Source of the DNA: Streptomyces sp. NBC_00250
Lineage (GTDB): Bacteria; Actinomycetota; Actinomycetes; Streptomycetales; Streptomycetaceae
NCBI RefSeq assembly: GCF_036192275.1
Contig: NZ_CP108088.1
Span: forward strand, 8,604,001-8,668,000
DNA length: 64,000 bases
Direction of reading: 5' to 3'
How positions within the stretch are numbered: position 1 is the first letter of the stretch; each line of letters opens with the position of its first letter. Positions 1 through 64,000 of this stretch are shown in pieces. A program made the position numbers and the translations under genes. The notes beneath the pieces were generated by a model that made no database searches, was not told where the DNA came from, and worked only from the letters and a program-made list of their open reading frames with translations.

Positions 1-198
1 TACGTGGCGGGCCGGATCACGCTGCGGGTGCACTCCGGGCTCGACGCCGTCGGGCTGACGGCCGCCGTCGCCGGGGCGCTCGCCGAGGCGGGGCTCAGCT
101 GCAACGTGGTGGCCGGCTTCCATCACGACCACCTCTTCGTCGAACACGCCCGCGCGGAGGAGGCGCTGGCGGTGCTTGAGCGGCTCACGCGCGGCTGA
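1..198 (+). CDS. ACT-domain protein, 3' part only
   Basis: Only the last 65 codons are present; the frame is open from base 1 and ends at TGA 196-198. The residues read as the second half of a small ACT-type domain: a beta strand (ITLRVHS), a helix (VGLTAAVAGALAEAG), then the CNVVAGFHHDHLFV strand pair and a final helix. Small stand-alone ACT proteins of this kind in actinobacteria are thought to bind amino acids or similar ligands, but the ligand is unknown. The gene begins before the window, so upstream domains cannot be judged. Confidence 0.75.
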   Translation, partial: YVAGRITLRVHSGLDAVGLTAAVAGALAEAGLSCNVVAGFHHDHLFVEHARAEEALAVLERLTRG

Positions 199-246
199 CG
201 ACCGGGGACGCTAATTTGGGGGCACCCCAAAGCAGAGGAGAGCACC

Positions 247-828
247 GTGGGCAAGGTGGTCATGTACAGCTCGGTCTCGGCGGACGGCTTCGTCGCGGAC
301 GAGAATGACCAGCCCGGACCGCTGTTCGACTGGCTGTCCAGCGGTGACGTCCCGTTGGACGAGAGCGGCGTGCTGAAGGTGTCGCAGACGTCCTACGACT
401 ACATCCGGCCGTACTGGGACCAGATCGGGGCGACAGTCGTCGGCCGCCACGTCTTCGACATCACGGACGGCTGGGACGGGCAGCCTCCGGGCGGGATCGA
501 CCACGTGGTCGTCGTGACGCACCGGCCGGAGCCCGAGGGCTGGGACCCCGAGGCACCGTTCCACTTCGTCGACGGCATCGAGGCAGCCGTGGCCAAGGCG
601 CAGGCGCTTGCGGGTGACCGCATCGTCGAGGTCGCCGCCGGCGACGTCGGTGGCCAGGTGCTTGCCGCGGGCCTGATCGACGAGGTGCGCATGGACGTCG
701 TACCCGTCGTGTTCGGGTCCGGCAAGCGCTACTTCGGGTCGGTCCACGCGCAGCACCTGTTGGAGGATCCTGACGTGGTGATTCAGGGCAACCGGGTGCT
801 TCACCTGCGCTATCGCGTGCGCCGGTGA
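247..828 (+). CDS. Dihydrofolate-reductase/RibD C-terminal-like oxidoreductase
   Basis: A 193-residue protein of the DHFR-like RibD_C superfamily, a group of NADPH-dependent reductases of mostly unknown substrate. The N-terminus (VVMYSSVSADGFVADEND) is the usual first strand and loop of the fold; ATVVGRHVFD and the later GDVGGQVLAAGLIDEVRMDVVPVVFGSGKRYF block are the conserved nucleotide-binding and closing strands. The GTG start at 247 follows a GAGGAG ribosome site at about 235-240. It probably acts in the cytoplasm as a stand-alone reductase; no pathway neighbour gives a substrate. Confidence 0.85.
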   Translation: MGKVVMYSSVSADGFVADENDQPGPLFDWLSSGDVPLDESGVLKVSQTSYDYIRPYWDQIGATVVGRHVFDITDGWDGQPPGGIDHVVVVTHRPEPEGWDPEAPFHFVDGIEAAVAKAQALAGDRIVEVAAGDVGGQVLAAGLIDEVRMDVVPVVFGSGKRYFGSVHAQHLLEDPDVVIQGNRVLHLRYRVRR

Positions 829-1196
829 CCGATCTGATCGGGTACACGGAGAAGGACCACCTCTTCACCCAGCTCGGACTCGGCCCAACCGTCGTCCGCC
901 GCGACGACGCCCCCGAGCTCGCGCCCGGCGCCCTGGACGCCCGCCACCAGCAGCGCTGTCTGCGTGCCGTCGAACGCCGCCGCCCTCGCCCGCGACCGCG
1001 CCACCGACGCCGACAGAAGGCGCTCTCCACCACTCTGTGCCGGGGCGAATGAGCCGTCTGCGCCACCGAACGCCCTTGCTTGGACGTTTGACCGCCGCAG
1101 CTCACTCCTTCGGGCGTACGCTGGGGCTTTCGCGGGGCCACCCGCTCGACGCCCTGACCGTGCGCCGGGCGTGCGCCCCCGGTGTGGGGGTGGAAC
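829..1196. other. Intergenic stretch with uncertain coding traces
   Basis: There is no convincing gene here. A frame opening with GTG at 825 overlaps the stop of the reductase gene and keeps G/C in nearly every third position for about 45 codons. The bias then moves to another frame (from about 964) for a further 20-odd codons before fading. This looks like a decayed or frameshifted short gene, but the peptides match nothing I recognise. The stretch must also hold the promoter of the large regulator that follows. Confidence 0.35.
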
Positions 1197-4100
1197 GTGG
1201 CACGTCAGGACGGCGGGTCGGCCCGTCAGGGATTCGGCCTCATCGAGCGCGAGGCGGCGCTCACCGCGGCCGAGGAGGCGCTTGACCTCCTGACAGGTCT
1301 GGCGGACGAGCCGCCGTGGCCCGACCGCGTCCCCGCACCCCGCGAGGCCGCCCGTGGACCCCGCCTGGTCGCCGTGCCGAATCTGGTTCCTCAGCAGGGA
1401 ACGGGCCCTCGGCCCGCGACGGGTGCCGACCACGTCCGGACCGGTGAACCCGAACGAACGGCCGATCACGCCCGGACCGGCGACTCCGCCCGACCGGGCG
1501 ACCCCGCCGGCGAGGCCCCCGGCCGCCGCCCGGACACCGGCCGCGGCGGCATCCTCGCCTACGCCGCCCCCGCGGGCCTCGGCAAGACCACGCTGCTCGC
1601 CGAGATCCGCCGTCGCGCCGGCGCCCGCGGCTGCACGGTCCTCTCCGCGCGCGGCGGCGACCAGGAGCAGCGGGTCGCCTTCCACGTCGCCCGGCAGCTC
1701 CTCCAGCCGCAGCTGGCCCACGCCTCCGACGCCGAACTCCGCGAACGCCTCGGCTCCTGGTACGACATCGTCGGCCCCGCCCTCGGGCTCCGGGCCTCCG
1801 TCGAGGGCTCGCCGCCCGACCCGCAGGGACTGCGCGACGGGCTCGACTGGGTCCTCACCCATCTCGCCGTACGCCGCGCACCCCTCGTCGTCGTCCTCGA
1901 CGACGTCCACTGGGCCGACCCCGAATCCCTCGGCTGGCTCGCCGCCTTCGCCCCACGCGCCGAGGAGCTGCCCATGCTCCTCGTCGTCGCCTACCGGCCC
2001 GACGAACTCCCTGCCGAGGGCGTGGAGTTCACCGGACGCAGGTCGGGGCAGCGGCCCCTCGGGCTCGCCCCGCTCACCTCCGGCGCCGTCGCCCGGCTCG
2101 TCCGCGACCGCGTCGGAGCCCACGCCGACGACACCTTCTGCCGCGACTTCTGGACCGTCACCTCCGGCAACCCCTTCGAGACGGTCGAACTCGCCGCCAA
2201 GGTCCGCGACCGAGGACTCGAACCCACCGCCGACGGCGCCCACGAGCTCCGCGACCTCGCCGCCGCCCTCAAGGGCACCGGCCTCGTCACCCGCCTCGAA
2301 CGCCTCGGCCCCGCCACCGTCCGCCTCGCCTGGGCCTGCGCCGTCCTCGGCACCGAGATCTCCCCCCAGCTCGCGGGGGCCGTCGCCGGTCTCGGCGGCG
2401 AGGCGGTCGCCGAGTGCGCCGCCCGACTGCGCGAGGCCCGGGTCCTCGCCGAGACCGAAGGCCCCGACGAACCCCTCCAGTTCGTCCACCCCCTCATCGC
2501 GACCACCGTCTACCGCTCCATCCCCGCCGCCACCCGTGTGGCCCTGCACGGGCAGGCGGCCTGGTGCGTCGTCGACGCCGGCCTCGGACCCACCGCCGCC
2601 GCCCGCCACCTCCTGGAGACCCACCCCGAGGGCGACCCCTGGGTCGTGAACCAGCTGCGCGCCGCCGCCGGGGAGAACCTCCGGGCCGGAGCCCCCGACG
2701 CGGCCCGCCGCTTCCTCGCCCGCGCCCTGCGCGAGCCGCCCGCCGCCGACGACCGGGCCGCCGTCCTCTACGAACTGGGCTGCTCCTCGCTCCTCACCGA
2801 ACCCGCCACCACCGTCAACCATCTGCGCGCCGCCCTGGAGGAGCCTGTCGCCGACCCGGCGCTCCGCCACGGCATCGTCTACCGCCTCTCCCAGGTCCTC
2901 GCCCACAGCGACCGGCTCGTCGAGGCCTCCGAGCTCCTCGGCCGCGAGGCCCGCAAGGCCACCGACGCCCGCAGCCGGCTGCGGATGCAGGCCGAGAAGT
3001 TCATGTGGGACGCCTTCCGCGCCGACGAACCCGAGTCGCCCGCGCGTTCCCGCCGCCTCTCGGCCCTCGCGGACCGGCTGACCGGCCGCGACCTCACCGA
3101 GCGGTACATCATCGGCCTCCGCGCCTGGGACGCCACCCTGCGCGCAGAACCCTCCGCGGTCGCCCTCCGCCATGCCGAACGCGCCCTCGAAGGGGGCCTG
3201 AGCTGGGCCGACGAGAGCCGCGGCTTCGAAGTGCCGGTCCTCGTCGCCCTCACCCACCTGTACGCCGACCGGCCCGGCCGCGCCGAGGAGCTGTTCGCCG
3301 CCGGCACCGCCGAGTTCGAGAACCAGGGCTGGCGCGGCGCCCACCTCTCCTTCGCGTACACCCTGCTCGGCTACATCCGCTACCGGCGCGGCCGCCTCGT
3401 CGAGGCCGAGGACTTCGTCCGCGCGGGCCTCCGCCTCTCCGAGCGCGTCGGACCCCGGACCCCCGCGCAGTGGTACGCGGTCGGCGCCACCATCGAGGTG
3501 CTGCTCGCCCGCGGCCGCACCGAGGAGGCCGCCAGGATCGCCGACGCCCACGACTTCGGCGAGCCCTTCCCCGCCGCCGTCACCTTCCCCGACTCCCAGA
3601 CCGTCCACGCGGAACTGCTCCTGGCCCGGGGACGTACCGAGGAGGCCGCCGCCGAGCTGGCCGCCGTCGGCCGCCGCCTCGACCCGCGCGGCATGCGCAA
3701 TCCGGCCTGGTGCCCCTGGCAGCTCCACCTGGCCCTCGCCGAGGCCGCCACCACCCCCGGCCGGGCCCGCGCCACCGCTCACGACGCGGTCGCGCGTGCC
3801 CGCCAGTACGGGGCGCCCTCCGCGATCGGCCAGGCGCTGCGGGTGACCGCCGAGGTGTCCGAGCCCTCCGAGCGCGTGAAGCTCCTGGAGGAGTCCGTCG
3901 ACTGGCTCGACCAGTCACCCGCCGCGTACGAGCTGGCCCGCTCCCTCGTCGCCCTCGGCGCGGCCCTGCGCCGCACGGAACGCGCCGGAGAGGCCGCCGA
4001 GCACCTCTACCGCGGTCTGGAGGCCGCCCAGGACTGCGGTGCCGACGCCCTCGTCGAGGTCGCCCGCGCCGAGCTGGCGGCGGCCGGACTCCGCCCCCGA

Positions 4101-4325
4101 GCCCTTCATTCCGCGGGCACCGACACGCTCACCGCCCGTGAGCGCGCCGCCGCCGATCTCACCGTCCGCGACCAGGACGCCGCCGCCGTCCTGGGTCTCG
4201 ACGCGACCACCGTGGCCCGTCTCCTGTCGGCCGTCTACCGCAAGCTGGGGACCGACCGCACGGGCCTCGCCCAGGCCCTGGGGAACACCGGACGGGAGCC
4301 GCGCGACCCCGCCGGACAGAGCTGA
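1197..4325 (+). CDS. LAL-type (large ATPase, LuxR-like) transcriptional regulator
   Basis: About 1042 residues, the usual size of LAL/MalT-type regulators. An AAA/STAND ATPase module carries a Walker A (GLGKTT, Lys about 130) and a Walker B (VVVLDDVHWAD, Asp about 235), the DDVHWAD form being typical of LuxR-AAA proteins. A long helical TPR-like region follows (about residues 480-960). A C-terminal LuxR-type helix-turn-helix begins at TLTARERAA (about residue 975) but is shortened and lacks the usual G-x-S-N-x-E-I-A segment. GTG 1197 is preferred to GTG 1182 because GGGGGTGG lies 4-10 bases upstream. It probably controls transcription in response to a small ligand; targets unknown. Confidence 0.85.
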   Translation: MARQDGGSARQGFGLIEREAALTAAEEALDLLTGLADEPPWPDRVPAPREAARGPRLVAVPNLVPQQGTGPRPATGADHVRTGEPERTADHARTGDSARPGDPAGEAPGRRPDTGRGGILAYAAPAGLGKTTLLAEIRRRAGARGCTVLSARGGDQEQRVAFHVARQLLQPQLAHASDAELRERLGSWYDIVGPALGLRASVEGSPPDPQGLRDGLDWVLTHLAVRRAPLVVVLDDVHWADPESLGWLAAFAPRAEELPMLLVVAYRPDELPAEGVEFTGRRSGQRPLGLAPLTSGAVARLVRDRVGAHADDTFCRDFWTVTSGNPFETVELAAKVRDRGLEPTADGAHELRDLAAALKGTGLVTRLERLGPATVRLAWACAVLGTEISPQLAGAVAGLGGEAVAECAARLREARVLAETEGPDEPLQFVHPLIATTVYRSIPAATRVALHGQAAWCVVDAGLGPTAAARHLLETHPEGDPWVVNQLRAAAGENLRAGAPDAARRFLARALREPPAADDRAAVLYELGCSSLLTEPATTVNHLRAALEEPVADPALRHGIVYRLSQVLAHSDRLVEASELLGREARKATDARSRLRMQAEKFMWDAFRADEPESPARSRRLSALADRLTGRDLTERYIIGLRAWDATLRAEPSAVALRHAERALEGGLSWADESRGFEVPVLVALTHLYADRPGRAEELFAAGTAEFENQGWRGAHLSFAYTLLGYIRYRRGRLVEAEDFVRAGLRLSERVGPRTPAQWYAVGATIEVLLARGRTEEAARIADAHDFGEPFPAAVTFPDSQTVHAELLLARGRTEEAAAELAAVGRRLDPRGMRNPAWCPWQLHLALAEAATTPGRARATAHDAVARARQYGAPSAIGQALRVTAEVSEPSERVKLLEESVDWLDQSPAAYELARSLVALGAALRRTERAGEAAEHLYRGLEAAQDCGADALVEVARAELAAAGLRPRALHSAGTDTLTARERAAADLTVRDQDAAAVLGLDATTVARLLSAVYRKLGTDRTGLAQALGNTGREPRDPAGQS

Positions 4326-4381
4326 CCGCCCGGAGCCGCCCGGCGCGTCGCATCGCGCGCCGGGGCACGTACCATGGCCGT

Positions 4382-4882
4382 ATGTCCTTCCTCCGCCGCC
4401 GCAGCGCCGCCACTCCCGCGGGCCCGGACTTCGATGTCCTGGCCATGGACCCGGGGGACTGGCCCGGCAATCTCGGCGCCGGCCTGCTGCCCGCCCCCGA
4501 CGGTTCCTGCCAGGGCGTCTTCCTCCGGTACGACCTGTTCGGCGGCCGCGGCCCCGCGATGATCATCGGCAATCTGCCCGAGGGCTCCCCGGCGCGCGAG
4601 CTCGCCGACGGCCAGATCCCCTTCGAGGTGGCCCAGCTCCTCGCCGCCCTCGAGAACGACGAGCCCGTCGATGTCCTCGACACCGAGGACTGCCCCGTGA
4701 TGCAGGGCGACAACCTCCTCATCGTTCGTCGCCTCAAGCTCTCCGAGAGCCGTATCTCCTGCGTCCAGTTCGACCGCAGCGACAACGTCCTCGTCACGAT
4801 CGCCAGTTGGGACCGGCCGATCACCGACGACCTGTACGCGCTGCTCAAGCCGCTGCCCGCCGAGCTGTTCCAGCAGGGCTGA
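4382..4882 (+). CDS. Conserved actinobacterial protein of unknown function
   Basis: A 166-residue soluble protein without signal peptide or membrane segments. I recognise it only as the kind of conserved protein that sits next to an S4 gene in streptomycetes, not as a characterised family. It begins with a basic stretch (SFLRRRSAA) and holds an acidic middle with LAALENDEPVDVLD, followed by two hydrophobic strand blocks. ATG 4382 opens the frame. Its stop is 16 bases before the S4 gene, so the two are probably co-transcribed. No catalytic motif is visible. Confidence 0.7.
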   Translation: MSFLRRRSAATPAGPDFDVLAMDPGDWPGNLGAGLLPAPDGSCQGVFLRYDLFGGRGPAMIIGNLPEGSPARELADGQIPFEVAQLLAALENDEPVDVLDTEDCPVMQGDNLLIVRRLKLSESRISCVQFDRSDNVLVTIASWDRPITDDLYALLKPLPAELFQQG

Positions 4883-4898
4883 CGGGGAGCGGGGGCCG

Positions 4899-5267
4899 AT
4901 GAGCGCACGCGTCGACAGCTGGATCTGGGCGGTCCGCCTCACCAAGACCCGTGCCCAGGCCGCCGCGGCCTGCCGGGCCGGACACGTCAAGGTCAACGGC
5001 GAACGGGCCAAGCCCGCCCAGCCGGTGAAGCCCGGCGACGAGGTCCGGCTCTTCCACGGCGGACGGGAGCGGATCGTCGAGGTCAAGGTGCTCCACGCCA
5101 AGCGGATCGGCCCGCCGGTCGCCGCCGAGGCGTACGTGGACAACAGCCCGCCCCCGCCGCCGCGCGAGCAGGTGGCCGTCGCCGCCGTACGCGACCGGGG
5201 CACCGGACGCCCCACCAAGCGCGACCGCCGCGAACTCGACGAGCTGCGCGGTGGCCGCCGCGCCTGA
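4899..5267 (+). CDS. RNA-binding S4-domain protein (Hsp15-like)
   Basis: A 122-residue protein with an N-terminal S4 fold: RVDSWIWAVRLTKTRAQAAAACRAGHVKVNG, then KPGDEVRL. This pattern is shared by Hsp15/YrfH-type proteins, which bind structured RNA; Hsp15 of E. coli rescues stalled 50S subunits that carry nascent chains. The C-terminal third is basic and low in complexity (GTGRPTKRDRRELDELRGGRR), as in actinobacterial members. A GGAGCGGGGG ribosome site precedes ATG 4899. It forms a probable two-gene unit with the unknown protein upstream and ends at a strong shared terminator. Confidence 0.88.
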   Translation: MSARVDSWIWAVRLTKTRAQAAAACRAGHVKVNGERAKPAQPVKPGDEVRLFHGGRERIVEVKVLHAKRIGPPVAAEAYVDNSPPPPPREQVAVAAVRDRGTGRPTKRDRRELDELRGGRRA

Positions 5268-5278
5268 GCCGCACCGGC

Positions 5279-5318
5279 CGGAGGGCCGCCCCGGGACTGC
5301 CCCGGTGGCGGCCCTCCG
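5279..5318. terminator. Bidirectional hairpin between S4 gene and geosmin synthase
   Basis: A 12-bp perfect outer stem (5279-5290 with 5307-5318) continues, after one unpaired T, into a 5-bp inner stem (5291-5295 with 5301-5305) and a 5-base loop. It lies between two convergent genes, 11 bases after the S4 stop and 18 bases from the end of the geosmin synthase gene, so it can serve both. There is no T-run, as is common in Streptomyces. Confidence 0.85.
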
Positions 5319-5336
5319 CCGTATCGACGGTCGGTG

Positions 5337-9675
<4,339 letters not shown>

Positions 9676-9992
9676 GGCAGCCTCCAGGGGCGGGGGTGAC
9701 ACCGGGGCGTGCGGGGCCGAACCCGTACAGGGGTATCGGCTCCCGGGCGATCCGTCAATCACGCCTGCGCAAAGGGAAGTTCCCACGTCAGAGTGGGATT
9801 GGAGGCCATCTGGCGGAGTTTCGCGGAGACGGGTCCCGGGCCTGGGACGCGTCAGTGGAGTGGACCATTGGCTCGGGTCCTAAGTCGAGCGAGTCGCTCC
9901 GTCGGCGGTGAAACCGATGCGCCGCGTCCCGGTGTGTCGGCACCGGGCGCACGGCGCACCCTCCCCCGTGTCGTCGGTCGGTCCCGCCCTCT
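9676..9992. other. Upstream region of the amidase gene
   Basis: A 317-base gap between two leftward genes with no supported ORF. It should contain the amidase promoter. On the minus strand a TTGACG hexamer is followed by GATACC with roughly consensus spacing (around 9730-9760), a possible but unproven -35/-10 pair. No hairpin is evident beyond the phosphotransferase-like gene. Confidence 0.4.
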
Positions 9993-11120
9993 TCAGCGCG
10001 TCCCGACCGCCGCGCGCACGGCCCGCCGTGCCATGGCGCAGTCGTCGTGCAGCCGCCTCAGGAGCAGCCGCTGTTCCTCTCCGGGCGCGAGCGCGCCCGT
10101 GGGCACCGGTACGGAACCGGCGGGCGGAGCCTCCTTCATGGTGCGCTGCACCGCCGTCTCGTAGGTGCGGATCTCCCGCGTCAGCACGATCATCAGGTTC
10201 ACCAGGAAGGCGTCCCGGGAGGCCGGGCCCGCCTGCTGGGCGAGCTGACTGATCTGGCGCCGGGCCAGCGGCGCGTCGGCGAGCACCGCCCAGAGGGTCG
10301 CCAGGTCGTAGCCGGGCAGGTACCAGCCGGCGTGCTCCCAGTCGACGAGGACCGGTCCGGCGGGGGAGAGGAGGATGTTGGAGAGCAGGGCGTCACCGTG
10401 GCAGAACTGGCCCATGCCCTGGCGGCCACCCGCGTGTGCCAGACCGTGCAGCAGCTTCTGCAGGTCGTCCCGGTCCCGGTCCGTGAAGAGGCCGAGCTCG
10501 TGGTAGCGCGTGATCCGGGTGCCGTAGTCCAGCGGCGCGTCGAAGGTCCCGGCCGGCGGCCGCCAGGCGTTGAGCCGGGCGATCGCGCCGAGCGCGGCCC
10601 GCACGTCGGCCCGGGGCGGAGCCTCGACGGGGTGGCGCGAGAGCGCCGCCGCCCGTCCGGGCATCCGCTCGATCACCAGCGTGCAGTTCTCCGGGTCCGC
10701 CGCGATCAGCCGCGGCGCCCGCACCGGCGGACGGTGGCGGACGAAGGAGCGGTAGGAAGCTATCTCGTGCCGGAACCGCTCGACCCACGCGGGGGAGTGG
10801 TCCAGTAAACACTTCGCGACCGCCGTGGTCCGCCCGGTCGTTCCGACGATCAGTACGGAACGACCGCTGCGTCGCAGCACCTGTACCGGGTTGAACTCCG
10901 GGCAGATGCGGTGGACGGAGGCGATCGCCATCTTCAACTGAGCCCCCTGGGGGCCGGACAGATCGATTCTCCCGCTGATCGGCTGGGTACCCGTGCCGCC
11001 GGTCCAGCGCCGCGGCCGGACGGCCTGCGGGGCGGGAGCGAGGTAGGGTCCGGCGCCGGCCTGGACGATGCGGTGCTGCGGCCGGGGCGGGGCGGACACG
11101 GAGGACGATGCTGTGTACAT
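9993..11120 (-). CDS. Aminoglycoside-phosphotransferase-family kinase-like protein
   Basis: A 375-residue protein with the APH kinase core: a nucleotide-lobe segment [13 protein letters not shown], then [13 protein letters not shown] (catalytic HGD-x4-N loop) and [18 protein letters not shown] (Mg-binding D). A long Pro/Gly-rich N-terminal stretch (about 60 residues) precedes the fold and includes [15 protein letters not shown]. Such proteins phosphorylate small molecules; the substrate here is unknown and resistance should not be assumed. ATG 11120 is preferred because the N-terminal extension looks conserved in Streptomyces homologues. It is divergent from the NsdA-like gene across 233 bases. 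Confidence 0.82.
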
Positions 11121-11353
11121 GGAGGTGACAGATCCCTTCGTGTGCCGACGAGTTGCGTGCGTCGCCCCGCCCGCCCCCGGTCCGCACCCTGGGGAATGAG
11201 GGCCGGTCGGCGGGGCGGGGTGGCGCGTTCCTACCTGACACCCGGGCGCGGGTGGCGGAACATCGAGCGGGCCATGGCGAACCCTGGCGAATTGTCGCCA
11301 GGCCTATGACAGGCGGCTAGATTCAACTCAGCCGAGAACCTGGGGGCTTAGAC

Positions 11354-12847
11354 GTGACCGGACAAACCAACACCCGCCTGGCAGACCTGTTCGGCCTGGC
11401 CGGCTGGTCCAAGGGCGAACTCGCGAGACTCGTCAACCGGCAGGCGGCGGCCATGGGCCACCCCCAGCTGGCGACCGACACCTCGCGGGTGCGGCGGTGG
11501 ATCGACCGGGGCGAAACCCCGCGCGATCCCGTCCCCCGGGTGCTGGCAGCACTGTTCACCGAGCGACTCGGCCGTGTCGTGACCATCGAGGACCTCGGGT
11601 TCGTACGACACGGGCGCAGCGGAAAGCGGCAGGACGTCAGGAAGACGGAGAACCCTGACGGGCTGCCCTGGGCACCCGATCGTACGGCGGCGGTCCTCAC
11701 CGAATTCACGGGAATGGACCTCATGCTCAACCGACGCGGCCTGGTGGGCGCGGGTGCCGCGCTTGCCGCCGGCTCCGTACTCAGCAATGCCATGCACGAC
11801 TGGCTGCAGACCGACCCCGCTCGCCAGGGAGCCCCCCAACGGGCCACCGATCCCCTCCACGCCGACCCCGCTGGGTTCGACCGCTACGAGGCCGCCCCCA
11901 TCGGGTCGGAGGAGATCGAGGCTCTGGAGCACTCGGTGGAGGTGTTCCGTGCCTGGGACGCCTCCCGGGGTGGCGGTCTCCAGCGCAAGGCCGTGGTGGG
12001 CCAGCTCAACGAGGTGGGCGGCATGCTCGCCTACCGCCACGCCGACCACCTCCAGCGGCGCCTCTGGGGCGTCGCCGCCAACCTGGCCGTCCTGGCCGGC
12101 TGGATGTCCCACGACGTGGGCCTCGAACCCACCGCACAGAAGTACTTCGTGATCGCCGCCCACGCGGCCCGCGAGGGCGGCGACCGGCCCCGGGCCGGTG
12201 AGGCGCTGTCCCGTGCCGCCCGCCAGATGGTGCACCTGGGCAGGCCGGACGACGCCCTCGACCTGATGAAGCTCGCCAAGGACGGCTCGGGCGAACGCGT
12301 CCTGCCCCGGACACGGGCCATGTTCCACACGATCGAGGCCTGGGCGCAGGCCTCGATGGGCCGGGGACAGGCCATGCGCCGCACCCTCGGCGAGGCCGAG
12401 GACCTGTTCGTGTCCGACCGGCGCGACGAGAAGAACCCCAGTTGGATGCAGAACTTCGACGAGGCCGACATGCACGGCATGCAGGCCCTCGCCTACCGCA
12501 CCCTCGCCGATCACGATCCGGCCGCCGCGGTCCCGGCCCAGCGTCACGCCAAGCTGGCGCTGGAACTGCGGCGCGGAGGCCACGACCGCTCGAAGCTCTT
12601 CGATCACATCTCGCTCGCCTCGGCCTGCTTCATCGCCGACGACCCGGAGCAGGCCGACCGGTACGCCCGGCTCGCCCTGATGTCGATGGGGGAGACCTCG
12701 TCCCACCGCACCTGGGACCGGCTCCGGGAGATGTATCGGCTGACCGGGCAGTACGCCGGCTACGCGAGGATCGAGCACCTGCGCGAGGAGATCGAACTGG
12801 CCCTGCCGAGGTCGCCGGTCAACCGACCGAGGACGGGGCAGGCCTGA
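11354..12847 (+). CDS. NsdA-family regulator with TPR-like repeats
   Basis: A 497-residue protein with the architecture of NsdA (SCO5582), a negative regulator of Streptomyces differentiation and antibiotic production. The first 90 residues contain the family signature: WSKGELARLVNRQAAAMG, TDTSRVRRWIDRGETPRDPVPRVLAALF and IEDLGF, with a helix-turn-helix-like character. A short hydrophobic stretch follows (GAGAALAAGSVLSNAM), then helical TPR-like repeats to the end. GTG 11354 opens the frame. It is probably a paralogue rather than NsdA itself, so no symbol is given. Divergent from the phosphotransferase-like gene. Confidence 0.8.
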   Translation: MTGQTNTRLADLFGLAGWSKGELARLVNRQAAAMGHPQLATDTSRVRRWIDRGETPRDPVPRVLAALFTERLGRVVTIEDLGFVRHGRSGKRQDVRKTENPDGLPWAPDRTAAVLTEFTGMDLMLNRRGLVGAGAALAAGSVLSNAMHDWLQTDPARQGAPQRATDPLHADPAGFDRYEAAPIGSEEIEALEHSVEVFRAWDASRGGGLQRKAVVGQLNEVGGMLAYRHADHLQRRLWGVAANLAVLAGWMSHDVGLEPTAQKYFVIAAHAAREGGDRPRAGEALSRAARQMVHLGRPDDALDLMKLAKDGSGERVLPRTRAMFHTIEAWAQASMGRGQAMRRTLGEAEDLFVSDRRDEKNPSWMQNFDEADMHGMQALAYRTLADHDPAAAVPAQRHAKLALELRRGGHDRSKLFDHISLASACFIADDPEQADRYARLALMSMGETSSHRTWDRLREMYRLTGQYAGYARIEHLREEIELALPRSPVNRPRTGQA

Positions 12848-13052
12848 GGGGCTTCGGCCTCCATGGCGCTGCCGAACTACGAAGCCGGAATACGAAGCCG
12901 GACTACGAGGCCGAGCAACCGGGTCGCGGCCGAGGAGCCTCACGCGCCGTCGTCAACGAGCTGTCGCCGAGCGGCAGTCGGTGACCTGGGCTGTCGTGCC
13001 ACAGCGTCGTGGTACGCCGGGCCGCCGTGCGTGTGCGCCGGGCCACAGGTGG

Positions 13053-13070
13053 GTCGGGGCGCGCCCCGAC
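13053..13070. other. GC-rich palindrome between convergent genes
   Basis: A perfect 18-base palindrome (arms GTCGGGGCG and CGCCCCGAC without a loop) lies in the 280-base convergent gap between the NsdA-like and phosphatase genes, followed by a second imperfect GC hairpin to about 13090. It is a plausible weak terminator. No ORF is supported in the gap. Confidence 0.4.
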
Positions 13071-13127
13071 GGGGCCGAACGGCCGCCCCGTACCGGGGGT
13101 TTCAGCGTCCGATCCGCTCCCGGAGGT

Positions 13128-14597
13128 TCAGCGTCCGACCCGGACCACCATCACACAGGCGTCGTCCTCGCGCTGCTCCTCGCCGAACTCCTCGACCACC
13201 GCGCGCACACCCTCCTGGGCGTCCCGCGCCCCGATGAGCCGCCGACCGAGCGCGAGCAGTCGTCGCGTGCCCGCGTCGTCGTCCGGACCGCTGCCACGGT
13301 TCAGCCCGTCGGTGTGCAGGACGAGCAGGTCACCCGGGAGCAGCCGGGTCTCGGCCTCGCCGTACACGGCCCCGGTCGTGGCCCCGAGGAGAACACCCTC
13401 GGGGCGCCGGAGGACGTGCCCCGTCCCGTCGCGGAACAGCAGCGGGGCGGGGTGCCCGGCCTGCGCCCAGGTCAGCGTCTGGGCGACCGGGTCGTAGCGG
13501 CAGCACATCGCGCTGCCGAGAGCGGGCTGTACGGAGGTCTCCAGGAGCTGGTTGAGGTGACCCATCAGGGCGGCGGGTCGGATCCCGGCCACCGCCATGC
13601 CGCGCAGTGCGCCGAGGAGCATGGCCATCGAGGAGGTCGCGGCGACGCCGTGGCCCGTCAGATCACCCACGGTGAGCAGCGCGTCCCCGTCGGGCAGGGC
13701 CAGAGCGTCGTACCAGTCGCCACCGATGAGACCCGTGCTGGCGGCAGGGAGGTAGTGGGCGGCCACGTCGAGCGGGGCGGGGCCGTCGTGGGCGAAGCGG
13801 AGCGAGCCGCGCCACGGCGGGAGCACCGCTTCCTGGAGCTCGACGGCGACCCGCCGCTCGGTCTGCTCGATGTGGCGGCTGCGCTCCAGGCTGTCCCGGC
13901 TCTCCCGGACCGCCCGCTGGCTGCGCCGCAGTTCGCTGACGTCACGGAGCACGGCCCACATGGAGGCGGTGCATCCGTCGGCGTCGAGGACGGGCTCGCC
14001 CGTCATGTGCACCGTGCGCACGCAGCCGTCGGTCCGCACGATCCGGAACTCGCCGTCGATCGGCTTCCCGTCGATCAGGCAGTCCGTCACCATGCCCTGG
14101 AGGACGGGCTGGTCCTCGGCGAAGACCATCGTGGGCATCTCGTCCAGCGACATCGGACCGCTCTCGCGCGTACGTCCGAAGATCTGGAACAGCTCTTCGG
14201 ACCAGCTGACCTCGTCGGTGAGCAGGTTCCACTCGGCGCTGCCCACGCGGGAGAGCAGTGAGCCGGTGCGCGGCGGGGCGGCCTCGCCGTACGCGGTGCC
14301 GGGGTCCGTGGAGAGTGCCGTGTCGGGGACCGCCTCGGCGGTCGGCTCGGCGGCGACCTCCTCCGGGACGCCCGCTCGGAGCTGACCCAAGTGGGCCCGG
14401 AGGTCGTCGAGTTGGTGAACCGCCAGGTCACAGAGGGCACGCTGCCAGCGCTGCTGGGGATCGTCGTCGTTCACCACGGCTTCCCGGCGCACGGCGACGA
14501 GCTCGCCGCGCAGGCGGCGGGTCTGTGAGATCAGCGCGTCCACCGCGCCCGGCTCCGGCTGCTGGGCGGGGCGATCCGCGAACAGTGGGGACGGCAT
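13128..14597 (-). CDS. PAS-domain SpoIIE-type serine phosphatase (PP2C)
   Basis: A 489-residue soluble signalling phosphatase. An N-terminal helical region (residues 1-110) is followed by a PAS_3-type sensor domain (about 125-235: EWNLLTDEVSWSEELFQIFGR to WAVLRDVSELRRSQ), a short coiled coil (RESRDSLERSRHIEQTERR) and a C-terminal PP2C_SIG/SpoIIE domain. The metal-binding motifs of that domain are GLIGGDWYDALALPDG, VGDLTGHGVAAT, LHTDGLNRG and DDACVMVVRV. It should dephosphorylate an anti-anti-sigma partner in response to a PAS-bound signal. No partner kinase or anti-sigma gene is nearby. ATG 14597 matches the usual MPSPLF-type opening. Confidence 0.88.
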   Translation of the reverse strand: MPSPLFADRPAQQPEPGAVDALISQTRRLRGELVAVRREAVVNDDDPQQRWQRALCDLAVHQLDDLRAHLGQLRAGVPEEVAAEPTAEAVPDTALSTDPGTAYGEAAPPRTGSLLSRVGSAEWNLLTDEVSWSEELFQIFGRTRESGPMSLDEMPTMVFAEDQPVLQGMVTDCLIDGKPIDGEFRIVRTDGCVRTVHMTGEPVLDADGCTASMWAVLRDVSELRRSQRAVRESRDSLERSRHIEQTERRVAVELQEAVLPPWRGSLRFAHDGPAPLDVAAHYLPAASTGLIGGDWYDALALPDGDALLTVGDLTGHGVAATSSMAMLLGALRGMAVAGIRPAALMGHLNQLLETSVQPALGSAMCCRYDPVAQTLTWAQAGHPAPLLFRDGTGHVLRRPEGVLLGATTGAVYGEAETRLLPGDLLVLHTDGLNRGSGPDDDAGTRRLLALGRRLIGARDAQEGVRAVVEEFGEEQREDDACVMVVRVGR

Positions 14598-14782
14598 GTC
14601 GTACTCCGATACAGGCGCGGCACGGCCAGGCCAGGTGTGAATGTGAGGCCCGCATACGACTGTTGCACAGCCCGCGACAGCCCGTAAGGGATTTGGCAAC
14701 ACTCGATCCGGTGGTGCTTCTGGCATATGCCAAAGGCCCAGCGATTATCGGCCAGGGCACGACGGGTTACGGTGCTGGGGTG

Positions 14783-16231
14783 GTGAACGACGACGGAATC
14801 GGCACGGTGAGCACGCGCACGGCGGTCACGGGCGGGGCGGGTACGAGAACGCACACGGGCACGACGGGAGCCCCTGGTACGGCAGTTACGGGCGTGACGG
14901 GTGGGACGCGCACGAGTGTGCCCGGAGCGGGCGGTGCGACGGTTGCGGGCGTGCCGACTCTGCCGACTGTGCCGAGTCCGGCTGTGACGGGCGTGCCGAC
15001 TGTGCCGAGTCCGGCTGTGACAGGTGTGCCGACTGTGCCGAGTCCGGGCGTGACAGGCGCGCCGACCGTGCCGAGTCCGGCTGTAACAGGTGTGGCCACT
15101 GTGCCGAGTCCGGCCGTGACGGGCGCGCACGGGGCACCTGAGGTGCGTACGGGGAACTCCGGAGTCGCCGCCACCGGGACCGCCGTGCTGCTCGCCGCCG
15201 CGCCCGCCGGGCGGGGGCGCGCCATCGACGCCGCCTCCGTGCTCCCCGCTCTCGCCGCCGTACCGCCCGGCGTCCTCACCGGCACCGGCACCGCCACGGT
15301 CGTCGAACTCGCCGATCCGCTCGACCCGCAGACCGTCCTCACCCGTCTGCGTGCCGCCGCGGCGAGCCCGGGTCCGCTGGTCCTCTGCCTCGCGGGGCAG
15401 CTCCATCTTGACCGCCGGCAACAGCTGACCCACCTCGCCCTGGCCCGCACCACTCCGGCGACCCTCCGTTACACCGCCCTGCCCTGGCACTGGCTCGCCG
15501 GCGAACTGGGCGTCCGGGCCCCCGGCACCACGACCGTCGTCGCGGACCTCGCGGCGGACCCCGCCGTATGGGAACGCCTCACCACCACAGCCGACCTCCT
15601 GCACCTGGGTCCCGGACCGACCCTCTACGGGCGGGTGACCCCCGCCCCGCGCCGGGGCGAGCCCATGGCCCCCGCGTATCTGCGGTCCTGGGCGGAACTC
15701 TGGCGCTCCGGCGCCCGCCTCCCGTACGCCACGCTCCACGCGGAGTCCGCCGCCCACGCCGCCACGGTCGCGCCGGAGTCGCGTTTCCTGGCGCCCGCCC
15801 CCGCTCCCGTACCGGTCGTGGATCAGGATCCGCACCCCGCGATCCTGGCCGCCGCGATGGCGGGGCGCCACGGCGAGGCGGCGGCGGTGGCGGCGGCCTG
15901 GGAGCACGAGGCCCTGCGCCGCCACGGGCCCCGGTCCGAGGAGGCCGTCCACTGGACGGAGGTACGGGCCGACCTGGCCCGGCTCGCCGGAGAACCCGCC
16001 CGCAGCTGCGAACTGTGGCTCGCCGCCGCCGAAGCCAGGCTCGGCCTGCGGCAGCGGCCGGACGACCCCGACGTCGAAGGGGCCGTGGACCGGGCCCACC
16101 ACCAGTGGGAGCAGATCGGCGACCGGGCGAGGGCCCGCGCCCTCGGCCCCCTGCTCGTCACCCTGCGCGAGCGGGTCCCGGGCCGCCGGCCGGGAGCTCT
16201 GGCCGCGGTGACACGACGCATGGCCGACTGA
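14783..16231 (+). CDS. Unknown protein with an 11-residue Pro-rich repeat
   Basis: A 482-residue protein with two parts. Residues about 10-120 are low in complexity (Thr, Gly, Val, Pro) and carry five copies of an 11-residue motif of the form VPTVPSPAVTG. Residues 130-480 are an ordinary globular Streptomyces sequence with blocks GPLVLCLAGQLHLDRRQQLTHLALA, YTALPWHWLAGELG and a C-terminal helical region resembling a TPR pair. I do not recognise the family. GTG 14783 is the first start after the divergent phosphatase promoter region. It ends 38 bases before the threonine-synthase-like gene and is probably co-transcribed with it. Confidence 0.65.
   Translation: MNDDGIGTVSTRTAVTGGAGTRTHTGTTGAPGTAVTGVTGGTRTSVPGAGGATVAGVPTLPTVPSPAVTGVPTVPSPAVTGVPTVPSPGVTGAPTVPSPAVTGVATVPSPAVTGAHGAPEVRTGNSGVAATGTAVLLAAAPAGRGRAIDAASVLPALAAVPPGVLTGTGTATVVELADPLDPQTVLTRLRAAAASPGPLVLCLAGQLHLDRRQQLTHLALARTTPATLRYTALPWHWLAGELGVRAPGTTTVVADLAADPAVWERLTTTADLLHLGPGPTLYGRVTPAPRRGEPMAPAYLRSWAELWRSGARLPYATLHAESAAHAATVAPESRFLAPAPAPVPVVDQDPHPAILAAAMAGRHGEAAAVAAAWEHEALRRHGPRSEEAVHWTEVRADLARLAGEPARSCELWLAAAEARLGLRQRPDDPDVEGAVDRAHHQWEQIGDRARARALGPLLVTLRERVPGRRPGALAAVTRRMAD
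14960..15124 (+). repeat. Five tandem copies of a 33-bp coding repeat
   Basis: Five in-frame copies of 33 bp (unit begins at 14960, 14993, 15026, 15059 and 15092) encode x-P-T-V-P-S-P-A-V-T-G with few substitutions. Third-position differences between copies show an array that is not freshly duplicated. Such arrays often form flexible Pro-rich linkers. Confidence 0.92.
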
Positions 16232-16269
16232 TTCCGTACCCGACGTCCACCCCTCCGGAAAGGCCACGT

Positions 16270-17472
16270 GTGACCTCGCTCGCCCTCGCCCAGCGTTCGC
16301 TCGCCGATCCGTCCGTGCGCCACCCGCTCTGGCCCCCGCTCACCGAGGGCTGCCCGGTCACCTCGACCGACGAGGTCGCGTACCCCCTCGACATCGACTA
16401 CGCCTACGACGACGTCCCCGCCGACCTGTTCACCCGCCCCGCCGCCCACGGCCTCGAACGGTGGGCGCCGCTCCTCCCGCCGCTCGCCGCCCCCGGCCTC
16501 GGCGAGGGCAACACCCCGTTGGTCGAACTCCCCGACGGGGTCTGGATCAAGGACGAGTCCCGCAACCCGACCTGGAGCCACAAGGACCGGCTCAACCGGG
16601 TCGCCGTCAGCGCCGCCGTCGCCTCCGGGGCGCGTGGCATCGTCGTCTCCTCCTCCGGCAACCACGGCGCGGCCGCCGCCGCGTACGCGGCCCGTGCCGG
16701 ACTGCGCTGCGCGGTGTTCACCTCCCCGGACGCCCCGCCCGCCGTCGCCTCTCACCTGCGCGCCTACGGGGCGACGGTGCTGACCGTCCCGTACACGTCG
16801 GTACGGCCCCTGATGAGGCGGATCGTCGACGAGCTCGGCTTCCAGAACGTCAGCAGTGTCACGGACCGCGGCCACACCGGACACCCGTTCGGACCCGAGG
16901 GCTACAAGACCCTCGCGTACGAGATCGCCCTCGACCTCGGACGCGCCCCGGCGGCGGTCCATCTGCCCACGGGTTACGGCGAGTTGCTCTTCGGAGTGGC
17001 CAAGGGCTTCCAGGAACTCGTGCGGCTCGGGGTCACCGACTCCGTCCCCCGGATGTACGCCACCGAGCCCGCCGCGGCCGGCGCCCTCACCGAGGCGCTC
17101 CGCACCGGTGCGCCCGTGGCCAGGGTTCCGGTGGGTCCGACGACGGCGTATGCCATCGACTGCGAGTTCAACAGCTACCGGGGCGTTCTCGCCGTCCGTG
17201 ACAGCAGGGGAGCGGCCCGTACGGTGACGGATGATCAAATGAGGCTGGCACGCGCGGAGTTGGCGGCTCAGGGGTTCTGGTGCGAGACCTCGTCGGCCGC
17301 AGGTCTCGCCGGGCTGCGCGCCCACGGACCGTGCGAGAACGACGGTCCTGTGGTGTGCGTGGTCACCTCCAGCGGCTACAAGGACATCGCCACGGCGCGG
17401 GAGACGTACGCACCGACGGCTCCGGAGTGGCCGTCGATCAAGGCCGCCCTGACGTCCCTCGGGGCGGGGTAG
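16270..17472 (+). CDS. PLP-dependent threonine-synthase-like enzyme
   Basis: A 400-residue fold-type II PLP enzyme. The lysine that should bind PLP is Lys105 in SHKDRLNR, the phosphate-cradle loop is SSSGNHGAAAAA, and the C-terminal VTSSGYKD closes the active site. The opening GEGNTPLVELPDGVWIKDE is the standard threonine synthase/SDR start. It could make threonine from O-phosphohomoserine or act on another hydroxy- or phospho-amino acid; the locus lacks hom and thrB, so a role other than the main ThrC is likely. GTG 16270 follows GGAAAGG. It is paired with the repeat-containing gene upstream. Confidence 0.82.
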   Translation: MTSLALAQRSLADPSVRHPLWPPLTEGCPVTSTDEVAYPLDIDYAYDDVPADLFTRPAAHGLERWAPLLPPLAAPGLGEGNTPLVELPDGVWIKDESRNPTWSHKDRLNRVAVSAAVASGARGIVVSSSGNHGAAAAAYAARAGLRCAVFTSPDAPPAVASHLRAYGATVLTVPYTSVRPLMRRIVDELGFQNVSSVTDRGHTGHPFGPEGYKTLAYEIALDLGRAPAAVHLPTGYGELLFGVAKGFQELVRLGVTDSVPRMYATEPAAAGALTEALRTGAPVARVPVGPTTAYAIDCEFNSYRGVLAVRDSRGAARTVTDDQMRLARAELAAQGFWCETSSAAGLAGLRAHGPCENDGPVVCVVTSSGYKDIATARETYAPTAPEWPSIKAALTSLGAG

Positions 17473-17520
17473 CCACACAGGTCGCTCGCGGGTCCGGACC
17501 GGCGTCTGGCGTGGGGGCGG

Positions 17521-18087
17521 TCAGCCCCGCTGCAGGGCGACGGCCCGTGTTCGCACCGCCCTGAGCCAGGCCTTTCTGATCAGACCGCCGAAGGGCCGGG
17601 CCAGCAGGAACCAGTACGGCCGGAAGATCCGCCGGGTCCTCGCGTCCAGGGCGACGACGCGCGTCTCCGTCAGCAGCAAGGTGCCCCGCGGGTGGCCGGT
17701 CGCCCGGAAGTTGACCGCCGCTTTGAGGTATCCCGTGCGGTCGAACCGATGGAACTGCTCGGGACTGTCCAGGTCCACGAAGGGGGCGTTGGGCTTCCAC
17801 CACTGGCCGGCCGCTCCGGAGACGATCTCCTCGCCGGCGATGTCCGCGAGCTGCACGAAGTTCTCGCTCAGGGACGCGAGCATCGGTTCGTCCCCGCGGG
17901 TGTCGGGGCTCTTCTTCCCCCGGAGGCGTGCGGGCAGGGTCCGCAGTCCCAACAGGAAGCGTGCGACGGGAATGTCATGGGGCGTCAGCGACTCCAGGGC
18001 CGTCCAGACAGCTTCGGGCGGCGCCGCCACGACCAAGCTGTGCACCTCGCGGAAGTCCCATCGCGGCAATGCGGAATCGATCAGCAT
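17521..18087 (-). CDS. SRPBCC-like conserved protein
   Basis: A 188-residue protein that resembles the START/SRPBCC ligand-binding fold of the kind annotated as DUF2867 or polyketide-cyclase-like: a first strand DFREVHSLVVAAPPEAVWTAL, a central PNAPFVDLD and ENFVQLADIAGEEIVSGAAG, then a paired TGYLKAAVNFRA and GTLLLTETRVVALD. The C-terminal basic segment (IFRPYWFLLARPFGGLIRKAWL) could touch a membrane. Function unknown. ATG 18087 opens the frame; it is transcribed toward the threonine-synthase-like gene with only 48 bases between stops. Confidence 0.7.
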   Translation of the reverse strand: MLIDSALPRWDFREVHSLVVAAPPEAVWTALESLTPHDIPVARFLLGLRTLPARLRGKKSPDTRGDEPMLASLSENFVQLADIAGEEIVSGAAGQWWKPNAPFVDLDSPEQFHRFDRTGYLKAAVNFRATGHPRGTLLLTETRVVALDARTRRIFRPYWFLLARPFGGLIRKAWLRAVRTRAVALQRG

Positions 18088-18359
18088 GAGCTCCCCGTCG
18101 CTCGTACCTCACCGGCCCACCGACTCTACTCGGAGCGGATGAAGGGCCCGGGCTCGGGGGCCGGTTCCGCGCGCGTACGTTCATCGGAGGTGACGTCGGT
18201 GCCGGTACGAGTGCGGTCCGTCGGTCACGCCCGGTTGACGTCGTCCGGGCAGCGGTGCGGGCCATGCGTGTTCCACCGCCTACACGGGCGAGTGATCATT
18301 CATCGTGATCGCCGCCGACTGGCAGGTCGGGTCGCGCGGCGCACCTAGACTCCGCGCAC

Positions 18360-19151
18360 ATGTCGCTCTGGCTGCTCAATCACTTCAGCACCTTCACCCT
18401 GGCCGTGGTCACCGTCGGCGGGACCGTCGTCCTCGCCGTGGCCGGCAGCGTGCTGCTCCGCCGTAGATACCCCTCGCTGGCCCGGGGGGAGCACAACGAC
18501 ATGGTCGGGGTGACGCTGGGGATGTTCGGTGCGATCTACGGGATCATCCTCGCCTTCGTCATCGTCACCCTCTGGACCCAGCTGGACAGCACGCAGACCA
18601 TCGTCGCGAGCGAGGCCACCGACACCGCGCTCATCGCCCGCGACGCCGCCGCCTTCCCGCCGGACGTCCGCGCCGACCTCGACGCGGCCCTCAGCGGCTA
18701 CGTCCACGCGGTCGTCGAGGACCAGTGGCCCCGGATGCGTGCCGGGCAGCCGAGCTACGGGGCCACGGAGACGCACCTCCGGGCCGCCTTCGGCGTCCTC
18801 CAGGCGTACGAACCGAGGTCCCCGCGCGAGGAGGTCTTCTACGAGGAGGCCGTGAGTCACCTCAACGACGTCGCCGCCCAGCGCCGGGCCCGCCTGACCA
18901 TGGCCGAGCAGGAACTCCCGCCGCTGCTCCAGGCCCTGGCCTTCGGCGGCGCATTCGTCCTCGTCCCGCTCACCTTCCTCTACGGCATGCGCAAGCTCCG
19001 GATCCAGCTCCTCTTCGTCGCCTCGGTCGCCGCGCTCATCGGCTTCAGCCTCCTCCTGGTCTTCGTGCTCGACCGCCCCTTCGCCGGCGAACTCAGCGTG
19101 AGCCCGGCACCGTACCGAGAGGGAGCCCTCGCGCAGTACTGGACCCGGTGA
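18360..19151 (+). CDS. DUF4239 (bestrophin-like) integral membrane protein
   Basis: A 263-residue membrane protein. Two hydrophobic helices at the N-terminus (about 10-30 and 55-78: GVTLGMFGAIYGIILAFVIV) and two at the C-terminus (about 182-202 and 207-230) frame a soluble helical domain of about 100 residues. The N-terminal GMFGAIYGIILAFVI and the EATDTALIARDAAAFP segment are typical of DUF4239 proteins, whose role is unknown and for which a channel-like function has been suggested. ATG 18360 is very close to a TAGACT hexamer, so the mRNA may have a very short leader. The gene ends at a strong convergent terminator. Confidence 0.85.
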   Translation: MSLWLLNHFSTFTLAVVTVGGTVVLAVAGSVLLRRRYPSLARGEHNDMVGVTLGMFGAIYGIILAFVIVTLWTQLDSTQTIVASEATDTALIARDAAAFPPDVRADLDAALSGYVHAVVEDQWPRMRAGQPSYGATETHLRAAFGVLQAYEPRSPREEVFYEEAVSHLNDVAAQRRARLTMAEQELPPLLQALAFGGAFVLVPLTFLYGMRKLRIQLLFVASVAALIGFSLLLVFVLDRPFAGELSVSPAPYREGALAQYWTR

Positions 19152-19338
19152 GCGAACAGCAGGCATCGGGATCCCGTACCAAGAATGCGAGACGAGGCTG
19201 AATGCCTCCACGCGCGAGTCCCCGTTCGGAAAGGCATGTCCGCAACCAGCCTTGACTCAGGCCTCGTCGGACCACGATCGCGTCGGCAACACCTTGCCGG
19301 GGTACATCCGTTGCCGGTGCCAGATCTGATCCATCGCC

Positions 19339-19383
19339 GGTCAACGGCGGGTGACGGCAACGTGCCGTCACCCGCCGTTGACC
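19339..19383. terminator. 21-bp perfect hairpin between convergent genes
   Basis: Arms 19339-19359 and 19363-19383 pair over 21 bp with a 3-base ACG loop. The hairpin lies 20 bases beyond the reductase-like stop and 188 bases beyond the DUF4239 stop, so it can terminate both directions. The rest of the 251-base gap shows no gene. Confidence 0.9.
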
Positions 19384-19402
19384 CGAAACGGGCTAGGGGG
19401 AC

Positions 19403-20071
19403 CTAGTGGTCGAGGCCGCTCCCGCCCGAGGTGGGGAGGACGACCCGGATGCCGAACTCGTAGGTGCCGGTCGCTCGCGCGATTCCCGTGAACAGCAGGG
19501 CGAAGTGCTCCTGGCCCCGTGCCGTCGCGATGCCGCCCAGGTCGAGCACGGAGTCGTCCGACCAGCCGAGATCGGCGACCAGTCCGCGTACCGCCTCCTT
19601 CGCCTCCGCGTCCTCGCCCGAGAGGAACACCGTGCCGGGACCCTCCAGGGAGTCCGGTGCGATCATCACCTTCCGGTCGATCGTGCAGAGCGTCTTCACC
19701 ACCCGCGACCCGGGGAACGCCTGCTGGATCTCCTCGCCGAGGCTCACGTCCGGATGCGAGAGCGATCCGTCCGCCAGGAAGCCGACCCCTACGTCGAGGA
19801 TGATCCTTCCGGCGAGCGCCTGGGCGCCGATCGTGTGCAGCAGCGCCACGGAGGCCGTGCCGGGGGTGGCGTTCACCAGCACCTCGGCGTGCGCCGCGGC
19901 CCCCGCGGAGCTGTCGACCCGTAATCCGGAGTCGGTGAGTTCCTTCAGCTCCGCGAGGAGCTCCGGGTCGTCCGGCCGCCGCGATCCGATGACCACGTCA
20001 TGGCCGGCCCGCGCCCACGCCGACGCGAGTGCCTGTCCTACATGTCCTGTGCCGAGAATTCCGATTCGCAT
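19403..20071 (-). CDS. F420-dependent NADP reductase-like Rossmann protein
   Basis: A 222-residue protein that begins with the dinucleotide-binding motif MRIGILGTGHVGQALASAWARAG and a short basic turn IGSRRPDD, as in Fno-type F420H2:NADP oxidoreductases and NADPH-binding YrrC-like proteins. The middle holds VNATPGTASVALL and a conserved KTLCTIDRKVM block. The protein is a single domain without the larger C-terminal domain of dehydrogenases. ATG 20071 is preferred to ATG 20080 for ribosome-site spacing. Likely cytoplasmic; whether it uses F420 cannot be told from sequence alone. Confidence 0.8.
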   Translation of the reverse strand: MRIGILGTGHVGQALASAWARAGHDVVIGSRRPDDPELLAELKELTDSGLRVDSSAGAAAHAEVLVNATPGTASVALLHTIGAQALAGRIILDVGVGFLADGSLSHPDVSLGEEIQQAFPGSRVVKTLCTIDRKVMIAPDSLEGPGTVFLSGEDAEAKEAVRGLVADLGWSDDSVLDLGGIATARGQEHFALLFTGIARATGTYEFGIRVVLPTSGGSGLDH

Positions 20072-20191
20072 GAGCGCCATCCTGGTGCGGCCGACGCCAC
20101 CCGCGCCTCGGCCCGGGGGCCCTACCTGTGTCCGTCCCTCGTCCTAGGCCGCGTGCCTGGGGAGCGGTGCCGGGCTGAGATGATCGGATGT

Positions 20192-20728
20192 ATGCCCACC
20201 TCTCCGGCTCCGACCCCGGACCCGACCGCCGCCCTGGCTCCGGTCCCGGCTCCCAGCGCCTCCCTCGTCACGGAGCGGCTCCTGTTGCGCCCCGTACGGA
20301 CGGCCGACGTGCCGGCCGTCACCCGGCTGTGGACGGACCCCGAGGTCAGGCGCCATCTGGGCGGGCCGGTCACCGAGCAGGTCGTGAGAATCCGGCAGCG
20401 GCGAGTGGTCGGGGCGCCCGGCGTGCACGCCGTGGTGCGGGCCGCCGACGGGGTGCTGCTCGGGCTCGTGACGGTGGAGCCCGGGGCGCGGGACGGGGAG
20501 ACGGAGGTCTCCTACCAGTTCCTGCCCGAGCACTGGGGGCACGGATACGCACGCGAGGCCGTCGCCGCCGTCGTCGAGGCCACGCTCCTCGACACCCCCA
20601 GCGTGGTCGCCCTCACCCAGGAGGCGAACCACCGCTCCCGACGGCTCCTGGAGGCCGTCGGCATGACCCACGTCTCCTCGTTCGTCGAGTACGACGCCCA
20701 TCAGGTCCTCTACCGACGCCGCCGCTGA
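20192..20728 (+). CDS. GNAT-family N-acetyltransferase
   Basis: A 178-residue acetyltransferase of the RimJ/RimL-like group. It starts with a Pro/Ala-rich tail, then the fold: VTERLLLRPVRTADVPAVTRLW, a shortened central sheet, FLPEHWGHGYAREAVAAVVEATL (acetyl-CoA pyrophosphate loop, here GHGYA in place of G-x-G-x-A) and ALTQEANHRSRRLLEAVGM. Such enzymes modify protein N-termini or small amines. Two in-frame ATGs occur at 20180 and 20192; the second is chosen, with GATCGG just upstream. Divergent from the F420-reductase-like gene. Confidence 0.82.
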   Translation: MPTSPAPTPDPTAALAPVPAPSASLVTERLLLRPVRTADVPAVTRLWTDPEVRRHLGGPVTEQVVRIRQRRVVGAPGVHAVVRAADGVLLGLVTVEPGARDGETEVSYQFLPEHWGHGYAREAVAAVVEATLLDTPSVVALTQEANHRSRRLLEAVGMTHVSSFVEYDAHQVLYRRRR

Positions 20729-20747
20729 TCCCGGCAGCCCCAGGGGT

Positions 20748-21326
20748 TCACCGGACCTTCTCGCCCGCCGCCAGCTTCGCCATCATCCGCTCAAGACGCT
20801 GCGCCCGGCCCTTCTCGGTGCGGGCCTGCCACAGGCGCATGATCACCAGGTACTGATCGGTCTTCCCGAGGCCCTCGTAGAAGACCCGCGCCCCCTCGTC
20901 GGCCGCCAGGGCCGCCGCCAGGTCGTCCGGGACGGTCGCCTCCGCCTGCGACGGGTACGCGGCCTCCCACCGGCCGTCCGCCTGTGCGGCCCGTACCTCG
21001 GCGAGGCCCGGTTCGCGCATCCGTCCCGCCGAGGTGAGCGCCGCGACCTTGCGCACGTTCACCTGCGACCAGAGGCTGCGCGCCCGCCGCGGCGTGTACT
21101 TCTGGAAGTAGTACGCCCCGTCCCCGCCCTTGCGCTGCCCGTCGATCCAGCCGAAGCAGAGCATGCAGTCGAGGACCTCCTGGATCGTCAGTGACTCGCC
21201 CCCCTTGCCCTTCTTGGCGATCCTCAGCCAGACCCCGGGCCGGTCGGCGTGGTGGCCTTCCAGCCATGCCTCCAGCTCCGAGGCCTTCGTGACGGTCATC
21301 AGCTCAAGTCCCTCGTACTGCTGCAC
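20748..21326 (-). CDS. YdeI/OmpD-associated-family protein
   Basis: A 192-residue protein of the YdeI/OmpD-associated family: N-terminal ASELEAWLEGHHADRPGVWLRIAKKGKG, then LTIQEVLDCMLCFGWIDGQRK and FQKYTPRRARSLWSQVNVRKV, with a C-terminal Ala-rich YdeI helix pair. Family members are small cytoplasmic proteins of uncertain biochemistry, tied in enterobacteria to polymyxin tolerance. GTG 21326 is chosen because the YEGLELMTV block upstream of the internal ATG 21299 resembles the family start; ATG 21299 is the alternative. It is convergent with the GNAT gene at 20 bases. Confidence 0.82.
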   Translation of the reverse strand: MQQYEGLELMTVTKASELEAWLEGHHADRPGVWLRIAKKGKGGESLTIQEVLDCMLCFGWIDGQRKGGDGAYYFQKYTPRRARSLWSQVNVRKVAALTSAGRMREPGLAEVRAAQADGRWEAAYPSQAEATVPDDLAAALAADEGARVFYEGLGKTDQYLVIMRLWQARTEKGRAQRLERMMAKLAAGEKVR

Positions 21327-21452
21327 CGGACCGGTCCCCCTCTGTCGTCGTCGGCCGTCGTCGTTCTCGGTCGGTCGTCGCTCCCGGAAGCCGTCCGGAG
21401 CGCTCGTGACCAAGATATTGACATCGGCCGGGCCCCGCCTTCACCGCCGAGG

Positions 21453-21686
21453 GCCGGTTCCTTCGACGACGCGGCAGCGCTCGCCCGGGTCCCCGCCCTG
21501 GTACGGCACGGGGCCACGTACCATCTGCGGATCGTCCACCGGGGCAACCGTATCGAGGTCTTCCTCGACGGGGACCGCATCATCGACCTCACCGACACCG
21601 CGGCCACCTACGGCGCGGGCCACGTCGGGCTGAACGTCTTCGGGGGCCGGGCCGGCTACCAGGACACCTACGCCAAGGAGCTCTGA
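21453..21686 (+). pseudogene. C-terminal remnant of a GH32-like fructan hydrolase
   Basis: A 78-codon open stretch encodes a beta-sandwich fragment (ATYHLRIVHRGNRIEVFLDGDRIIDL, then GHVGLNVFGGRAGYQDTY) that resembles the extra C-terminal domain of Streptomyces GH32 levanase/inulinase-type proteins. There is no proper start, signal peptide or catalytic domain: upstream bases belong to the leader of the divergent YdeI gene. A deletion has probably removed the rest. The last codons supply the AAGGAG ribosome site for the sugar kinase, which may be why this end was kept. The family assignment is tentative. Confidence 0.6.
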
Positions 21687-21689
21687 CCC

Positions 21690-22628
21690 ATGTCCTTCCT
21701 GGTGATCGGCGAGTGCGTCGCCGACATCGTCCCCGCCCCGGCCGGCTCCGGCGCCGCCGACCGCGTCCACCCGGGTGGCAGCCCCGCCAACGTCGCCTAC
21801 GGCCTGGGTCGACTCGGCCGGGACGTCACCCTGCTCACCCAGCTCGCCGACGACCCCGCCGGACGGCTCATCGAAGCCCACCTCACCGGCGCGGGCGTAC
21901 GGGTGGAGGTCGGCGACGTGCCCGTACGCACCCCGTCGGCGGTGGTCGGTCTCGACGCGCGCGGCCAGGCCTCGTACACCTTCGACATCGCCTGGACGCT
22001 GATGGGCGGCGCGCCGGCCGGCCCGGCACCCACCCATGTGCACATCGGCTCGATCGCCGCCGTCACCGCACCCGGCGCGGCCACGGTCCTCGCCGAGACC
22101 GAGCGGCTGCGCGAGCGCGCCACCGTCAGCTACGACCCCAACGTGCGACCCGAACTGATGGGGGAGCACGACGAGGCCGTCGCCCGGGTCGAGCGCTGCG
22201 TCGCCCTCAGCGACCTGGTCAAGGCGAGCGACGAGGACCTGGCCTGGCTGTACCCGGACGAGGAGCCGCACACGGTCGCCGCCCGCTGGCTCGCCCTCGG
22301 CCCGGCCGTCGTCCTCGTCACCCGGGGCGCCGCAGGCTCGCTCGCCCTCACCCGGCACCACACGGTCGCCGCCGAGGCGCCCCGGGTCGACGTCGTCGAC
22401 ACCGTCGGCGCGGGCGACTCCTTCATGTCCGCCGTCCTCGACACGCTCGCCGGGCGGGGGCGGGACGCGCTGCGAGGGCTCGGCGCCGAGTACCTCGCGG
22501 GGCTTCTGCGGCGGGCGGGCACGGCGGCGGCCGTCACCGTCTCCCGGGCCGGCGCCCAGCCGCCCGACCGCTCGGAACTCGACGCGGCCGGGAAGGAGTT
22601 CGCCGTCAGGTCCGGGCGTGTGTGGTGA
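21690..22628 (+). CDS. PfkB-family carbohydrate kinase (fructokinase-like)
   Basis: A 312-residue ribokinase/PfkB enzyme. The N-terminal GECVADIVP and GGSPANVAYGLGRLG bind the sugar; the C-terminal DVVDTVGAGDSFMSAVLDTLAG holds the anion-hole motif and the catalytic base Asp243. ATP-dependent phosphorylation of fructose is the likely reaction, because this gene sits directly after the remnant of a fructan-hydrolase-like gene. ATG 21690 follows an AAGGAG site 10 bases upstream inside that remnant. Its last 23 bases overlap the end of the convergent AAA+ gene. Confidence 0.88.
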   Translation: MSFLVIGECVADIVPAPAGSGAADRVHPGGSPANVAYGLGRLGRDVTLLTQLADDPAGRLIEAHLTGAGVRVEVGDVPVRTPSAVVGLDARGQASYTFDIAWTLMGGAPAGPAPTHVHIGSIAAVTAPGAATVLAETERLRERATVSYDPNVRPELMGEHDEAVARVERCVALSDLVKASDEDLAWLYPDEEPHTVAARWLALGPAVVLVTRGAAGSLALTRHHTVAAEAPRVDVVDTVGAGDSFMSAVLDTLAGRGRDALRGLGAEYLAGLLRRAGTAAAVTVSRAGAQPPDRSELDAAGKEFAVRSGRVW

Positions 22629-23895
22629 TGTCCGAGGCGAACTGCTCGACCATCTCCGGGGTGACCGTCGGCCTGCATTCCCCGATGGCCGCCAGATAGT
22701 CCGCGGTGCTCGCCCCTGGCACCGGACCGTCGCCGCCCCGCCCGCCGACGGCGAGCAGATCACGCTCGAAGGAGGCCTGGGCCGCGATCCGGGCCGCGTG
22801 CTCGATGTCGGCCGGCGTGAACAGGTCGCTCGCGAGGACCAGTTCGTCGATGTCGACGTCCGTCCTGCCGTCGGTGTACCGGGCCCAGATCGCCGCACGC
22901 GCCGCCTTGTCCGGCGTACCGATCGGGATGAGGTAGTCGAAGCGGCCGGGGCGCAGGAACGCCGGGTCGAGGGAGCGGATCGAGTTGGTGGCACAGACGA
23001 GCAGCCGCTCGTCCCGCTCCCGGAAGCCGGGTATCAGCTTGAGGAGTTCGTTCGTCACCCCGTGCATCCCACCGGGCTGCGCGGGCTCGGAGCGCACCGG
23101 GGCGATCTCCTCGACCTCGTCGATGAAGACCAGGACCCGCTCCAGCTCGGCGATCCGGGCGAAAGCGGACCGCAGGGCCGCGGCGAGGTTGCCCTCGTCG
23201 GCGAGGCGGGACGGCAGGATCTCCACGAACGGCCAGCCGAGCCGTGAGGCGATCCCGCGCGCGAACGTGGTCTTCCCGGTGCCGGGCGGGCCGAACAGGC
23301 AGACCGCGCGCGGCGGCCGTACACCGTGCCGCCCCGCCCGCTCCGGCTCGGCGAGGGGCAGTACCACCCGGCGCTCGATCAGGTCCTTCTCCCGCTCCAT
23401 CCCGGCAACCTTGGCCCACAGGTCGCCCGGGAGCAGCCGGCCGCCCAGGTCGTCGAGGAGCCCGGCGGCCGGACCGTGCAGCGGCTCCACCTTCTCGAAG
23501 TACGCGACGGCGGGCTGCCGGGTGTACCCGGCGTTGAGGAGGCCCTCGCCGAGCAGCTCCTCCTCCGGCAGGACGTACGCGATCCGCCCCACGCGCGCCG
23601 CCACGAGTCGCCGCTCCAACTCCACGAGCAGGGCGCTGGCGAGACCGCGGCCGCGCCAGGCCGAGGAGATCGCGATGCGCATGACCCAGGCCCGCTCGCC
23701 GGAGACACAGGCGAGCGCGGCCCCGATCGGCACGCCCTGGTGGACGGCGACCACGGCGGGCTGGCGGCTGGTCAGGGCGCTGATGCACTCGGCCAGCGAG
23801 AACACGGACTCCTGGCCGAGCTCCGCGGTCGTGTCGATCAGATGGACGACGGCGGCGAGATCGCTCTCGCGGTAGTCGTGGATGTGCCAGTTCAC
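22606..23895 (-). CDS. GNAT acetyltransferase fused to AAA+ ATPase
   Basis: A 429-residue fusion. Residues 1-140 form a GNAT acetyltransferase (DYRESDLAAVVHLID, acetyl-CoA loop AWRGRGLASALLVELE at 80-95, AGYTRQPAVAYFEK). Residues 160-429 form an FtsH/Cdc48-like AAA+ module: Walker A GPPGTGKTT (Lys208), Walker B VLVFIDE (254-260), sensor VCATNSIRSLDPAFLRPGRFD with arginine finger, and a C-terminal lid. GTG 23895 follows GAGGGG. The combination suggests ATP-driven remodelling linked to acetylation of a bound protein, but no substrate is known. It is convergent with, and overlaps, the kinase gene. Confidence 0.85.
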   Translation of the reverse strand: MNWHIHDYRESDLAAVVHLIDTTAELGQESVFSLAECISALTSRQPAVVAVHQGVPIGAALACVSGERAWVMRIAISSAWRGRGLASALLVELERRLVAARVGRIAYVLPEEELLGEGLLNAGYTRQPAVAYFEKVEPLHGPAAGLLDDLGGRLLPGDLWAKVAGMEREKDLIERRVVLPLAEPERAGRHGVRPPRAVCLFGPPGTGKTTFARGIASRLGWPFVEILPSRLADEGNLAAALRSAFARIAELERVLVFIDEVEEIAPVRSEPAQPGGMHGVTNELLKLIPGFRERDERLLVCATNSIRSLDPAFLRPGRFDYLIPIGTPDKAARAAIWARYTDGRTDVDIDELVLASDLFTPADIEHAARIAAQASFERDLLAVGGRGGDGPVPGASTADYLAAIGECRPTVTPEMVEQFASDITTHART

Positions 23896-24060
23896 CGGTG
23901 GTACCGCCCCTCGTTGGTGCCGTTGCGGCGAGGCTAGGCGGGGCTGTCGGTCACGGTCGTGCGCCATCCTGCACAAGGGGGTGCCGGCGAACACGCCGTA
24001 CCGGCTCTATGCGGCTCCATGGGGGACCTCGCGGTGCGGTGGGGGTCCGGCACGCGAAAA

Positions 24061-24088
24061 GCCCCCGGAAGGCGTTCCTTCCGGGGGC
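24061..24088 (-). terminator. Rho-independent terminator of the DUF805 gene
   Basis: A perfect 12-bp stem (24061-24072 with 24077-24088) with CGTT loop, followed on the minus strand by CTTTT. It lies 42 bases past the DUF805 stop and is the most classical terminator in the window. Confidence 0.9.
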
Positions 24089-24129
24089 CGCGTGCGTGTG
24101 CGTGCGGGGCCTTGAGCAGGCCGGATCCG

Positions 24130-24483
24130 TCAGTAGGCCGGGGCCAGCTTCGGGTTCGGGCCGTGCGCGTTCTCGTGCTGCTCGCCCTCGGTGGCGGCGA
24201 AGACGATGAGGACGATGAAGCCGATGAGCGGCACCAGAGCGATGAGGATCCACCAGCCCGAGCGGCCCGTGTCGTGGAGTCGGCGGACGGTGACCGCCAG
24301 GGACGGCAGGAATACGGCGAGAGCGTAGATCGTGCCCAGCAGCTGCATGTCGAGCGACATGTCGACGACGGCGAGGACGATCGAGATGATCAAGTTGATC
24401 AACTCGAACATCCAGAATTCCTTGCGGCGGGCCCGGCCGGTGAAGACGACGTACTTCTTCAGGACTTCGAGGTACCAGTTCAC
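24130..24483 (-). CDS. DUF805 small membrane protein
   Basis: A 117-residue DUF805 protein. Signature blocks are YVVFTGRARRKEFWMFEL at the N-terminus and VRRLHDTGRSGWWILIALVPLIGFIVLI at the C-terminus; about four hydrophobic helices span the membrane, and a short polar tail (EGEQHENAHGPNPK) follows. Function is unknown; members are often stress-linked in other bacteria. GTG 24483 follows a GGGGGGA ribosome site. Single gene with its own terminator. Confidence 0.9.
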   Translation of the reverse strand: MNWYLEVLKKYVVFTGRARRKEFWMFELINLIISIVLAVVDMSLDMQLLGTIYALAVFLPSLAVTVRRLHDTGRSGWWILIALVPLIGFIVLIVFAATEGEQHENAHGPNPKLAPAY

Positions 24484-24620
24484 TTTGTCCCCCCAAGGAC
24501 TGGGTATGCGAGCGGGAGAGCCTGTCCCTGTGGAGCAAGCTTTACGCAGAACTTAGGTGGCTGAAACCACATGGGTCAATTCGTTACCGGGCGGTGGCCG
24601 TTCCGGGTCGGGAAACAGTG

Positions 24621-24656
24621 AACGGCGGCACCTCCGGGAGTGGAGGGGCCGCCGTT
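24621..24656 (-). terminator. Hairpin downstream of the SPW-repeat gene
   Basis: A 9-bp outer stem (24621-24629 with 24648-24656) surrounds a 5-bp inner stem (24631-24635 with 24642-24646). It begins 20 bases beyond the SPW-protein stop, and leftward transcription would end here before the DUF805 promoter. Confidence 0.8.
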
Positions 24657-24675
24657 CCGGGAGAGGATCAGAACG

Positions 24676-25113
24676 TCACGTCCTTCGCTTGGTCATGAGC
24701 AGTCCGCCGGCCGTGAGGGAGAACAGGCAGACGCACGCGCCGGTGATCACGTTGCTGAGGATGGTGCCGGTGTCGGGGCCCGACCCGACCACCCACGGGG
24801 CGACGATCAGCCACGCACCCATCAACAGGACGACGAAGTTGAGGTCCTGCGACCGCTCCGGAGCCATCGACATGCACAGGCCGAGCACCGCGAGGGAGAT
24901 GCCTACGACCAGGTTGCTGATGGCGAGCGCGGGCTGGGTGGCGGAGAAGTGAACCGTCCACGCGGAGATCGCGGCGTAGATACCGGCGAGGATCACGAGT
25001 TCCTCGACCGCCGCGACACCTCGGGTCTGGAGCATACGGGCATATCGGTCCCGCATTTCCGACGCGTCGGGGTGTCCTGCGATATCACCAGGACGGTGAG
25101 AGACGTCGGCCAT
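24676..25113 (-). CDS. SPW-repeat membrane protein
   Basis: A 145-residue protein with a polar N-terminal 35 residues and four hydrophobic helices. Two related helix pairs contain the degenerate SPW-type motif (ISAWTVHFS and IVAPWVVGS), the hallmark of SPW-repeat proteins common in Actinobacteria and Rhizobiales. No biochemical role is known. ATG 25113 has a strong AGAAGGAGG ribosome site 8 bases upstream. Transcribed alone, divergent from the cupin gene across an unusually AT-rich gap. Confidence 0.82.
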   Translation of the reverse strand: MADVSHRPGDIAGHPDASEMRDRYARMLQTRGVAAVEELVILAGIYAAISAWTVHFSATQPALAISNLVVGISLAVLGLCMSMAPERSQDLNFVVLLMGAWLIVAPWVVGSGPDTGTILSNVITGACVCLFSLTAGGLLMTKRRT

Positions 25114-25422
25114 ACGACTCGCCTCCTTCTGGCGTCATGCACGTCTGACCGCACTTGCGGCAAATGCTGCCGCTGCTTCATTGTGCGCTTATCTGGCCTT
25201 TATGTGTAGGTCTGCCCGATAAGGGATGCACACAGAATTTGAGCTGCGGATATGCATGGAACCGCCAAATGGCGATCACCCTTCGATGGACTTTCTTCAA
25301 CAAAAATTCAATGCAAATGCGAACCACCTGTCGTATCGGTATGCGGGGTGCCCGCCGGAATCCCGGCGCGTAGCCTGGAAGTGGACTCGGGGACTCCATC
25401 TCTCCATCGCCGGGAGCGGATG
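25114..25422. other. AT-rich divergent intergenic region
   Basis: A 309-base region between the SPW and cupin genes without a supported ORF. Bases 25201-25320 are 46% G+C by direct count (55 of 120), far below the neighbouring genes. It must hold both promoters; I could not pick a pair with confidence. It may also mark a scar of inserted foreign DNA. Confidence 0.6.
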
Positions 25423-25791
25423 ATGGCCGGCATCGTGAAGAAGAGCTTCGACGCAGCGGACGAGACCCGTCCCTTCGAGGGCAACAAGGGCAGGCTTGAC
25501 CTGGTCACCGGTGAGCGTGGCGCGGTCGGTCGTGCCGTGTTCGAGCCGGGCTGGCAGTGGTCCAAGCACGTCAAACCGATCGCCGGCACCGACAGTTGCC
25601 AGGCGTCGCACGTGGGGTACATCGTCAGCGGCCGGATGAAGGTCGTCATGGACGACGGTGAGACGACCGAGTACGGGGCCGGGGACTACATGGAGGTCAA
25701 GCCCGGCCACGACGCCTGGGTCCTCGGTGACGACGCCTGCGTCGCACTGGACTGGACCGGCTTCGCCGACTACGCGAAGCCCTCCGGCTGA
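25423..25791 (+). CDS. Small cupin-domain protein
   Basis: A 122-residue single-domain cupin. The barrel shows the first motif area GWQWSKHVKPIAGTDSCQASHVGYIVSGRMKVVMDDG and the second GAGDYMEVKPGHDAWVLGDDACVALDW. Metal-binding residues are reduced: some histidines of the first motif are present (SKH, ASH), and the second keeps PGHD. It may bind a metal or small ligand and act as a sensor or isomerase-like protein; function unknown. ATG 25423 (or 25420, directly adjacent and in frame) follows GGGAGCGG. The following 298 bases to the dioxygenase gene hold no ORF I can support. Confidence 0.78.
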   Translation: MAGIVKKSFDAADETRPFEGNKGRLDLVTGERGAVGRAVFEPGWQWSKHVKPIAGTDSCQASHVGYIVSGRMKVVMDDGETTEYGAGDYMEVKPGHDAWVLGDDACVALDWTGFADYAKPSG

Positions 25792-26089
25792 CCGCGCGAA
25801 GCCGTCCGCCTGACTATGTGAAGCCTCTGGCGGACCGAGTGGGGCCGGGCTCCGAGCTCGCCCGCGCCCGCCGCGAGCGGGACTCGGCCCCGAACCCGGA
25901 CCCCTGCCCTCGGCGGCGTCGTCCGTCGGCCACCGCCGCCCTCGGTCGGCGGTGGCCGAACCGTATACCCCCGCCCACGGGACCCGTTCGTCCGGAGACG
26001 ACTCGGGACGCCGCTGGTCGAGGGGGCGGGAGTGCACGGTCTCGATCATCGTTCGGTGAGCACCACGATCACCCGGGGCGGGACGCTCG

Positions 26090-27040
26090 TCATACGGCGA
26101 CGGGCTCCTCCGCGGAGTCGCCCGAGGCGATGCCGAACGCCGGGTCCGGGACGGACTCGGGCGCGAGGAGGACCGAGGCGCTGCCGTCCACGCCGACCGG
26201 GACGTCGCCGTCGATCGTCACGCGGCGCAGCTTGCGCACGTGGTCGTCGGAGTCGTCCACGCCGTAGTGCTGGGTCGCGCGGTTGTCCCAGATGGCCACG
26301 TCACCGACCTGCCACTGCCAGCGCACCGTGTTCTCCGGGCGCTCGACGTGCGACTGGAAGAGACCGAGCAGGGCGCGGGAGTCGGCGCCCGTCAGACCGC
26401 TGATCCGCTGGACGAAGTTGCCGAGGAGCAGCGTCCTCTCGCCGGTCTCGGGGTGGACCCGTACCACCGGGTGCTCCGTGAGGAACTTCGTGGAGGCGAA
26501 GACCTCGCGGAAGCGGGCGAGCTGTTCGGGCAGGGCGCCGGGACGCAGGGCCGCGTAGTCGTAGTCGTTGGAGTGCACCGCGCGCAGGCTGTCGGCCAGG
26601 GCGCGCAGCGGCTCGGGGAGGTTCTCGTACGCGGTCGCCGTGTTGGCCCACAGGGTGTTGCCGCCGTACGGCGGGATGACCACCGCGCGCAGGATCGAGA
26701 AGGCGGGGTAGGCGGGTACGAAGGTGACGTCGGTGTGCCACTGGTTGGCGCGGCCGCCGTAGTCCGAGTCGATCGGGAAGGAGTAACGGCCGTCGGCCGA
26801 GGGGACGGTGGGGTGGGCGACGGGCGTGCCGAGGAGCCGGCCGAAGGCCTCGTGTGCCGCCTCGTCCAGGTGGTCCTGGCCGCGGAAGAAGACGACCTTG
26901 TGCGCGAGGAGCGCGGCGCGGATCTCGGTCACGGTCTCGGCGGGCAGGTCGCCGCCGAGGCGGACGCCGGAGATGACGGCGCCGAGGCGGCCGCCGACCT
27001 TCTGGACGGTGACGGTGTCGGCGGTGGTCGCGGTCGACAT
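26090..27040 (-). CDS. atsK: Alpha-ketoglutarate-dependent alkylsulfatase (AtsK-like TauD family)
   Basis: A 316-residue Fe(II)/2-oxoglutarate dioxygenase. The facial triad is His102-x-Asp104 (QWHTDVTF) and His258 (TQHYGV), with the 2-oxoglutarate-binding Arg at 272-273 (KLRRVT). The blocks [20 protein letters not shown] and [15 protein letters not shown] are those of AtsK from Pseudomonas putida, which hydroxylates alkyl sulfate esters so that sulfate and an aldehyde are released; TauD, which acts on taurine, is the alternative. Neighbouring sulfatase, formylglycine enzyme and importer support the sulfate-ester reading. AAAGGA precedes ATG 27040. Divergent from the ROK regulator. Confidence 0.85.
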
Positions 27041-27625
27041 GATGGGTTCCTTTCATGCGTCCGGGACGGATCCCGGACGGGGCCTGGGCAGGGCCCGGAC
27101 GGGGCCCGGGCGGAATTAATCTCGGAGCGGAAGTAATGGAGGGGCGAGAAGCCCCCGACGAGGGCCGGTGAACCCCGACGAGGGCCGGTGAGGCGCTACG
27201 GGTTCTCCTGCGTCGTGCGAGCGCGGAGAGCGTCGCGAGCGTCGCGCCGCAGCCGACGGGCTTCGGGGGCGAGGCGGGGGACGTACGAGAGCTGGAGCGG
27301 CGTACCGCTCACAGGTGAGGGTCGCGAGGATCAGACGCCGGAGACGGCGGGACAGGAGCGGGTCGCGAACATGTCCCGGAGACTCGCAGCGGCCGCAGCC
27401 GCACGTCAAGCGCCGGTCCGCTCCCCGAACGGCCGCTCTCGATGGTTGAATCGGCGCCTGCCCGGCGCCGCCGACCCGACCCGGCGCACCCCGTCGAACC
27501 GCTGTCGACCTGCGACGACCTCCGCCCTGTCGCGGGCTGGGACCGACGCGGGCGGCAGGCCGACGGTCCCCGCGAGGACCGCCCCGGGAATTCACACCGC
27601 CGCAACAGTGACCAGAGAGGCCCCC
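27041..27625. other. Divergent control region of atsK and the ROK gene
   Basis: A 585-base gap with no ORF whose codon use supports translation. It must hold the leftward atsK promoter and the rightward ROK promoter. Visible structure: two copies of the decamer CGGACGGGGC at about 27076 and 27097 close to atsK, and a direct 20-bp duplication at 27153-27192. I did not find the operator dyad seen downstream of the ROK gene repeated here. Confidence 0.5.
27153..27192. repeat. 20-bp tandem duplication
   Basis: Two adjacent copies of a 20-base unit (27153-27172 and 27173-27192), differing at the last base, each containing CGACGAGGGCCGG. It lies in the atsK/ROK control region, about 110 bases upstream of the atsK start. 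It may be incidental slippage or a duplicated binding site. Confidence 0.6.
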
Positions 27626-28858
27626 ATGACGAGGAACACCGCGCACGGTCCCCGGATGGCGGGCGACGGCAGGCGCGAGGCCAACGCCGCCACCGTCCTG
27701 CGGACCGTCCTCGACCACGGACCGGTGGCCCGCAGCGCCGTCGCCCGGCTCTCCGGCCTCAGCCCCGCCGCCGTCTCGCGACAGGCCACCGATCTCACCC
27801 GGCTCGGTCTCCTGCGGGAGCTGCCCGAACCGGCCGGCAGCGGGGGAGTGGGGCGGCCCCAGATCCCCGTCGACCTGCACATCGGCGCCTCCGGCGGGCC
27901 GGTCGCCGGCGGTGTCCATCTCGGGGTCCCCAGCTCGACCTTCGCCCTCGTCGACCTGCGCGGACAGGTCCTGGCCCGGCATTCGTACCCCCACGACGGC
28001 ATCACGCCGGACGGGCTGCCCGGTGCCGTCGCCCGCGAACTCCGCGTCTTCCTCGACGCCCATACGCGGGGGCGCCCGCTGCTCGGGGTCGGCGCCGCGG
28101 TCGGCGGCTGGGTGGATCCCGCCGAGGGCGTGGTCGTCCGCCACCAGGCCCTGGGGTGGCGCCGCCGCCCGCTCGCCGCCGAACTCGCCCGTGGCCTCGG
28201 CGGACGCACCGTGCGCGTGGACAACCACGCCCGCTCCATCGCCCAGTCGGAGATCCTCTTCGGCCGGCCCGCCGCCCGGCGGAGCCTGGTCCATCTGTTC
28301 ATCGGCAATGTCGTCGACGCGGCCGTCGGGCTCGCCGGGGTCGTCCATCAGGGCCCCGGGGCCGCGGCCGGCGATGTGGCGCACCTGCCCGTGCCGGACT
28401 CCACCGTTCCCTGCGCGTGCGGACGTTCCGGCTGCCTGGAGGCGACCGCCTCGAACACCGCCCTCGGCCGCACCGCCGTACGCCGTGGGATCGTGCCCGA
28501 GCCCGAGACCTCCCTCGTGGTGGACGCGGCGGCGGCGGGGGACCGGCGCGCCGACCGGCTGCTGCGCGAGCGGGCCCGTGCGGTGGGCCGCGCCGTCGCC
28601 CTCCTCCTCGACGTCCTCAACCCCGACCTGGTCGTCGTGACCGAGCAGGCGAGCGTCCTCGAACCAGAGTACCTGGAGGAGATCCGGGGGGCCGCGATCG
28701 ACCTCTCGCACGTCTGCGACGATCCCGAACGGATCGTCAGTCCACATGCCGGACCGGCCACGCTGCCTGTCGCGGCGGGCACCGTTCTGCTGAATCCCCT
28801 GTTCAGAAGGCCTATTGAGACCATGGGTGAGCTGTTTCCCGTAGAGGGGCAGAACTGA
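27626..28858 (+). CDS. ROK-family transcriptional repressor
   Basis: A 410-residue ROK regulator. Residues 1-75 form a winged helix-turn-helix (ANAATVLRTVLDHGPVARSAVARLSGLSPAAVSRQATDLTRLGLL). Residues 85-390 form a sugar-kinase-like ROK domain with the zinc-binding CACGRSGCLE motif and the VDNHARSIAQSE segment. ROK regulators respond to sugars or sugar phosphates, so the inducer may be a sulfated sugar or its product. ATG 27626 follows AGAGAGG; GTG 27608 is an in-frame alternative. It sits between atsK and the importer-sulfatase operon and probably represses one or both. Confidence 0.88.
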   Translation: MTRNTAHGPRMAGDGRREANAATVLRTVLDHGPVARSAVARLSGLSPAAVSRQATDLTRLGLLRELPEPAGSGGVGRPQIPVDLHIGASGGPVAGGVHLGVPSSTFALVDLRGQVLARHSYPHDGITPDGLPGAVARELRVFLDAHTRGRPLLGVGAAVGGWVDPAEGVVVRHQALGWRRRPLAAELARGLGGRTVRVDNHARSIAQSEILFGRPAARRSLVHLFIGNVVDAAVGLAGVVHQGPGAAAGDVAHLPVPDSTVPCACGRSGCLEATASNTALGRTAVRRGIVPEPETSLVVDAAAAGDRRADRLLRERARAVGRAVALLLDVLNPDLVVVTEQASVLEPEYLEEIRGAAIDLSHVCDDPERIVSPHAGPATLPVAAGTVLLNPLFRRPIETMGELFPVEGQN

Positions 28859-28872
28859 TGTCGTCTCAGAAT

Positions 28873-28894
28873 GCGGTCAAGGCCGGTTGACCGC
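28873..28894. promoter_or_regulatory. Candidate ROK operator dyad overlapping the -35 box
   Basis: Perfect 8-bp arms GCGGTCAA (28873-28880) and TTGACCGC (28887-28894) flank a 6-bp centre. The right arm contains the -35 hexamer of the leader promoter, so a bound dimer would block RNA polymerase. The site begins 14 bases after the ROK stop. Linkage to the ROK repressor is inferred from position. Confidence 0.65.
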
Positions 28895-28916
28895 CCCGCG
28901 AAGCCGCTGTCATATT
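28887..28916 (+). promoter_or_regulatory. Promoter of the leader peptide and sulfate-ester operon
   Basis: A -35 hexamer TTGACC (28887-28892), 18-bp spacer and -10 hexamer CATATT (28911-28916); TCATAT with a 17-bp spacer is equivalent. The expected transcription start falls at about 28922-28923, exactly at the GTG of the leader peptide, which would make the leader mRNA leaderless. Confidence 0.7.
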
Positions 28917-28922
28917 GCTCCC

Positions 28923-29006
28923 GTGAATCCGGACATGAGCCTCATCTCCCGCAGGCACGTCGACCTCTGTCGACAGGCCAGCGCGGTCTGTGCCGTCCGC
29001 GTCTGA
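28923..29006 (+). CDS. Cysteine-containing regulatory leader peptide
   Basis: A 27-codon ORF from GTG 28923 (23 codons from ATG 28935) ending at TGA 29004-29006. The product contains RRHVDLCRQASAVC, the signature of the short actinobacterial leader peptides found upstream of sulfur and cysteine genes, in which cysteine codons let ribosomes sense charged tRNA-Cys. Both cysteine codons are TGT. The GTG sits at the predicted transcription start, matching the leaderless short ORFs described as cysteine attenuators in mycobacteria. It precedes a sulfate-ester uptake operon, which fits cysteine-starvation control. Confidence 0.85.
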   Translation: MNPDMSLISRRHVDLCRQASAVCAVRV

Positions 29007-29241
29007 CCCAGGCGCCGGTCACCGTGCCGGCCCCACCCGTTCCGCTCCGGCCCTGCCGAAGGCGGGTCACCCGCCGTCGCCCCGCTGACGGACCGCGCCC
29101 CCTGCCGTCCCGGCCGCCGACCGGTCGCGCCGCATCCTCACCGCACGCCGCATTCCCGCGTGCCGCGTTTCCTTTTCCTTCCGCAGCGGAACGAATCCGT
29201 GCGTCCCGCGCGCCTCCGCTCTCCTCCACAGGCAGGCATCG
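29007..29241 (+). promoter_or_regulatory. Structured leader RNA between the Cys peptide and the operon
   Basis: A 235-base untranslated stretch. Two short hairpins can form: one around 29014-29034 (GCCGG paired with CCGGC) and one at 29061-29075 (GGCGGG paired with CCCGCC). Both loops carry a GGTCACC-like sequence, so alternative pairings are possible. The final 60 bases are pyrimidine-rich and the ribosome site before ATG 29242 is weak. This fits attenuation or anti-ribosome-site control, but the mechanism is not shown. Confidence 0.45.
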
Positions 29242-30834
29242 ATGACCGAGCTGTACTCCTCCACACCCTCCGCCCCCTCGCGGCGCACCACCCTGCGCGC
29301 CGCGGGCGGCGGCACCCTGCTGCTCGGTCTCGGACTCGCCGGCTGCCGCTCGGCGGTCTCCGAGGCCGAGGCGCCCGCCGGAAAGGCCGGTGCGGGGCCC
29401 CGCCGCGGCGGCATCGTCACCGTCGCCGTCAACAGCGACTTCACCCCCAGCCTGCTCTTCGCCCAGAGCGGCCAGTCGCTCCAGCAGCGCCTGATCTACA
29501 ACACCCTCACCCGCTACGACGACCGGCTGAAGCCGCAGCCCGAACTCGCCACCTCCTGGGAGCACGCCGAGGACGGCCGCGGCATCACCCTCAAGCTCCG
29601 TACCGGCGTCACCTTCCACGACGGCCGGCCCTTCACCGCCGACGATGTGATCTTCGCGGTGAAGAACCTTCAGAACCCGCTCCGCGCCGCCCAGTTGAGA
29701 GCCACCGCAGCCGCCGTCACGGGCTTCGAGAAGCGCGGCGACCACGAACTCGTCCTCCGGCTGGCCCATCCGGTGAACAACCTCTTCGACCTCTTCGAGT
29801 TCATGGTCATCACCGATCGGAACAGCGTCGAGGACGCCGTCACCGGCAAGAAGCTCAACGGCACCGGCCCCTTCAAGCTCACCAAGTGGAGCCCCGGCAG
29901 CGGCCTCAGCCTCACCCGCAACGAGAAGTACTGGCAGCCCGACCGCCCCTACCTCGACGGCGTCGAACTCCGCGTCGTACCCCAGGCCGACGCCCTGCTG
30001 TCCTCCCTCCGCACCGGCCAGTCCCAGCTCTCCTTCAGCGTCCCCGGCAAGAACCTCGCCGTCGTCGCGGCCACTCCCGAACTCGCCATCAGCCAGTACA
30101 CCACCGGAGGCGGGGCCTACTACCTCGGCGTCAACACCACCGTGGCCCCGCTGAACGACAAGACCGTCCGGCAGGCCCTCGCCCGGGCCATCGACCGCGA
30201 ACGCATCCTCAAGCAGGTCCTCGGCGGCTACGGACTCGCCTCCGCCACCCCCTGGCCCAAGTCCTCACCCGCCTTCACCGAGGCCGGCCGAACCCACTAC
30301 ACGTACGACCCGGGCAAGGCCCGCGAGCTCCTCAAGTCGGCCGGCCACACCCGGCTCGACCTGCCGCTCCTCCACATCAACCTGCCCGGCGACACCGCCG
30401 TCGCCGAGGCGATCCAGTACGACCTCAAGCAGATCGGAGTCCAGGTCACCCTCCAGCCCACCGACCCGGCCACCGCGCAGAAGAACCTCATCTCCCAGAA
30501 GATGCCGGGCCTCTGGGCCATGAGCCACAGCTTCGCGCAGGTCCAGCCCTCCACCCTCGCCGTCAGCGCGTACCCCTTCAACGAGGCCAAGAACACCTCG
30601 AAGTTCCGCTCCGCCGCCTACACGAAGGTCGTCCGCGAGGCCTGGACCACCCCCGGGACCGGCGCCCGCGCCAACGCCCTCCGGCAGCAGATCACCGACA
30701 CCCTCCTCGACGAGGCGTTCATCATCGACCTCGTCATCCGGGGCGCCGTCCAGGTCTCCGCCAAGAAGCTGCACGGCGTCACCCTCAACAAGTTCTCCTA
30801 CCTCAACCTCGACGACGCCTACCTGGCGGGCTGA
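29242..30834 (+). CDS. ABC importer solute-binding lipoprotein (SBP_bac_5)
   Basis: A 530-residue peptide/nickel-type binding protein. The N-terminus has a twin-Arg stretch (RRTTLRAA) and a lipobox LAGC (Cys36), so it should be a membrane-anchored extracellular lipoprotein, perhaps Tat-exported. The family-5 fold is evident from PQPELATSWEHAEDGRGITLKLRTGVTFHDGRPFTADDVIFAV and later YYLGVNTTVAPLNDKTVRQALARAIDRE. First gene of the transporter operon; its stop is one base before the next start. The ligand is probably a sulfated organic molecule, judged from the genes downstream. Confidence 0.9.
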   Translation: MTELYSSTPSAPSRRTTLRAAGGGTLLLGLGLAGCRSAVSEAEAPAGKAGAGPRRGGIVTVAVNSDFTPSLLFAQSGQSLQQRLIYNTLTRYDDRLKPQPELATSWEHAEDGRGITLKLRTGVTFHDGRPFTADDVIFAVKNLQNPLRAAQLRATAAAVTGFEKRGDHELVLRLAHPVNNLFDLFEFMVITDRNSVEDAVTGKKLNGTGPFKLTKWSPGSGLSLTRNEKYWQPDRPYLDGVELRVVPQADALLSSLRTGQSQLSFSVPGKNLAVVAATPELAISQYTTGGGAYYLGVNTTVAPLNDKTVRQALARAIDRERILKQVLGGYGLASATPWPKSSPAFTEAGRTHYTYDPGKARELLKSAGHTRLDLPLLHINLPGDTAVAEAIQYDLKQIGVQVTLQPTDPATAQKNLISQKMPGLWAMSHSFAQVQPSTLAVSAYPFNEAKNTSKFRSAAYTKVVREAWTTPGTGARANALRQQITDTLLDEAFIIDLVIRGAVQVSAKKLHGVTLNKFSYLNLDDAYLAG

Positions 30835-30835
30835 G

Positions 30836-31780
30836 ATGCGCGGCTACCTGCTGCGGAGACTCCCCTCCGCCCTCCTCGTCCTCCTCGTCGCCTCCTTCGT
30901 CGCCTTCGCCGTCCTCCGGCTCGTCCCCGGCGACCCCGCGGCCGTCCTCGCCGGGCCCGACGCGAGCCCCGGGACCGAGGCGGCCATCCGGGCCCGCCTC
31001 GGACTCGACGCCCCGCTGCACACCCAGTACCTCCGGTGGATCGGCGACCTCCTCACCGGCGACCTCGGACCGTCCTACGCGATCGGCGGACAGACCGCCG
31101 ACCTCATCGGCGAAGGACTCGGCGCGACCGTCGAACTCACCCTCGGTGCGCTGCTGTTCGTCGTCGTTCTCGGCGCCGCCCTCGGCATCCTCGGCGCCAC
31201 CTCCCGCAACCGCTGGGTCGGCGCGACCGTACGGATCCTCACCACCGCCGCCCTCGCCGTGCCGCCCTTCGTCACCGGCGTCCTCCTCGTCCTCCTCTTC
31301 GCCGTCGTCCTCGGCGTCCTGCCCCCGGGCGGACGCGTCCCGCTGCTCGACGCACCCGACCTCGGCGTCCAGTACCTGCTGCTGCCCGCCCTCTGCCTCG
31401 CCCTGCCCAGCGCCGCCGTCCTCGGCCGCTACCTCAAGGACGGCATCGAACGCGCCCTCGCCGAGGACTACGTCCGCACCGCCACCGCCGCCGGCATCGC
31501 CCCCCGGCGCCTCCTCTGGCACCACGCCCTGCCGAACGCCCTCCCGCCCGTCGTCACCCTCCTCGGCATGCAGACCGGCCACCTCCTCGGCGGCGCCGTC
31601 CTCGTCGAGGCGATCTTCGCCTGGCCCGGCCTCGGCCAGCTCGCCGAACAGGCCCTGGTCCGCCGCGACTACCCCGTCGTCCAGGACCTCCTGCTGCTCC
31701 TCGTCACCGTCTTCGTCCTCGTCCAGCTGCTCACCGACCTCGTCCACGCCTGGCTCGACCCCCGGATCAGGTGGGAGTGA
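30836..31780 (+). CDS. ABC importer permease, DppB type
   Basis: A 314-residue permease with six hydrophobic helices. The N-terminal MRGYLLRRLPSALLVLLVASFVAFAVLRLVPGDPA is characteristic of DppB/OppB proteins, and the EAA coupling loop reads EDYVRTATAAGIAPRRLLWHHALPNALPPVVTLLG. It forms the membrane channel together with the DppC-type subunit that follows. The ATG lies one base after the stop of the binding-protein gene, implying translational coupling. Confidence 0.92.
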   Translation: MRGYLLRRLPSALLVLLVASFVAFAVLRLVPGDPAAVLAGPDASPGTEAAIRARLGLDAPLHTQYLRWIGDLLTGDLGPSYAIGGQTADLIGEGLGATVELTLGALLFVVVLGAALGILGATSRNRWVGATVRILTTAALAVPPFVTGVLLVLLFAVVLGVLPPGGRVPLLDAPDLGVQYLLLPALCLALPSAAVLGRYLKDGIERALAEDYVRTATAAGIAPRRLLWHHALPNALPPVVTLLGMQTGHLLGGAVLVEAIFAWPGLGQLAEQALVRRDYPVVQDLLLLLVTVFVLVQLLTDLVHAWLDPRIRWE

Positions 31781-31783
31781 CCC

Positions 31784-32641
31784 ATGACCACCCAGACAGC
31801 GGCCCACCCGCCGCTCGCCCGCAGGGCCCGCCACCCCTACCGGGCCGCCCTCGCCACCGCCCGCGGCCGCGCCGGACTCGCCCTCGTCGGCCTGGTCGTC
31901 CTCGCCGGACTCCTCGCGCCGCTCCTCGCCGGACACGGCCCCACCGACCAGAGCGGCCTGGCGCTCGCCCCGCCCGGCACCGCCGGCCACGTGCTCGGCA
32001 CCGACGACCTGGGCCGCGACCTCCTCGCCCGGCTGCTCCACGGCATTCGCGCGGACCTCGGCATCATCGTCGTCGCCGTGCCGCTCGGCGCCGCCCTCGG
32101 CTGCCTCCTCGCCCTGGCCGCCGCCGTCCACCCGATCGCCGACACCGTCGTCCAGCGCACGTTCGACCTGATCCTCGCCTTCCCCGGACTCATCCTCGCG
32201 CTCGCCGTCACCGCGGTCCTCGGCCCCGGCCGGCTCCCCGTGATCCTCGTCATCGCCCTGGCCGAGATCCCCGTCTTCGGACGGCTCCTGCGCACCGGGA
32301 TCCTCGTGCAGCGCGGCCGGGAGTACGTGACGGCCGCCCGCGTCGGCGGCACCTCGGGCGGCCGGATCCTCACCCGGCACATCCTGCCCAACGCCGCCGA
32401 CCCGCTCGTCGTCCAGATCGCCGTCTCGCTCACCGTCGCCGTCTTCATCGAAGGCGCGATGAGCTTCCTGGGCGTGGGTGTCCGGCCCCCCGAACCCACC
32501 CTCGGAGCCGTCCTCAGCCAGTCCATGCCCTATCTCGCCCAGGCCCCGCATTTCGCCGCCGGACCGCTCGTGACCGTGACCGCGCTCGTCCTCGGTCTCT
32601 CCCTGACCGCCGAGGCACTGAACCGGGAGATACGCCGATGA
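31784..32641 (+). CDS. ABC importer permease, DppC type
   Basis: A 285-residue permease with a cytoplasmic N-terminal tail, a first helix (ALVGLVVLAGLLAPLLAG) and the extracellular loop HVLGTDDLGRDLLARLLHGIRADLGI typical of DppC/OppC proteins. The EAA loop reads REYVTAARVGGTSGGRILTRHILPNAADPLVVQI. It starts three bases after the DppB-type stop and overlaps the ATPase gene by ATGA. Confidence 0.92.
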   Translation: MTTQTAAHPPLARRARHPYRAALATARGRAGLALVGLVVLAGLLAPLLAGHGPTDQSGLALAPPGTAGHVLGTDDLGRDLLARLLHGIRADLGIIVVAVPLGAALGCLLALAAAVHPIADTVVQRTFDLILAFPGLILALAVTAVLGPGRLPVILVIALAEIPVFGRLLRTGILVQRGREYVTAARVGGTSGGRILTRHILPNAADPLVVQIAVSLTVAVFIEGAMSFLGVGVRPPEPTLGAVLSQSMPYLAQAPHFAAGPLVTVTALVLGLSLTAEALNREIRR

Positions 32642-34620
32642 CCACCCCACCGCTCCTCGAAGTCCAAGGCCTCGACGTGGAGTTCACCGCTCCGGACGGC
32701 GGGAGGCTGCGTGCCGTCCGGGACGTGTCGTTCACGCTCCGCCGGGGCGAGACCCTCGCCGTCGTCGGCGAGTCCGGATCCGGCAAGTCCACCACCGCCC
32801 TCGCCCTGCTCGGGATGCTGCCCGGCACCGGCCGGATCAGCGGCGGCTCGGTCCGGCTCGACGGAGAGGACCTCGTCACGGCCGGGGAGGACCGGCTGCG
32901 GGCCGTACGGGGCGTCCGCATCAGCATGATCTTCCAGGACCCCATGACGGCCCTGAACCCCGTCCTCACCGTCGGCCGTCATCTGGACGAGGTGCTCCGC
33001 GCCCACGCGGGACGCGCCGACGCGGGACGCGCCGACGCGGGACGTGCCCACGCGGGACGCGCCGACGAGGGCCGCGATCATCCGGGACACGCTCATGCCG
33101 GACGCGCCGATACGGGAGGCGACAAGGCGAAACCCCGCGCGGGACGCGACAAGGCCGCCCGGCGCGCCCGCGCCGTCGAGCTCCTCCGCCTCGTCGGCAT
33201 CCCCGACCCCGAGCGGCGCCTCGACGACCACCCGCACCAGTTCTCCGGCGGCCAGCGCCAGCGCGTCCTCATCGCCATGGCCCTCGCGGGTGAGCCCGAC
33301 GTCCTCCTCGCCGACGAGCCGACGACCGCCCTCGACGCCACCGTCCAGGACCAGATCCTCACCCTCCTCGGCGAGCTCACCCGTACCACCGGCACCGCAC
33401 TCGTCCTCATCACCCACGACATGGGCGTCGTCGCCCGCGCCTGCGAGCGCGTCCTCGTCATGTACGGAGGCACGGTCGTCGAGGACGGCCCGACCGCCGA
33501 GGTCCTCACCCGCCCGCGCCACCCCTACACCGCCGGGCTCCTTGCCGCGGTGCCCCGGCTCTCCGCCCCCTCCGGCACCCGTCTGACCGGCATCCCCGGC
33601 ACTCCGCCCGACTTGAGCCTCCCGCTCGCCGGCTGCGCCTTCGCCGCCCGGTGCGCCCTGGCCGAGGACCGCTGCCTCACCACCGCCCCGCCGCTCGTCG
33701 CCGTCGGCGGAACCGTCCGCGCCGCCTGCCTGCCCGCCGCCGAACGCACCGAACCGCTGCCGCCGCCCCCGCCGCCCGCCCGGATCGACCGCCCCGCACC
33801 CGGAGCCGTCGTCCTGGTCGCCGAGGGCGTGCACAAGACGTACAAGAGCCGCCGCAGCGACGTTCCCGCACTGGACGGCGTCTCGATCACCCTCGCGGCG
33901 GGGGAGACCCTCGGGATCGTCGGCGAGTCCGGCTCCGGCAAGTCGACCCTCGCCCGGGTCCTCGCCCACGCCCACCCCGCCGACGCGGGCCGGATCCTCC
34001 TGGACGGCCGGGACGTCACCCGCCCCGGCCGCGCCGAGCTGCACTCGGTACGCCGCCGGGTGCAGATGGTCTTCCAGGATCCGTACGCCTCCCTCAACCC
34101 CCGTATGACCGTGGGAGAGATCGTCGCCGAGCCGCTACGGGCCTTCGGGATCGGCACCCCACGGGAGCGCCCCGCCCGTGTCGCGGAACTCCTCCGTCTC
34201 GTCGGCCTCGACCCGGCCGCCGCCGACCGGCACCCCCGCTCGTTCTCCGGCGGCCAGCGCCAGCGCGTCGGCATCGCCCGCGCCCTCGCCCCCGAACCGG
34301 ACGTCCTCATCTGCGACGAACCCGTCTCGGCGCTGGACGTCTCCGTCCAGGCCCAGATCGTCGGCCTGCTCACCGATCTCCAGCGCGACCTGGGCCTCGC
34401 CCTCGTCTTCATCGCCCACGACCTGGCCGTCGTGCGCCAGGTCAGCCACCGCATCGCCGTGATGCACGAGGGGCGAATCGTGGAGACCGGTGGCGCCGAC
34501 GAGCTGTGCGAGCGCCCCCGCGACCCCTACACGCGCGCGCTGCTCGCTGCCGCGCCCGACCCCGTACCGGTGACGGCCCGGCCGCTCGTACCGCACCCGG
34601 CCGAGGCGGTGTCCGTATGA
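32638..34620 (+). CDS. Fused double ABC ATPase (DppD-DppF type)
   Basis: A 660-residue protein with two complete nucleotide-binding domains. Domain 1 (about 5-330) has Walker A GESGSGKSTTA (43-53), signature FSGGQRQRVLIAM (about 201) and Walker B VLLADEPTTALD. Domain 2 (about 395-655) has Walker A GESGSGKSTLA (about 428), signature FSGGQRQRVGIAR (about 535) and VLICDEPVSALD. Each ends with the oppDF extension (RHPYTAGLLAAVP; RDPYTRALLAAAP). The fusion replaces the usual DppD and DppF pair. A charged repeat is inserted in domain 1 between the Q-loop and signature. Starts with an ATGA overlap. Confidence 0.92.
   Translation: MTTPPLLEVQGLDVEFTAPDGGRLRAVRDVSFTLRRGETLAVVGESGSGKSTTALALLGMLPGTGRISGGSVRLDGEDLVTAGEDRLRAVRGVRISMIFQDPMTALNPVLTVGRHLDEVLRAHAGRADAGRADAGRAHAGRADEGRDHPGHAHAGRADTGGDKAKPRAGRDKAARRARAVELLRLVGIPDPERRLDDHPHQFSGGQRQRVLIAMALAGEPDVLLADEPTTALDATVQDQILTLLGELTRTTGTALVLITHDMGVVARACERVLVMYGGTVVEDGPTAEVLTRPRHPYTAGLLAAVPRLSAPSGTRLTGIPGTPPDLSLPLAGCAFAARCALAEDRCLTTAPPLVAVGGTVRAACLPAAERTEPLPPPPPPARIDRPAPGAVVLVAEGVHKTYKSRRSDVPALDGVSITLAAGETLGIVGESGSGKSTLARVLAHAHPADAGRILLDGRDVTRPGRAELHSVRRRVQMVFQDPYASLNPRMTVGEIVAEPLRAFGIGTPRERPARVAELLRLVGLDPAAADRHPRSFSGGQRQRVGIARALAPEPDVLICDEPVSALDVSVQAQIVGLLTDLQRDLGLALVFIAHDLAVVRQVSHRIAVMHEGRIVETGGADELCERPRDPYTRALLAAAPDPVPVTARPLVPHPAEAVSV
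33007..33126 (+). repeat. 15-bp minisatellite inside the first ATPase domain
   Basis: Eight consecutive 15-bp units, the first four almost identical, encode variants of Ala-Gly-Arg-Ala-Asp. The array sits between the Q-loop (FQDPMTALNPVLTVG) and the signature motif, in the helical subdomain, where family members usually have a short loop. Copies five to eight are diverged. Confidence 0.92.
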
Positions 34621-35573
34621 GCGGCTGCTGCACCCCGGGCCGTGGCTGCACGGCCGGCACCGGCCGTCCGGAGAGCTTCGCGCTCCTCCCGTCGCCCACC
34701 GTACGGACCGCACCGCGGCTCCACCCCATGGTGGAGCTGCCGGGCGGGACCTTCCGCATGGGCGACGCCTTCGGCGAGGGCTACCCGGCCGACCACGAAG
34801 GACCCGTACGGGAGGTGACCGTCGCCCCCTTCGCGATCGACGCCACTGCCGTCACCAACGCCCGGTACGCCGAGTTCGTCGAGGCCACCGGACACCGCAC
34901 CGACGCCGAACGCTTCGGCTCCTCCTTCGTCTTCCACCTGCTGCTCCACCCCTCCGCCGAACGCCACGTCCTCGGCGCCGTCCCGCAGGCCCCCTGGTGG
35001 CTCGGCGTCAGCGGCGCCGCCTGGCACGCCCCGGAGGGCCCCGGCTCCGGCCTCGAAGCCCGCGCCGACCACCCCGTCGTCCACATCAGTCACGACGACG
35101 CCCTCGCGTACTGCGCCTGGGCCGGCGTCCGGCTGCCCACCGAGGCCGAATGGGAGTACGCCGCCCGCGGCGGCCTCGACGGCGCCCGCTACCCCTGGGG
35201 TGACGACTTCACCCCAGGCGGCCGGGAGATGTGCAACACCTGGCTCGGCACCTTCCCGCACCGCTCCGAGCGGCCCGGCGGACACATCGGCACCGTGCCC
35301 GTCACCGCGTACGCCCCCAACGGGTACGGCCTCCACAACACTTCGGGGAACGTCTGGGAGTGGTGCGCCGACGCCTTCGGCCCGGGGGAGGGTCCGCAGC
35401 CCGGCCAGGTCCCCGAGCGCGTCATCCGCGGCGGCTCCTACCTCTGCCACGCCTCCTACTGCAACCGCTACCGGGTCGCCGCCCGATCCCACAACACCCC
35501 CGACTCCTCGACCGGCCACGGCGGCTTCCGCGTCGCCCGCTCGCTGCCCCCGGAAGGACCCGCCCCCGCATGA
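34617..35573 (+). CDS. Formylglycine-generating enzyme (sulfatase-modifying factor)
   Basis: A 318-residue FGE/SUMF1-family oxidase that converts the active-site cysteine of type I sulfatases to formylglycine. The copper-binding catalytic pair is Cys277 and Cys282 in GGSYLCHASYCNRYRVAARS, as in the characterised S. coelicolor enzyme. Other family blocks are MVELPGGTFRMGD, VRLPTEAEWEYAARGG, YPWGDDFTP and TSGNVWEWCADAF. There is no signal peptide, so modification is cytoplasmic. A Cys-rich N-terminus (SGCCTPGRGC) is unusual. ATGA overlaps join it to the ATPase before and the sulfatase after. Confidence 0.95.
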   Translation: MSGCCTPGRGCTAGTGRPESFALLPSPTVRTAPRLHPMVELPGGTFRMGDAFGEGYPADHEGPVREVTVAPFAIDATAVTNARYAEFVEATGHRTDAERFGSSFVFHLLLHPSAERHVLGAVPQAPWWLGVSGAAWHAPEGPGSGLEARADHPVVHISHDDALAYCAWAGVRLPTEAEWEYAARGGLDGARYPWGDDFTPGGREMCNTWLGTFPHRSERPGGHIGTVPVTAYAPNGYGLHNTSGNVWEWCADAFGPGEGPQPGQVPERVIRGGSYLCHASYCNRYRVAARSHNTPDSSTGHGGFRVARSLPPEGPAPA

Positions 35574-37945
35574 CCACCGGCACCCCACGCGAAGCCACCC
35601 GGACCGACGGCCCCCGGCACGACGGACCGTCGGCCCCCGCCACCCGGCGCGACCCCTACGAGGGTTTCGCAGGGCACGTCGGCCGTACCTTCGCCGAGTC
35701 CGAGCCCGCCTGGCCCACCCGCACCACCCCGCCCGCCAAGGCCCCCAACATCGTCGTCGTCCTCGTCGACGACATGGGTTTCAGCGACATCGGACCGTTC
35801 GGGTCCGAGATCCCCACGCCCGTCCTCGACCGACTCGCCGACGAGGGCGTCCGGCTCACCAACTACCACACCATGCCGCTCTGCTCACCGGCCCGCGCCG
35901 CCCTGCTCACCGGCCTCAACCCGCACCGCGTCGGTTACGCCATGGTCGCCAACTCCGACCCCGGCTTCCCCGGTTACGGCATGGAGATCGCCGACGACAT
36001 CCCCACACTCGCCGAACTGCTCCACGACGCCGGTTACGCCACCTACGCGGTCGGCAAGTGGCACCTCGTCCGCGACTCCGCCTCCAACGCGGCGAACGAC
36101 CGTGTCAACTGGCCCCTCCAGAAGGGCTTCGACCGGTACTACGGCGTCCTGGAGGGCCTCACCAGCCTCTTCCACCCGCACCAGCTCGTCCGGGACAACA
36201 GTCCTCTCGACATCGACGAGTTCGCCGACGACTACTACTACACCGACGACATCACCGACGAGGCGATCTCCATGGTGAAGTCGCTGCGCGCCCACGAGCC
36301 GGACAAGCCCTTCTTCCTCTACCTCGCCCACAACGCCGTCCACGGCCCCCTCCAGGCCAAGGCCGAGGACATCGCCCGCCACCGCGGCCGCTACGACGAG
36401 GGCTGGGACGTCCTGCGCGAGCGGCGCTTCGCCGACCAGCTCGCCGCCGGCCTCTTCCCGCCCGGCACCGAACTCCCCGCCCGCAACAGCGAGGCCGGAC
36501 TCGACGTACCCGCCTGGGAGTCCCTGACGGACGATCAACAACGGCTCTACGCCCGCTACATGGAGGTGTACGCGGCCCTCGTCGACAACATCGACCAGAA
36601 CCTCGGCCGGCTCACCGACACGCTCGCCGCCCTCGGCGAACTCGACAACACCGTCATCGTCTTCACCTCCGACAACGGCGGCACCGGCGAGGGCGGTGCC
36701 GAGGGAACCCGCTCCTACTTCAGCCGCTTCGTCCACCACCCGCGCCTCCCCGGCGACTGGGAGCCCGACGTCGACCGCGACCCCGAGCTCATCGGCGGCC
36801 CCCGCAGCCTCGTCCACTACCCCCGCGGCTGGGGCATGGCCTCCAACACCCCCTTCCGCCTGTACAAGGGCCACACCTACGCGGGCGGCGTCCGCGTGCC
36901 GTTCGTCCTCTCCTGGCCCGAAGGCGTCAGGAACGGCCGGCTCTCGCGTGGCCTCCGCCCCCAGTACCAGTACGTCACCGACATCGCCCCCACCCTCCTC
37001 GAACTCGCCGGTCTCGCCCGGCCCGCGAGCCGCCGGGGCGTACCGCTCCAGGAACCGGACGGCACCAGCTTCACCGCCGTCCTCACCGACCCCGCCCACG
37101 ACTCCACCCACCCCGAGCAGTACTGCGAGATGACCGGCAACCGGAGCCACTACCGCGACGGCCACAAGCTCGTCACACTCCACCGGCCCGGCACCCCCTA
37201 TGACGACTCCGAATGGGCCCTGTACGACATCCGTACCGATCCCACCGAGATCCACGACCTCGCCGCCGCCCACCCCGAGCTCGTCAAGGAACTCTCCGCG
37301 GCCTGGGAGGACGCCGCCTGGCGCAACGGCGTCTTCCCGCTCCCCGACCACAGCGGGGCCCTCGCCCGCCGTAACCCCGCGGAGGAACGCCTCACCCGCC
37401 CCCTCACCCTGCTGCCCGGCACCCCGGAGCTGGAGCGCTACCGCTCCTCCCGGCTCGTCTCGCTGCGCTCCTTCGAGATCGCCGTGGCCGTCGACGAGAC
37501 CGGGGACGGCGTCCTCGTCTCCCACGGCGACCAGGGCGGCGGCTACAGCCTGTACGTCGAGAACGGCCGGCTCGCCCTCGCGTACAACGAGTACGGAACC
37601 CTCCACGAGACCGACGCGGGCCCCCTCGGCCCCGGCCCGCACGAGATCCTCCTCGCCGCCACGGCCGAGGAGGGACTGCGCTGGCGGTTCACGATCACCG
37701 TGGACGGCGAGCACCGCGCCGCCCCCGACAGCGTGCACCAGCTCATCGGCATGGCCCCCTTCCAGGGCATCAGCATCGGCGTCGACCGAAAGTCCCCCGT
37801 CTCCTGGCCGCTCTTCGAACGCCGCCGCTCCTTCCGCTTCACCGGCCGCCTGGAGTCCGTCACCTACCGCCCCGGAGCCCCCGGCCCCGACGCGCCCGAG
37901 GCCGTCGCCGCCGCGCTCAAGGAGGCCGCCGCCGCCTTCGAGTAG
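35570..37945 (+). CDS. Type I arylsulfatase, cytoplasmic
   Basis: A 791-residue sulfatase. The FGly motif is Cys105 in CSPARAALLTG; metal-binding blocks are NIVVVLVDDMGFSDIG, YAVGKWHL and IVFTSDNGGTGEGG. The catalytic domain spans about 55-600; the remaining 190 residues form a beta-rich C-terminal module (RSFEIAVAVDETGDGVLVSHGDQGGGYSLYVENG). No signal peptide is visible, so it should act inside the cell on imported sulfate esters, releasing sulfate. It overlaps the formylglycine-enzyme gene by ATGA and ends the operon, followed by a terminator. Confidence 0.93.
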   Translation: MTTGTPREATRTDGPRHDGPSAPATRRDPYEGFAGHVGRTFAESEPAWPTRTTPPAKAPNIVVVLVDDMGFSDIGPFGSEIPTPVLDRLADEGVRLTNYHTMPLCSPARAALLTGLNPHRVGYAMVANSDPGFPGYGMEIADDIPTLAELLHDAGYATYAVGKWHLVRDSASNAANDRVNWPLQKGFDRYYGVLEGLTSLFHPHQLVRDNSPLDIDEFADDYYYTDDITDEAISMVKSLRAHEPDKPFFLYLAHNAVHGPLQAKAEDIARHRGRYDEGWDVLRERRFADQLAAGLFPPGTELPARNSEAGLDVPAWESLTDDQQRLYARYMEVYAALVDNIDQNLGRLTDTLAALGELDNTVIVFTSDNGGTGEGGAEGTRSYFSRFVHHPRLPGDWEPDVDRDPELIGGPRSLVHYPRGWGMASNTPFRLYKGHTYAGGVRVPFVLSWPEGVRNGRLSRGLRPQYQYVTDIAPTLLELAGLARPASRRGVPLQEPDGTSFTAVLTDPAHDSTHPEQYCEMTGNRSHYRDGHKLVTLHRPGTPYDDSEWALYDIRTDPTEIHDLAAAHPELVKELSAAWEDAAWRNGVFPLPDHSGALARRNPAEERLTRPLTLLPGTPELERYRSSRLVSLRSFEIAVAVDETGDGVLVSHGDQGGGYSLYVENGRLALAYNEYGTLHETDAGPLGPGPHEILLAATAEEGLRWRFTITVDGEHRAAPDSVHQLIGMAPFQGISIGVDRKSPVSWPLFERRRSFRFTGRLESVTYRPGAPGPDAPEAVAAALKEAAAAFE

Positions 37946-37958
37946 CGCCTTCCGCGAG

Positions 37959-37985
37959 GGTGGCCCGGGAAATCCCCGGGCCACC
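37959..37985 (+). terminator. Terminator of the sulfate-ester operon
   Basis: A perfect 11-bp stem (37959-37969 with 37975-37985) and AAATC loop begin 14 bases after the sulfatase stop. It separates the operon from the DinB-like gene that starts at 38013. Confidence 0.85.
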
Positions 37986-38012
37986 GGCCGTGGACGGCGG
38001 CACAATGCACCC

Positions 38013-38522
38013 ATGACGATCCAAGATCACCGCACGTCCGTGCCGTACACCGGGGACGAGCGCGCCGTCCTCACGGCCATGCTCGACTTCCAGCGCGACA
38101 CCCTCGCCCTGAAGTGCGCGGGGCTCGCGCCGGAGCAGCTGAAGGACCGGGCGATCGCCCCCTCGGGCCTCTCGCTGCTCGGTCTCGTGCGCCATGCGGC
38201 CGAGGTCGAGCGCGGCTGGTTCCGCAACGTTCTCAACGGCGAGTCGAGTCGCAGTCCCTGGACGCCCCCGGGCTCCACCGACTGGGCCGACTTCGACGTG
38301 GACGAGGCCGACGTCGACGAGGCGTTCACCATCTGGCGCGAGGAGTGCGCCCGCGCCCGCGCGATCGTCGCCGCGGCCGACTCCCTCGACGTCACCGGAA
38401 GCCGCGAGGACGAGACGTACTCCGTTCGCTACGTCCTCGCCCACATGATCGAGGAGTACGCACGCCACAACGGCCACGCCGACCTGCTGCGCGAACGCCT
38501 CGACGGCACGACGGGGGAGTGA
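38013..38522 (+). CDS. DinB-family (DUF664) metalloprotein
   Basis: A 169-residue four-helix-bundle protein of the DinB/YfiT-like superfamily. The three metal-binding histidines expected in this fold are seen in LVRHAAEVERGWF, ARHNGHADLLRERL and LAHMIEEYARH. Related proteins include mycothiol- and bacillithiol-dependent transferases; in actinobacteria DUF664 members may use mycothiol. ATG 38013 opens the frame. It is five bases from the NTF2-like gene and probably co-transcribed with it. Confidence 0.85.
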   Translation: MTIQDHRTSVPYTGDERAVLTAMLDFQRDTLALKCAGLAPEQLKDRAIAPSGLSLLGLVRHAAEVERGWFRNVLNGESSRSPWTPPGSTDWADFDVDEADVDEAFTIWREECARARAIVAAADSLDVTGSREDETYSVRYVLAHMIEEYARHNGHADLLRERLDGTTGE

Positions 38523-38527
38523 CACCG

Positions 38528-38941
38528 ATGACCGCCTTCGGAACCACCGACGACCCCGACATCGCCGCGGCCGTCGCCGGCGAACTGGCGCTCCTGGACC
38601 CGGCCGTACGCGTCTCCCGGGCGCGCGCCGCGGAACTGCTCGACCCCGAGTTCGTCGAGGTCGGAGCCTCCGGTCGGCGCTGGACGTACGAGGAGATGCT
38701 CGCCGCGCTCCCCGAGATGTCCGGCGCTCCGGAGGACGGACCGCGCTACGAGCCCGGCGCCCTCGTGGGGACGCTGCTCGCACCCGGCCTCGTCCACCTC
38801 ACGTACGAGACGCTCCGCGACGGCCACCGGGCCAGGCGCAGCTCGCTCTGGCGTCGGGACCCCGCCGCGCCGCCCGGCACGGGGCTGCGGATGTACTACC
38901 ACCAGGGAACGCCCGCACCGGAGACGGATGTTCAGCCGTAG
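38528..38941 (+). CDS. NTF2-like (SnoaL/DUF4440) small protein
   Basis: A 137-residue cone-fold protein: a first helix (AAAVAGELALLDPAVRVSRARAAELLDPEFVEVGASGRRWTYEEML) followed by three strands (ALVGTLLAPGLVHLTYETL, ARRSSLWRRD, GLRMYYHQGTPA). Such proteins are small enzymes or binding proteins; nothing here fixes the ligand. It begins five bases after the DinB-like gene and overlaps the convergent membrane-protein gene by 10 bases at its 3' end. Confidence 0.8.
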   Translation: MTAFGTTDDPDIAAAVAGELALLDPAVRVSRARAAELLDPEFVEVGASGRRWTYEEMLAALPEMSGAPEDGPRYEPGALVGTLLAPGLVHLTYETLRDGHRARRSSLWRRDPAAPPGTGLRMYYHQGTPAPETDVQP

Positions 38942-39297
38942 GCGTCGGTGACGCAGTCGACCGCGCAGCGCCCCTGCTCGTATCTGCGGCGGAGGGCCGC
39001 CGCCGCGTGCCGCCGCTCCACCCCGGCATAGCCGTAGCGCTCCTGTGTCGTCCGCACCACGGCCTCGACGGTGACGATCGCCGGTTCGCCCGCGCCGGCG
39101 GATCGGCGGGCCACCGCGATCACATGGTCGGCCGCCCGCTGCAGATCACGGGCGTAGTCCCGCTGGGCCACGGAACGCGCGCGTGAGGCGGCGAACGGCC
39201 GTACCGCCCGCCCCTTCCAGAGCACACCGGCGGTCATGAGCCCCGCCCCGAGCAGGACGACGAGCACCCCCACCACGGCATCGGCGTCCCATCTCAT
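38932..39297 (-). CDS. Small membrane-anchored protein of unknown function
   Basis: A 121-residue protein with one hydrophobic helix near the N-terminus (VVGVLVVLLGAGLMTAGVLW) and a soluble helical remainder containing RYGYAGVERRHAAAALRRRYEQGRC. It is probably a single-pass protein with a cytoplasmic tail. I do not recognise the family. ATG 39297 gives the membrane helix right at the start; longer in-frame extensions run into unrelated sequence. It is convergent with the NTF2-like gene. Confidence 0.6.
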   Translation of the reverse strand: MRWDADAVVGVLVVLLGAGLMTAGVLWKGRAVRPFAASRARSVAQRDYARDLQRAADHVIAVARRSAGAGEPAIVTVEAVVRTTQERYGYAGVERRHAAAALRRRYEQGRCAVDCVTDAYG

Positions 39298-39347
39298 CAC
39301 CGGTCGCCTTCCCCCTGGACCTGACCTGCGGTACGAGTCCCTCAAGT

Positions 39348-40349
39348 CTAGGGGGTTTCCGGCGATCGGACCGGCTCCGGGAGCGGGCGCCGCTCCCCGG
39401 GCCGGGCCCAGGACGGGGTCCAGACATCGCCGTCCCGGTCGGCGGACACGGCGGACCCGGGGGCCTCGGGCGAGGCGGCCAGATGGGCGCGGAGCTTGAG
39501 CAGCGCGGGGTGCGGATTGTCCACGGCCCACAGCAAGGAGTGCGGATAGACCGGAGTCGGCCCGTGCACGGGGACGCGCCGCAGACCGTGGCCCTCGGGC
39601 CAGACGAGGCGGGTCCGCGCACCGACGAAGGTCGCGAGCTCGGGGGAGTCAGCGACGGTGTCGAGCAGCGGCTCGGTGCCGAAGTCCGGGCCCGTCACCT
39701 CGATCGTGAGACCGAACGCGGCGGCGAGGTCGGCGTAATAGGCGGCCCACTCGGTCCCGCTGACGATGCCCGGAATCCAGATCCGGTGCCCGACGAGCCC
39801 CTCGGGCGTGACGGCACGCGCCCCCGCGAGCACGTGCGCCGGACCCGTCAGGAGCTGGAGCGGCTCGTCCAGGACCGGCAACGCCTCGATTCCCTCGGGC
39901 AGCCGCCGGCCCGGCATGGTGACCGCCCGGAAGGACGCGTCGATCGTCCCGGCGCGGAGGGCGGCGACGGCCGCGTCCGCGTCGAAGAGCGTCACGACGT
40001 CCAGCTCGACCTCCGGAAACGCCTGGTGGAAGTCTTGGAGCAGCGCCGCGGGCGCGAGGCGCCGGCCGAGCACGTCCACCCGCAGCGCCCGCCGCCCCGG
40101 ACGCACGGAGGCCACGGCGCGCGCCTCGGCATGGAGCAGGGCGCGCGCGTGCGGCAGGAACGCCTGCCCGTCGATCGTCGGCTCCGCCCCGCGAGCGGTC
40201 CGGTCGAGCAGCCGCACACCGAGTTCCCTCTCCAGCGCGGCGACCCGCTTGGACACGGCCTGCTGGGTGATCGACAGCTCGTCGGCGGCCTCCCGGAACC
40301 GGCCCGAGTCCACGACGGCGAGGAAGGTGCGTACGGCTTCGAGATCCAC
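39348..40349 (-). CDS. LysR-family transcriptional regulator
   Basis: A 333-residue LysR regulator. The first 60 residues hold the winged helix-turn-helix (LEAVRTFLAVVDSGRFREAADELSITQQAVSKRVAALERELGVRLLDRT); residues 90-300 form the periplasmic-binding-like effector domain (LRVDVLGRRLAPAALLQDF, VGHRIWIPGI). GTG 40349 is the first start compatible with the usual MDLEAVRTF opening. It is divergent from an MFS exporter gene with a clear dyad between them, the standard arrangement for autoregulation and control of the transporter. Confidence 0.9.
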   Translation of the reverse strand: MDLEAVRTFLAVVDSGRFREAADELSITQQAVSKRVAALERELGVRLLDRTARGAEPTIDGQAFLPHARALLHAEARAVASVRPGRRALRVDVLGRRLAPAALLQDFHQAFPEVELDVVTLFDADAAVAALRAGTIDASFRAVTMPGRRLPEGIEALPVLDEPLQLLTGPAHVLAGARAVTPEGLVGHRIWIPGIVSGTEWAAYYADLAAAFGLTIEVTGPDFGTEPLLDTVADSPELATFVGARTRLVWPEGHGLRRVPVHGPTPVYPHSLLWAVDNPHPALLKLRAHLAASPEAPGSAVSADRDGDVWTPSWARPGERRPLPEPVRSPETP

Positions 40350-40378
40350 GCCGTGCAGCCTAGGGGGTGTCTTTGCCG

Positions 40379-40393
40379 ACAACCAAGGGTTGT
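40379..40393. promoter_or_regulatory. LysR-type operator dyad between the LysR and MFS genes
   Basis: An inverted repeat ACAACC-AAG-GGTTGT lies 30 bases from the LysR start. Two further GGTTGT half-sites, each preceded by CCGT, occur at 40410-40415 and 40463-40468 toward the MFS gene. Several spaced half-sites fit LysR regulators, which bind a recognition site and weaker activation sites. Confidence 0.65.
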
Positions 40394-40496
40394 GTCCTCC
40401 AGCTCCCGTGGTTGTTTGATCTGCGCGCCCTCGGATCGCTTTGATGGCGGACGGCGGTCCGTGGTTGTGCGGCCGGTCGGCGAGAGGGGTACGGGC

Positions 40497-41765
40497 ATGG
40501 CGGGCGGAGTGTCCTCGGGGCGGGACCGCGGGGTGTCCCTCGGGCGGGACTTCGGATGGCTGTGGGCGTCGTACGCCGCCGGAACCCTGGGCACCTGGGT
40601 CGCCTTCAACGCCTTCCCGCTGCTCGCGATCACCGTGCTCCACAAGGGCTCCGCCGAAGTGGCGGCGCTGGCCGCCGTGGGAGCCGCCGTCGGCGCGGCG
40701 GTCGCGCTGCCGCTCGGCCCCTGGGTGGAGTTCCGCCGCAAGCGGCCCGTGATGATCGCCATGGACCTCGTGCGGTGCGCGGCGATGCTGAGCGCCGCCG
40801 TCGCGTACGCGCTCGACCGGCTCGCCTTCGCCCAGCTCCTCGTCGTCTCCGTGGTCGTCGCCGCGGCGGACATCACCTTCGGCGCGGCCTCCGGCGCCTG
40901 TCTGAAGGCGCTCGTACCGGCGGAGGGCCGGCTCGTCGCGCAGGCCCGGCTCGAATCCACGACCTGGACCGCGACCGTCCTCGGACCTCCGCTCGGTGGC
41001 GCCCTGGTCGCCCTCCTCGGCCCGGTGGCGACCGTGCTGGTCGACGCCCTGAGCTATCTGCTCTCGGCGGCGGGCATCCGAGCGATCAAGGGGCGCGAGC
41101 CCCGCCCCGCGCACAGAGAGGGGTCGGGGATGAGGGCCGGCGACCTTCTCGAAGGATGGCGGCACATCCTCGCCCAGCCCGTCCTGCGCCCGCTGTTCCT
41201 CAACTCCGTGCTGGTCAACGGCCTCATCATGGCGACCGCCCCCCTCCTCGCCGTCCTCATGCTGGGGCCGCTGGGGTTCGCCCCCTGGCAGTACGGGCTC
41301 GCCTTCGCGGTGCCGTGCGTCGGCGGGCTCGTCGGCTCACGGCTGTCCCGGCCGCTCGTCGCGCGGTACGGCCGGCACCGGGTCCTGTGGACCTCGGGCG
41401 TGCTCCGCGCCTGCTGGCCCGTCGGGCTGGTCCTCGTCCACCCCGGTGTCACCGGGCTCCTGCTCGTGATGGCGATCGAGCTGGCTCTGATCACCTGCTC
41501 CGCCGTGTTCACCCCGGTGCTCGCCGCCCACCGCCTCGACCTGACGGAGACCGACCGGGTCGCCCGTACCCTCACCGCCTGGTCCGTGACCGCGAAGGCC
41601 TCCATCGCAGCCCTGACCGCGCTCGGGGGGCTCCTCGCGGCCGCCGTCGGACCCCGGGCGGCGATCGGCCTGGCAGGTGTCCTGCTGCTCGCGACACCGT
41701 TGCTGCTGCCCAGGAGAGAGGCGCGTGGGGTGACGGGCGTGACGGGTGTTGACACGTGTAAGTGA
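40497..41765 (+). CDS. MFS-family exporter
   Basis: A 422-residue transporter with about twelve hydrophobic helices. Family blocks include FGWLWASYAAGTLGTWVAFNAFPLLAI in helix 1 and the loop VEFRRKRPVMIAMDLVRCAAML between helices 2 and 3, as in the MFS_3/enterobactin-exporter-like group common in Streptomyces. The substrate is unknown. ATG 40497 follows GAGAGGGG. It is divergent from the LysR gene, which is likely to regulate it; the carboxylesterase gene follows 58 bases later. Confidence 0.88.
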   Translation: MAGGVSSGRDRGVSLGRDFGWLWASYAAGTLGTWVAFNAFPLLAITVLHKGSAEVAALAAVGAAVGAAVALPLGPWVEFRRKRPVMIAMDLVRCAAMLSAAVAYALDRLAFAQLLVVSVVVAAADITFGAASGACLKALVPAEGRLVAQARLESTTWTATVLGPPLGGALVALLGPVATVLVDALSYLLSAAGIRAIKGREPRPAHREGSGMRAGDLLEGWRHILAQPVLRPLFLNSVLVNGLIMATAPLLAVLMLGPLGFAPWQYGLAFAVPCVGGLVGSRLSRPLVARYGRHRVLWTSGVLRACWPVGLVLVHPGVTGLLLVMAIELALITCSAVFTPVLAAHRLDLTETDRVARTLTAWSVTAKASIAALTALGGLLAAAVGPRAAIGLAGVLLLATPLLLPRREARGVTGVTGVDTCK

Positions 41766-41823
41766 CCGGTGGCAGGGTCGTGCCCCGGGCTTCGTGTGCC
41801 CCCGCGCAGAAGGAGCAGCACCC

Positions 41824-43302
41824 ATGAGCACCACCGGCAGCACCGGCACCGCAGTGACCACGGGCACCACCGTCACCACCGCGCGCGGGCCCGTCCGCGG
41901 CGAGCGCCGCGCCGACGGCAGCCTGCGATTCCTCGGCATCCCCTACGCGCAGCCGCCCGTCGGCGACCTGCGGTTCGCCGCGCCCGTACCGCCGGAGCCG
42001 TGGTCGGAGCCGCTGGACGCCACGGCGTACGGGCCGACGGCCCAGCGCCGCCCCTTCGCCGAGATCACCACCATCCCCGAGCCCTCGATCCCGGGCGCCG
42101 ACGTCCTCAACCTCAACGTCTTCACCCCCGGCACCGACCCCGCCGCCGCGCTGCCCGTCCTCGTCTGGATCCACGGCGGCGGATACGTCGCGGGCTCGGC
42201 GGCCAGCCCCTGGTACGACGGGGCCGCGTTCAACCGGGACGGCGTCGTCCTCGTCTCGCTCGGCTACCGGCTCGGCATCGAGGGTTTCCTGCACCTGGAG
42301 GACGCCCCCGACAACCGGGGCGTACGGGACTGGATCGCCGCCCTGGAATGGGTGCGGGACAACATCGGGGCCTTCGGCGGCGACCCCGCCAAGGTCACCG
42401 TCGCAGGACAGTCCGCGGGCGGCGGCGCCGTCCAGACCCTCCTCGCCGTGCCCGCCGCCGAGGGCCTGTTCCGCGGTGCGCTCTCGGTCTCCGGCGCCGT
42501 CCCGCGGCCCGACGGCCCGGAGGTCGCCCGCGCCGCCTCCCGGCTCCTCACCTCCCGCACCGGCATCCCGGCCACCGCCGCCGCCCTCCGCGACCTCGGC
42601 GACGACGAGATCCTCGCCCTCCAGGACCGCCTGAACGAGCCGGGCCCCGACCGCGAGGGCCTGCCGCCCATGCTGTCCTTCGCCCCCTTCGCCGACGGCG
42701 AGCTGATCCCCCTGCCCGTCCTCGACGCGCTCACCACGGGCGGGGCGGGCGCGGACGTCCCGCTGATGCTCGGCTTCACCGAGCACGAGTTCACGATGTT
42801 CCCCGCGCCCGGCCCGGACGGCCCGCCGCTGCCCGTCCTCCTCGGCGGTCTCGGCCTCGAACCCACCAGGGCCGACGCCCTCGCGGAGGCGTACGCGGAG
42901 GGCGGCCCGGAACGGCTCTTCGGCCAGGCCCTGACCGACGCGACCTTCCGCGCCCCGAACCTCGCCGTCGCCGACGCCCGCGCCGCACGCGAAAGGCCCA
43001 CCTGGCTCTACGAGTTCACCTGGCGCTCGCCGGCCGCCGGCCTCGCCTTCCACTGCGTGGACCTGCCGTTCGCCTTCGACCTCCTGGACGCCGAGGGAGT
43101 CCCGGCCGTCGCCGGGGACACACCGCCGCGCTCGCTCGCCGACGCGATGCACCGCGCCTGGGTCGCCTTCGTGACCGACCAGGACCCGGGCGCCGACTGG
43201 CCCCGCTACACCGCGGAGGGACGCGCCACGATGATCTGGGACGCGGAACCCCGGATCGCGAAGGACCCGCTGGCCCGGGTCCGCGAGCTCTGGCTCGACT
43301 GA
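41824..43302 (+). CDS. Type B carboxylesterase/lipase-family hydrolase
   Basis: A 492-residue alpha/beta hydrolase of the cholinesterase-like family. The oxyanion-hole motif is WIHGGGY, the nucleophile is Ser197 in VAGQSAGGGAV, and family blocks include FLGIPYAQPPVGDLRF, DVLNLNVFTPG and DNIGAFGGDPAKVT. The His of the triad is probably in FHCVDLPFAFDLL. No signal peptide is visible, so it is likely intracellular. ATG 41824 follows a GAAGGAG site. It could hydrolyse aromatic or aliphatic esters; its neighbours do not fix the substrate. Confidence 0.9.
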   Translation: MSTTGSTGTAVTTGTTVTTARGPVRGERRADGSLRFLGIPYAQPPVGDLRFAAPVPPEPWSEPLDATAYGPTAQRRPFAEITTIPEPSIPGADVLNLNVFTPGTDPAAALPVLVWIHGGGYVAGSAASPWYDGAAFNRDGVVLVSLGYRLGIEGFLHLEDAPDNRGVRDWIAALEWVRDNIGAFGGDPAKVTVAGQSAGGGAVQTLLAVPAAEGLFRGALSVSGAVPRPDGPEVARAASRLLTSRTGIPATAAALRDLGDDEILALQDRLNEPGPDREGLPPMLSFAPFADGELIPLPVLDALTTGGAGADVPLMLGFTEHEFTMFPAPGPDGPPLPVLLGGLGLEPTRADALAEAYAEGGPERLFGQALTDATFRAPNLAVADARAARERPTWLYEFTWRSPAAGLAFHCVDLPFAFDLLDAEGVPAVAGDTPPRSLADAMHRAWVAFVTDQDPGADWPRYTAEGRATMIWDAEPRIAKDPLARVRELWLD

Positions 43303-43482
43303 CCCGACGGAGGGGAGGCCGGGCCGACCGGGCCGTGTCACACGTTCTTCATGCGCTGTGCATGGTCCGCCGGGGCGGGCGAGCCGATGATCGACCGGAT
43401 GCCAGGGGCGCCACGACAGGCCCTCGTGCGCCCCTGGCACGCAGTCGACCGTCGCGCTCGCCGTCTCGCCCAAGGAGCCCCG

Positions 43483-45723
43483 ATGTCCAGCCGCCGCCGC
43501 TTCCTCGCCGGGTCCGCCGCCACCCTCGGCCTCGGCTCCCTGCCCGTGACCGGCGCCGTCGGAGCTCCCGCCGCCACGGCCGCCGTCGCGGCGGCACCGG
43601 AGGCCACGACCCGACCGCCGAACCTGGTCGTCGTGCTCGCCGACGACCTCGGGCACGGCGAACTCGGCGCGTACGGCCAGAGACTCATCACCACCCCGCG
43701 CATCGACGGACTCGCCGTCGACGGGCTGCGGTTCACCGACGCGTACTCGACCGCGGCCGTCTGCGCCCCCTCCCGCTGCTCGCTCCTCACCGGTCTGCAC
43801 ACCGGGCACGCGACCGTACGCGCCAACCCGTCCGGGGCCCAGGGCTCCCTCACCGCCGCCGACACCACCTTCGCCCAGGTGCTCAGGGCCCGCGGCTACC
43901 GCACCGGGGTGATCGGCAAATGGGGCTTCGGGCCGGAGAGCGCCGACCAGGACAGCCACCCCAACGCCCGCGGATTCGAGGAGTTCCACGGCTACATCGA
44001 CCACGGACACGCCCACCAGTACTACCCCGCCTACCTCTGGCACGACGGCGTCAAGGAGCCGATCGCCGCCAACGCGGGCGGTGCCAAGGGCGCCTACGCG
44101 CCGGACCTGCTGCGCGAGCGAGCGCTCGACTTCCTCGACCGCCACGCGGCCGAACCGTTCCTCCTGCTGCTGACCCCGACCGTGCCCCACGCACCCAGCG
44201 ACATCCCCGACACCGGTGCCTACGCCTCCCGGTCGTGGAGCGCCGCCGACAAGGGGCACGCCGCACAGGTGAGCCTCTTCGACGCCCTCGTCGGCGACGT
44301 CGTCGACCGGCTGCGCGCCCTCGGCCTGGAGGACGACACGATCCTGCTCGTCACCAGCGACAACGGCCCCCACGAGGAGGGCGGCGTCAACCCCGACCGG
44401 TTCGACGCCAACGGACCGCTGCGCGGCTACAAGCGCAACCTGTACGAGGGCGGCGTCCGGGTCCCCCTCATCGCCTGGGGCCCCGGCCGGGTCCTGCCCG
44501 GCACGAGCGACCGTCCCACCCCGCTCACCGACCTCCTCCCCACCCTCGCCGACCTCGGCGGCGCCCCCGCGCCCGCCGACGTCGACGGACTGTCGGTCGC
44601 ACCCCTGCTCACCGGAGCCGCGGAAGCCGCCCGTCACGACCACCTCTACTGGTTCCGCGACGAGCGGGGCGTCACCGCCCGCGCCGACGCCCAGGACCGG
44701 CAGCGCGCCACCTGGCTCGCCGAGGCGCTCCGCAAGGACCGGTGGAAGGCGGTGCGGTTCGCCCCCGTCCGCGACCACGCGCTGCCCGACGACCAGTGGC
44801 AGGTCGAGCTGTACGACCTGGCCACCGACGTCGGCGAGAGCTCCGACCTGGCGTCCCGTCACCCCGCCCGGGTCGCCGAACTGGTCGCCCTGATGCGTTC
44901 CTCCTGGCAGGAGCAGTACCCGCGCACCGCGTTCGGGACCACCCTGACCGTGCCCGCGTCGGCCGTACCGGGGGAGCCCTTCCCCGTCACCGCCACGCTC
45001 GCCAACGGCTCGGCGCGGGCCTGGAGTTCCCCCGCCGTGACCCTGCGGGCACCGGTCGGCTGGACCGTACGCGCCACGACGGCCACCACCGGCGGGCAGC
45101 TCGCCCCCGGCGCGCGGCTCACCACCGGCTGGCAGGTCACCCCGTCCGCCGACGCCCCCGCCGCCACCCCGTGGACCCTCACCGCCGAAGGCACCGCGCT
45201 CGCCCCGGGAGGCCCCGTGCGGTACGCGGCCGCGGGCCGCGCCACCACCCCGCCCCCTGCGCCCACCCGCGACAGCCACCTGTCCGACCTCCCCTGGATC
45301 CACGCCGTCAACGGCTGGGGCCCTGTCGAACGCGACGCCTCCAACGGCAAGAGCGCCGCCGGCGACGGCACCCCGATCGCCTTCGGCGGCACCACCTACC
45401 CGAAGGGCCTCGGCGTCCATGCCCCCAGCGACGTCGCCTTCCACCTCGGCGGCGCCGGAGACCGGTTCACCGCCCTGGTCGGCATCGACGACTTCTCGGC
45501 CCGCCAGAGCTCCGCCGGCGCCACCCGCGCCACGGTCTACGGCGACGACCGCGTCCTCGTCACCACGCCCGTCCTGACCGCCGCCACCGGCCCCGTCCCG
45601 GTGGACGTCGACGTGCGGGGCGTCCGCGTGCTCCGCCTGGAGGTGACGGACGCCAACGCGAAGACCTCCTTCGACCACACCTCCTGGGCCCTGGCCCGGG
45701 TCACCGTCGTGCCGGGGGCGTGA
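43483..45723 (+). CDS. Tat-exported sulfatase with NEW3 and NPCBM domains
   Basis: A 746-residue type I sulfatase. The N-terminus is a Tat signal (SSRRRFLAGSAATLGLGSLPV). The FGly motif is Cys94 in CAPSRCSLLTG, and NLVVVLADDLGHGELG, VIGKWGFG and LLVTSDNGPHEEG complete the metal site. After the catalytic domain (about 45-480) come a NEW3-like beta domain (about 490-590) and a C-terminal NPCBM carbohydrate-binding domain (about 600-745: WIHAVNGWGPVERDASNGKS, YPKGLGVHAPS). It probably desulfates an external polysaccharide. It would need the cytoplasmic formylglycine enzyme encoded 9 kb away before export. CAAGGAG precedes the ATG. Confidence 0.9.
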   Translation: MSSRRRFLAGSAATLGLGSLPVTGAVGAPAATAAVAAAPEATTRPPNLVVVLADDLGHGELGAYGQRLITTPRIDGLAVDGLRFTDAYSTAAVCAPSRCSLLTGLHTGHATVRANPSGAQGSLTAADTTFAQVLRARGYRTGVIGKWGFGPESADQDSHPNARGFEEFHGYIDHGHAHQYYPAYLWHDGVKEPIAANAGGAKGAYAPDLLRERALDFLDRHAAEPFLLLLTPTVPHAPSDIPDTGAYASRSWSAADKGHAAQVSLFDALVGDVVDRLRALGLEDDTILLVTSDNGPHEEGGVNPDRFDANGPLRGYKRNLYEGGVRVPLIAWGPGRVLPGTSDRPTPLTDLLPTLADLGGAPAPADVDGLSVAPLLTGAAEAARHDHLYWFRDERGVTARADAQDRQRATWLAEALRKDRWKAVRFAPVRDHALPDDQWQVELYDLATDVGESSDLASRHPARVAELVALMRSSWQEQYPRTAFGTTLTVPASAVPGEPFPVTATLANGSARAWSSPAVTLRAPVGWTVRATTATTGGQLAPGARLTTGWQVTPSADAPAATPWTLTAEGTALAPGGPVRYAAAGRATTPPPAPTRDSHLSDLPWIHAVNGWGPVERDASNGKSAAGDGTPIAFGGTTYPKGLGVHAPSDVAFHLGGAGDRFTALVGIDDFSARQSSAGATRATVYGDDRVLVTTPVLTAATGPVPVDVDVRGVRVLRLEVTDANAKTSFDHTSWALARVTVVPGA

Positions 45724-45755
45724 CGCGGCTCAGGACCTGGCGGACGCCCCGGCGA

Positions 45756-46598
45756 TCAGGCCCGATCCGTCCGCCAGACGAAGACCTCGGTGCTCGGGCC
45801 GCGTTCGGAGAACCGGCCCGACGGCGAGGTCTCGCGCAACAGCCGGCGAAGGTCCGACTCGAACGCGTTCCCGCGCGCACCGAACAGATGCGGAGCCGAG
45901 TACGACATCGAGAACACCCCGGCGACGACGTCGTCCTGCGTGCGTTCGAGCACCTGACCCCCGGGAACGACACGGCGTTCCGGACCCGAGAAGCCCGCCC
46001 GGGCGAGCACCGTGGCCTCACCGCCGGGCGTCCCGTGCGGCAGTACTCCCCGGCCCGCCCGCCGCACCGGACCCAAGTACCGCGTGACCAGCTCGTCGAT
46101 CGCGGCCCTCGGCGCCGCCGGATGGGGCAGGCCCTCGACCGGCCAGGTCTCCGTCTTCTCGTCGGCGATGTGCACGAGCGCTCCGCCGGGCCGCAGCATG
46201 CCCTTCACCGTCGTCGCCACCCGCTTGCGGTCCATCCAGTGGAACGACTGGCCGAAGGTCGCCACGCTGAACGGACCGAGGTCCGCCGACAGGTCCTCGG
46301 CGCGGCTCCGGATCCAGCTGGTCCGTGCGGTCAGACCGGCCGCCGCCGCCCCGCGCCGGGCCTCGGCGAGCATCTCGCCGTCGGGGTCCACCCCGACGAC
46401 CTCGGAGAAGAGGTGCGCCAACGGCAGAGCGAGGGTGCCCGGTCCGCAGCCGACGTCGAGGAGGCGTCCCCGGCCGTCGAGCCCCAGCGCCTCGGTGAGG
46501 GTGTCCACCAGACCGGGCGCGTACGGGGGCCTCCCGCGCGCGTAGTGGACGGCCGCACCCGAGAAGAGCGTCTCGTCCCACTCCCAGCCCTCGATCAC
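45756..46598 (-). CDS. Class I SAM-dependent methyltransferase
   Basis: A 280-residue methyltransferase. Motif I is RLLDVGCGPGTLALPLA, followed by VVGVDPDGEMLAEARRG and SVATFGQSFHWMDRKRVATTVKGMLRPGGALVHI, the arrangement of UbiE/COQ5-like methyltransferase_11 proteins. The N-terminal GWEWDETLFSGAAVHYARGRPPYA is a family feature that precedes the SAM fold. GTG 46598 is chosen because homologues begin a few residues before this block; GTG 46628 is an in-frame alternative with a better-spaced ribosome site. Substrate unknown; convergent with the exported sulfatase gene. Confidence 0.85.
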   Translation of the reverse strand: MIEGWEWDETLFSGAAVHYARGRPPYAPGLVDTLTEALGLDGRGRLLDVGCGPGTLALPLAHLFSEVVGVDPDGEMLAEARRGAAAAGLTARTSWIRSRAEDLSADLGPFSVATFGQSFHWMDRKRVATTVKGMLRPGGALVHIADEKTETWPVEGLPHPAAPRAAIDELVTRYLGPVRRAGRGVLPHGTPGGEATVLARAGFSGPERRVVPGGQVLERTQDDVVAGVFSMSYSAPHLFGARGNAFESDLRRLLRETSPSGRFSERGPSTEVFVWRTDRA

Positions 46599-46685
46599 GA
46601 CCTCCCGCCGCCCTCTCCGGAGCCCCACACCCCGCCCGCCCCCCGTCCGTACCCGCCGCCCCCATGGTCGTACCGGCCCTCCGCG

Positions 46686-47102
46686 TCACTCCTCCGGCGG
46701 GACGCAGAGCACGGGCACGGACGACATGTGCAGGAGCTTGTGAGGGGTGGAACCGAGCAGCGCGCCGCGCATCGGGCTCTCGCCCCAGCTGCCCACCACG
46801 ATGACGCGGGCCGCGTGGCGGGTCGCCGCGTCGATCAGGGCCTGGGCCGGCTTCGCGTCGAGCACCTCGACGACGGTGGGGACGCCCGCCCGGTCGGCCT
46901 CCGTGACCGCGTGTTCCAGACCGACGCGGCCGGTCTGGCGGATGGCCTCGTAGTGGGCCCGGTACTCCTCGCCCAGCGGGCCGGGCGCCGCCGCGCCGTA
47001 GACCAGCACCAGCTGCTCGTCGAACGCGGCGGCCACCTCGACCGCGATCCGCAACGCGCGGGCGGCGCCGGGGGATTCGTCGTAACCGAGGACGACCGAC
47101 AT
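46686..47102 (-). CDS. Universal stress protein (UspA family)
   Basis: A 138-residue single-domain Usp. The ATP-binding signature is present as VVGSWGESPMRGALLGSTPHKLLHMSSVPVLCVP, with the GxxGxxG-S/T spacing of ATP-binding members, and the N-terminal VVLGYDESPGAARALR block is typical. It starts one base after the stop of the APC permease gene, so the two are translationally coupled, and the protein probably modulates that permease in response to energy status. Confidence 0.92.
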   Translation of the reverse strand: MSVVLGYDESPGAARALRIAVEVAAAFDEQLVLVYGAAAPGPLGEEYRAHYEAIRQTGRVGLEHAVTEADRAGVPTVVEVLDAKPAQALIDAATRHAARVIVVGSWGESPMRGALLGSTPHKLLHMSSVPVLCVPPEE

Positions 47103-47103
47103 C

Positions 47104-48603
47104 TCAGCGCTCCTTGGTGCCGTGCACGAGGTCGGGGTCGGCCACGCCCGGGCGTTCCTCCCAGAAGACGGGCGACCGCAGCCGCCACACGATCATGACG
47201 AGCACCCCGGTGAGGGCGATGCCGATACCGATGACGAGCGGCGGCCCGAGGCCGAACCACGAGGTGCCGCTGTACGAGTTCGCGGGATCGGACATGTCGG
47301 AGACCGACCTCACCAGGAGCCAGGTGAGCAGACCGGCACCGACCAGCGGGCCGAGGCCGATCAACAGGAAGTTGTGGACGCTCTCGAAGAGATGGCGCCG
47401 GTAGTACACCGCGCACGCGATGCCCGTGAGCGCGTAGTAGAAGGCGATGAGCAGGGAGAGCGCGGTGAGCGAGTCGAAGAGGGCGTTGGTACTGATCTGG
47501 TTGACCACCAGGTACCAGGCGATGGCGATGCCGGCGACCCACCACGTGCTCACGTCGGGCGTGCGGAAGCGCGGGCTGATGTGGGCGTAGTGCGAGGGCA
47601 GGGCCCGGCGGCGGGCCATGGACAGGGCGGTCCGCGACGCCGGGATGATCGTCGTCTGGGTGGAGGCGATGGCGGAGGTGGAGACGGCGAGCAGCAGGAC
47701 CCAGTCCCAGCCGCCGAGCACGTCGGTGGCGAGCTGGGCGAAGATGAACTCCTCCTCACCCGCGTTCTCCGCGAGGAAGGCGGGACCGGCGTACGCGACG
47801 ACGGCGAAGCCCACGGACACGTACGTGACGAGCAGGATGACGGTCGACCAGAGGCCCGCTTTGCCGGGGGCGGTCGCGGAGTCCTTGACCTCTTCGGTGA
47901 GATTGACCGCCGACTCCCAACCCCAGTAGATGAACACGCCGAGCAGCAGCCCGCCGGTCAGCGCCGCGCCTCCGGCGCCGAAGGGGTTCAGCCAGCTGAG
48001 GGCGGGTTCGACGGAGTCGTACGCGCTGCTGCCGTCGTACACCTTGTACAGCGCCACACCCACGAAGATCAGCAGGAAGGCGACCTGCGCCAGGATGAGG
48101 ACGTTCTGCACGTGGGCCGACAGCTCGGTGCCGATGACGCAGACGGCCGTCATCACCAGGATCAGGAGGACGGTGAGGGACTGGCGTACGAAGGCGTTGT
48201 CGACCCAGCTGTCGAGGCCGACGGAGAGCAGCGCGAAGCTCACGGCCACGTCCGCGAGCGAGCCGACGACCAGGACACCGGTCATCGCGATGGCCCAGCC
48301 GCCGAGCCACCCGGCCCACGGGCCCATCGCCCGCGTGACCCAGGAGAACGTCGTGCCGCAGTCCTGGTCCACCTTGTTCAGGTAGTAGAACGCCGACGCG
48401 ATGAGCAGCATCGGGACGAAGGACGCGAACATCACGCCGGGCGCGTAGATCCCGGCGAGCGCGACGATCGGGCCGATGACGGCGGCCAGGGAGTACGCGG
48501 GGGAGGTGGAGTTGAGCCCGATGACGAGGGCGTCGACGAACCCGATCGCATTGGCCTTCAGACCCGGGGGTCGGCCTTCGGGTGCGGAATCCTCTGCGGC
48601 CAT
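47104..48603 (-). CDS. APC-family amino-acid/polyamine permease
   Basis: A 499-residue permease with about twelve hydrophobic helices. Helix 1 contains the substrate-binding break in FVDALVIGLNSTSPAYSLAAVIG, followed by FSWVTRAMGPWAGWLGGWAI, as in the APC superfamily. A short cytoplasmic C-tail ends in ADPDLVHGTKER. ATG 48603 follows GAGGGA. It is the first gene of a two-gene operon with the Usp. The transported amino acid or amine cannot be read from sequence. Confidence 0.88.
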   Translation of the reverse strand: MAAEDSAPEGRPPGLKANAIGFVDALVIGLNSTSPAYSLAAVIGPIVALAGIYAPGVMFASFVPMLLIASAFYYLNKVDQDCGTTFSWVTRAMGPWAGWLGGWAIAMTGVLVVGSLADVAVSFALLSVGLDSWVDNAFVRQSLTVLLILVMTAVCVIGTELSAHVQNVLILAQVAFLLIFVGVALYKVYDGSSAYDSVEPALSWLNPFGAGGAALTGGLLLGVFIYWGWESAVNLTEEVKDSATAPGKAGLWSTVILLVTYVSVGFAVVAYAGPAFLAENAGEEEFIFAQLATDVLGGWDWVLLLAVSTSAIASTQTTIIPASRTALSMARRRALPSHYAHISPRFRTPDVSTWWVAGIAIAWYLVVNQISTNALFDSLTALSLLIAFYYALTGIACAVYYRRHLFESVHNFLLIGLGPLVGAGLLTWLLVRSVSDMSDPANSYSGTSWFGLGPPLVIGIGIALTGVLVMIVWRLRSPVFWEERPGVADPDLVHGTKER

Positions 48604-48870
48604 TGGTCCCTCAATCCGGAGAGAGGTATGCCTTCATCGTAGGGAGGTCGGGGTTCGGCCGCACGCCAGGAGGCCACCCGGGTGTATCTCCGCGGGAGCC
48701 CGACCACCCGCCCGGGGCGCCTGTCCGAGGGGGGCCTGCTGACCCGCCCGGGCGCCTGCTCCGCGGGTGGCCTGCCCACCCCCAGGGCGCCTGCCCGTGA
48801 GGAGCCCGCCCGTCCGCCCGATAGCATCGCGCAGCCCGCCGTACCGTACCCGTCACAGAACGGAACGCCG

Positions 48871-49563
48871 ATGCTGAAGAAGTTCGAGGACCTCTCCACG
48901 CCCCTCGTCGCCGACGCGTGCGTGCGCCTCGGGGAACCGCTGCGTTCCGCGCCCACCGGGATTCTGCCCGTCGTCGCCGGGCAGCGGGTCGCCGGCCGCG
49001 CGCTGCCCGTACGGCACTACGGAAGCGTCGACGTCTTCCTGGAGGCGTTCACCCTGGCCGAGCCCGGCGACGTCCTCGTCATCGACAACGCGGGCCGCCA
49101 CGACGAGGCCTGCATCGGCGACCTCGCCGTCCTGGAGGCCGAGGCGGCCGGTGTCACCGGGGTCGTCGTCTGGGGTCTGCACCGGGACACCCCCGACCTC
49201 GTCGAGATCGGTCTGCCCGTCTTCTCGTACGGACGTCACGCGCCCGGCCCCGTACGTCTCGACCCCCGGGACCCGGACGCGCTGACCACCGCCCGGTTCG
49301 GCGAGCAGGAGGTGACCGTCGGCGATGTCGTCTTCGCCGACGACGACGGCGTGCTCTTCGTGGCGGCAGCCCGCGTGGACGCCGTGCTCGACGTGGCCCG
49401 CACCCTGTTCTCTACGGAACGGGATCAGGCCCGCCGCATCAGGGCGGGGGAGACGCTCCGGACGCAGACCCGGTTCGACGCCTATCTGGCGGGCCGGGCC
49501 GAGGACCCCTCGTACACCTTCCGGCAGCATCTGCGCCGGATCGGCGGCGCGATCGAGGAGTGA
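48871..49563 (+). CDS. RraA-family protein (HMG aldolase-like)
   Basis: A 230-residue member of the RraA/4-hydroxy-4-methyl-2-oxoglutarate aldolase family. The core blocks are STPLVADACVRLG, GDVLVIDNAGRHDEACIGDLAVLEAEAAGVTGVVVWGLHRDT and VTVGDVVFADDDGVLFV. The usual VVDGxxRD metal-binding segment reads VVWGLHRD, so the first Asp is replaced by Trp, although the RD pair and a downstream DDDG remain. It may be an oxaloacetate decarboxylase/aldolase or a non-catalytic relative. ATG 48871 is chosen; upstream sequence is Gly/Pro-rich noncoding. Confidence 0.85.
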   Translation: MLKKFEDLSTPLVADACVRLGEPLRSAPTGILPVVAGQRVAGRALPVRHYGSVDVFLEAFTLAEPGDVLVIDNAGRHDEACIGDLAVLEAEAAGVTGVVVWGLHRDTPDLVEIGLPVFSYGRHAPGPVRLDPRDPDALTTARFGEQEVTVGDVVFADDDGVLFVAAARVDAVLDVARTLFSTERDQARRIRAGETLRTQTRFDAYLAGRAEDPSYTFRQHLRRIGGAIEE

Positions 49564-49591
49564 GCCGCGGCGGTCCGGACACCGGTGGGAA

Positions 49592-50029
49592 TCAGCCCTC
49601 GAAACCGACCGTGCCGTCCGGCAGGATCGCCTCCACGCGCGCGCCGTGCTCCACGGTCCGGCTCACCGTGCAGAACTTCTCGTGCGTCAGACGCACCCCG
49701 CGGGCGAACACCTCGGCCGCCTTCGGGTTGTTGTCCGGGAGCTCGAACTCGTAGCTGACCCGGATACGGCCCACCCGGCCGTCGTCCTCGGGCCCGGAGA
49801 CCGACTCGACCACGATTCTGAGGTCTTCGTGGTCCACGGCCCGCGCGGTCCTGTCCACGACGAGCCCGCCGCACCCGCCCATCGCCGCGAGCAGCAACTC
49901 GACGGGCGTGAACGAGGGCTGCGCGTCTGCGTCGTCGGCGGCGGCCATCCGGACCTCCGCACCCCGGTCGTTTCGGGCGGTCCAGTTCCGGTACCCGGTA
50001 CGGACGGTCTCGATCCGGTAGTCGGCCAT
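49592..50029 (-). CDS. OsmC/Ohr-family peroxiredoxin-like protein
   Basis: A 145-residue OsmC-family protein. The two redox cysteines lie in LLLAAMGGCGGLVVD (about residue 53) and EKFCTVSRTV (about 119), with the swapped-dimer strands between. Such proteins reduce organic hydroperoxides; a thiol partner such as dihydrolipoamide or mycothiol is expected. ATG 50029 opens the frame. It is convergent with the RraA-like gene at 28 bases, and its start lies 125 bases from the end of the amidotransferase gene. Confidence 0.9.
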   Translation of the reverse strand: MADYRIETVRTGYRNWTARNDRGAEVRMAAADDADAQPSFTPVELLLAAMGGCGGLVVDRTARAVDHEDLRIVVESVSGPEDDGRVGRIRVSYEFELPDNNPKAAEVFARGVRLTHEKFCTVSRTVEHGARVEAILPDGTVGFEG

Positions 50030-50154
50030 GGCGGCGGTCTCCTTCGTTCTCGGGTGCGTGCTCGTACGTTACGGCCGCCCGCTCAAGCAACCCCACCGCC
50101 CCCGCCCGGCCAAGCGGACGCGCCGGGCAGTCACTCACGGGGCACGGTGCGGTC

Positions 50155-50961
50155 TCATAGGCTGCGGGCGGCGGGGACGTCGAGGACGGTGGCGTTCGCC
50201 GCGGTGGCGGCGAACGCCAGGACCACCGCACCCCAGGCCTCCGACACGGCTCCCCAGACCCTCCGGAGTTCGGGTTCCACGTCGCCCACCGCGTTCACCA
50301 CGGCCTCCGGATCGGCGCCCGCCTCTCGTACGGACGCGTCTTCCGCGGCCGCCCACACCTCGACCGCCGCCCCGCCCACCTCCGGGTGGAACTGCACCGC
50401 CCAACAGGCGCTCCCGACCCGGAACGCCTGGTGCGGGCAGTCGTCGCCGGTGAGCAGCGGGACCGCGCCGGGCGGCAGCCGGTCCACCTCGTCCCAGTGC
50501 CACTGCGCCGCCGGGGTCCCGTCCCGGACCTCGCCGAGCACGGGGTCTCCCGCCACGGTCGGCAGCCTCCGCAGCGGTACGGCACCCAACTCCGGACCCT
50601 GGGGGCGCGTCGTGACCGAACCGCCCAGGGCATGGGCGACGATCTGGCCGCCCAGGCAGATCCCGAGCAGGGGTATCTCCCCGTTCACGGCCTCCCGGAC
50701 GAGCGACCGGACCCCGGGCAGCCACGGAGCGGCTGCGTCGTCCTCGCAGTTCACCGACCCGCCGAGCACCAACAGCCCGGCCTGTCCGCTCAAGTCGGCC
50801 GGGAGCGCCTCGCCCTCCCAGGCCCGCACCACGTCGAGCCGGAGGCCGGCCCGTACGAGGTGCTCGCCGACGAGCCCCGGACCGGCCTCCTCCTCGTGCT
50901 GCACCACCAGTACGACCGCTTCCCGACTCCCCGCCGTCTCCGCCATCTCCGCCATCTCCAT
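50155..50961 (-). CDS. Class I glutamine amidotransferase-like protein
   Basis: A 268-residue class I GATase fold. The nucleophile elbow is GICLGGQIVAHALGG with the catalytic Cys in GICLGG, and the His-Glu pair is seen in WAVQFHPEVGG. The block GLLVLGGSVNCEDD near the N-terminus is typical of GMP-synthase-like stand-alone GATases. It probably acts on gamma-glutamyl compounds or serves an unidentified synthetase. Several ATGs lie close together (50961, 50955, 50946); the first gives the complete fold and the last has a better-placed GGAG. Confidence 0.88.
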   Translation of the reverse strand: MEMAEMAETAGSREAVVLVVQHEEEAGPGLVGEHLVRAGLRLDVVRAWEGEALPADLSGQAGLLVLGGSVNCEDDAAAPWLPGVRSLVREAVNGEIPLLGICLGGQIVAHALGGSVTTRPQGPELGAVPLRRLPTVAGDPVLGEVRDGTPAAQWHWDEVDRLPPGAVPLLTGDDCPHQAFRVGSACWAVQFHPEVGGAAVEVWAAAEDASVREAGADPEAVVNAVGDVEPELRRVWGAVSEAWGAVVLAFAATAANATVLDVPAARSL

Positions 50962-51411
50962 CGTCAGGGTCGTCCGCCTTCCATGGCCTGCCCCCGGGAA
51001 CGCCTCGTCGCGTCCGTCGTCCCCGAAGGATCGCCGAAGAGACGTTCGCCCGGGACCCCTCGGGGGAACTTCCGCGCGAGCGCCTGAGTAGCCGCGTACG
51101 CACACCTGAGTACCTTGACCGATACGGCGACCGCCCGCCCGCTGGTGGACTGTGACCATGACCTTCGACGCCCGGCGCACCCGCCCCCTCCAGCACGTCA
51201 CCGCCACCGGCGCGGCCCTCGCGGTCGCCCTCGGCCCGCTGGTGCTCGGCGCGCTGCTCGCCCGGCAGGTGGGCGGCGACCCGATGGCCTCCGTCAACGC
51301 CCTGATCGCGGGCGGCGGTCAGCGCGCCCGGGTCTCCTGTGCGCATCTCCGCTCCAAGAGCCGCCTCCGTCCCCGCGTCCGGACGTCCGCCCGGCTGCGG
51401 CCCCGGACGCC
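50962..51411. other. Intergenic region with possible short truncated gene
   Basis: No well-supported gene. Rightward, a frame from GTG 51152 (ATG 51158) reads DARRTRPLQHVTATGAALAV, then a membrane-like stretch GPLVLGALLARQVGG, after which the sequence turns into basic low-complexity text up to 51445. It could be a truncated small membrane protein cut by the convergent NTPase gene. The leftward amidotransferase promoter should lie in 50962-51120, where two CCTGAGTA repeats occur. Confidence 0.35.
51083..51112. promoter_or_regulatory. Direct CCTGAGTA repeats upstream of the amidotransferase
   Basis: CCTGAGTA occurs at 51083-51090 and again at 51105-51112, a 22-base period of about two helical turns, both on the same face. 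They lie about 120-150 bases upstream of the leftward amidotransferase start and just before the possible short rightward frame. Possible operator for a tandem-binding regulator. Confidence 0.45.
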
Positions 51412-54387
51412 TCACGCCGAGGCGCGACCGACGATCAGGTCATGACACAGGCGTGCGCGGTCGGACACCTCGCCTCCCACGGCTGACAGTTCGGTCAGAT
51501 ACTCCAGCGCATAGGTGATGTCCTCACGGTCCGGTTCCGGTTCTGAGGAGAGGACGGCCGCGGCCGTCTCGCGTACACGGGCCTCCGACTCGAAGAGCAC
51601 TGCCTTGAACAGGGCCAGGAACCTGATGTCGGCGGGATCCTGTGGGCTCGACAGAGAGGCGAACCGCTGTTCCCACTGCTCCGTACCTGGTTCGATCCGC
51701 TCTTGCAGGACGTCGAGCATGAGCATCTCGAACGCGCAGGAGAGATCCTCAGGGTGCGCCTCGACGGCCTGCTCCAGGTCCGAGCGTGCCCTCTCGTAGC
51801 GACCTGCCTGGCGGTGTGCCTGGCCGCGGGTGGCGTGTGCCCAGGCGTAGGCGGGATTGAGTTCGAGTGCGGCGGTGAGATCGGTGACGGCTTCGTCGTA
51901 TCGGCCCGCCTGCCGGTGTGCCTCGCCGCGGGTGGCGTGTGCCCAGGCGTAGGCGGGGTCGAGTTCGAGTGCGGTGGTGAGGTCGGTGACGGCCTGGTCG
52001 TACCGGCCCGCTTGGCGGTGCGCTTCGCCGCGGTTGGCGTGTGCCCAGGTATAGGTGGGGTCGAGTTCGAGTGCGGTGGTGAGGTCGGTGACGGCCTGGT
52101 CGTACCGGCCCGCCTGCCGGTGTGCCTCGCCGCGGTTGGCGAGTGCCCAGTCGTACGTGGGGTTGAGGTGGAGTGCGGCGGTGAGGTCGGTGACGGCCTG
52201 GTCGTACCGGCCCGCCTGCCGATGCGTTTGACCGCGGGAGGCGAGTGCCCAGACGTAGGCGGGGTCGAGTTCGAGTGCGGCGGTGAGGTCGGTGACGGCC
52301 TGGTCGTATCGGCCCGCCTGCCGGTGTGCTTCGCCGCGCGAGGCGAGTGCCCAGCCGTTGGCGGGGTCGAGTTCGAGTGCGGCGGTGAGGTCGGTGACGG
52401 CCTGGTCGTGTCGGCCCGCCTGCCGGTGCGCCTCACCGCGGTGGGCGTGTGCCCACGGCACTGTGGGGTCGAGTTCGAGTGCGGCGGTGAAATCGGTGAC
52501 GGCCTGGTCGTGTCGGCCCGCCTGCCGGTGCACGTCACCGCGGTGGGCGAGCGCCCTGGCGTCGGTGGGGTCGAGTCGGAGGGCGGTCGTGAGGTCGGTG
52601 ATGGCCTCGTCGTAGTGGCCCAGCCAGCCGTGGGTCTCCCCGCGCCGTGCCCAGGCATGGGCATTGTCCGCGTTGGCGGCGAGGGCCTGGTCGAATTCGA
52701 CGAGCGCCTCTTCGTCCTGGTCGGCGAGGTAGAGGAGGTGGCCGCGATAGGTGTGGGCCCAGCTCCGGCCGTCGGCGGTCAGCTGGCCGCGGGCGAGCAG
52801 CAGGCTGAGGCACCGGAGAGCGGGCTCGTCGGCGGCGAGCGCTTCCCGGAGCCGCTCCGACCAGCTGATGAGAGCCGCGTCGGCGGTGTCGTTCCCGGCC
52901 TGCTCGATGCTCTCGACCCAGTGCCGCAGTACGGCCGTGTCCTGGCCCGCAGCATGGACGACCTCTTCCACGGCCTGCTGAAGATACGTTCCCGGGTGGG
53001 CGCACAGCCGGTGGTACGTCTCGTCCAGACGGTGCCGACGCCATGCGGCGTCCTCCCAGGGCTGCGCCTCGGCGAGGCGTTCCTCGACGGAGACGCGCCA
53101 GGCGGCGTGCGTGTCGGCCAGGCGGAGATGCGTGGAGGTCCAGGCCTGAGGCGAATCCGTGCGCTGTTGGCGCACCATGCTGGCCCGCACCACCGCGTGG
53201 TAGTGCTTGAAGTCGCTGCGGCCGCTGACGAACGGCTGCCGGCACAGCCATTCCCACAGTCCCGGCGTTTCGGGCCCGGCCGCGGCCTGGAAGACGTCCT
53301 CGTTCAGCTGCAGGGGCAACGCCCCCGCCCGTACGGCATCACGCTGTTCCGGATCCGTGATCCACTGCACGAAGCGTTCCACGGCCACGTCCGCGACGTG
53401 TCCGCCCTCCTCGACGTCGTCGACGGTGTGAGGGCGGGCCAGGGCGAGGAGGTCCACGAGCAGCGGCAGCCCCAACGAGAGCCGCAGCACCGCGTCCACC
53501 ACCCTCGGGTCGGTGACGCCCCGCGTCGTCAGCAACGAGCGGGTCTCCGCCTCGGTGAAGACTTCCAGCGGTACGTCCGCGACCTGATCCCGCAGCGGTG
53601 CCCACCCCCGCTCGGCAAGTTCGTCGCGGCCGGCGAGAACGACGATGACGTTCACCGGGACCGGGCCGAACTCCTCGTCCAGCATGCTCAGCAGCCACTC
53701 GTCCAAGTACCCGGCGTTCTGCTCCCATGTGTCGAAGAACAGGACCACCCACCGGTGGCGCCGGGACAGGCGCTCCAGCTCCGAGACGAAGGCACGGCTC
53801 AGCCCGGCCTCGTCGCCCCCGGCGCCGCGCCGCTGGACACGGGACCGGGACGCCGACCGCACGCGGTCCAGCCCCTGGGCCGCCGCGTCGGGATTCGCCA
53901 GGGCGGTGAAGACACCGGCTCCCGGGATCAGCGAGACGGCGCCCAGCGCGGCCTGCGTCACGACGCGGCTCGACATCGAGGCCTCGCCCTCCAGCGCCAT
54001 CGGTTCGACCAGTGCCGCCTGCTCGCGCCGGTACTGTTCGACGGCCCGGTCGAAGTCCTTGCACGGCCCCGCCTGCTCCGCCAGCTGCCTGGTCAGCTCG
54101 GTCAGGGCCTGTCGCACCCCGTGGACGTCGTTCTCGTCGACCATCGCCGTCACCGCGTCCGCGCGCCGGGCCGCGTCCTGCCACTGCCGCAGCAGCGTGG
54201 ACTTCCCCACACCACCCACACCGCGCACGTGGAACAGGAACTCCGCCGGATCGTCCTCGGCGAGCGGGTCCTTCGACAGGTTCTCCGTGAACAGCGCCAA
54301 CTGCGCACGCCGCCCCACGAACCGCGCCTTGGCGCGCTGCCGAATCAACGCTCCTCTGGACAGGCCTCGCGCAGCCGACCCCGCCAT
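51412..54387 (-). CDS. STAND-type NTPase with C-terminal TPR repeats
   Basis: A 991-residue protein. An N-terminal NTPase module begins with FVGRRAQLALFTENL, has Walker A RGVGGVGKSTLL (Lys62) and Walker B WVVLFFDTWEQ (about 213-222), and continues with GLPLLVDLLALA typical of STAND/NB-ARC ATPases. A helical linker (about 400-540) leads to about ten TPR units of 34 residues (about 540-880) and a helical C-terminus. There is no obvious N-terminal effector domain. STAND proteins oligomerise on ligand binding and serve in signalling, cell death or phage defence; the role here is not known. Single gene, ATG 54387. Confidence 0.85.
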   Translation of the reverse strand: MAGSAARGLSRGALIRQRAKARFVGRRAQLALFTENLSKDPLAEDDPAEFLFHVRGVGGVGKSTLLRQWQDAARRADAVTAMVDENDVHGVRQALTELTRQLAEQAGPCKDFDRAVEQYRREQAALVEPMALEGEASMSSRVVTQAALGAVSLIPGAGVFTALANPDAAAQGLDRVRSASRSRVQRRGAGGDEAGLSRAFVSELERLSRRHRWVVLFFDTWEQNAGYLDEWLLSMLDEEFGPVPVNVIVVLAGRDELAERGWAPLRDQVADVPLEVFTEAETRSLLTTRGVTDPRVVDAVLRLSLGLPLLVDLLALARPHTVDDVEEGGHVADVAVERFVQWITDPEQRDAVRAGALPLQLNEDVFQAAAGPETPGLWEWLCRQPFVSGRSDFKHYHAVVRASMVRQQRTDSPQAWTSTHLRLADTHAAWRVSVEERLAEAQPWEDAAWRRHRLDETYHRLCAHPGTYLQQAVEEVVHAAGQDTAVLRHWVESIEQAGNDTADAALISWSERLREALAADEPALRCLSLLLARGQLTADGRSWAHTYRGHLLYLADQDEEALVEFDQALAANADNAHAWARRGETHGWLGHYDEAITDLTTALRLDPTDARALAHRGDVHRQAGRHDQAVTDFTAALELDPTVPWAHAHRGEAHRQAGRHDQAVTDLTAALELDPANGWALASRGEAHRQAGRYDQAVTDLTAALELDPAYVWALASRGQTHRQAGRYDQAVTDLTAALHLNPTYDWALANRGEAHRQAGRYDQAVTDLTTALELDPTYTWAHANRGEAHRQAGRYDQAVTDLTTALELDPAYAWAHATRGEAHRQAGRYDEAVTDLTAALELNPAYAWAHATRGQAHRQAGRYERARSDLEQAVEAHPEDLSCAFEMLMLDVLQERIEPGTEQWEQRFASLSSPQDPADIRFLALFKAVLFESEARVRETAAAVLSSEPEPDREDITYALEYLTELSAVGGEVSDRARLCHDLIVGRASA
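51742..52659 (-). repeat. Nine 102-bp tandem repeats encoding TPR units
   Basis: Units of exactly 102 bp run in register from 52659 down to 51742. The seven central units (51844-52557) are nearly identical in DNA and encode variants of RGEAHRQAGRYDQAVTDL. Even third positions are largely conserved, which points to recent unequal exchange or gene conversion rather than independent selection of TPRs. Confidence 0.95.
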
Positions 54388-54441
54388 TCCCCGTACCCCC
54401 TGTCACCCGCCCACCCCGTTCCCGAGGAAGGCGCATCGTCC

Positions 54442-54475
54442 GTCACCTGCCCGCCCGTCGCATCGGGCAGGTGAC
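54442..54475. other. Hairpin upstream of the STAND NTPase gene
   Basis: A perfect 12-bp stem (54442-54453 with 54464-54475) with a 10-base loop lies 55 bases upstream of the NTPase start, in the divergent gap to the molybdenum enzyme. Without a gene running into it, it is more likely an operator or an RNA structure in the NTPase leader than a terminator. The rest of the 291-base gap shows no ORF. Confidence 0.5.
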
Positions 54476-54678
54476 AAGTGTCCGGTCCCGGCCGGCTGTC
54501 TGTCAGCCGACCTCACGGGATCGCACCGGCGCGCGGGGGCGGCAAAGGGAGCCTTCTTTGACGGTGACCTGACACCGGCGGTGCGAATGGTCCCCCGGGA
54601 TCACCCACATGAGCGATGATCAACGCATCTGAGGGCAGCCCGGGGCGCAGCGCCGGACCAGGACGAAGGGCACACCGA

Positions 54679-57075
54679 ATGGCGAGGCGGCACCCCGTGC
54701 GGGACGACCACCCCACGAGCGGCACCGGGGACGGAACCGACCCCCGTGAGACCCCCGAAGGCGGCGACGCGCGCGGCACCAGCCGCCGCCGGTTCCTCGG
54801 CTACGTCCTCGCCGCACCCACCCTGACCGTCGCCGCCCAGTTCGGCGCGGAGTCCCTCGCTCCCCGGCAGGCCGCCGCCGCGGCCCCGGCGCTCATCCCG
54901 TCGCTGCCCGGACCCGCCGAACTCCTCGACCTCAACGAGCTGCTCACTCTCGCGGCCCTGCCCACCAGTCACCTCATCACCATCCGCCTCGACACGGACG
55001 GCACGGCCCACCTCGCCCTGCCCCGTGCCGAGGTCGGCCAGGGCATCACCACCTCCAGCGCCATGGTCGTCGCCGAGGAACTCGACCTGCCCCTCGACAA
55101 GGTGAAGGTGACGCTCGCCGACGCGCGGCCCGAGCTGCTCTTCAACCAGCTGACCGGCGGCTCCAACACCACGTACTCCACCTACCACCCCCTCCGCGTC
55201 GCCGCCGCCGTCGCCCGGGGCCGGCTCCTGCACGCCGCCTCCCTCGTCCTCGGCGAGGCCGTCTCCACCCTCACGACCAAGGCCGGCGCCGTCCTCTCCC
55301 CGGCCGGCGCGCTGCTGGGCTACGGCGAACTCGCCGTGAAGGCGGCAGCCGTGTCCGACGCCGCCGTCGCGGTCACCCTCAAGGACCCCGGCCGCTTCCG
55401 TGTCGTCGGCACCGGACAGCGCCGCGTGGACGCCCTGGACGCGGTCACCGGCCGCAAGAAGTTCGCGATGGACCTCCAGGTCGCGGACGCCCTGCCCACC
55501 ATGGTCTGCCGCCCGCCCACCATCAACGGCACGGTCCGCTCCGTCGCCAACCTCGCCGAGGTGCGAGCCATGCCCGGCGTCACCGACGTCGTCACCGTCT
55601 CCACCGGCGTCGCCGTCCGCGGCCGCACCTTCGGCCAGTGCGTCGACGCCGTGCGCGCCCTCCGGGTCGACTGGGGGCCCGGTACCGCCGAGGGCGCCTC
55701 CGACGCCACCGTCCTGGCGAAGCTCCGCCGGGCCGAACTCCCGCTCGTGGTACCGCCGCTGCCGCTGCTCACCAAGGCGGTCGACGCCCGCTTCACCTTC
55801 CATTTCTCCAGCAACGCCGCCCTGGAGACCAACTGCGCGATCGCCGACGTCCGCGAGGACTCCGCCGAGATCTGGGCGTCGCTCAAGGCGCCGATCGTCG
55901 CCCAGGAACAGATCGCCGTCGAGCTGGGCCTGCCCGTCTCCGCCGTCCGCGTCCATGTCACCGAGGGCGGCGGCTCCTTCGGCCGCAAGCTCTTCCACGA
56001 CGCCGCCCACGAGGCCGCCGAGATCTCCCGCGCCATGGGCAAGCCCGTCAAACTGATGTGGCACCGCACCGACGACTTCCGCCAGGGCCGTACACACCCG
56101 ATGTCCACCTCACGGGTCCGCGCCACGTACACGCTCGGCGAGGTCCTCACGTACGAGCAGCGTCACACCTCCGTGGCCACCGACTTCGGGCACGGCATCG
56201 GAGAGCTCCTCACGGCCGAGGCGGCCCGGCTGCCCGTCGGCGACCTCGCCTTCTCCGAGACGATGTTCCAGCTCACCCAGGTCAGCCCCTACCACCTCGG
56301 CGTCACCACCCAGCTGCTCTCCGAGACCGACAAGGGCTACAACACCGGCTCCATGCGCGGCATCTACTCGCCCAACGTGCGCTGCGCGCAGGAACTCGTC
56401 ATGGACGAACTGGCGAAGCGCATGGGCCAGGACGGGTACGCCTTCCGCCGCCGCCTCATGAAGGACCCGCGGGCACGTGCCGTCCTCGACAAGGTCGCCG
56501 AGGTGGGGGAGTGGGGCCGGACCATGCCCGCCGGCACCGCGCAGGGCATCGCCGTCCACACCGAGTACCACTCCGCCGTCGCGATGCTCGCCGAGATCGA
56601 CTGCCGTCCCGAGACCACCGGGCGGAAGATCCCCGGAGCGGTCACCGGACCACGTGTGACCAAGGTGGTCTGCGCCGTCGACGTCGGCCTCGCCGTCAAC
56701 CCGCGCGGGCTGGAGGCCCAGATGATGGGCGGCATCTCCGACGCCATCGCCATCACCCTGACGTCCGGCCTCCACCTGCGCGACGGGCACTTCCTCGAAG
56801 GCAGCTGGGACCAGTACTTCTACACCCGGCAGTGGAACACCCCGCCCGAGCTGGAGATCATCGTCATGCCCCCGACCGGCGACAAGCCGGGCGGTGCGGG
56901 CGAACTCGCGGTCGCCGGCGCGATGGCGGCCGTCGCCTGTGCCTACGGCCGGGCCACCGGCACGATGCCGACGGTCTTCCCCGTCAACCACGCCGATCCG
57001 CTCGCCTTCACCCCCCTGCCGACCGTCCCGCCCGTCCCCGCCTCGCCGACCGACGGCCGCGACCGCGCCCTCTGA
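54679..57075 (+). CDS. Molybdenum hydroxylase large subunit (IorB/xanthine dehydrogenase family), Tat-exported
   Basis: A 798-residue molybdopterin-binding subunit of the isoquinoline 1-oxidoreductase type. A Tat signal is clear (TSRRRFLGYVLAAPTLTVAA). Cofactor-binding blocks include ALPRAEVGQGITTSSAMVVAEEL, TEGGGSFGRKLFHDAAHEAAEIS and the C-terminal catalytic Glu region PGGAGELAVAGAMAAVACAYGRA. Together with the Fe-S subunit encoded next, it should hydroxylate an N-heterocycle or oxidise an aldehyde outside the cytoplasm. No FAD subunit is encoded nearby, as is normal for Ior-type enzymes. ATG 54679 follows AAGGG. Confidence 0.9.
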   Translation: MARRHPVRDDHPTSGTGDGTDPRETPEGGDARGTSRRRFLGYVLAAPTLTVAAQFGAESLAPRQAAAAAPALIPSLPGPAELLDLNELLTLAALPTSHLITIRLDTDGTAHLALPRAEVGQGITTSSAMVVAEELDLPLDKVKVTLADARPELLFNQLTGGSNTTYSTYHPLRVAAAVARGRLLHAASLVLGEAVSTLTTKAGAVLSPAGALLGYGELAVKAAAVSDAAVAVTLKDPGRFRVVGTGQRRVDALDAVTGRKKFAMDLQVADALPTMVCRPPTINGTVRSVANLAEVRAMPGVTDVVTVSTGVAVRGRTFGQCVDAVRALRVDWGPGTAEGASDATVLAKLRRAELPLVVPPLPLLTKAVDARFTFHFSSNAALETNCAIADVREDSAEIWASLKAPIVAQEQIAVELGLPVSAVRVHVTEGGGSFGRKLFHDAAHEAAEISRAMGKPVKLMWHRTDDFRQGRTHPMSTSRVRATYTLGEVLTYEQRHTSVATDFGHGIGELLTAEAARLPVGDLAFSETMFQLTQVSPYHLGVTTQLLSETDKGYNTGSMRGIYSPNVRCAQELVMDELAKRMGQDGYAFRRRLMKDPRARAVLDKVAEVGEWGRTMPAGTAQGIAVHTEYHSAVAMLAEIDCRPETTGRKIPGAVTGPRVTKVVCAVDVGLAVNPRGLEAQMMGGISDAIAITLTSGLHLRDGHFLEGSWDQYFYTRQWNTPPELEIIVMPPTGDKPGGAGELAVAGAMAAVACAYGRATGTMPTVFPVNHADPLAFTPLPTVPPVPASPTDGRDRAL

Positions 57076-57092
57076 GACCTGGAGCAGCATCC

Positions 57093-57572
57093 GTGCCGCA
57101 GCACACCTTCATCCTGAACGGCAAGGCCGTCACCGCCGACGTCGAGGGTGACGTCCGGCTCCTCTGGGTCCTCCGGGACGTCCTCGGCGTCACCGGACCC
57201 AAGTACGGCTGCGGGGTCGGCGTCTGCCGGGCCTGTACGAGCCACCTCAACGGCAAGGCGTTCACGCCCTGCGCCGTGCCCGTCGAGGACCTCACCCCCG
57301 ACGACGAGGTCACCACCATCGAGGGCCTCCCCGACACCGTCGGAAGTGAACTCCACCCGATGCAGGAGGCCTGGCTCGACCTCGACGTCGCCCAGTGCGG
57401 CTACTGCCAGCCCGGCCAGATCATGACCGCGGTGGCGGAGGTCCGCCGGGCCCGCGAGGCCGGGCGCGAGATCACCGAGGCGGATCTGGACACCATCCGC
57501 AACATCTGCCGGTGCGGGACCTACCACCGCATCCGGCAGGCGGTGATGGAGGGCGCCGCCAGGATGACCTGA
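57093..57572 (+). CDS. Molybdenum hydroxylase [2Fe-2S] subunit (IorA/CoxS type)
   Basis: A 159-residue iron-sulfur subunit with two [2Fe-2S] clusters. The plant-ferredoxin-like N-domain binds one cluster through YGCGVGVCRACTSHLNGK and TPCAVPV; the helical C-domain binds the other through QCGYCQPGQIM and ICRCGTYHRI. It transfers electrons from the molybdenum centre. GTG 57093 follows CTGGAG, 17 bases after the large-subunit stop, so the two are co-translated. It has no signal of its own, as expected if it is exported with the Tat-bearing subunit. Confidence 0.93.
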   Translation: MPQHTFILNGKAVTADVEGDVRLLWVLRDVLGVTGPKYGCGVGVCRACTSHLNGKAFTPCAVPVEDLTPDDEVTTIEGLPDTVGSELHPMQEAWLDLDVAQCGYCQPGQIMTAVAEVRRAREAGREITEADLDTIRNICRCGTYHRIRQAVMEGAARMT

Positions 57573-57639
57573 CCGATCCGACGGCCTGCCCTCCGGCACC
57601 ACCCACGCCGGGGCGCACGGACGACCCGGACGGCGGCGG

Positions 57640-58014
57640 TCAGACGGACGGCTCCAGCTTCTCCCGTACCGCGTCCAGGTACTCCGCCACCGCGTCCCGG
57701 TTCCGGGTGAGGCAGCGGATCCGCTCGGTCATCCGGTCCCGCTCGTCCTCCAGGGTGGCCAGCATCTCCGGGGTGGCGTCCGGGAAATGGATGATCCGCG
57801 GCTTGTTCAGGCACGGCAGGATCTGCTTGATGATCCGGGTCGGCAGACCGGCGTCCAGAAGGCCCCGGATCTGCATGACCCGGTCCAGGTTCGACTCGTC
57901 GTAGACCCGGTAGCCGTTCGGCAGCCGGTCCGCGACGATGAGACCCTGCTCCTCGTAGTAGCGCAGCAGTCGACGTGGTGTTCCGGTGCGCTCCGACAGT
58001 TCCCCGATCCGCAT
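57640..58014 (-). CDS. MerR-family transcriptional regulator
   Basis: A 124-residue MerR protein. The helix-turn-helix and wing read MRIGELSERTGTPRRLLRYYEEQGLIVADRLPNGYRVYDESNLDRV, and a long dimerisation coiled coil follows (ATLEDERDRMTERIRCLTRNRDAVAEYLDAV). There is no effector domain beyond the coil; one Cys in LPCLNKP and another in IRCLTRN lie outside the typical metal-binding tail. ATG 58014 is divergent from the MFS gene over 62 bases that contain a dyad, so it probably controls that transporter. Confidence 0.92.
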   Translation of the reverse strand: MRIGELSERTGTPRRLLRYYEEQGLIVADRLPNGYRVYDESNLDRVMQIRGLLDAGLPTRIIKQILPCLNKPRIIHFPDATPEMLATLEDERDRMTERIRCLTRNRDAVAEYLDAVREKLEPSV

Positions 58015-58037
58015 GGACGCCCCCTCCAGGGACTCGC

Positions 58038-58062
58038 TTGACCTTCACATCAATGTGAGGGT
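58038..58062. promoter_or_regulatory. MerR-type operator and -35 box between MerR and MFS genes
   Basis: TTGACC (58038-58043) acts as a -35 box for the MFS gene. It overlaps a 22-bp dyad at 58041-58062 with 10-bp arms ACCTTCACAT and ATGTGAGGGT (9 of 10 pairs) and a 2-bp centre. The next -10-like hexamer (GAGCAT, 58065-58070) lies 21 bp away, an over-long spacer typical of MerR-activated promoters. The mRNA leader would be very short. Confidence 0.75.
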
Positions 58063-58076
58063 TCGAGCATAGATCC

Positions 58077-59309
58077 ATGGCCAACGACACGACAGCGGCG
58101 GCCCGTTCCGCCGCGCCCGCCACCCCCGAGACCCCCGCCGCCTCCACCACCCCGTCCGGCCGGCTGCCGCTCCTCGCGCTGCTCGCCCTCGCCACCGCGG
58201 TCTTCGTCACCAGCCTCACCGAGACGCTCCCCGCCGGCGTCCTGCCCGCCATGAGCGCCGACCTCGGCGTCGGTGAGGCCGCCATGGGCCAGGCCGTCAC
58301 CGTCTACGCCCTCGGCACCGCCCTCACCGCCGTGCCCCTGGCCGCCCGCACCGCCGCATGGCGCCGCAAGCGCCTGCTGCTCACCTCGGTCGCCGGATTC
58401 GCCGCCGCCAACACCGTCACGGCCGTCTCCTCCTCCTACGCCCTCACCATGGGCGCCCGGTTCCTCGCCGGGGTCGCCGCGGGCCTCGCCTGGGCGCTGC
58501 TCGCCGGATACGCCCGCCGCATCGCCCCGCCGCACCTCCAGGGCCGGGCCGTCGCCGTCGCCATGACAGGCATCCCGCTGGCCCTCTCCCTCGGCGTACC
58601 GGCCGGCACCTTCCTCGGCGACGCGGTGGGCTGGCGGGTCGCGTTCACCGCGATGACCGTGATCGCCGTCGGGCTCCTCGGCTGGATCGCCCTCGCCGTT
58701 CCCGACCTGCCCGGCGGGGCACGCGGGGGGCGCGCCCAGGTCGCCCGGACCCTGAAGGTGCCCGGCGTCCTCCCGGTCCTGGCCGCCACGTTCACCCTCG
58801 TGCTGGCCCACACCATCCTCTACACCTACGTCGCCGCCTACCTCGGCCGTCTCGGTCTCGCCGGCTCCACCGGCCTCGTCCTGCTGGTCTTCGGAGCCGC
58901 CTCGCTCGCCGGGATCTGGTTCACCGGACGGCACATCGACCGCAGGCTCCGGACCCTGACCCTCGCCGGCGCGATCCTGTTCGCCGTGGCCGCCGCCGTG
59001 CTCGCCGTCCCGGCCGGGAGCACCGCGCTCGTCCTGACGGCCGCCGTGCTCTGGGGGTTCGGCTGGGGCGGCGCGCCCACCCTCCTCCAGACGGCCGTCG
59101 CCGACGCGGGCGGAGAGCACGCCGACACGGCCCAGACGATGCTCGTCAGCCTCTGGAACGCGGCCATGGCGGCGGGCGGCATCGCCGGCGGTGTCCTGCT
59201 CGACGTCCTCGGCGCGGGCGCCCTGCCCTGGAGCGTGCTCGTCCTCCTCGTGCCGGTCGTCGCGATCGTGGCCGGTGCCGGCGCCCACGGCTTCCCGGCC
59301 CGCCGGTGA
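58077..59309 (+). CDS. MFS exporter of the AraJ/CmlR-like group
   Basis: A 410-residue transporter with about twelve hydrophobic helices. A Thr/Ala/Pro-rich tail of 28 residues precedes helix 1 (LLALLALATAVFVTSLTETLPAGVLPAMSADLG). The loop ARTAAWRRKRLLLTSVAGFAAANTV and the later GARFLAGVAAGLAWALLAGYARRI are features of the sugar-efflux/chloramphenicol-resistance-like branch. Substrate unknown. ATG 58077 lies 35 bases downstream of the MerR-type -35 box. The gene ends near a 23-bp terminator. Confidence 0.88.
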   Translation: MANDTTAAARSAAPATPETPAASTTPSGRLPLLALLALATAVFVTSLTETLPAGVLPAMSADLGVGEAAMGQAVTVYALGTALTAVPLAARTAAWRRKRLLLTSVAGFAAANTVTAVSSSYALTMGARFLAGVAAGLAWALLAGYARRIAPPHLQGRAVAVAMTGIPLALSLGVPAGTFLGDAVGWRVAFTAMTVIAVGLLGWIALAVPDLPGGARGGRAQVARTLKVPGVLPVLAATFTLVLAHTILYTYVAAYLGRLGLAGSTGLVLLVFGAASLAGIWFTGRHIDRRLRTLTLAGAILFAVAAAVLAVPAGSTALVLTAAVLWGFGWGGAPTLLQTAVADAGGEHADTAQTMLVSLWNAAMAAGGIAGGVLLDVLGAGALPWSVLVLLVPVVAIVAGAGAHGFPARR

Positions 59310-59345
59310 ACCGGACCGACCCCGGGCCGTGTCCTGGGCCGGGAG

Positions 59346-59397
59346 GGACGCACGAAGGCCCCCACCGCATCGGCGCGGTGGGGGCCTTCGTGCGTCC
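59346..59397. terminator. 23-bp perfect hairpin between convergent genes
   Basis: Arms 59346-59368 and 59375-59397 pair without mismatch over 23 bp, with loop ATCGGC. It lies 37 bases past the MFS stop and 10 bases past the end of the leftward secreted-protein gene, and can terminate both. Confidence 0.92.
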
Positions 59398-59406
59398 GAG
59401 GACAGG

Positions 59407-60246
59407 TCAGGCGGCCGGCGGGACGCGGGACGGGCGTCCCGCGCCACGCGTCAGCTTGTAGCCGCCGATACCCGCGAGGGCCGCGAGGATGCCGCCCGCC
59501 GCCGTCCAGAGCCAGCGGTCGGACCACCAGCCGGAGGACCAGCCGTCCTCCGGGGCCGCGGCCTCGACGGCGGAGGGCCGGCCGGCCTCCTCGTCGGCCT
59601 CCGCCTGGTCGGCCGTCGTCGCCCCGGGCACGAGCGGCGCGGCGAGCGAGCCGTCGGTGGCGTAGGCGCCGCCCTTGTCGACGGTGCTCACCCCGAGCCG
59701 GGCCGTGAACGGCTGGCCGAGGTCCTCGTCCGGCAGCGCGCCGGCGGTCAGCCGCACGTAGTAGCTGCCCGGCAGCGGGTCGTTCGACCAGCCGTCGGCC
59801 GAGGCGCGGACCGGCCGCAGCACACAGGTGAGCTGCACGGTCGCCGTCTCCTTGGCCGCGGCACGGGACTGGGTCCCGTACATGCACGGCTGGCGCCGCC
59901 GGAGCCCGTCGTACACGTCGATCCGCCAGGTGGCGGAGCCGTGTCGCAGGGCCGCGTCGGGCAGGGTGACGGTGGCGTTCACCGTCGGCCGCTGCCCGGT
60001 GTCCGCAGGGAACACCCAGTACAGGTAGTCACCCGTGGCGGCCTGCGCGGTGGCCTGCTGCCCGGGGAGGAAGCGCGCGGCGGTACGGAAGGTGGTGCCC
60101 GCCTCCGTCGGCCCGGCGGTCGAGGCGGTGTCGTCGTTCGGGTCCGCCGAGGCGGAGGGGGAGTCGGCCAGGGCGGCCGGAGCCACGAGACCGAGGAGAG
60201 CGGCGCCCGCGAGCGCGGCCGTGGCGAGCGTGCGTACGGTACGCAT
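59407..60246 (-). CDS. Secreted protein with C-terminal membrane anchor, partner of VWA protein
   Basis: A 279-residue exported protein. The N-terminus is a Sec signal (TLATAALAGAALLGLVAPAALA); a beta-rich domain follows (YLYWVFPADTGQRPTVNATVTLPD, TWRIDVYDGLRRRQPCMYG), then a Glu/Ala linker and a C-terminal membrane helix (WLWTAAGGILAALAGIGGYKL) with a basic tail. No family name comes to mind. Its ATG overlaps the stop of the VWA-protein gene (TGATG), so it is translationally coupled to it, and the two probably act together at the cell surface. Confidence 0.78.
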   Translation of the reverse strand: MRTVRTLATAALAGAALLGLVAPAALADSPSASADPNDDTASTAGPTEAGTTFRTAARFLPGQQATAQAATGDYLYWVFPADTGQRPTVNATVTLPDAALRHGSATWRIDVYDGLRRRQPCMYGTQSRAAAKETATVQLTCVLRPVRASADGWSNDPLPGSYYVRLTAGALPDEDLGQPFTARLGVSTVDKGGAYATDGSLAAPLVPGATTADQAEADEEAGRPSAVEAAAPEDGWSSGWWSDRWLWTAAGGILAALAGIGGYKLTRGAGRPSRVPPAA

Positions 60247-61520
60247 CAGTTGGTCCTCCAGACAGCGACGCGCCAGCGGGACAGCCAGCCCCAGACCAGA
60301 CCGGCCAGGAAGCCGACGAGCACCAGCGCGCCGAGCAGCCACCAGCCGCGGCCGAGTCCGAACGAGGCCACGTCCGAGGCCGTCGACGGGCCGTCGACGA
60401 CGTCCACCGTCAGCTCGATCGGCATGCCCGGCGTCCTCTTGACCGACGGGGGAGCGGAGAACGAGTTGCTGACCTGGAGACAGACCGTCTCGGCGGCCGG
60501 CTTGCCGCCCTCGGGCTCGTCGTCGAGCTCCGGCTTCGGGTAGCGCAGGCCGGTCGAGATCACGTCGGTGCGTCCGTCGCCCGCCTCGGAGCCACGGACG
60601 ATCTCCCGGCCGTGGCGGGTGACGGCACGCAGCAGCACCCCGTAGTCGTTGTTGACGGCACGGTCGGCCGACACGCTGACGGAGGCGCGGAGTTCCTGAC
60701 CGGGCAGCAGGTCCACCCGGTACCAGCGGTGCTGGCCGAAGGACTCGCGGTCGGTGTACAGACCGGGCTTGAGCTGCGGCGCGTCGGCGCAGCGCAGCGT
60801 GCCCTCGGTGGCCACGGGGGTGACGACCGGGTCGGCGGCGCGGTCGACGAGCTGCCTGACCCGCCGGGAGAGCTCCTCGGTGCGGTGGACGGAGGTGTAC
60901 GTGCCTCCGGTGGCCTCCGCGATACAGGTGAGCTGCTGCCGGGTCTTGGCGTCCGGCACCAGGCCCAGGGTGTCGATGACGAGGTGGATGCCCTTGGCCG
61001 CGATCTCGCGTGCCACCTGGCAGGGGTCGAGCGGGGCGCAGGTGTCCTCGCCGTCCGTGATGAGCACGATCCGGCGGGTGGCGTCACCGCCCTCCAGGTC
61101 CTTGGCCGCGCCGAGCAGCGCCGGGCCGATCGGGGTCCAGCCCGTCGGGGCGAGCGTCGCCACGGCGGTCTTGGCCTCGGTCCGGTCGAGCGGGCCCACC
61201 GGGTACAGCTGCCGGGTGTCCTTGCAGCCCTGCTTGCGGTCCTGGCCGGGGTAGTCGGCGCCCAGGGTGCGGATGCCGAGCCGGACCTCCTCGGGCACCG
61301 CGTCGAGGACCTCGTTGAAGGCCTGCTTGGCCGCGGCCATCCGGGACTTGCCGTCGATGTCCTTGGCCCGCATGGAGCCGCTCACGTCGAGGACCAGCTC
61401 GACCTTGGGGGATTCCTTCGCCACCGGCGCGTCGGCGGTCGCGCTCGTCGGCAGGAGCGCGACGCTCAGGGCGGCGAGCAGCGCGCAGGCCCCGGTCGCC
61501 AGCCGTTTTCTCGTGATCAT
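60246..61520 (-). CDS. Secreted/membrane-anchored VWA-domain protein
   Basis: A 424-residue protein with a signal peptide (ACALLAALSVALLPTSATADA), a von Willebrand factor A domain (about 38-220) with intact MIDAS DVSGS (45-49), TPIGPALLGAA and ITDGEDTC, a beta-rich region, and a C-terminal helix (WWLLGALVLVGFLAGLVWGWL) followed by basic residues. VWA domains bind proteins or metals; several cysteines (QGCKDTRQLY, DTCAPLDPC) could form disulfides outside the cell. ATG 61520 is chosen. No ribosome site is close; a GGAGG lies about 15 bases upstream. Confidence 0.88.
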   Translation of the reverse strand: MITRKRLATGACALLAALSVALLPTSATADAPVAKESPKVELVLDVSGSMRAKDIDGKSRMAAAKQAFNEVLDAVPEEVRLGIRTLGADYPGQDRKQGCKDTRQLYPVGPLDRTEAKTAVATLAPTGWTPIGPALLGAAKDLEGGDATRRIVLITDGEDTCAPLDPCQVAREIAAKGIHLVIDTLGLVPDAKTRQQLTCIAEATGGTYTSVHRTEELSRRVRQLVDRAADPVVTPVATEGTLRCADAPQLKPGLYTDRESFGQHRWYRVDLLPGQELRASVSVSADRAVNNDYGVLLRAVTRHGREIVRGSEAGDGRTDVISTGLRYPKPELDDEPEGGKPAAETVCLQVSNSFSAPPSVKRTPGMPIELTVDVVDGPSTASDVASFGLGRGWWLLGALVLVGFLAGLVWGWLSRWRVAVWRTN

Positions 61521-61602
61521 CGCCGGATCGTATTGATGATCCTCCGACAATCCAAAACGGGGGTGGGTGCCCGGGATCGGCAGGCCGCCGGAATGACCCG
61601 GT

Positions 61603-62211
61603 TCAGGACTGGCTGTTGAGGAAACCGATCAGGCAGGAGCCCCACCAACCGGTCTGACTGACCGTCGCCGCGACGCCCGAGCGGACGAGCAGCCCGCGCG
61701 GGACGGCGGAATCCCGGAACCCGTCCAGGAGCTGTCCGAGCCGGTGCGCCCAGAGGCCGTTGAGGGTGACGGCCACGACCAGCCCGAGCTTGACGAGGGT
61801 GAGCGTGGATCCGAGGTCGGGGCGGAGGAAGAGTCCGGTGACGACGAGGCCGCCCAGGCCGGCCCAGATCGGGGTCTGGAGCGCGCAGGCGGTGTCGAGG
61901 ACGACGGACAGGGGGCGTCGGCCGGTCAGCCACAGGACGGCGAACCAGTCGACGGCGAGCACCGATCCGAAACTCACGGTGAGGAAGGCGAGGTGAAGGA
62001 AGCGGGCGACCGTCTGGAGCGAGCCGTCCGCGTGGACGTGCCCCGCCGTCCAGCAGGCCCCCGCGATGAACGCCGTGGCGAGGAGCCCGACGGCGGCCAG
62101 GAGCCAGGCCGGGGTGAGCTGCGGTGTCAGGGGCGGCCCGGAAGCCGGTACGGACGCCACGTCCGCCGTCGCGGTGGTGAGACGGGGCGAACGTGGCACG
62201 GCTCTTGGCAT
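61603..62211 (-). CDS. Iron-box-controlled membrane protein (CopD-like helices)
   Basis: A 202-residue membrane protein with about five hydrophobic helices (AWLLAAVGLLATAFIAGACWTAG, ARFLHLAFLTVSFGSVLAVDWFAVLWL, IWAGLGGLVVTGLFL, LVKLGLVVAVTLNGLWAH, TVSQTGWWGSCLIGFL). FLHLAFLTVSFGSVLAVDWF with its conserved His resembles the CopD/YkgB type of metal- or heme-related membrane proteins. A promoter with an iron box lies directly upstream, so it is probably made when iron is scarce. ATG 62211 follows GGAAG. Exact role unknown. Confidence 0.72.
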   Translation of the reverse strand: MPRAVPRSPRLTTATADVASVPASGPPLTPQLTPAWLLAAVGLLATAFIAGACWTAGHVHADGSLQTVARFLHLAFLTVSFGSVLAVDWFAVLWLTGRRPLSVVLDTACALQTPIWAGLGGLVVTGLFLRPDLGSTLTLVKLGLVVAVTLNGLWAHRLGQLLDGFRDSAVPRGLLVRSGVAATVSQTGWWGSCLIGFLNSQS

Positions 62212-62245
62212 GAAAGTGATCTTCCGGGCGAAAAAAAGGGGGTGG

Positions 62246-62264
62246 TTAGGTAAGGCGAAGCTAA
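62246..62264 (-). promoter_or_regulatory. DmdR/IdeR-type iron box
   Basis: The 19-base site TTAGGTAAGGCGAAGCTAA matches the consensus iron box at 16 of 19 positions. It overlaps the -10 hexamer of the leftward promoter and lies 35 bases upstream of the membrane-protein ATG, the normal place for repression by Fe-loaded DmdR1. Confidence 0.82.
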
Positions 62265-62286
62265 GTGGCCTCCGTGTGCGCGTCAA
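62258..62286 (-). promoter_or_regulatory. Vegetative-type promoter under the iron box
   Basis: On the minus strand, TTGACG (62286-62281), a 17-bp spacer and TAGCTT (62263-62258) form a near-consensus housekeeping promoter. The iron box covers the -10 box. Confidence 0.78.
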
Positions 62287-62537
62287 GAAGATGTGGCATG
62301 GATCCCACTCCGTGACACGTGCGGCCCTCCGGCGACGGGAGTCGGCCGATGCCCGGCCGACAGGCGGTCGTGGCGTCAGTGGTGCTCGGGGTTCGGGAAC
62401 TCCGGCTTGCAGCCGGCGTCCCACACCGAGCGCTGGTTGCCGTGCGCCGGGATGCCGCCCGCCCGCCAGCACCGCTGATTGACCCGCCAGTTCCGGCGAA
62501 GGAGTCTCCTGTCTGCGATGGCGATCTTCGCAGGGAT

Positions 62538-62583
62538 GTCCCTCCGGGTCCGGACGGAGGTGTCCGTCCGGACCCGGAGGGAC
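62538..62583 (-). terminator. 21-bp perfect hairpin after the cellulase gene
   Basis: Arms 62538-62558 and 62563-62583 pair over 21 bp with a GGTG loop, only four bases beyond the cellulase stop on the minus strand. Confidence 0.9.
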
Positions 62584-62587
62584 GGGG

Positions 62588-64000
62588 TCAGGCGCAGGTG
62601 CTTGCGTTGAGTGTGAAAGCCGTGGGGGAGGGGGTTGAGCCCGCGTGGGTCCCCTGGACTCCGAAACTCACAGTCGCGCCGGGGGCGATCGTCCGGTTCC
62701 AGTCCGCGTTGCGGGCGCTGACGGCGGTGCCGCTCTGAGTGACGGTGGCGTTCCACGAGCTCGTGACGCTCTGGCCGGCAGGGTGGGTCCAGGCCAGCTG
62801 CCAGCCGTCCACGGCCGTAGGTCCTGTGTTCTTGACGGTGATGTTCGCGGTGAAGCCGGTGCTCCAGACGTTGCTCGGCGTGTACGTCACCGCGCAGGCG
62901 GCGGTGGGAGGTTCGCCGCCGGCGGAGGTCCGCTCGGCGGCGTAGGCGGCGAGCCAGGCCAGCGGGGCGTTCCAGTTGACCGCCACCTCGTTGGTCGAGT
63001 ACGAGTCGATGTGGTCGATGTAGCAGGCCGCGGGGGCGCAGCCGGTCAGCTTCGCCAGCGCCACCGGGTCCTGGAGACCGCTGTTGGGGCCGCCGGCGAG
63101 CGAACCGGCCGGAGGGTGCGGCAGGGAGGCATCCAACTGGTGGGCCCAGAAGCGGTGGTGCTGGTTCTGCGAGGACGTCTCGCCGTAGCCGGTGACGTAG
63201 GACAGGCCCAGGGCGTTGCGGCCGAGCAGGTAGTCCATGGTCTCCAGGGCGCCGGCGCGGTAGCGGTCGTCGCCCGTCAGCTCCCCGGCGACGGCCATGA
63301 CGACGGCGTCGTTGGCGACCTCGCCGTTCGACCCCCAGAAGTAGCCGTCCGCGGGTACGGGTACCGCGTAACCCTGGGCCGCCATCCTGGACAGGTAGCC
63401 GTCGGCTGCCGCCGTCACCGACGCACGGACCCGGGCCAGGTCGGACGCCGGCAGTCCGTTGGGGACCGTGGCCAGGACGAGCCGGCCGAGCGCGGCGGTG
63501 TCCGCCCAGCCGAAGCCGTACGGGCTGAAGGCATCGGCGGAGGTGTGCCAGGGCGAGGACGTGACCGCGTCCCGGTAGGCGCTCTCGCCGGTCGCCGCGT
63601 ACAGCTCGGAGGCGGCCCAGTAGAACTCGTCGGTGACCCGCGCGTCCTCGTAGGCGCCGCCGCCCGTGCTGTCGGAAGCCGGCGCGTACACCGCCGGGTT
63701 GGCCTTCGCGGCACTCCAGGCCCGGCGAGCGGCGGACATGCAGCGGTCGGCATAGGCGGAGTCGTACGGCCGGAACACCCGGGCGCACTGCGCGGCGGCC
63801 GCGGCGAGGTTGAGGGTGGCCGCGGTGGACGGGCGGTGAAGCTCGCGGGGCTGGGCGTCCTGGTCGGGGCGCAGGGGCATGCCCGTCCAGGCCACGTCAT
63901 GGATCTTGTGGAACGCCATGCCCGCGGACGGCTTGCCGTCGGGCACCTGCATCCGCATGAGGAAGTCGAGCTCCCACCGCGCTTCGTCGAGGACGTCGGG
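62588..64000 (-). CDS. GH9 endoglucanase with C-terminal CBM2, 3' part
   Basis: The last 470 codons of a glycoside hydrolase family 9 cellulase; the frame stays open to base 64000 and begins there with [14 protein letters not shown], a conserved internal block. GH9 landmarks are YAFSPYGF-like [39 protein letters not shown] and the acid region [22 protein letters not shown], whose Glu should be the catalytic acid. The C-terminal 100 residues form a cellulose-binding CBM2 ([21 protein letters not shown] to TLNASTCA) joined by a short Gly/Pro linker. Secretion is expected, but the N-terminus lies outside. Confidence 0.92.

Follow-up and report, generated by a model that had tools for sequence, protein, structure and literature searches.

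Among the closest described counterparts of the element analysed here are the polycysteine leaders of mycobacteria, represented by NF042933 (Ms5788A) and NF042936 (Ms4527A), two families of Cys-rich leaders named after M. smegmatis genes. Polycysteine leaders that act by translation attenuation in mycobacteria were reportedly described by Canestrari in 2020. The leader studied here, located in a window of 64,000 nucleotides of Streptomyces sp. NBC_00250 DNA (the whole stretch that was analysed), has in common with these families an apparently leaderless short ORF, a VDLxR core, a Cys near the stop codon, and sulfur-related targets. The mycobacterial leaders contain runs of Cys, whereas the window leader has single Cys codons, and it scores 21.2 and 19.8 bits against NF042933 and NF042936, respectively, which is below their cut-offs of 45. 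Translation attenuation is also the mechanism given for mycobacterial cysteine leaders in two papers (PMC13236596; PMC9031893).

The window leader belongs to a family that NCBI had already curated, NF042934, a model of the type cis_reg_atten with the name 'putative leader peptide'. It is, like the other members, a short ORF before sulfur genes and scores above the curated cut-off; there is no difference in kind, and only the target, an operon starting with a substrate-binding protein (SBP) gene, and the UGU rule presented below are absent from the model name. In tnaC of E. coli, which senses free tryptophan, the ribosome is held near the stop codon before a Rho site. The geometry proposed here for the window leader is alike, but the proposed signal differs, being a lack of charged tRNA-Cys. 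The use of tnaC as a parallel is also found in PMC1262725, in which Seliverstov et al. (2005) suggested a role for Rho in cysteine leaders without terminators, a prediction that was termed rather weak. The leader ORF without a terminator and the suggested Rho dependence are shared with the window leader, whereas runs of Cys codons characterize the leaders presented there, which come from Mycobacterium, P. acnes, and B. longum. The cysS leader uORFC-8-2 of Rhodobacterales is likewise a proposed case of ribosome-mediated cysteine attenuation, but it has its own tandem Cys codons, UGC being dominant, and an intrinsic terminator (PMC8632094). As UGC dominates in that leader, the UGU rule is not general to cysteine leaders. 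Eight leader peptides, none of them assigned to cysteine in the available sections, were listed in a reannotation of S. lividans (PMC8079986), and the Cys codons of six Cys-rich sORFs of M. tuberculosis were described as lowering the G/C-skew (PMC9094748). Neither a UGU preference nor Streptomyces leaders before sulfatase operons were found described in the open-licence literature searched, a scope outside which most subscription papers fall.

The leader and its operon

The features of the leader region are listed below by their position in the window. Rows are the 44 leader-bearing sequences that were compared, i.e., the window and 43 related loci.

28887..28892, + strand: -35 hexamer TTGACC, identical in 44 of 44 rows
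28911..28916, + strand: -10 hexamer CATATT behind an 18-bp spacer; CATATT in 35 of 44 rows, CATTCT in 6, other in 3
28923..29006, + strand: leader ORF, GTG start, 27 codons plus TGA; NF042934, 35.2 bits (cut-off 27)
28950..28973, + strand: RRHVDLCR codons, conserved nascent-peptide segment in the family alignment; codons of V, D, L, and the last R as in background usage
28959..28974, + strand: predicted, possible RNA hairpin GUCGAC-CUCU-GUCGAC inside the ORF
28968..28970, + strand: internal Cys TGT; TGT in 40 rows, TGC in 1, Arg CGT in 3
28989..28991, + strand: motif-final Cys TGT, presumed sensor codon, four codons before the stop; TGT in 44 of 44 rows
29007..29241, + strand: C-rich unconserved gap, possible Rho loading region; C 0.485, G 0.277

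The letters and coordinates given for this region in an earlier note made from the sequence (TTGACC, an 18-bp spacer, CATATT, GTG, and an ORF of 27 codons with two TGT codons) are correct. The ORF of 84 nt encodes MNPDMSLISRRHVDLCRQASAVCAVRV, has its stop codon at 29004-29006, and contains two Cys seven codons apart. The promoter-like site, with 9 of 12 matches, is the sole one in 28860-29260, and shuffled sequences gave a mean of 0.0 such sites (sd 0.1). CATATT and GTG 28923 are separated by 6 nt, a spacing from which transcription would start at or beside this GTG. The peptide matched NF042934 with an E value of 6.6e-9, or 5.7e-7 when all six frames of the genome were searched; an Rfam search of the window gave no match. 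The internal Cys at 28968 is not essential, since it is replaced by Arg in three rows.

The SBP gene starts with an ATG at 29242, which leaves a gap of 235 nt after the leader stop codon. The genes behind the leader, which mostly overlap or abut, are the following:

29242..30834, + strand: substrate-binding protein, family 5 (SBP_bac_5)
30836..31780, + strand: ABC permease 1
31784..32641, + strand: ABC permease 2
32638..34620, + strand: fused double ABC ATPase
34728..35573, + strand: formylglycine-generating enzyme, start codon chosen by script (6muj, E 1.4e-110)
35570..37945, + strand: arylsulfatase with CSPAR active-site motif, overlapping the preceding gene

The sulfatase resembles solved arylsulfatases (7all, E 1e-97; 1hdh, E 2.9e-86), and 6muj, matched by the product of 34728..35573, is the structure of a formylglycine-generating enzyme. 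With its family-5 SBP, the importer belongs to the peptide/nickel type. The best relatives with a name are carriers of nickel, peptides, or glutathione, and their scores are below the curated cut-offs. Judging from the sulfatase, the substrates of the importer would be sulfate esters, and the predicted role of the operon is to obtain sulfur from organic sulfate esters. A gene for a ROK regulator lies immediately upstream and is followed, on the opposite strand, by one for a TauD-like dioxygenase. The claim of the earlier note that a cysteine leader, presumably leaderless, heads an importer/sulfatase operon is supported by the NF042934 score above the cut-off and by the ABC importer, formylglycine-generating enzyme, and arylsulfatase genes downstream.

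The formylglycine-generating enzyme is a variable component of the operon, because no match to it was obtained between the ATPase and the sulfatase in the leader-lacking loci of L053-L078 or in the leader-bearing loci L036, L044, and L046. The start region of the SBP gene (29226-29244, CACAGGCAGGCATCGATG) is near-identical in the closer leader-bearing relatives, and a start region of this type was not found in leader-lacking or distant relatives. It shows a seven-base complementarity, with one G-U pair, to GTCTGTG around the sensor codon, which by a rough estimate is not above chance.

Conservation of the leader

A scan for the SBP gene yielded 61 loci, of which 56 were comparable after leaving out L074, which comes without upstream DNA, and L079-L082, in which SBP identity is 30% or less; the leader pattern was absent from these five. 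It was found by pattern search in 43 of the 56 comparable loci and was absent from 13, and scanning the upstream DNA, up to 1.5 kb of it, with position-specific scores gave the same division. None of the 13 leader-lacking loci scores above -3.4, whereas the weakest known core reaches 29.5 and random stretches have their 95% point at -3.1. Eight of them are Kitasatospora records. The sulfatase is kept in all 13, and leader control is therefore dispensable.

The spacer measures 18 bp in 42 of the 44 rows and 17 bp in the other two. The GTG is at the expected position in 42 rows, while L067 and L068 have an in-frame GTG one codon upstream, and the distance between the -10 hexamer and the GTG amounts to 6 nt in 38 rows, 7 nt in 4, and 10 nt in 2. 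The Shine-Dalgarno-like words GGAG, AGGA, and GAGG do not occur before the GTG in any of the 44 rows; at the level of sequence, this agrees, like the promoter spacing, with a leaderless start. The GTG is a better start than the ATG four codons inside the ORF, which is kept in just 29 rows. Conservation extends across the promoter and the ORF and falls at the leader stop codon. Where two rows have the same residue, the codon is more often identical in the leader than in the SBP gene, and this holds in every band of SBP identity: 0.929 versus 0.719 at 70-80% SBP identity (423 pairs, which are not independent) and 0.766 versus 0.634 at 40-60% (108 pairs). In this SBP-operon leader group, wobble positions are conserved across the whole ORF, which may reflect a hairpin particular to the group.

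Selection on the cysteine codon

Codon use was examined in 140 leaders of the family, consisting of 13 from the own genome, 28 of 29 loci from a sample of the genus, and 99 of 100 fetched regions, the latter picked from among the best-scoring matches to the protein profile, blind to the codon. L095, which had been read in the wrong orientation, and L196, to which no core was assigned, were left out of this count, and the weak own-genome matches L017-L021 were not used. Outside the set are also three own-genome loci, of which L012 has TGT and L014 an insertion and TGT. The third, L009 (1441-1587), has Ser AGT at the sensor position and Cys TGC four codons earlier, with a GST-like gene downstream.

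The motif-final Cys is encoded by TGT in 137 of the 140 leaders and by TGC in three (L194, L199, and L202). The other Cys codons of the same peptides, in the 19-codon stretch or up to 12 codons beyond it, show the reverse, with 15 TGT and 125 TGC. In the background of 356 called genes, 88 of 867 Cys codons are TGT; these genes have a GC3 above 0.86, a filter that may lower the share of UGU, and the comparison with the 15 of 140 is independent of it. Among the 41 loci fetched from a sample of the phylum, L215-L237 were counted (the remainder was read only), and all 23 have TGT. Reduced to distinct stretches (n = 135), the numbers are 132 TGT and 3 TGC, and the mean share over 23 groups is 0.98; single-linkage clustering was too coarse, as it gave only six clusters, and these groups were used instead. 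The internal position is TGC in 43 and TGT in 5 cases family-wide; the SBP-operon group differs, with TGT for 40 of 41 Cys. The constancy of the final UGU is a point that a specialist would not expect.

With one majority codon counted per group, the codons of V, D, L, and the second Arg (position -7) fit the background (z -0.8 to 0.5), whereas that of the final Cys departs from it with a z of 68.8. Weaker departures were seen for Ser at -4 (z 6.2, mostly AGC) and Arg at -14 (z 4.1). Since the V-D-L codons are at background while the final Cys is fixed as UGU, selection acts on the peptide in the motif and on the codon in the sensor. In 137 of the 140 leaders, the distance from the UGU to the stop is 0-7 codons, while the other reading frames stop that soon in only 8 of 280 cases.

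Two genes for tRNA-Cys were found, both with the anticodon GCA. Of 70 tRNA matches, nine longer ones and a weak one were left out of the anticodon scan, and one of those scanned was not called by ARAGORN. As GCA is the only tRNA-Cys anticodon among those examined, UGU should be read by wobble, which would make it slower and hence a better sensor. In poly-Cys leaders of another family (L212-L214, L238-L240, and L249; a set in which loci of two genomes overlap), the Cys run is mainly TGT and the Cys of the core VDLCR or VGLCR is TGC. L250, with the run TGT TGC TGC, goes against this trend.

The gap and RNA structure

From the long gap between leader and operon, the earlier note had deduced a mechanism based on RNA structure. 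This part of it was not borne out. The distance to the start of the SBP match varies from 149 to 499 nt among relatives, the gap sequence is not conserved, and no terminator-like site was found in 28860-29260. When a stalled ribosome was modelled at 33 loci, the accessibility of the SBP start changed by a mean of -0.002, compared with +0.003 for control masks; single loci ranged from -0.114 to +0.147, and such modelling is weak over RNAs of 200-500 nt. What the gaps have in common is their composition: C exceeds G in 44 of 44 SBP gaps and after the stop codon in 138 of 140 family members, as compared with 109 of 144 control upstream regions. The gene for Rho is present in the genome.

A conserved hairpin in the SBP-operon leader group is possible according to the folding predictions. 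Its Arg codon is CGA in 33 rows, CGG in 10, CGT in 1, and CGC in none, so that the pair is retained in 43 of 44. Pairing was found in 95.5% of the cells of the alignment versus 95.0% in shuffles (34 of 500 as high), and covariation, at 0.056 versus 0.049 (45 of 500 as high), was not above shuffles either. Structures slid along the alignment pair far less (16-38%), as is expected for a structure derived from one row. RNAalifold retains the inner stem and favours different outer pairs. Compared with shuffles, folding is only slightly better, both for the leader by itself and with the gap included (z about -1.0 each). A hairpin in the ORF of the family at large was rejected, the mean folding z being -0.42 relative to synonymous versions (57 distinct cores, which are not independent); the lowest values belong to the cysteine dioxygenase and cysM groups. 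An AGGCAGG element shared by other leaders was not found behind them: it occurs in 6 of 140 cases compared with 21 of 1400 random windows, and three of the six are in the SBP-operon group.

Proposed mode of action

The window leader is quite likely a cysteine attenuator of the NF042934 family that is leaderless and operated by the ribosome, and the main reading of the earlier note, namely that the leader of the sulfatase operon senses a shortage of cysteine, is probably right, as far as can be judged from sequence. We infer that the leader is translated, that ribosomes stall on it, that the system responds to cysteine, and that Rho is involved. RNA polymerase would start at or beside the GTG, and a ribosome would enter the leader immediately. 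With ample Cys-tRNA, it would reach the TGA and depart, and transcription across the bare, C-rich gap would be aborted, probably through Rho. When Cys-tRNA is scarce, the ribosome would slow down at the UGU at 28989-28991, aided by the conserved nascent peptide RRHVDLxR and by the G-U wobble reading of this codon. Standing four codons before the stop, it would shield the last part of the ORF together with the first part of the gap; termination would then fail, and the importer, formylglycine-generating enzyme, and sulfatase would be produced.

For the attenuator speak the promoter-like site, the ORF, its family and context, the codon selection on UGU and the peptide selection upstream of it, the short tail, the C-rich gap, the presence of a Rho gene, and GCA as the sole tRNA-Cys anticodon among the tRNAs examined. 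Against it count the 13 of 56 loci without a leader, the three UGC leaders, the Ser AGT of L009, the codon departures at Ser -4 and Arg -14, and the leaders before cysteine dioxygenase, where induction by shortage makes no sense. The mycobacterial systems, moreover, are reported to be translational and not Rho-dependent, and the wobble conservation across the ORF in the SBP-operon group is left unexplained by a model in which only the peptide matters.

That last observation, together with the predicted inner hairpin, which is kept, and the SBP start region conserved in the closer relatives, would suit translation attenuation, in which the ribosome-binding region of the SBP gene is masked by folded leader RNA until a stalled ribosome releases it, as in the polycysteine leaders of M. 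smegmatis. It is also the mechanism reported for mycobacterial cysteine genes in PMC13236596. We nevertheless regard it as rather unlikely here, because masking by a ribosome leaves the mean accessibility of the SBP start unchanged in the 33 loci (by a modelling that is weak for long RNA), neither the sequence nor the length of the gap is conserved, covariation is not above shuffles, and the 57 cores show no extra folding stability family-wide. Transcription attenuation of the classical kind, by an intrinsic terminator located in the gap, has precedents in the trp and ilv leaders of Streptomyces (PMC8079986 and PMC1262725), but the lack of a terminator-like site around the leader and of any conserved gap sequence in the 44 rows renders it very improbable indeed. 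Finally, a regulator such as the ROK protein encoded upstream could bind the conserved stretch, which would then be conserved chiefly as a DNA site, with the ORF being incidental. Of the 43 leader-bearing relatives, 39 have a ROK gene upstream, conservation in the SBP-operon group extends over both the promoter and the ORF, and CTGTCGACAG is palindromic. The same peptide motif, however, precedes many different genes, 117 of the 140 leaders being located before one of the searched gene types, and free V-D-L codons in combination with a fixed sensor UGU indicate selection on translation and not on DNA, which makes the regulator site improbable.

Returning to the ribosome-operated attenuator, a more specific version of it can be put forward tentatively, at somewhat less than an even chance. 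A single UGU, situated 0-7 codons ahead of the stop codon and 8-10 behind V-D-L and read by tRNA-Cys(GCA) through wobble only, could be the switch that ties the supply of cysteine to sulfur operons throughout the genome, with other Cys kept as UGC to ensure one exact halt site; the output may be inverted in the dioxygenase subclass. If this is true, a synonymous change of UGU to UGC should break or retune the switch while leaving the peptide unchanged. The position-specific rule allows a direct test of whether the choice between synonymous codons is enough to set how sensitive an attenuator is, and it could serve as an annotation marker for true leaders. Scavenging of organosulfur by Streptomyces would then be switched by the speed of the ribosome at a single codon, and scattered sulfur operons would be united by one simple element that needs no transcription factor.

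The family in this genome and beyond

Comparable leaders before other sulfur genes occur in the same genome. A profile search of it gave 21 matches at E ≤ 1, eight of which are above the cut-off. The first 16 matches precede cysO-cysM, a cysteine dioxygenase gene, three sulfatase genes, the SBP operon, and genes for a nitrite/sulfite reductase-like protein, a sulfurtransferase, an SsuC-like permease, a flavin-dependent monooxygenase, and a flavin reductase, as well as five targets without a plain link to sulfur (a GST-like gene, a 2-oxoglutarate oxygenase gene, a ROK gene, a dicarboxylate-type symporter gene, and a DUF1684 gene); matches that score below curated cut-offs underlie several of these names. 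In the genus sample, the family was found in 41 of 41 genomes (E ≤ 0.01), with 4 to 16 leader matches per genome, and in the phylum sample in 12 of 198 (E ≤ 1e-4), eight of these 12 being of the same genus.

A cysteine dioxygenase gene follows leaders of the RRVHMDLVRYAGCVCRPSC type in 31 of the 33 leaders with the words HMDL or YAGC; examples are L002 (1486-1572), L132, and L137-L142. As cysteine dioxygenase degrades cysteine, the logic of its leaders should be the reverse of induction by starvation. The ORFs of this type fold more stably than their synonymous versions, with z of about -1.8 to -2.9 in the seven YAGC cores tested. In L013, a leader of the family lies before an ORF with a ROK domain; a regulator would be an unusual target. 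Divergent pairs of family matches, about 0.5-5 kb apart, were seen in G200 (C2, 84820-85410), G221 (C28, 5265-10056), and G012 (C1, 7903529-7905805), and are perhaps two leader-headed operons placed back to back.
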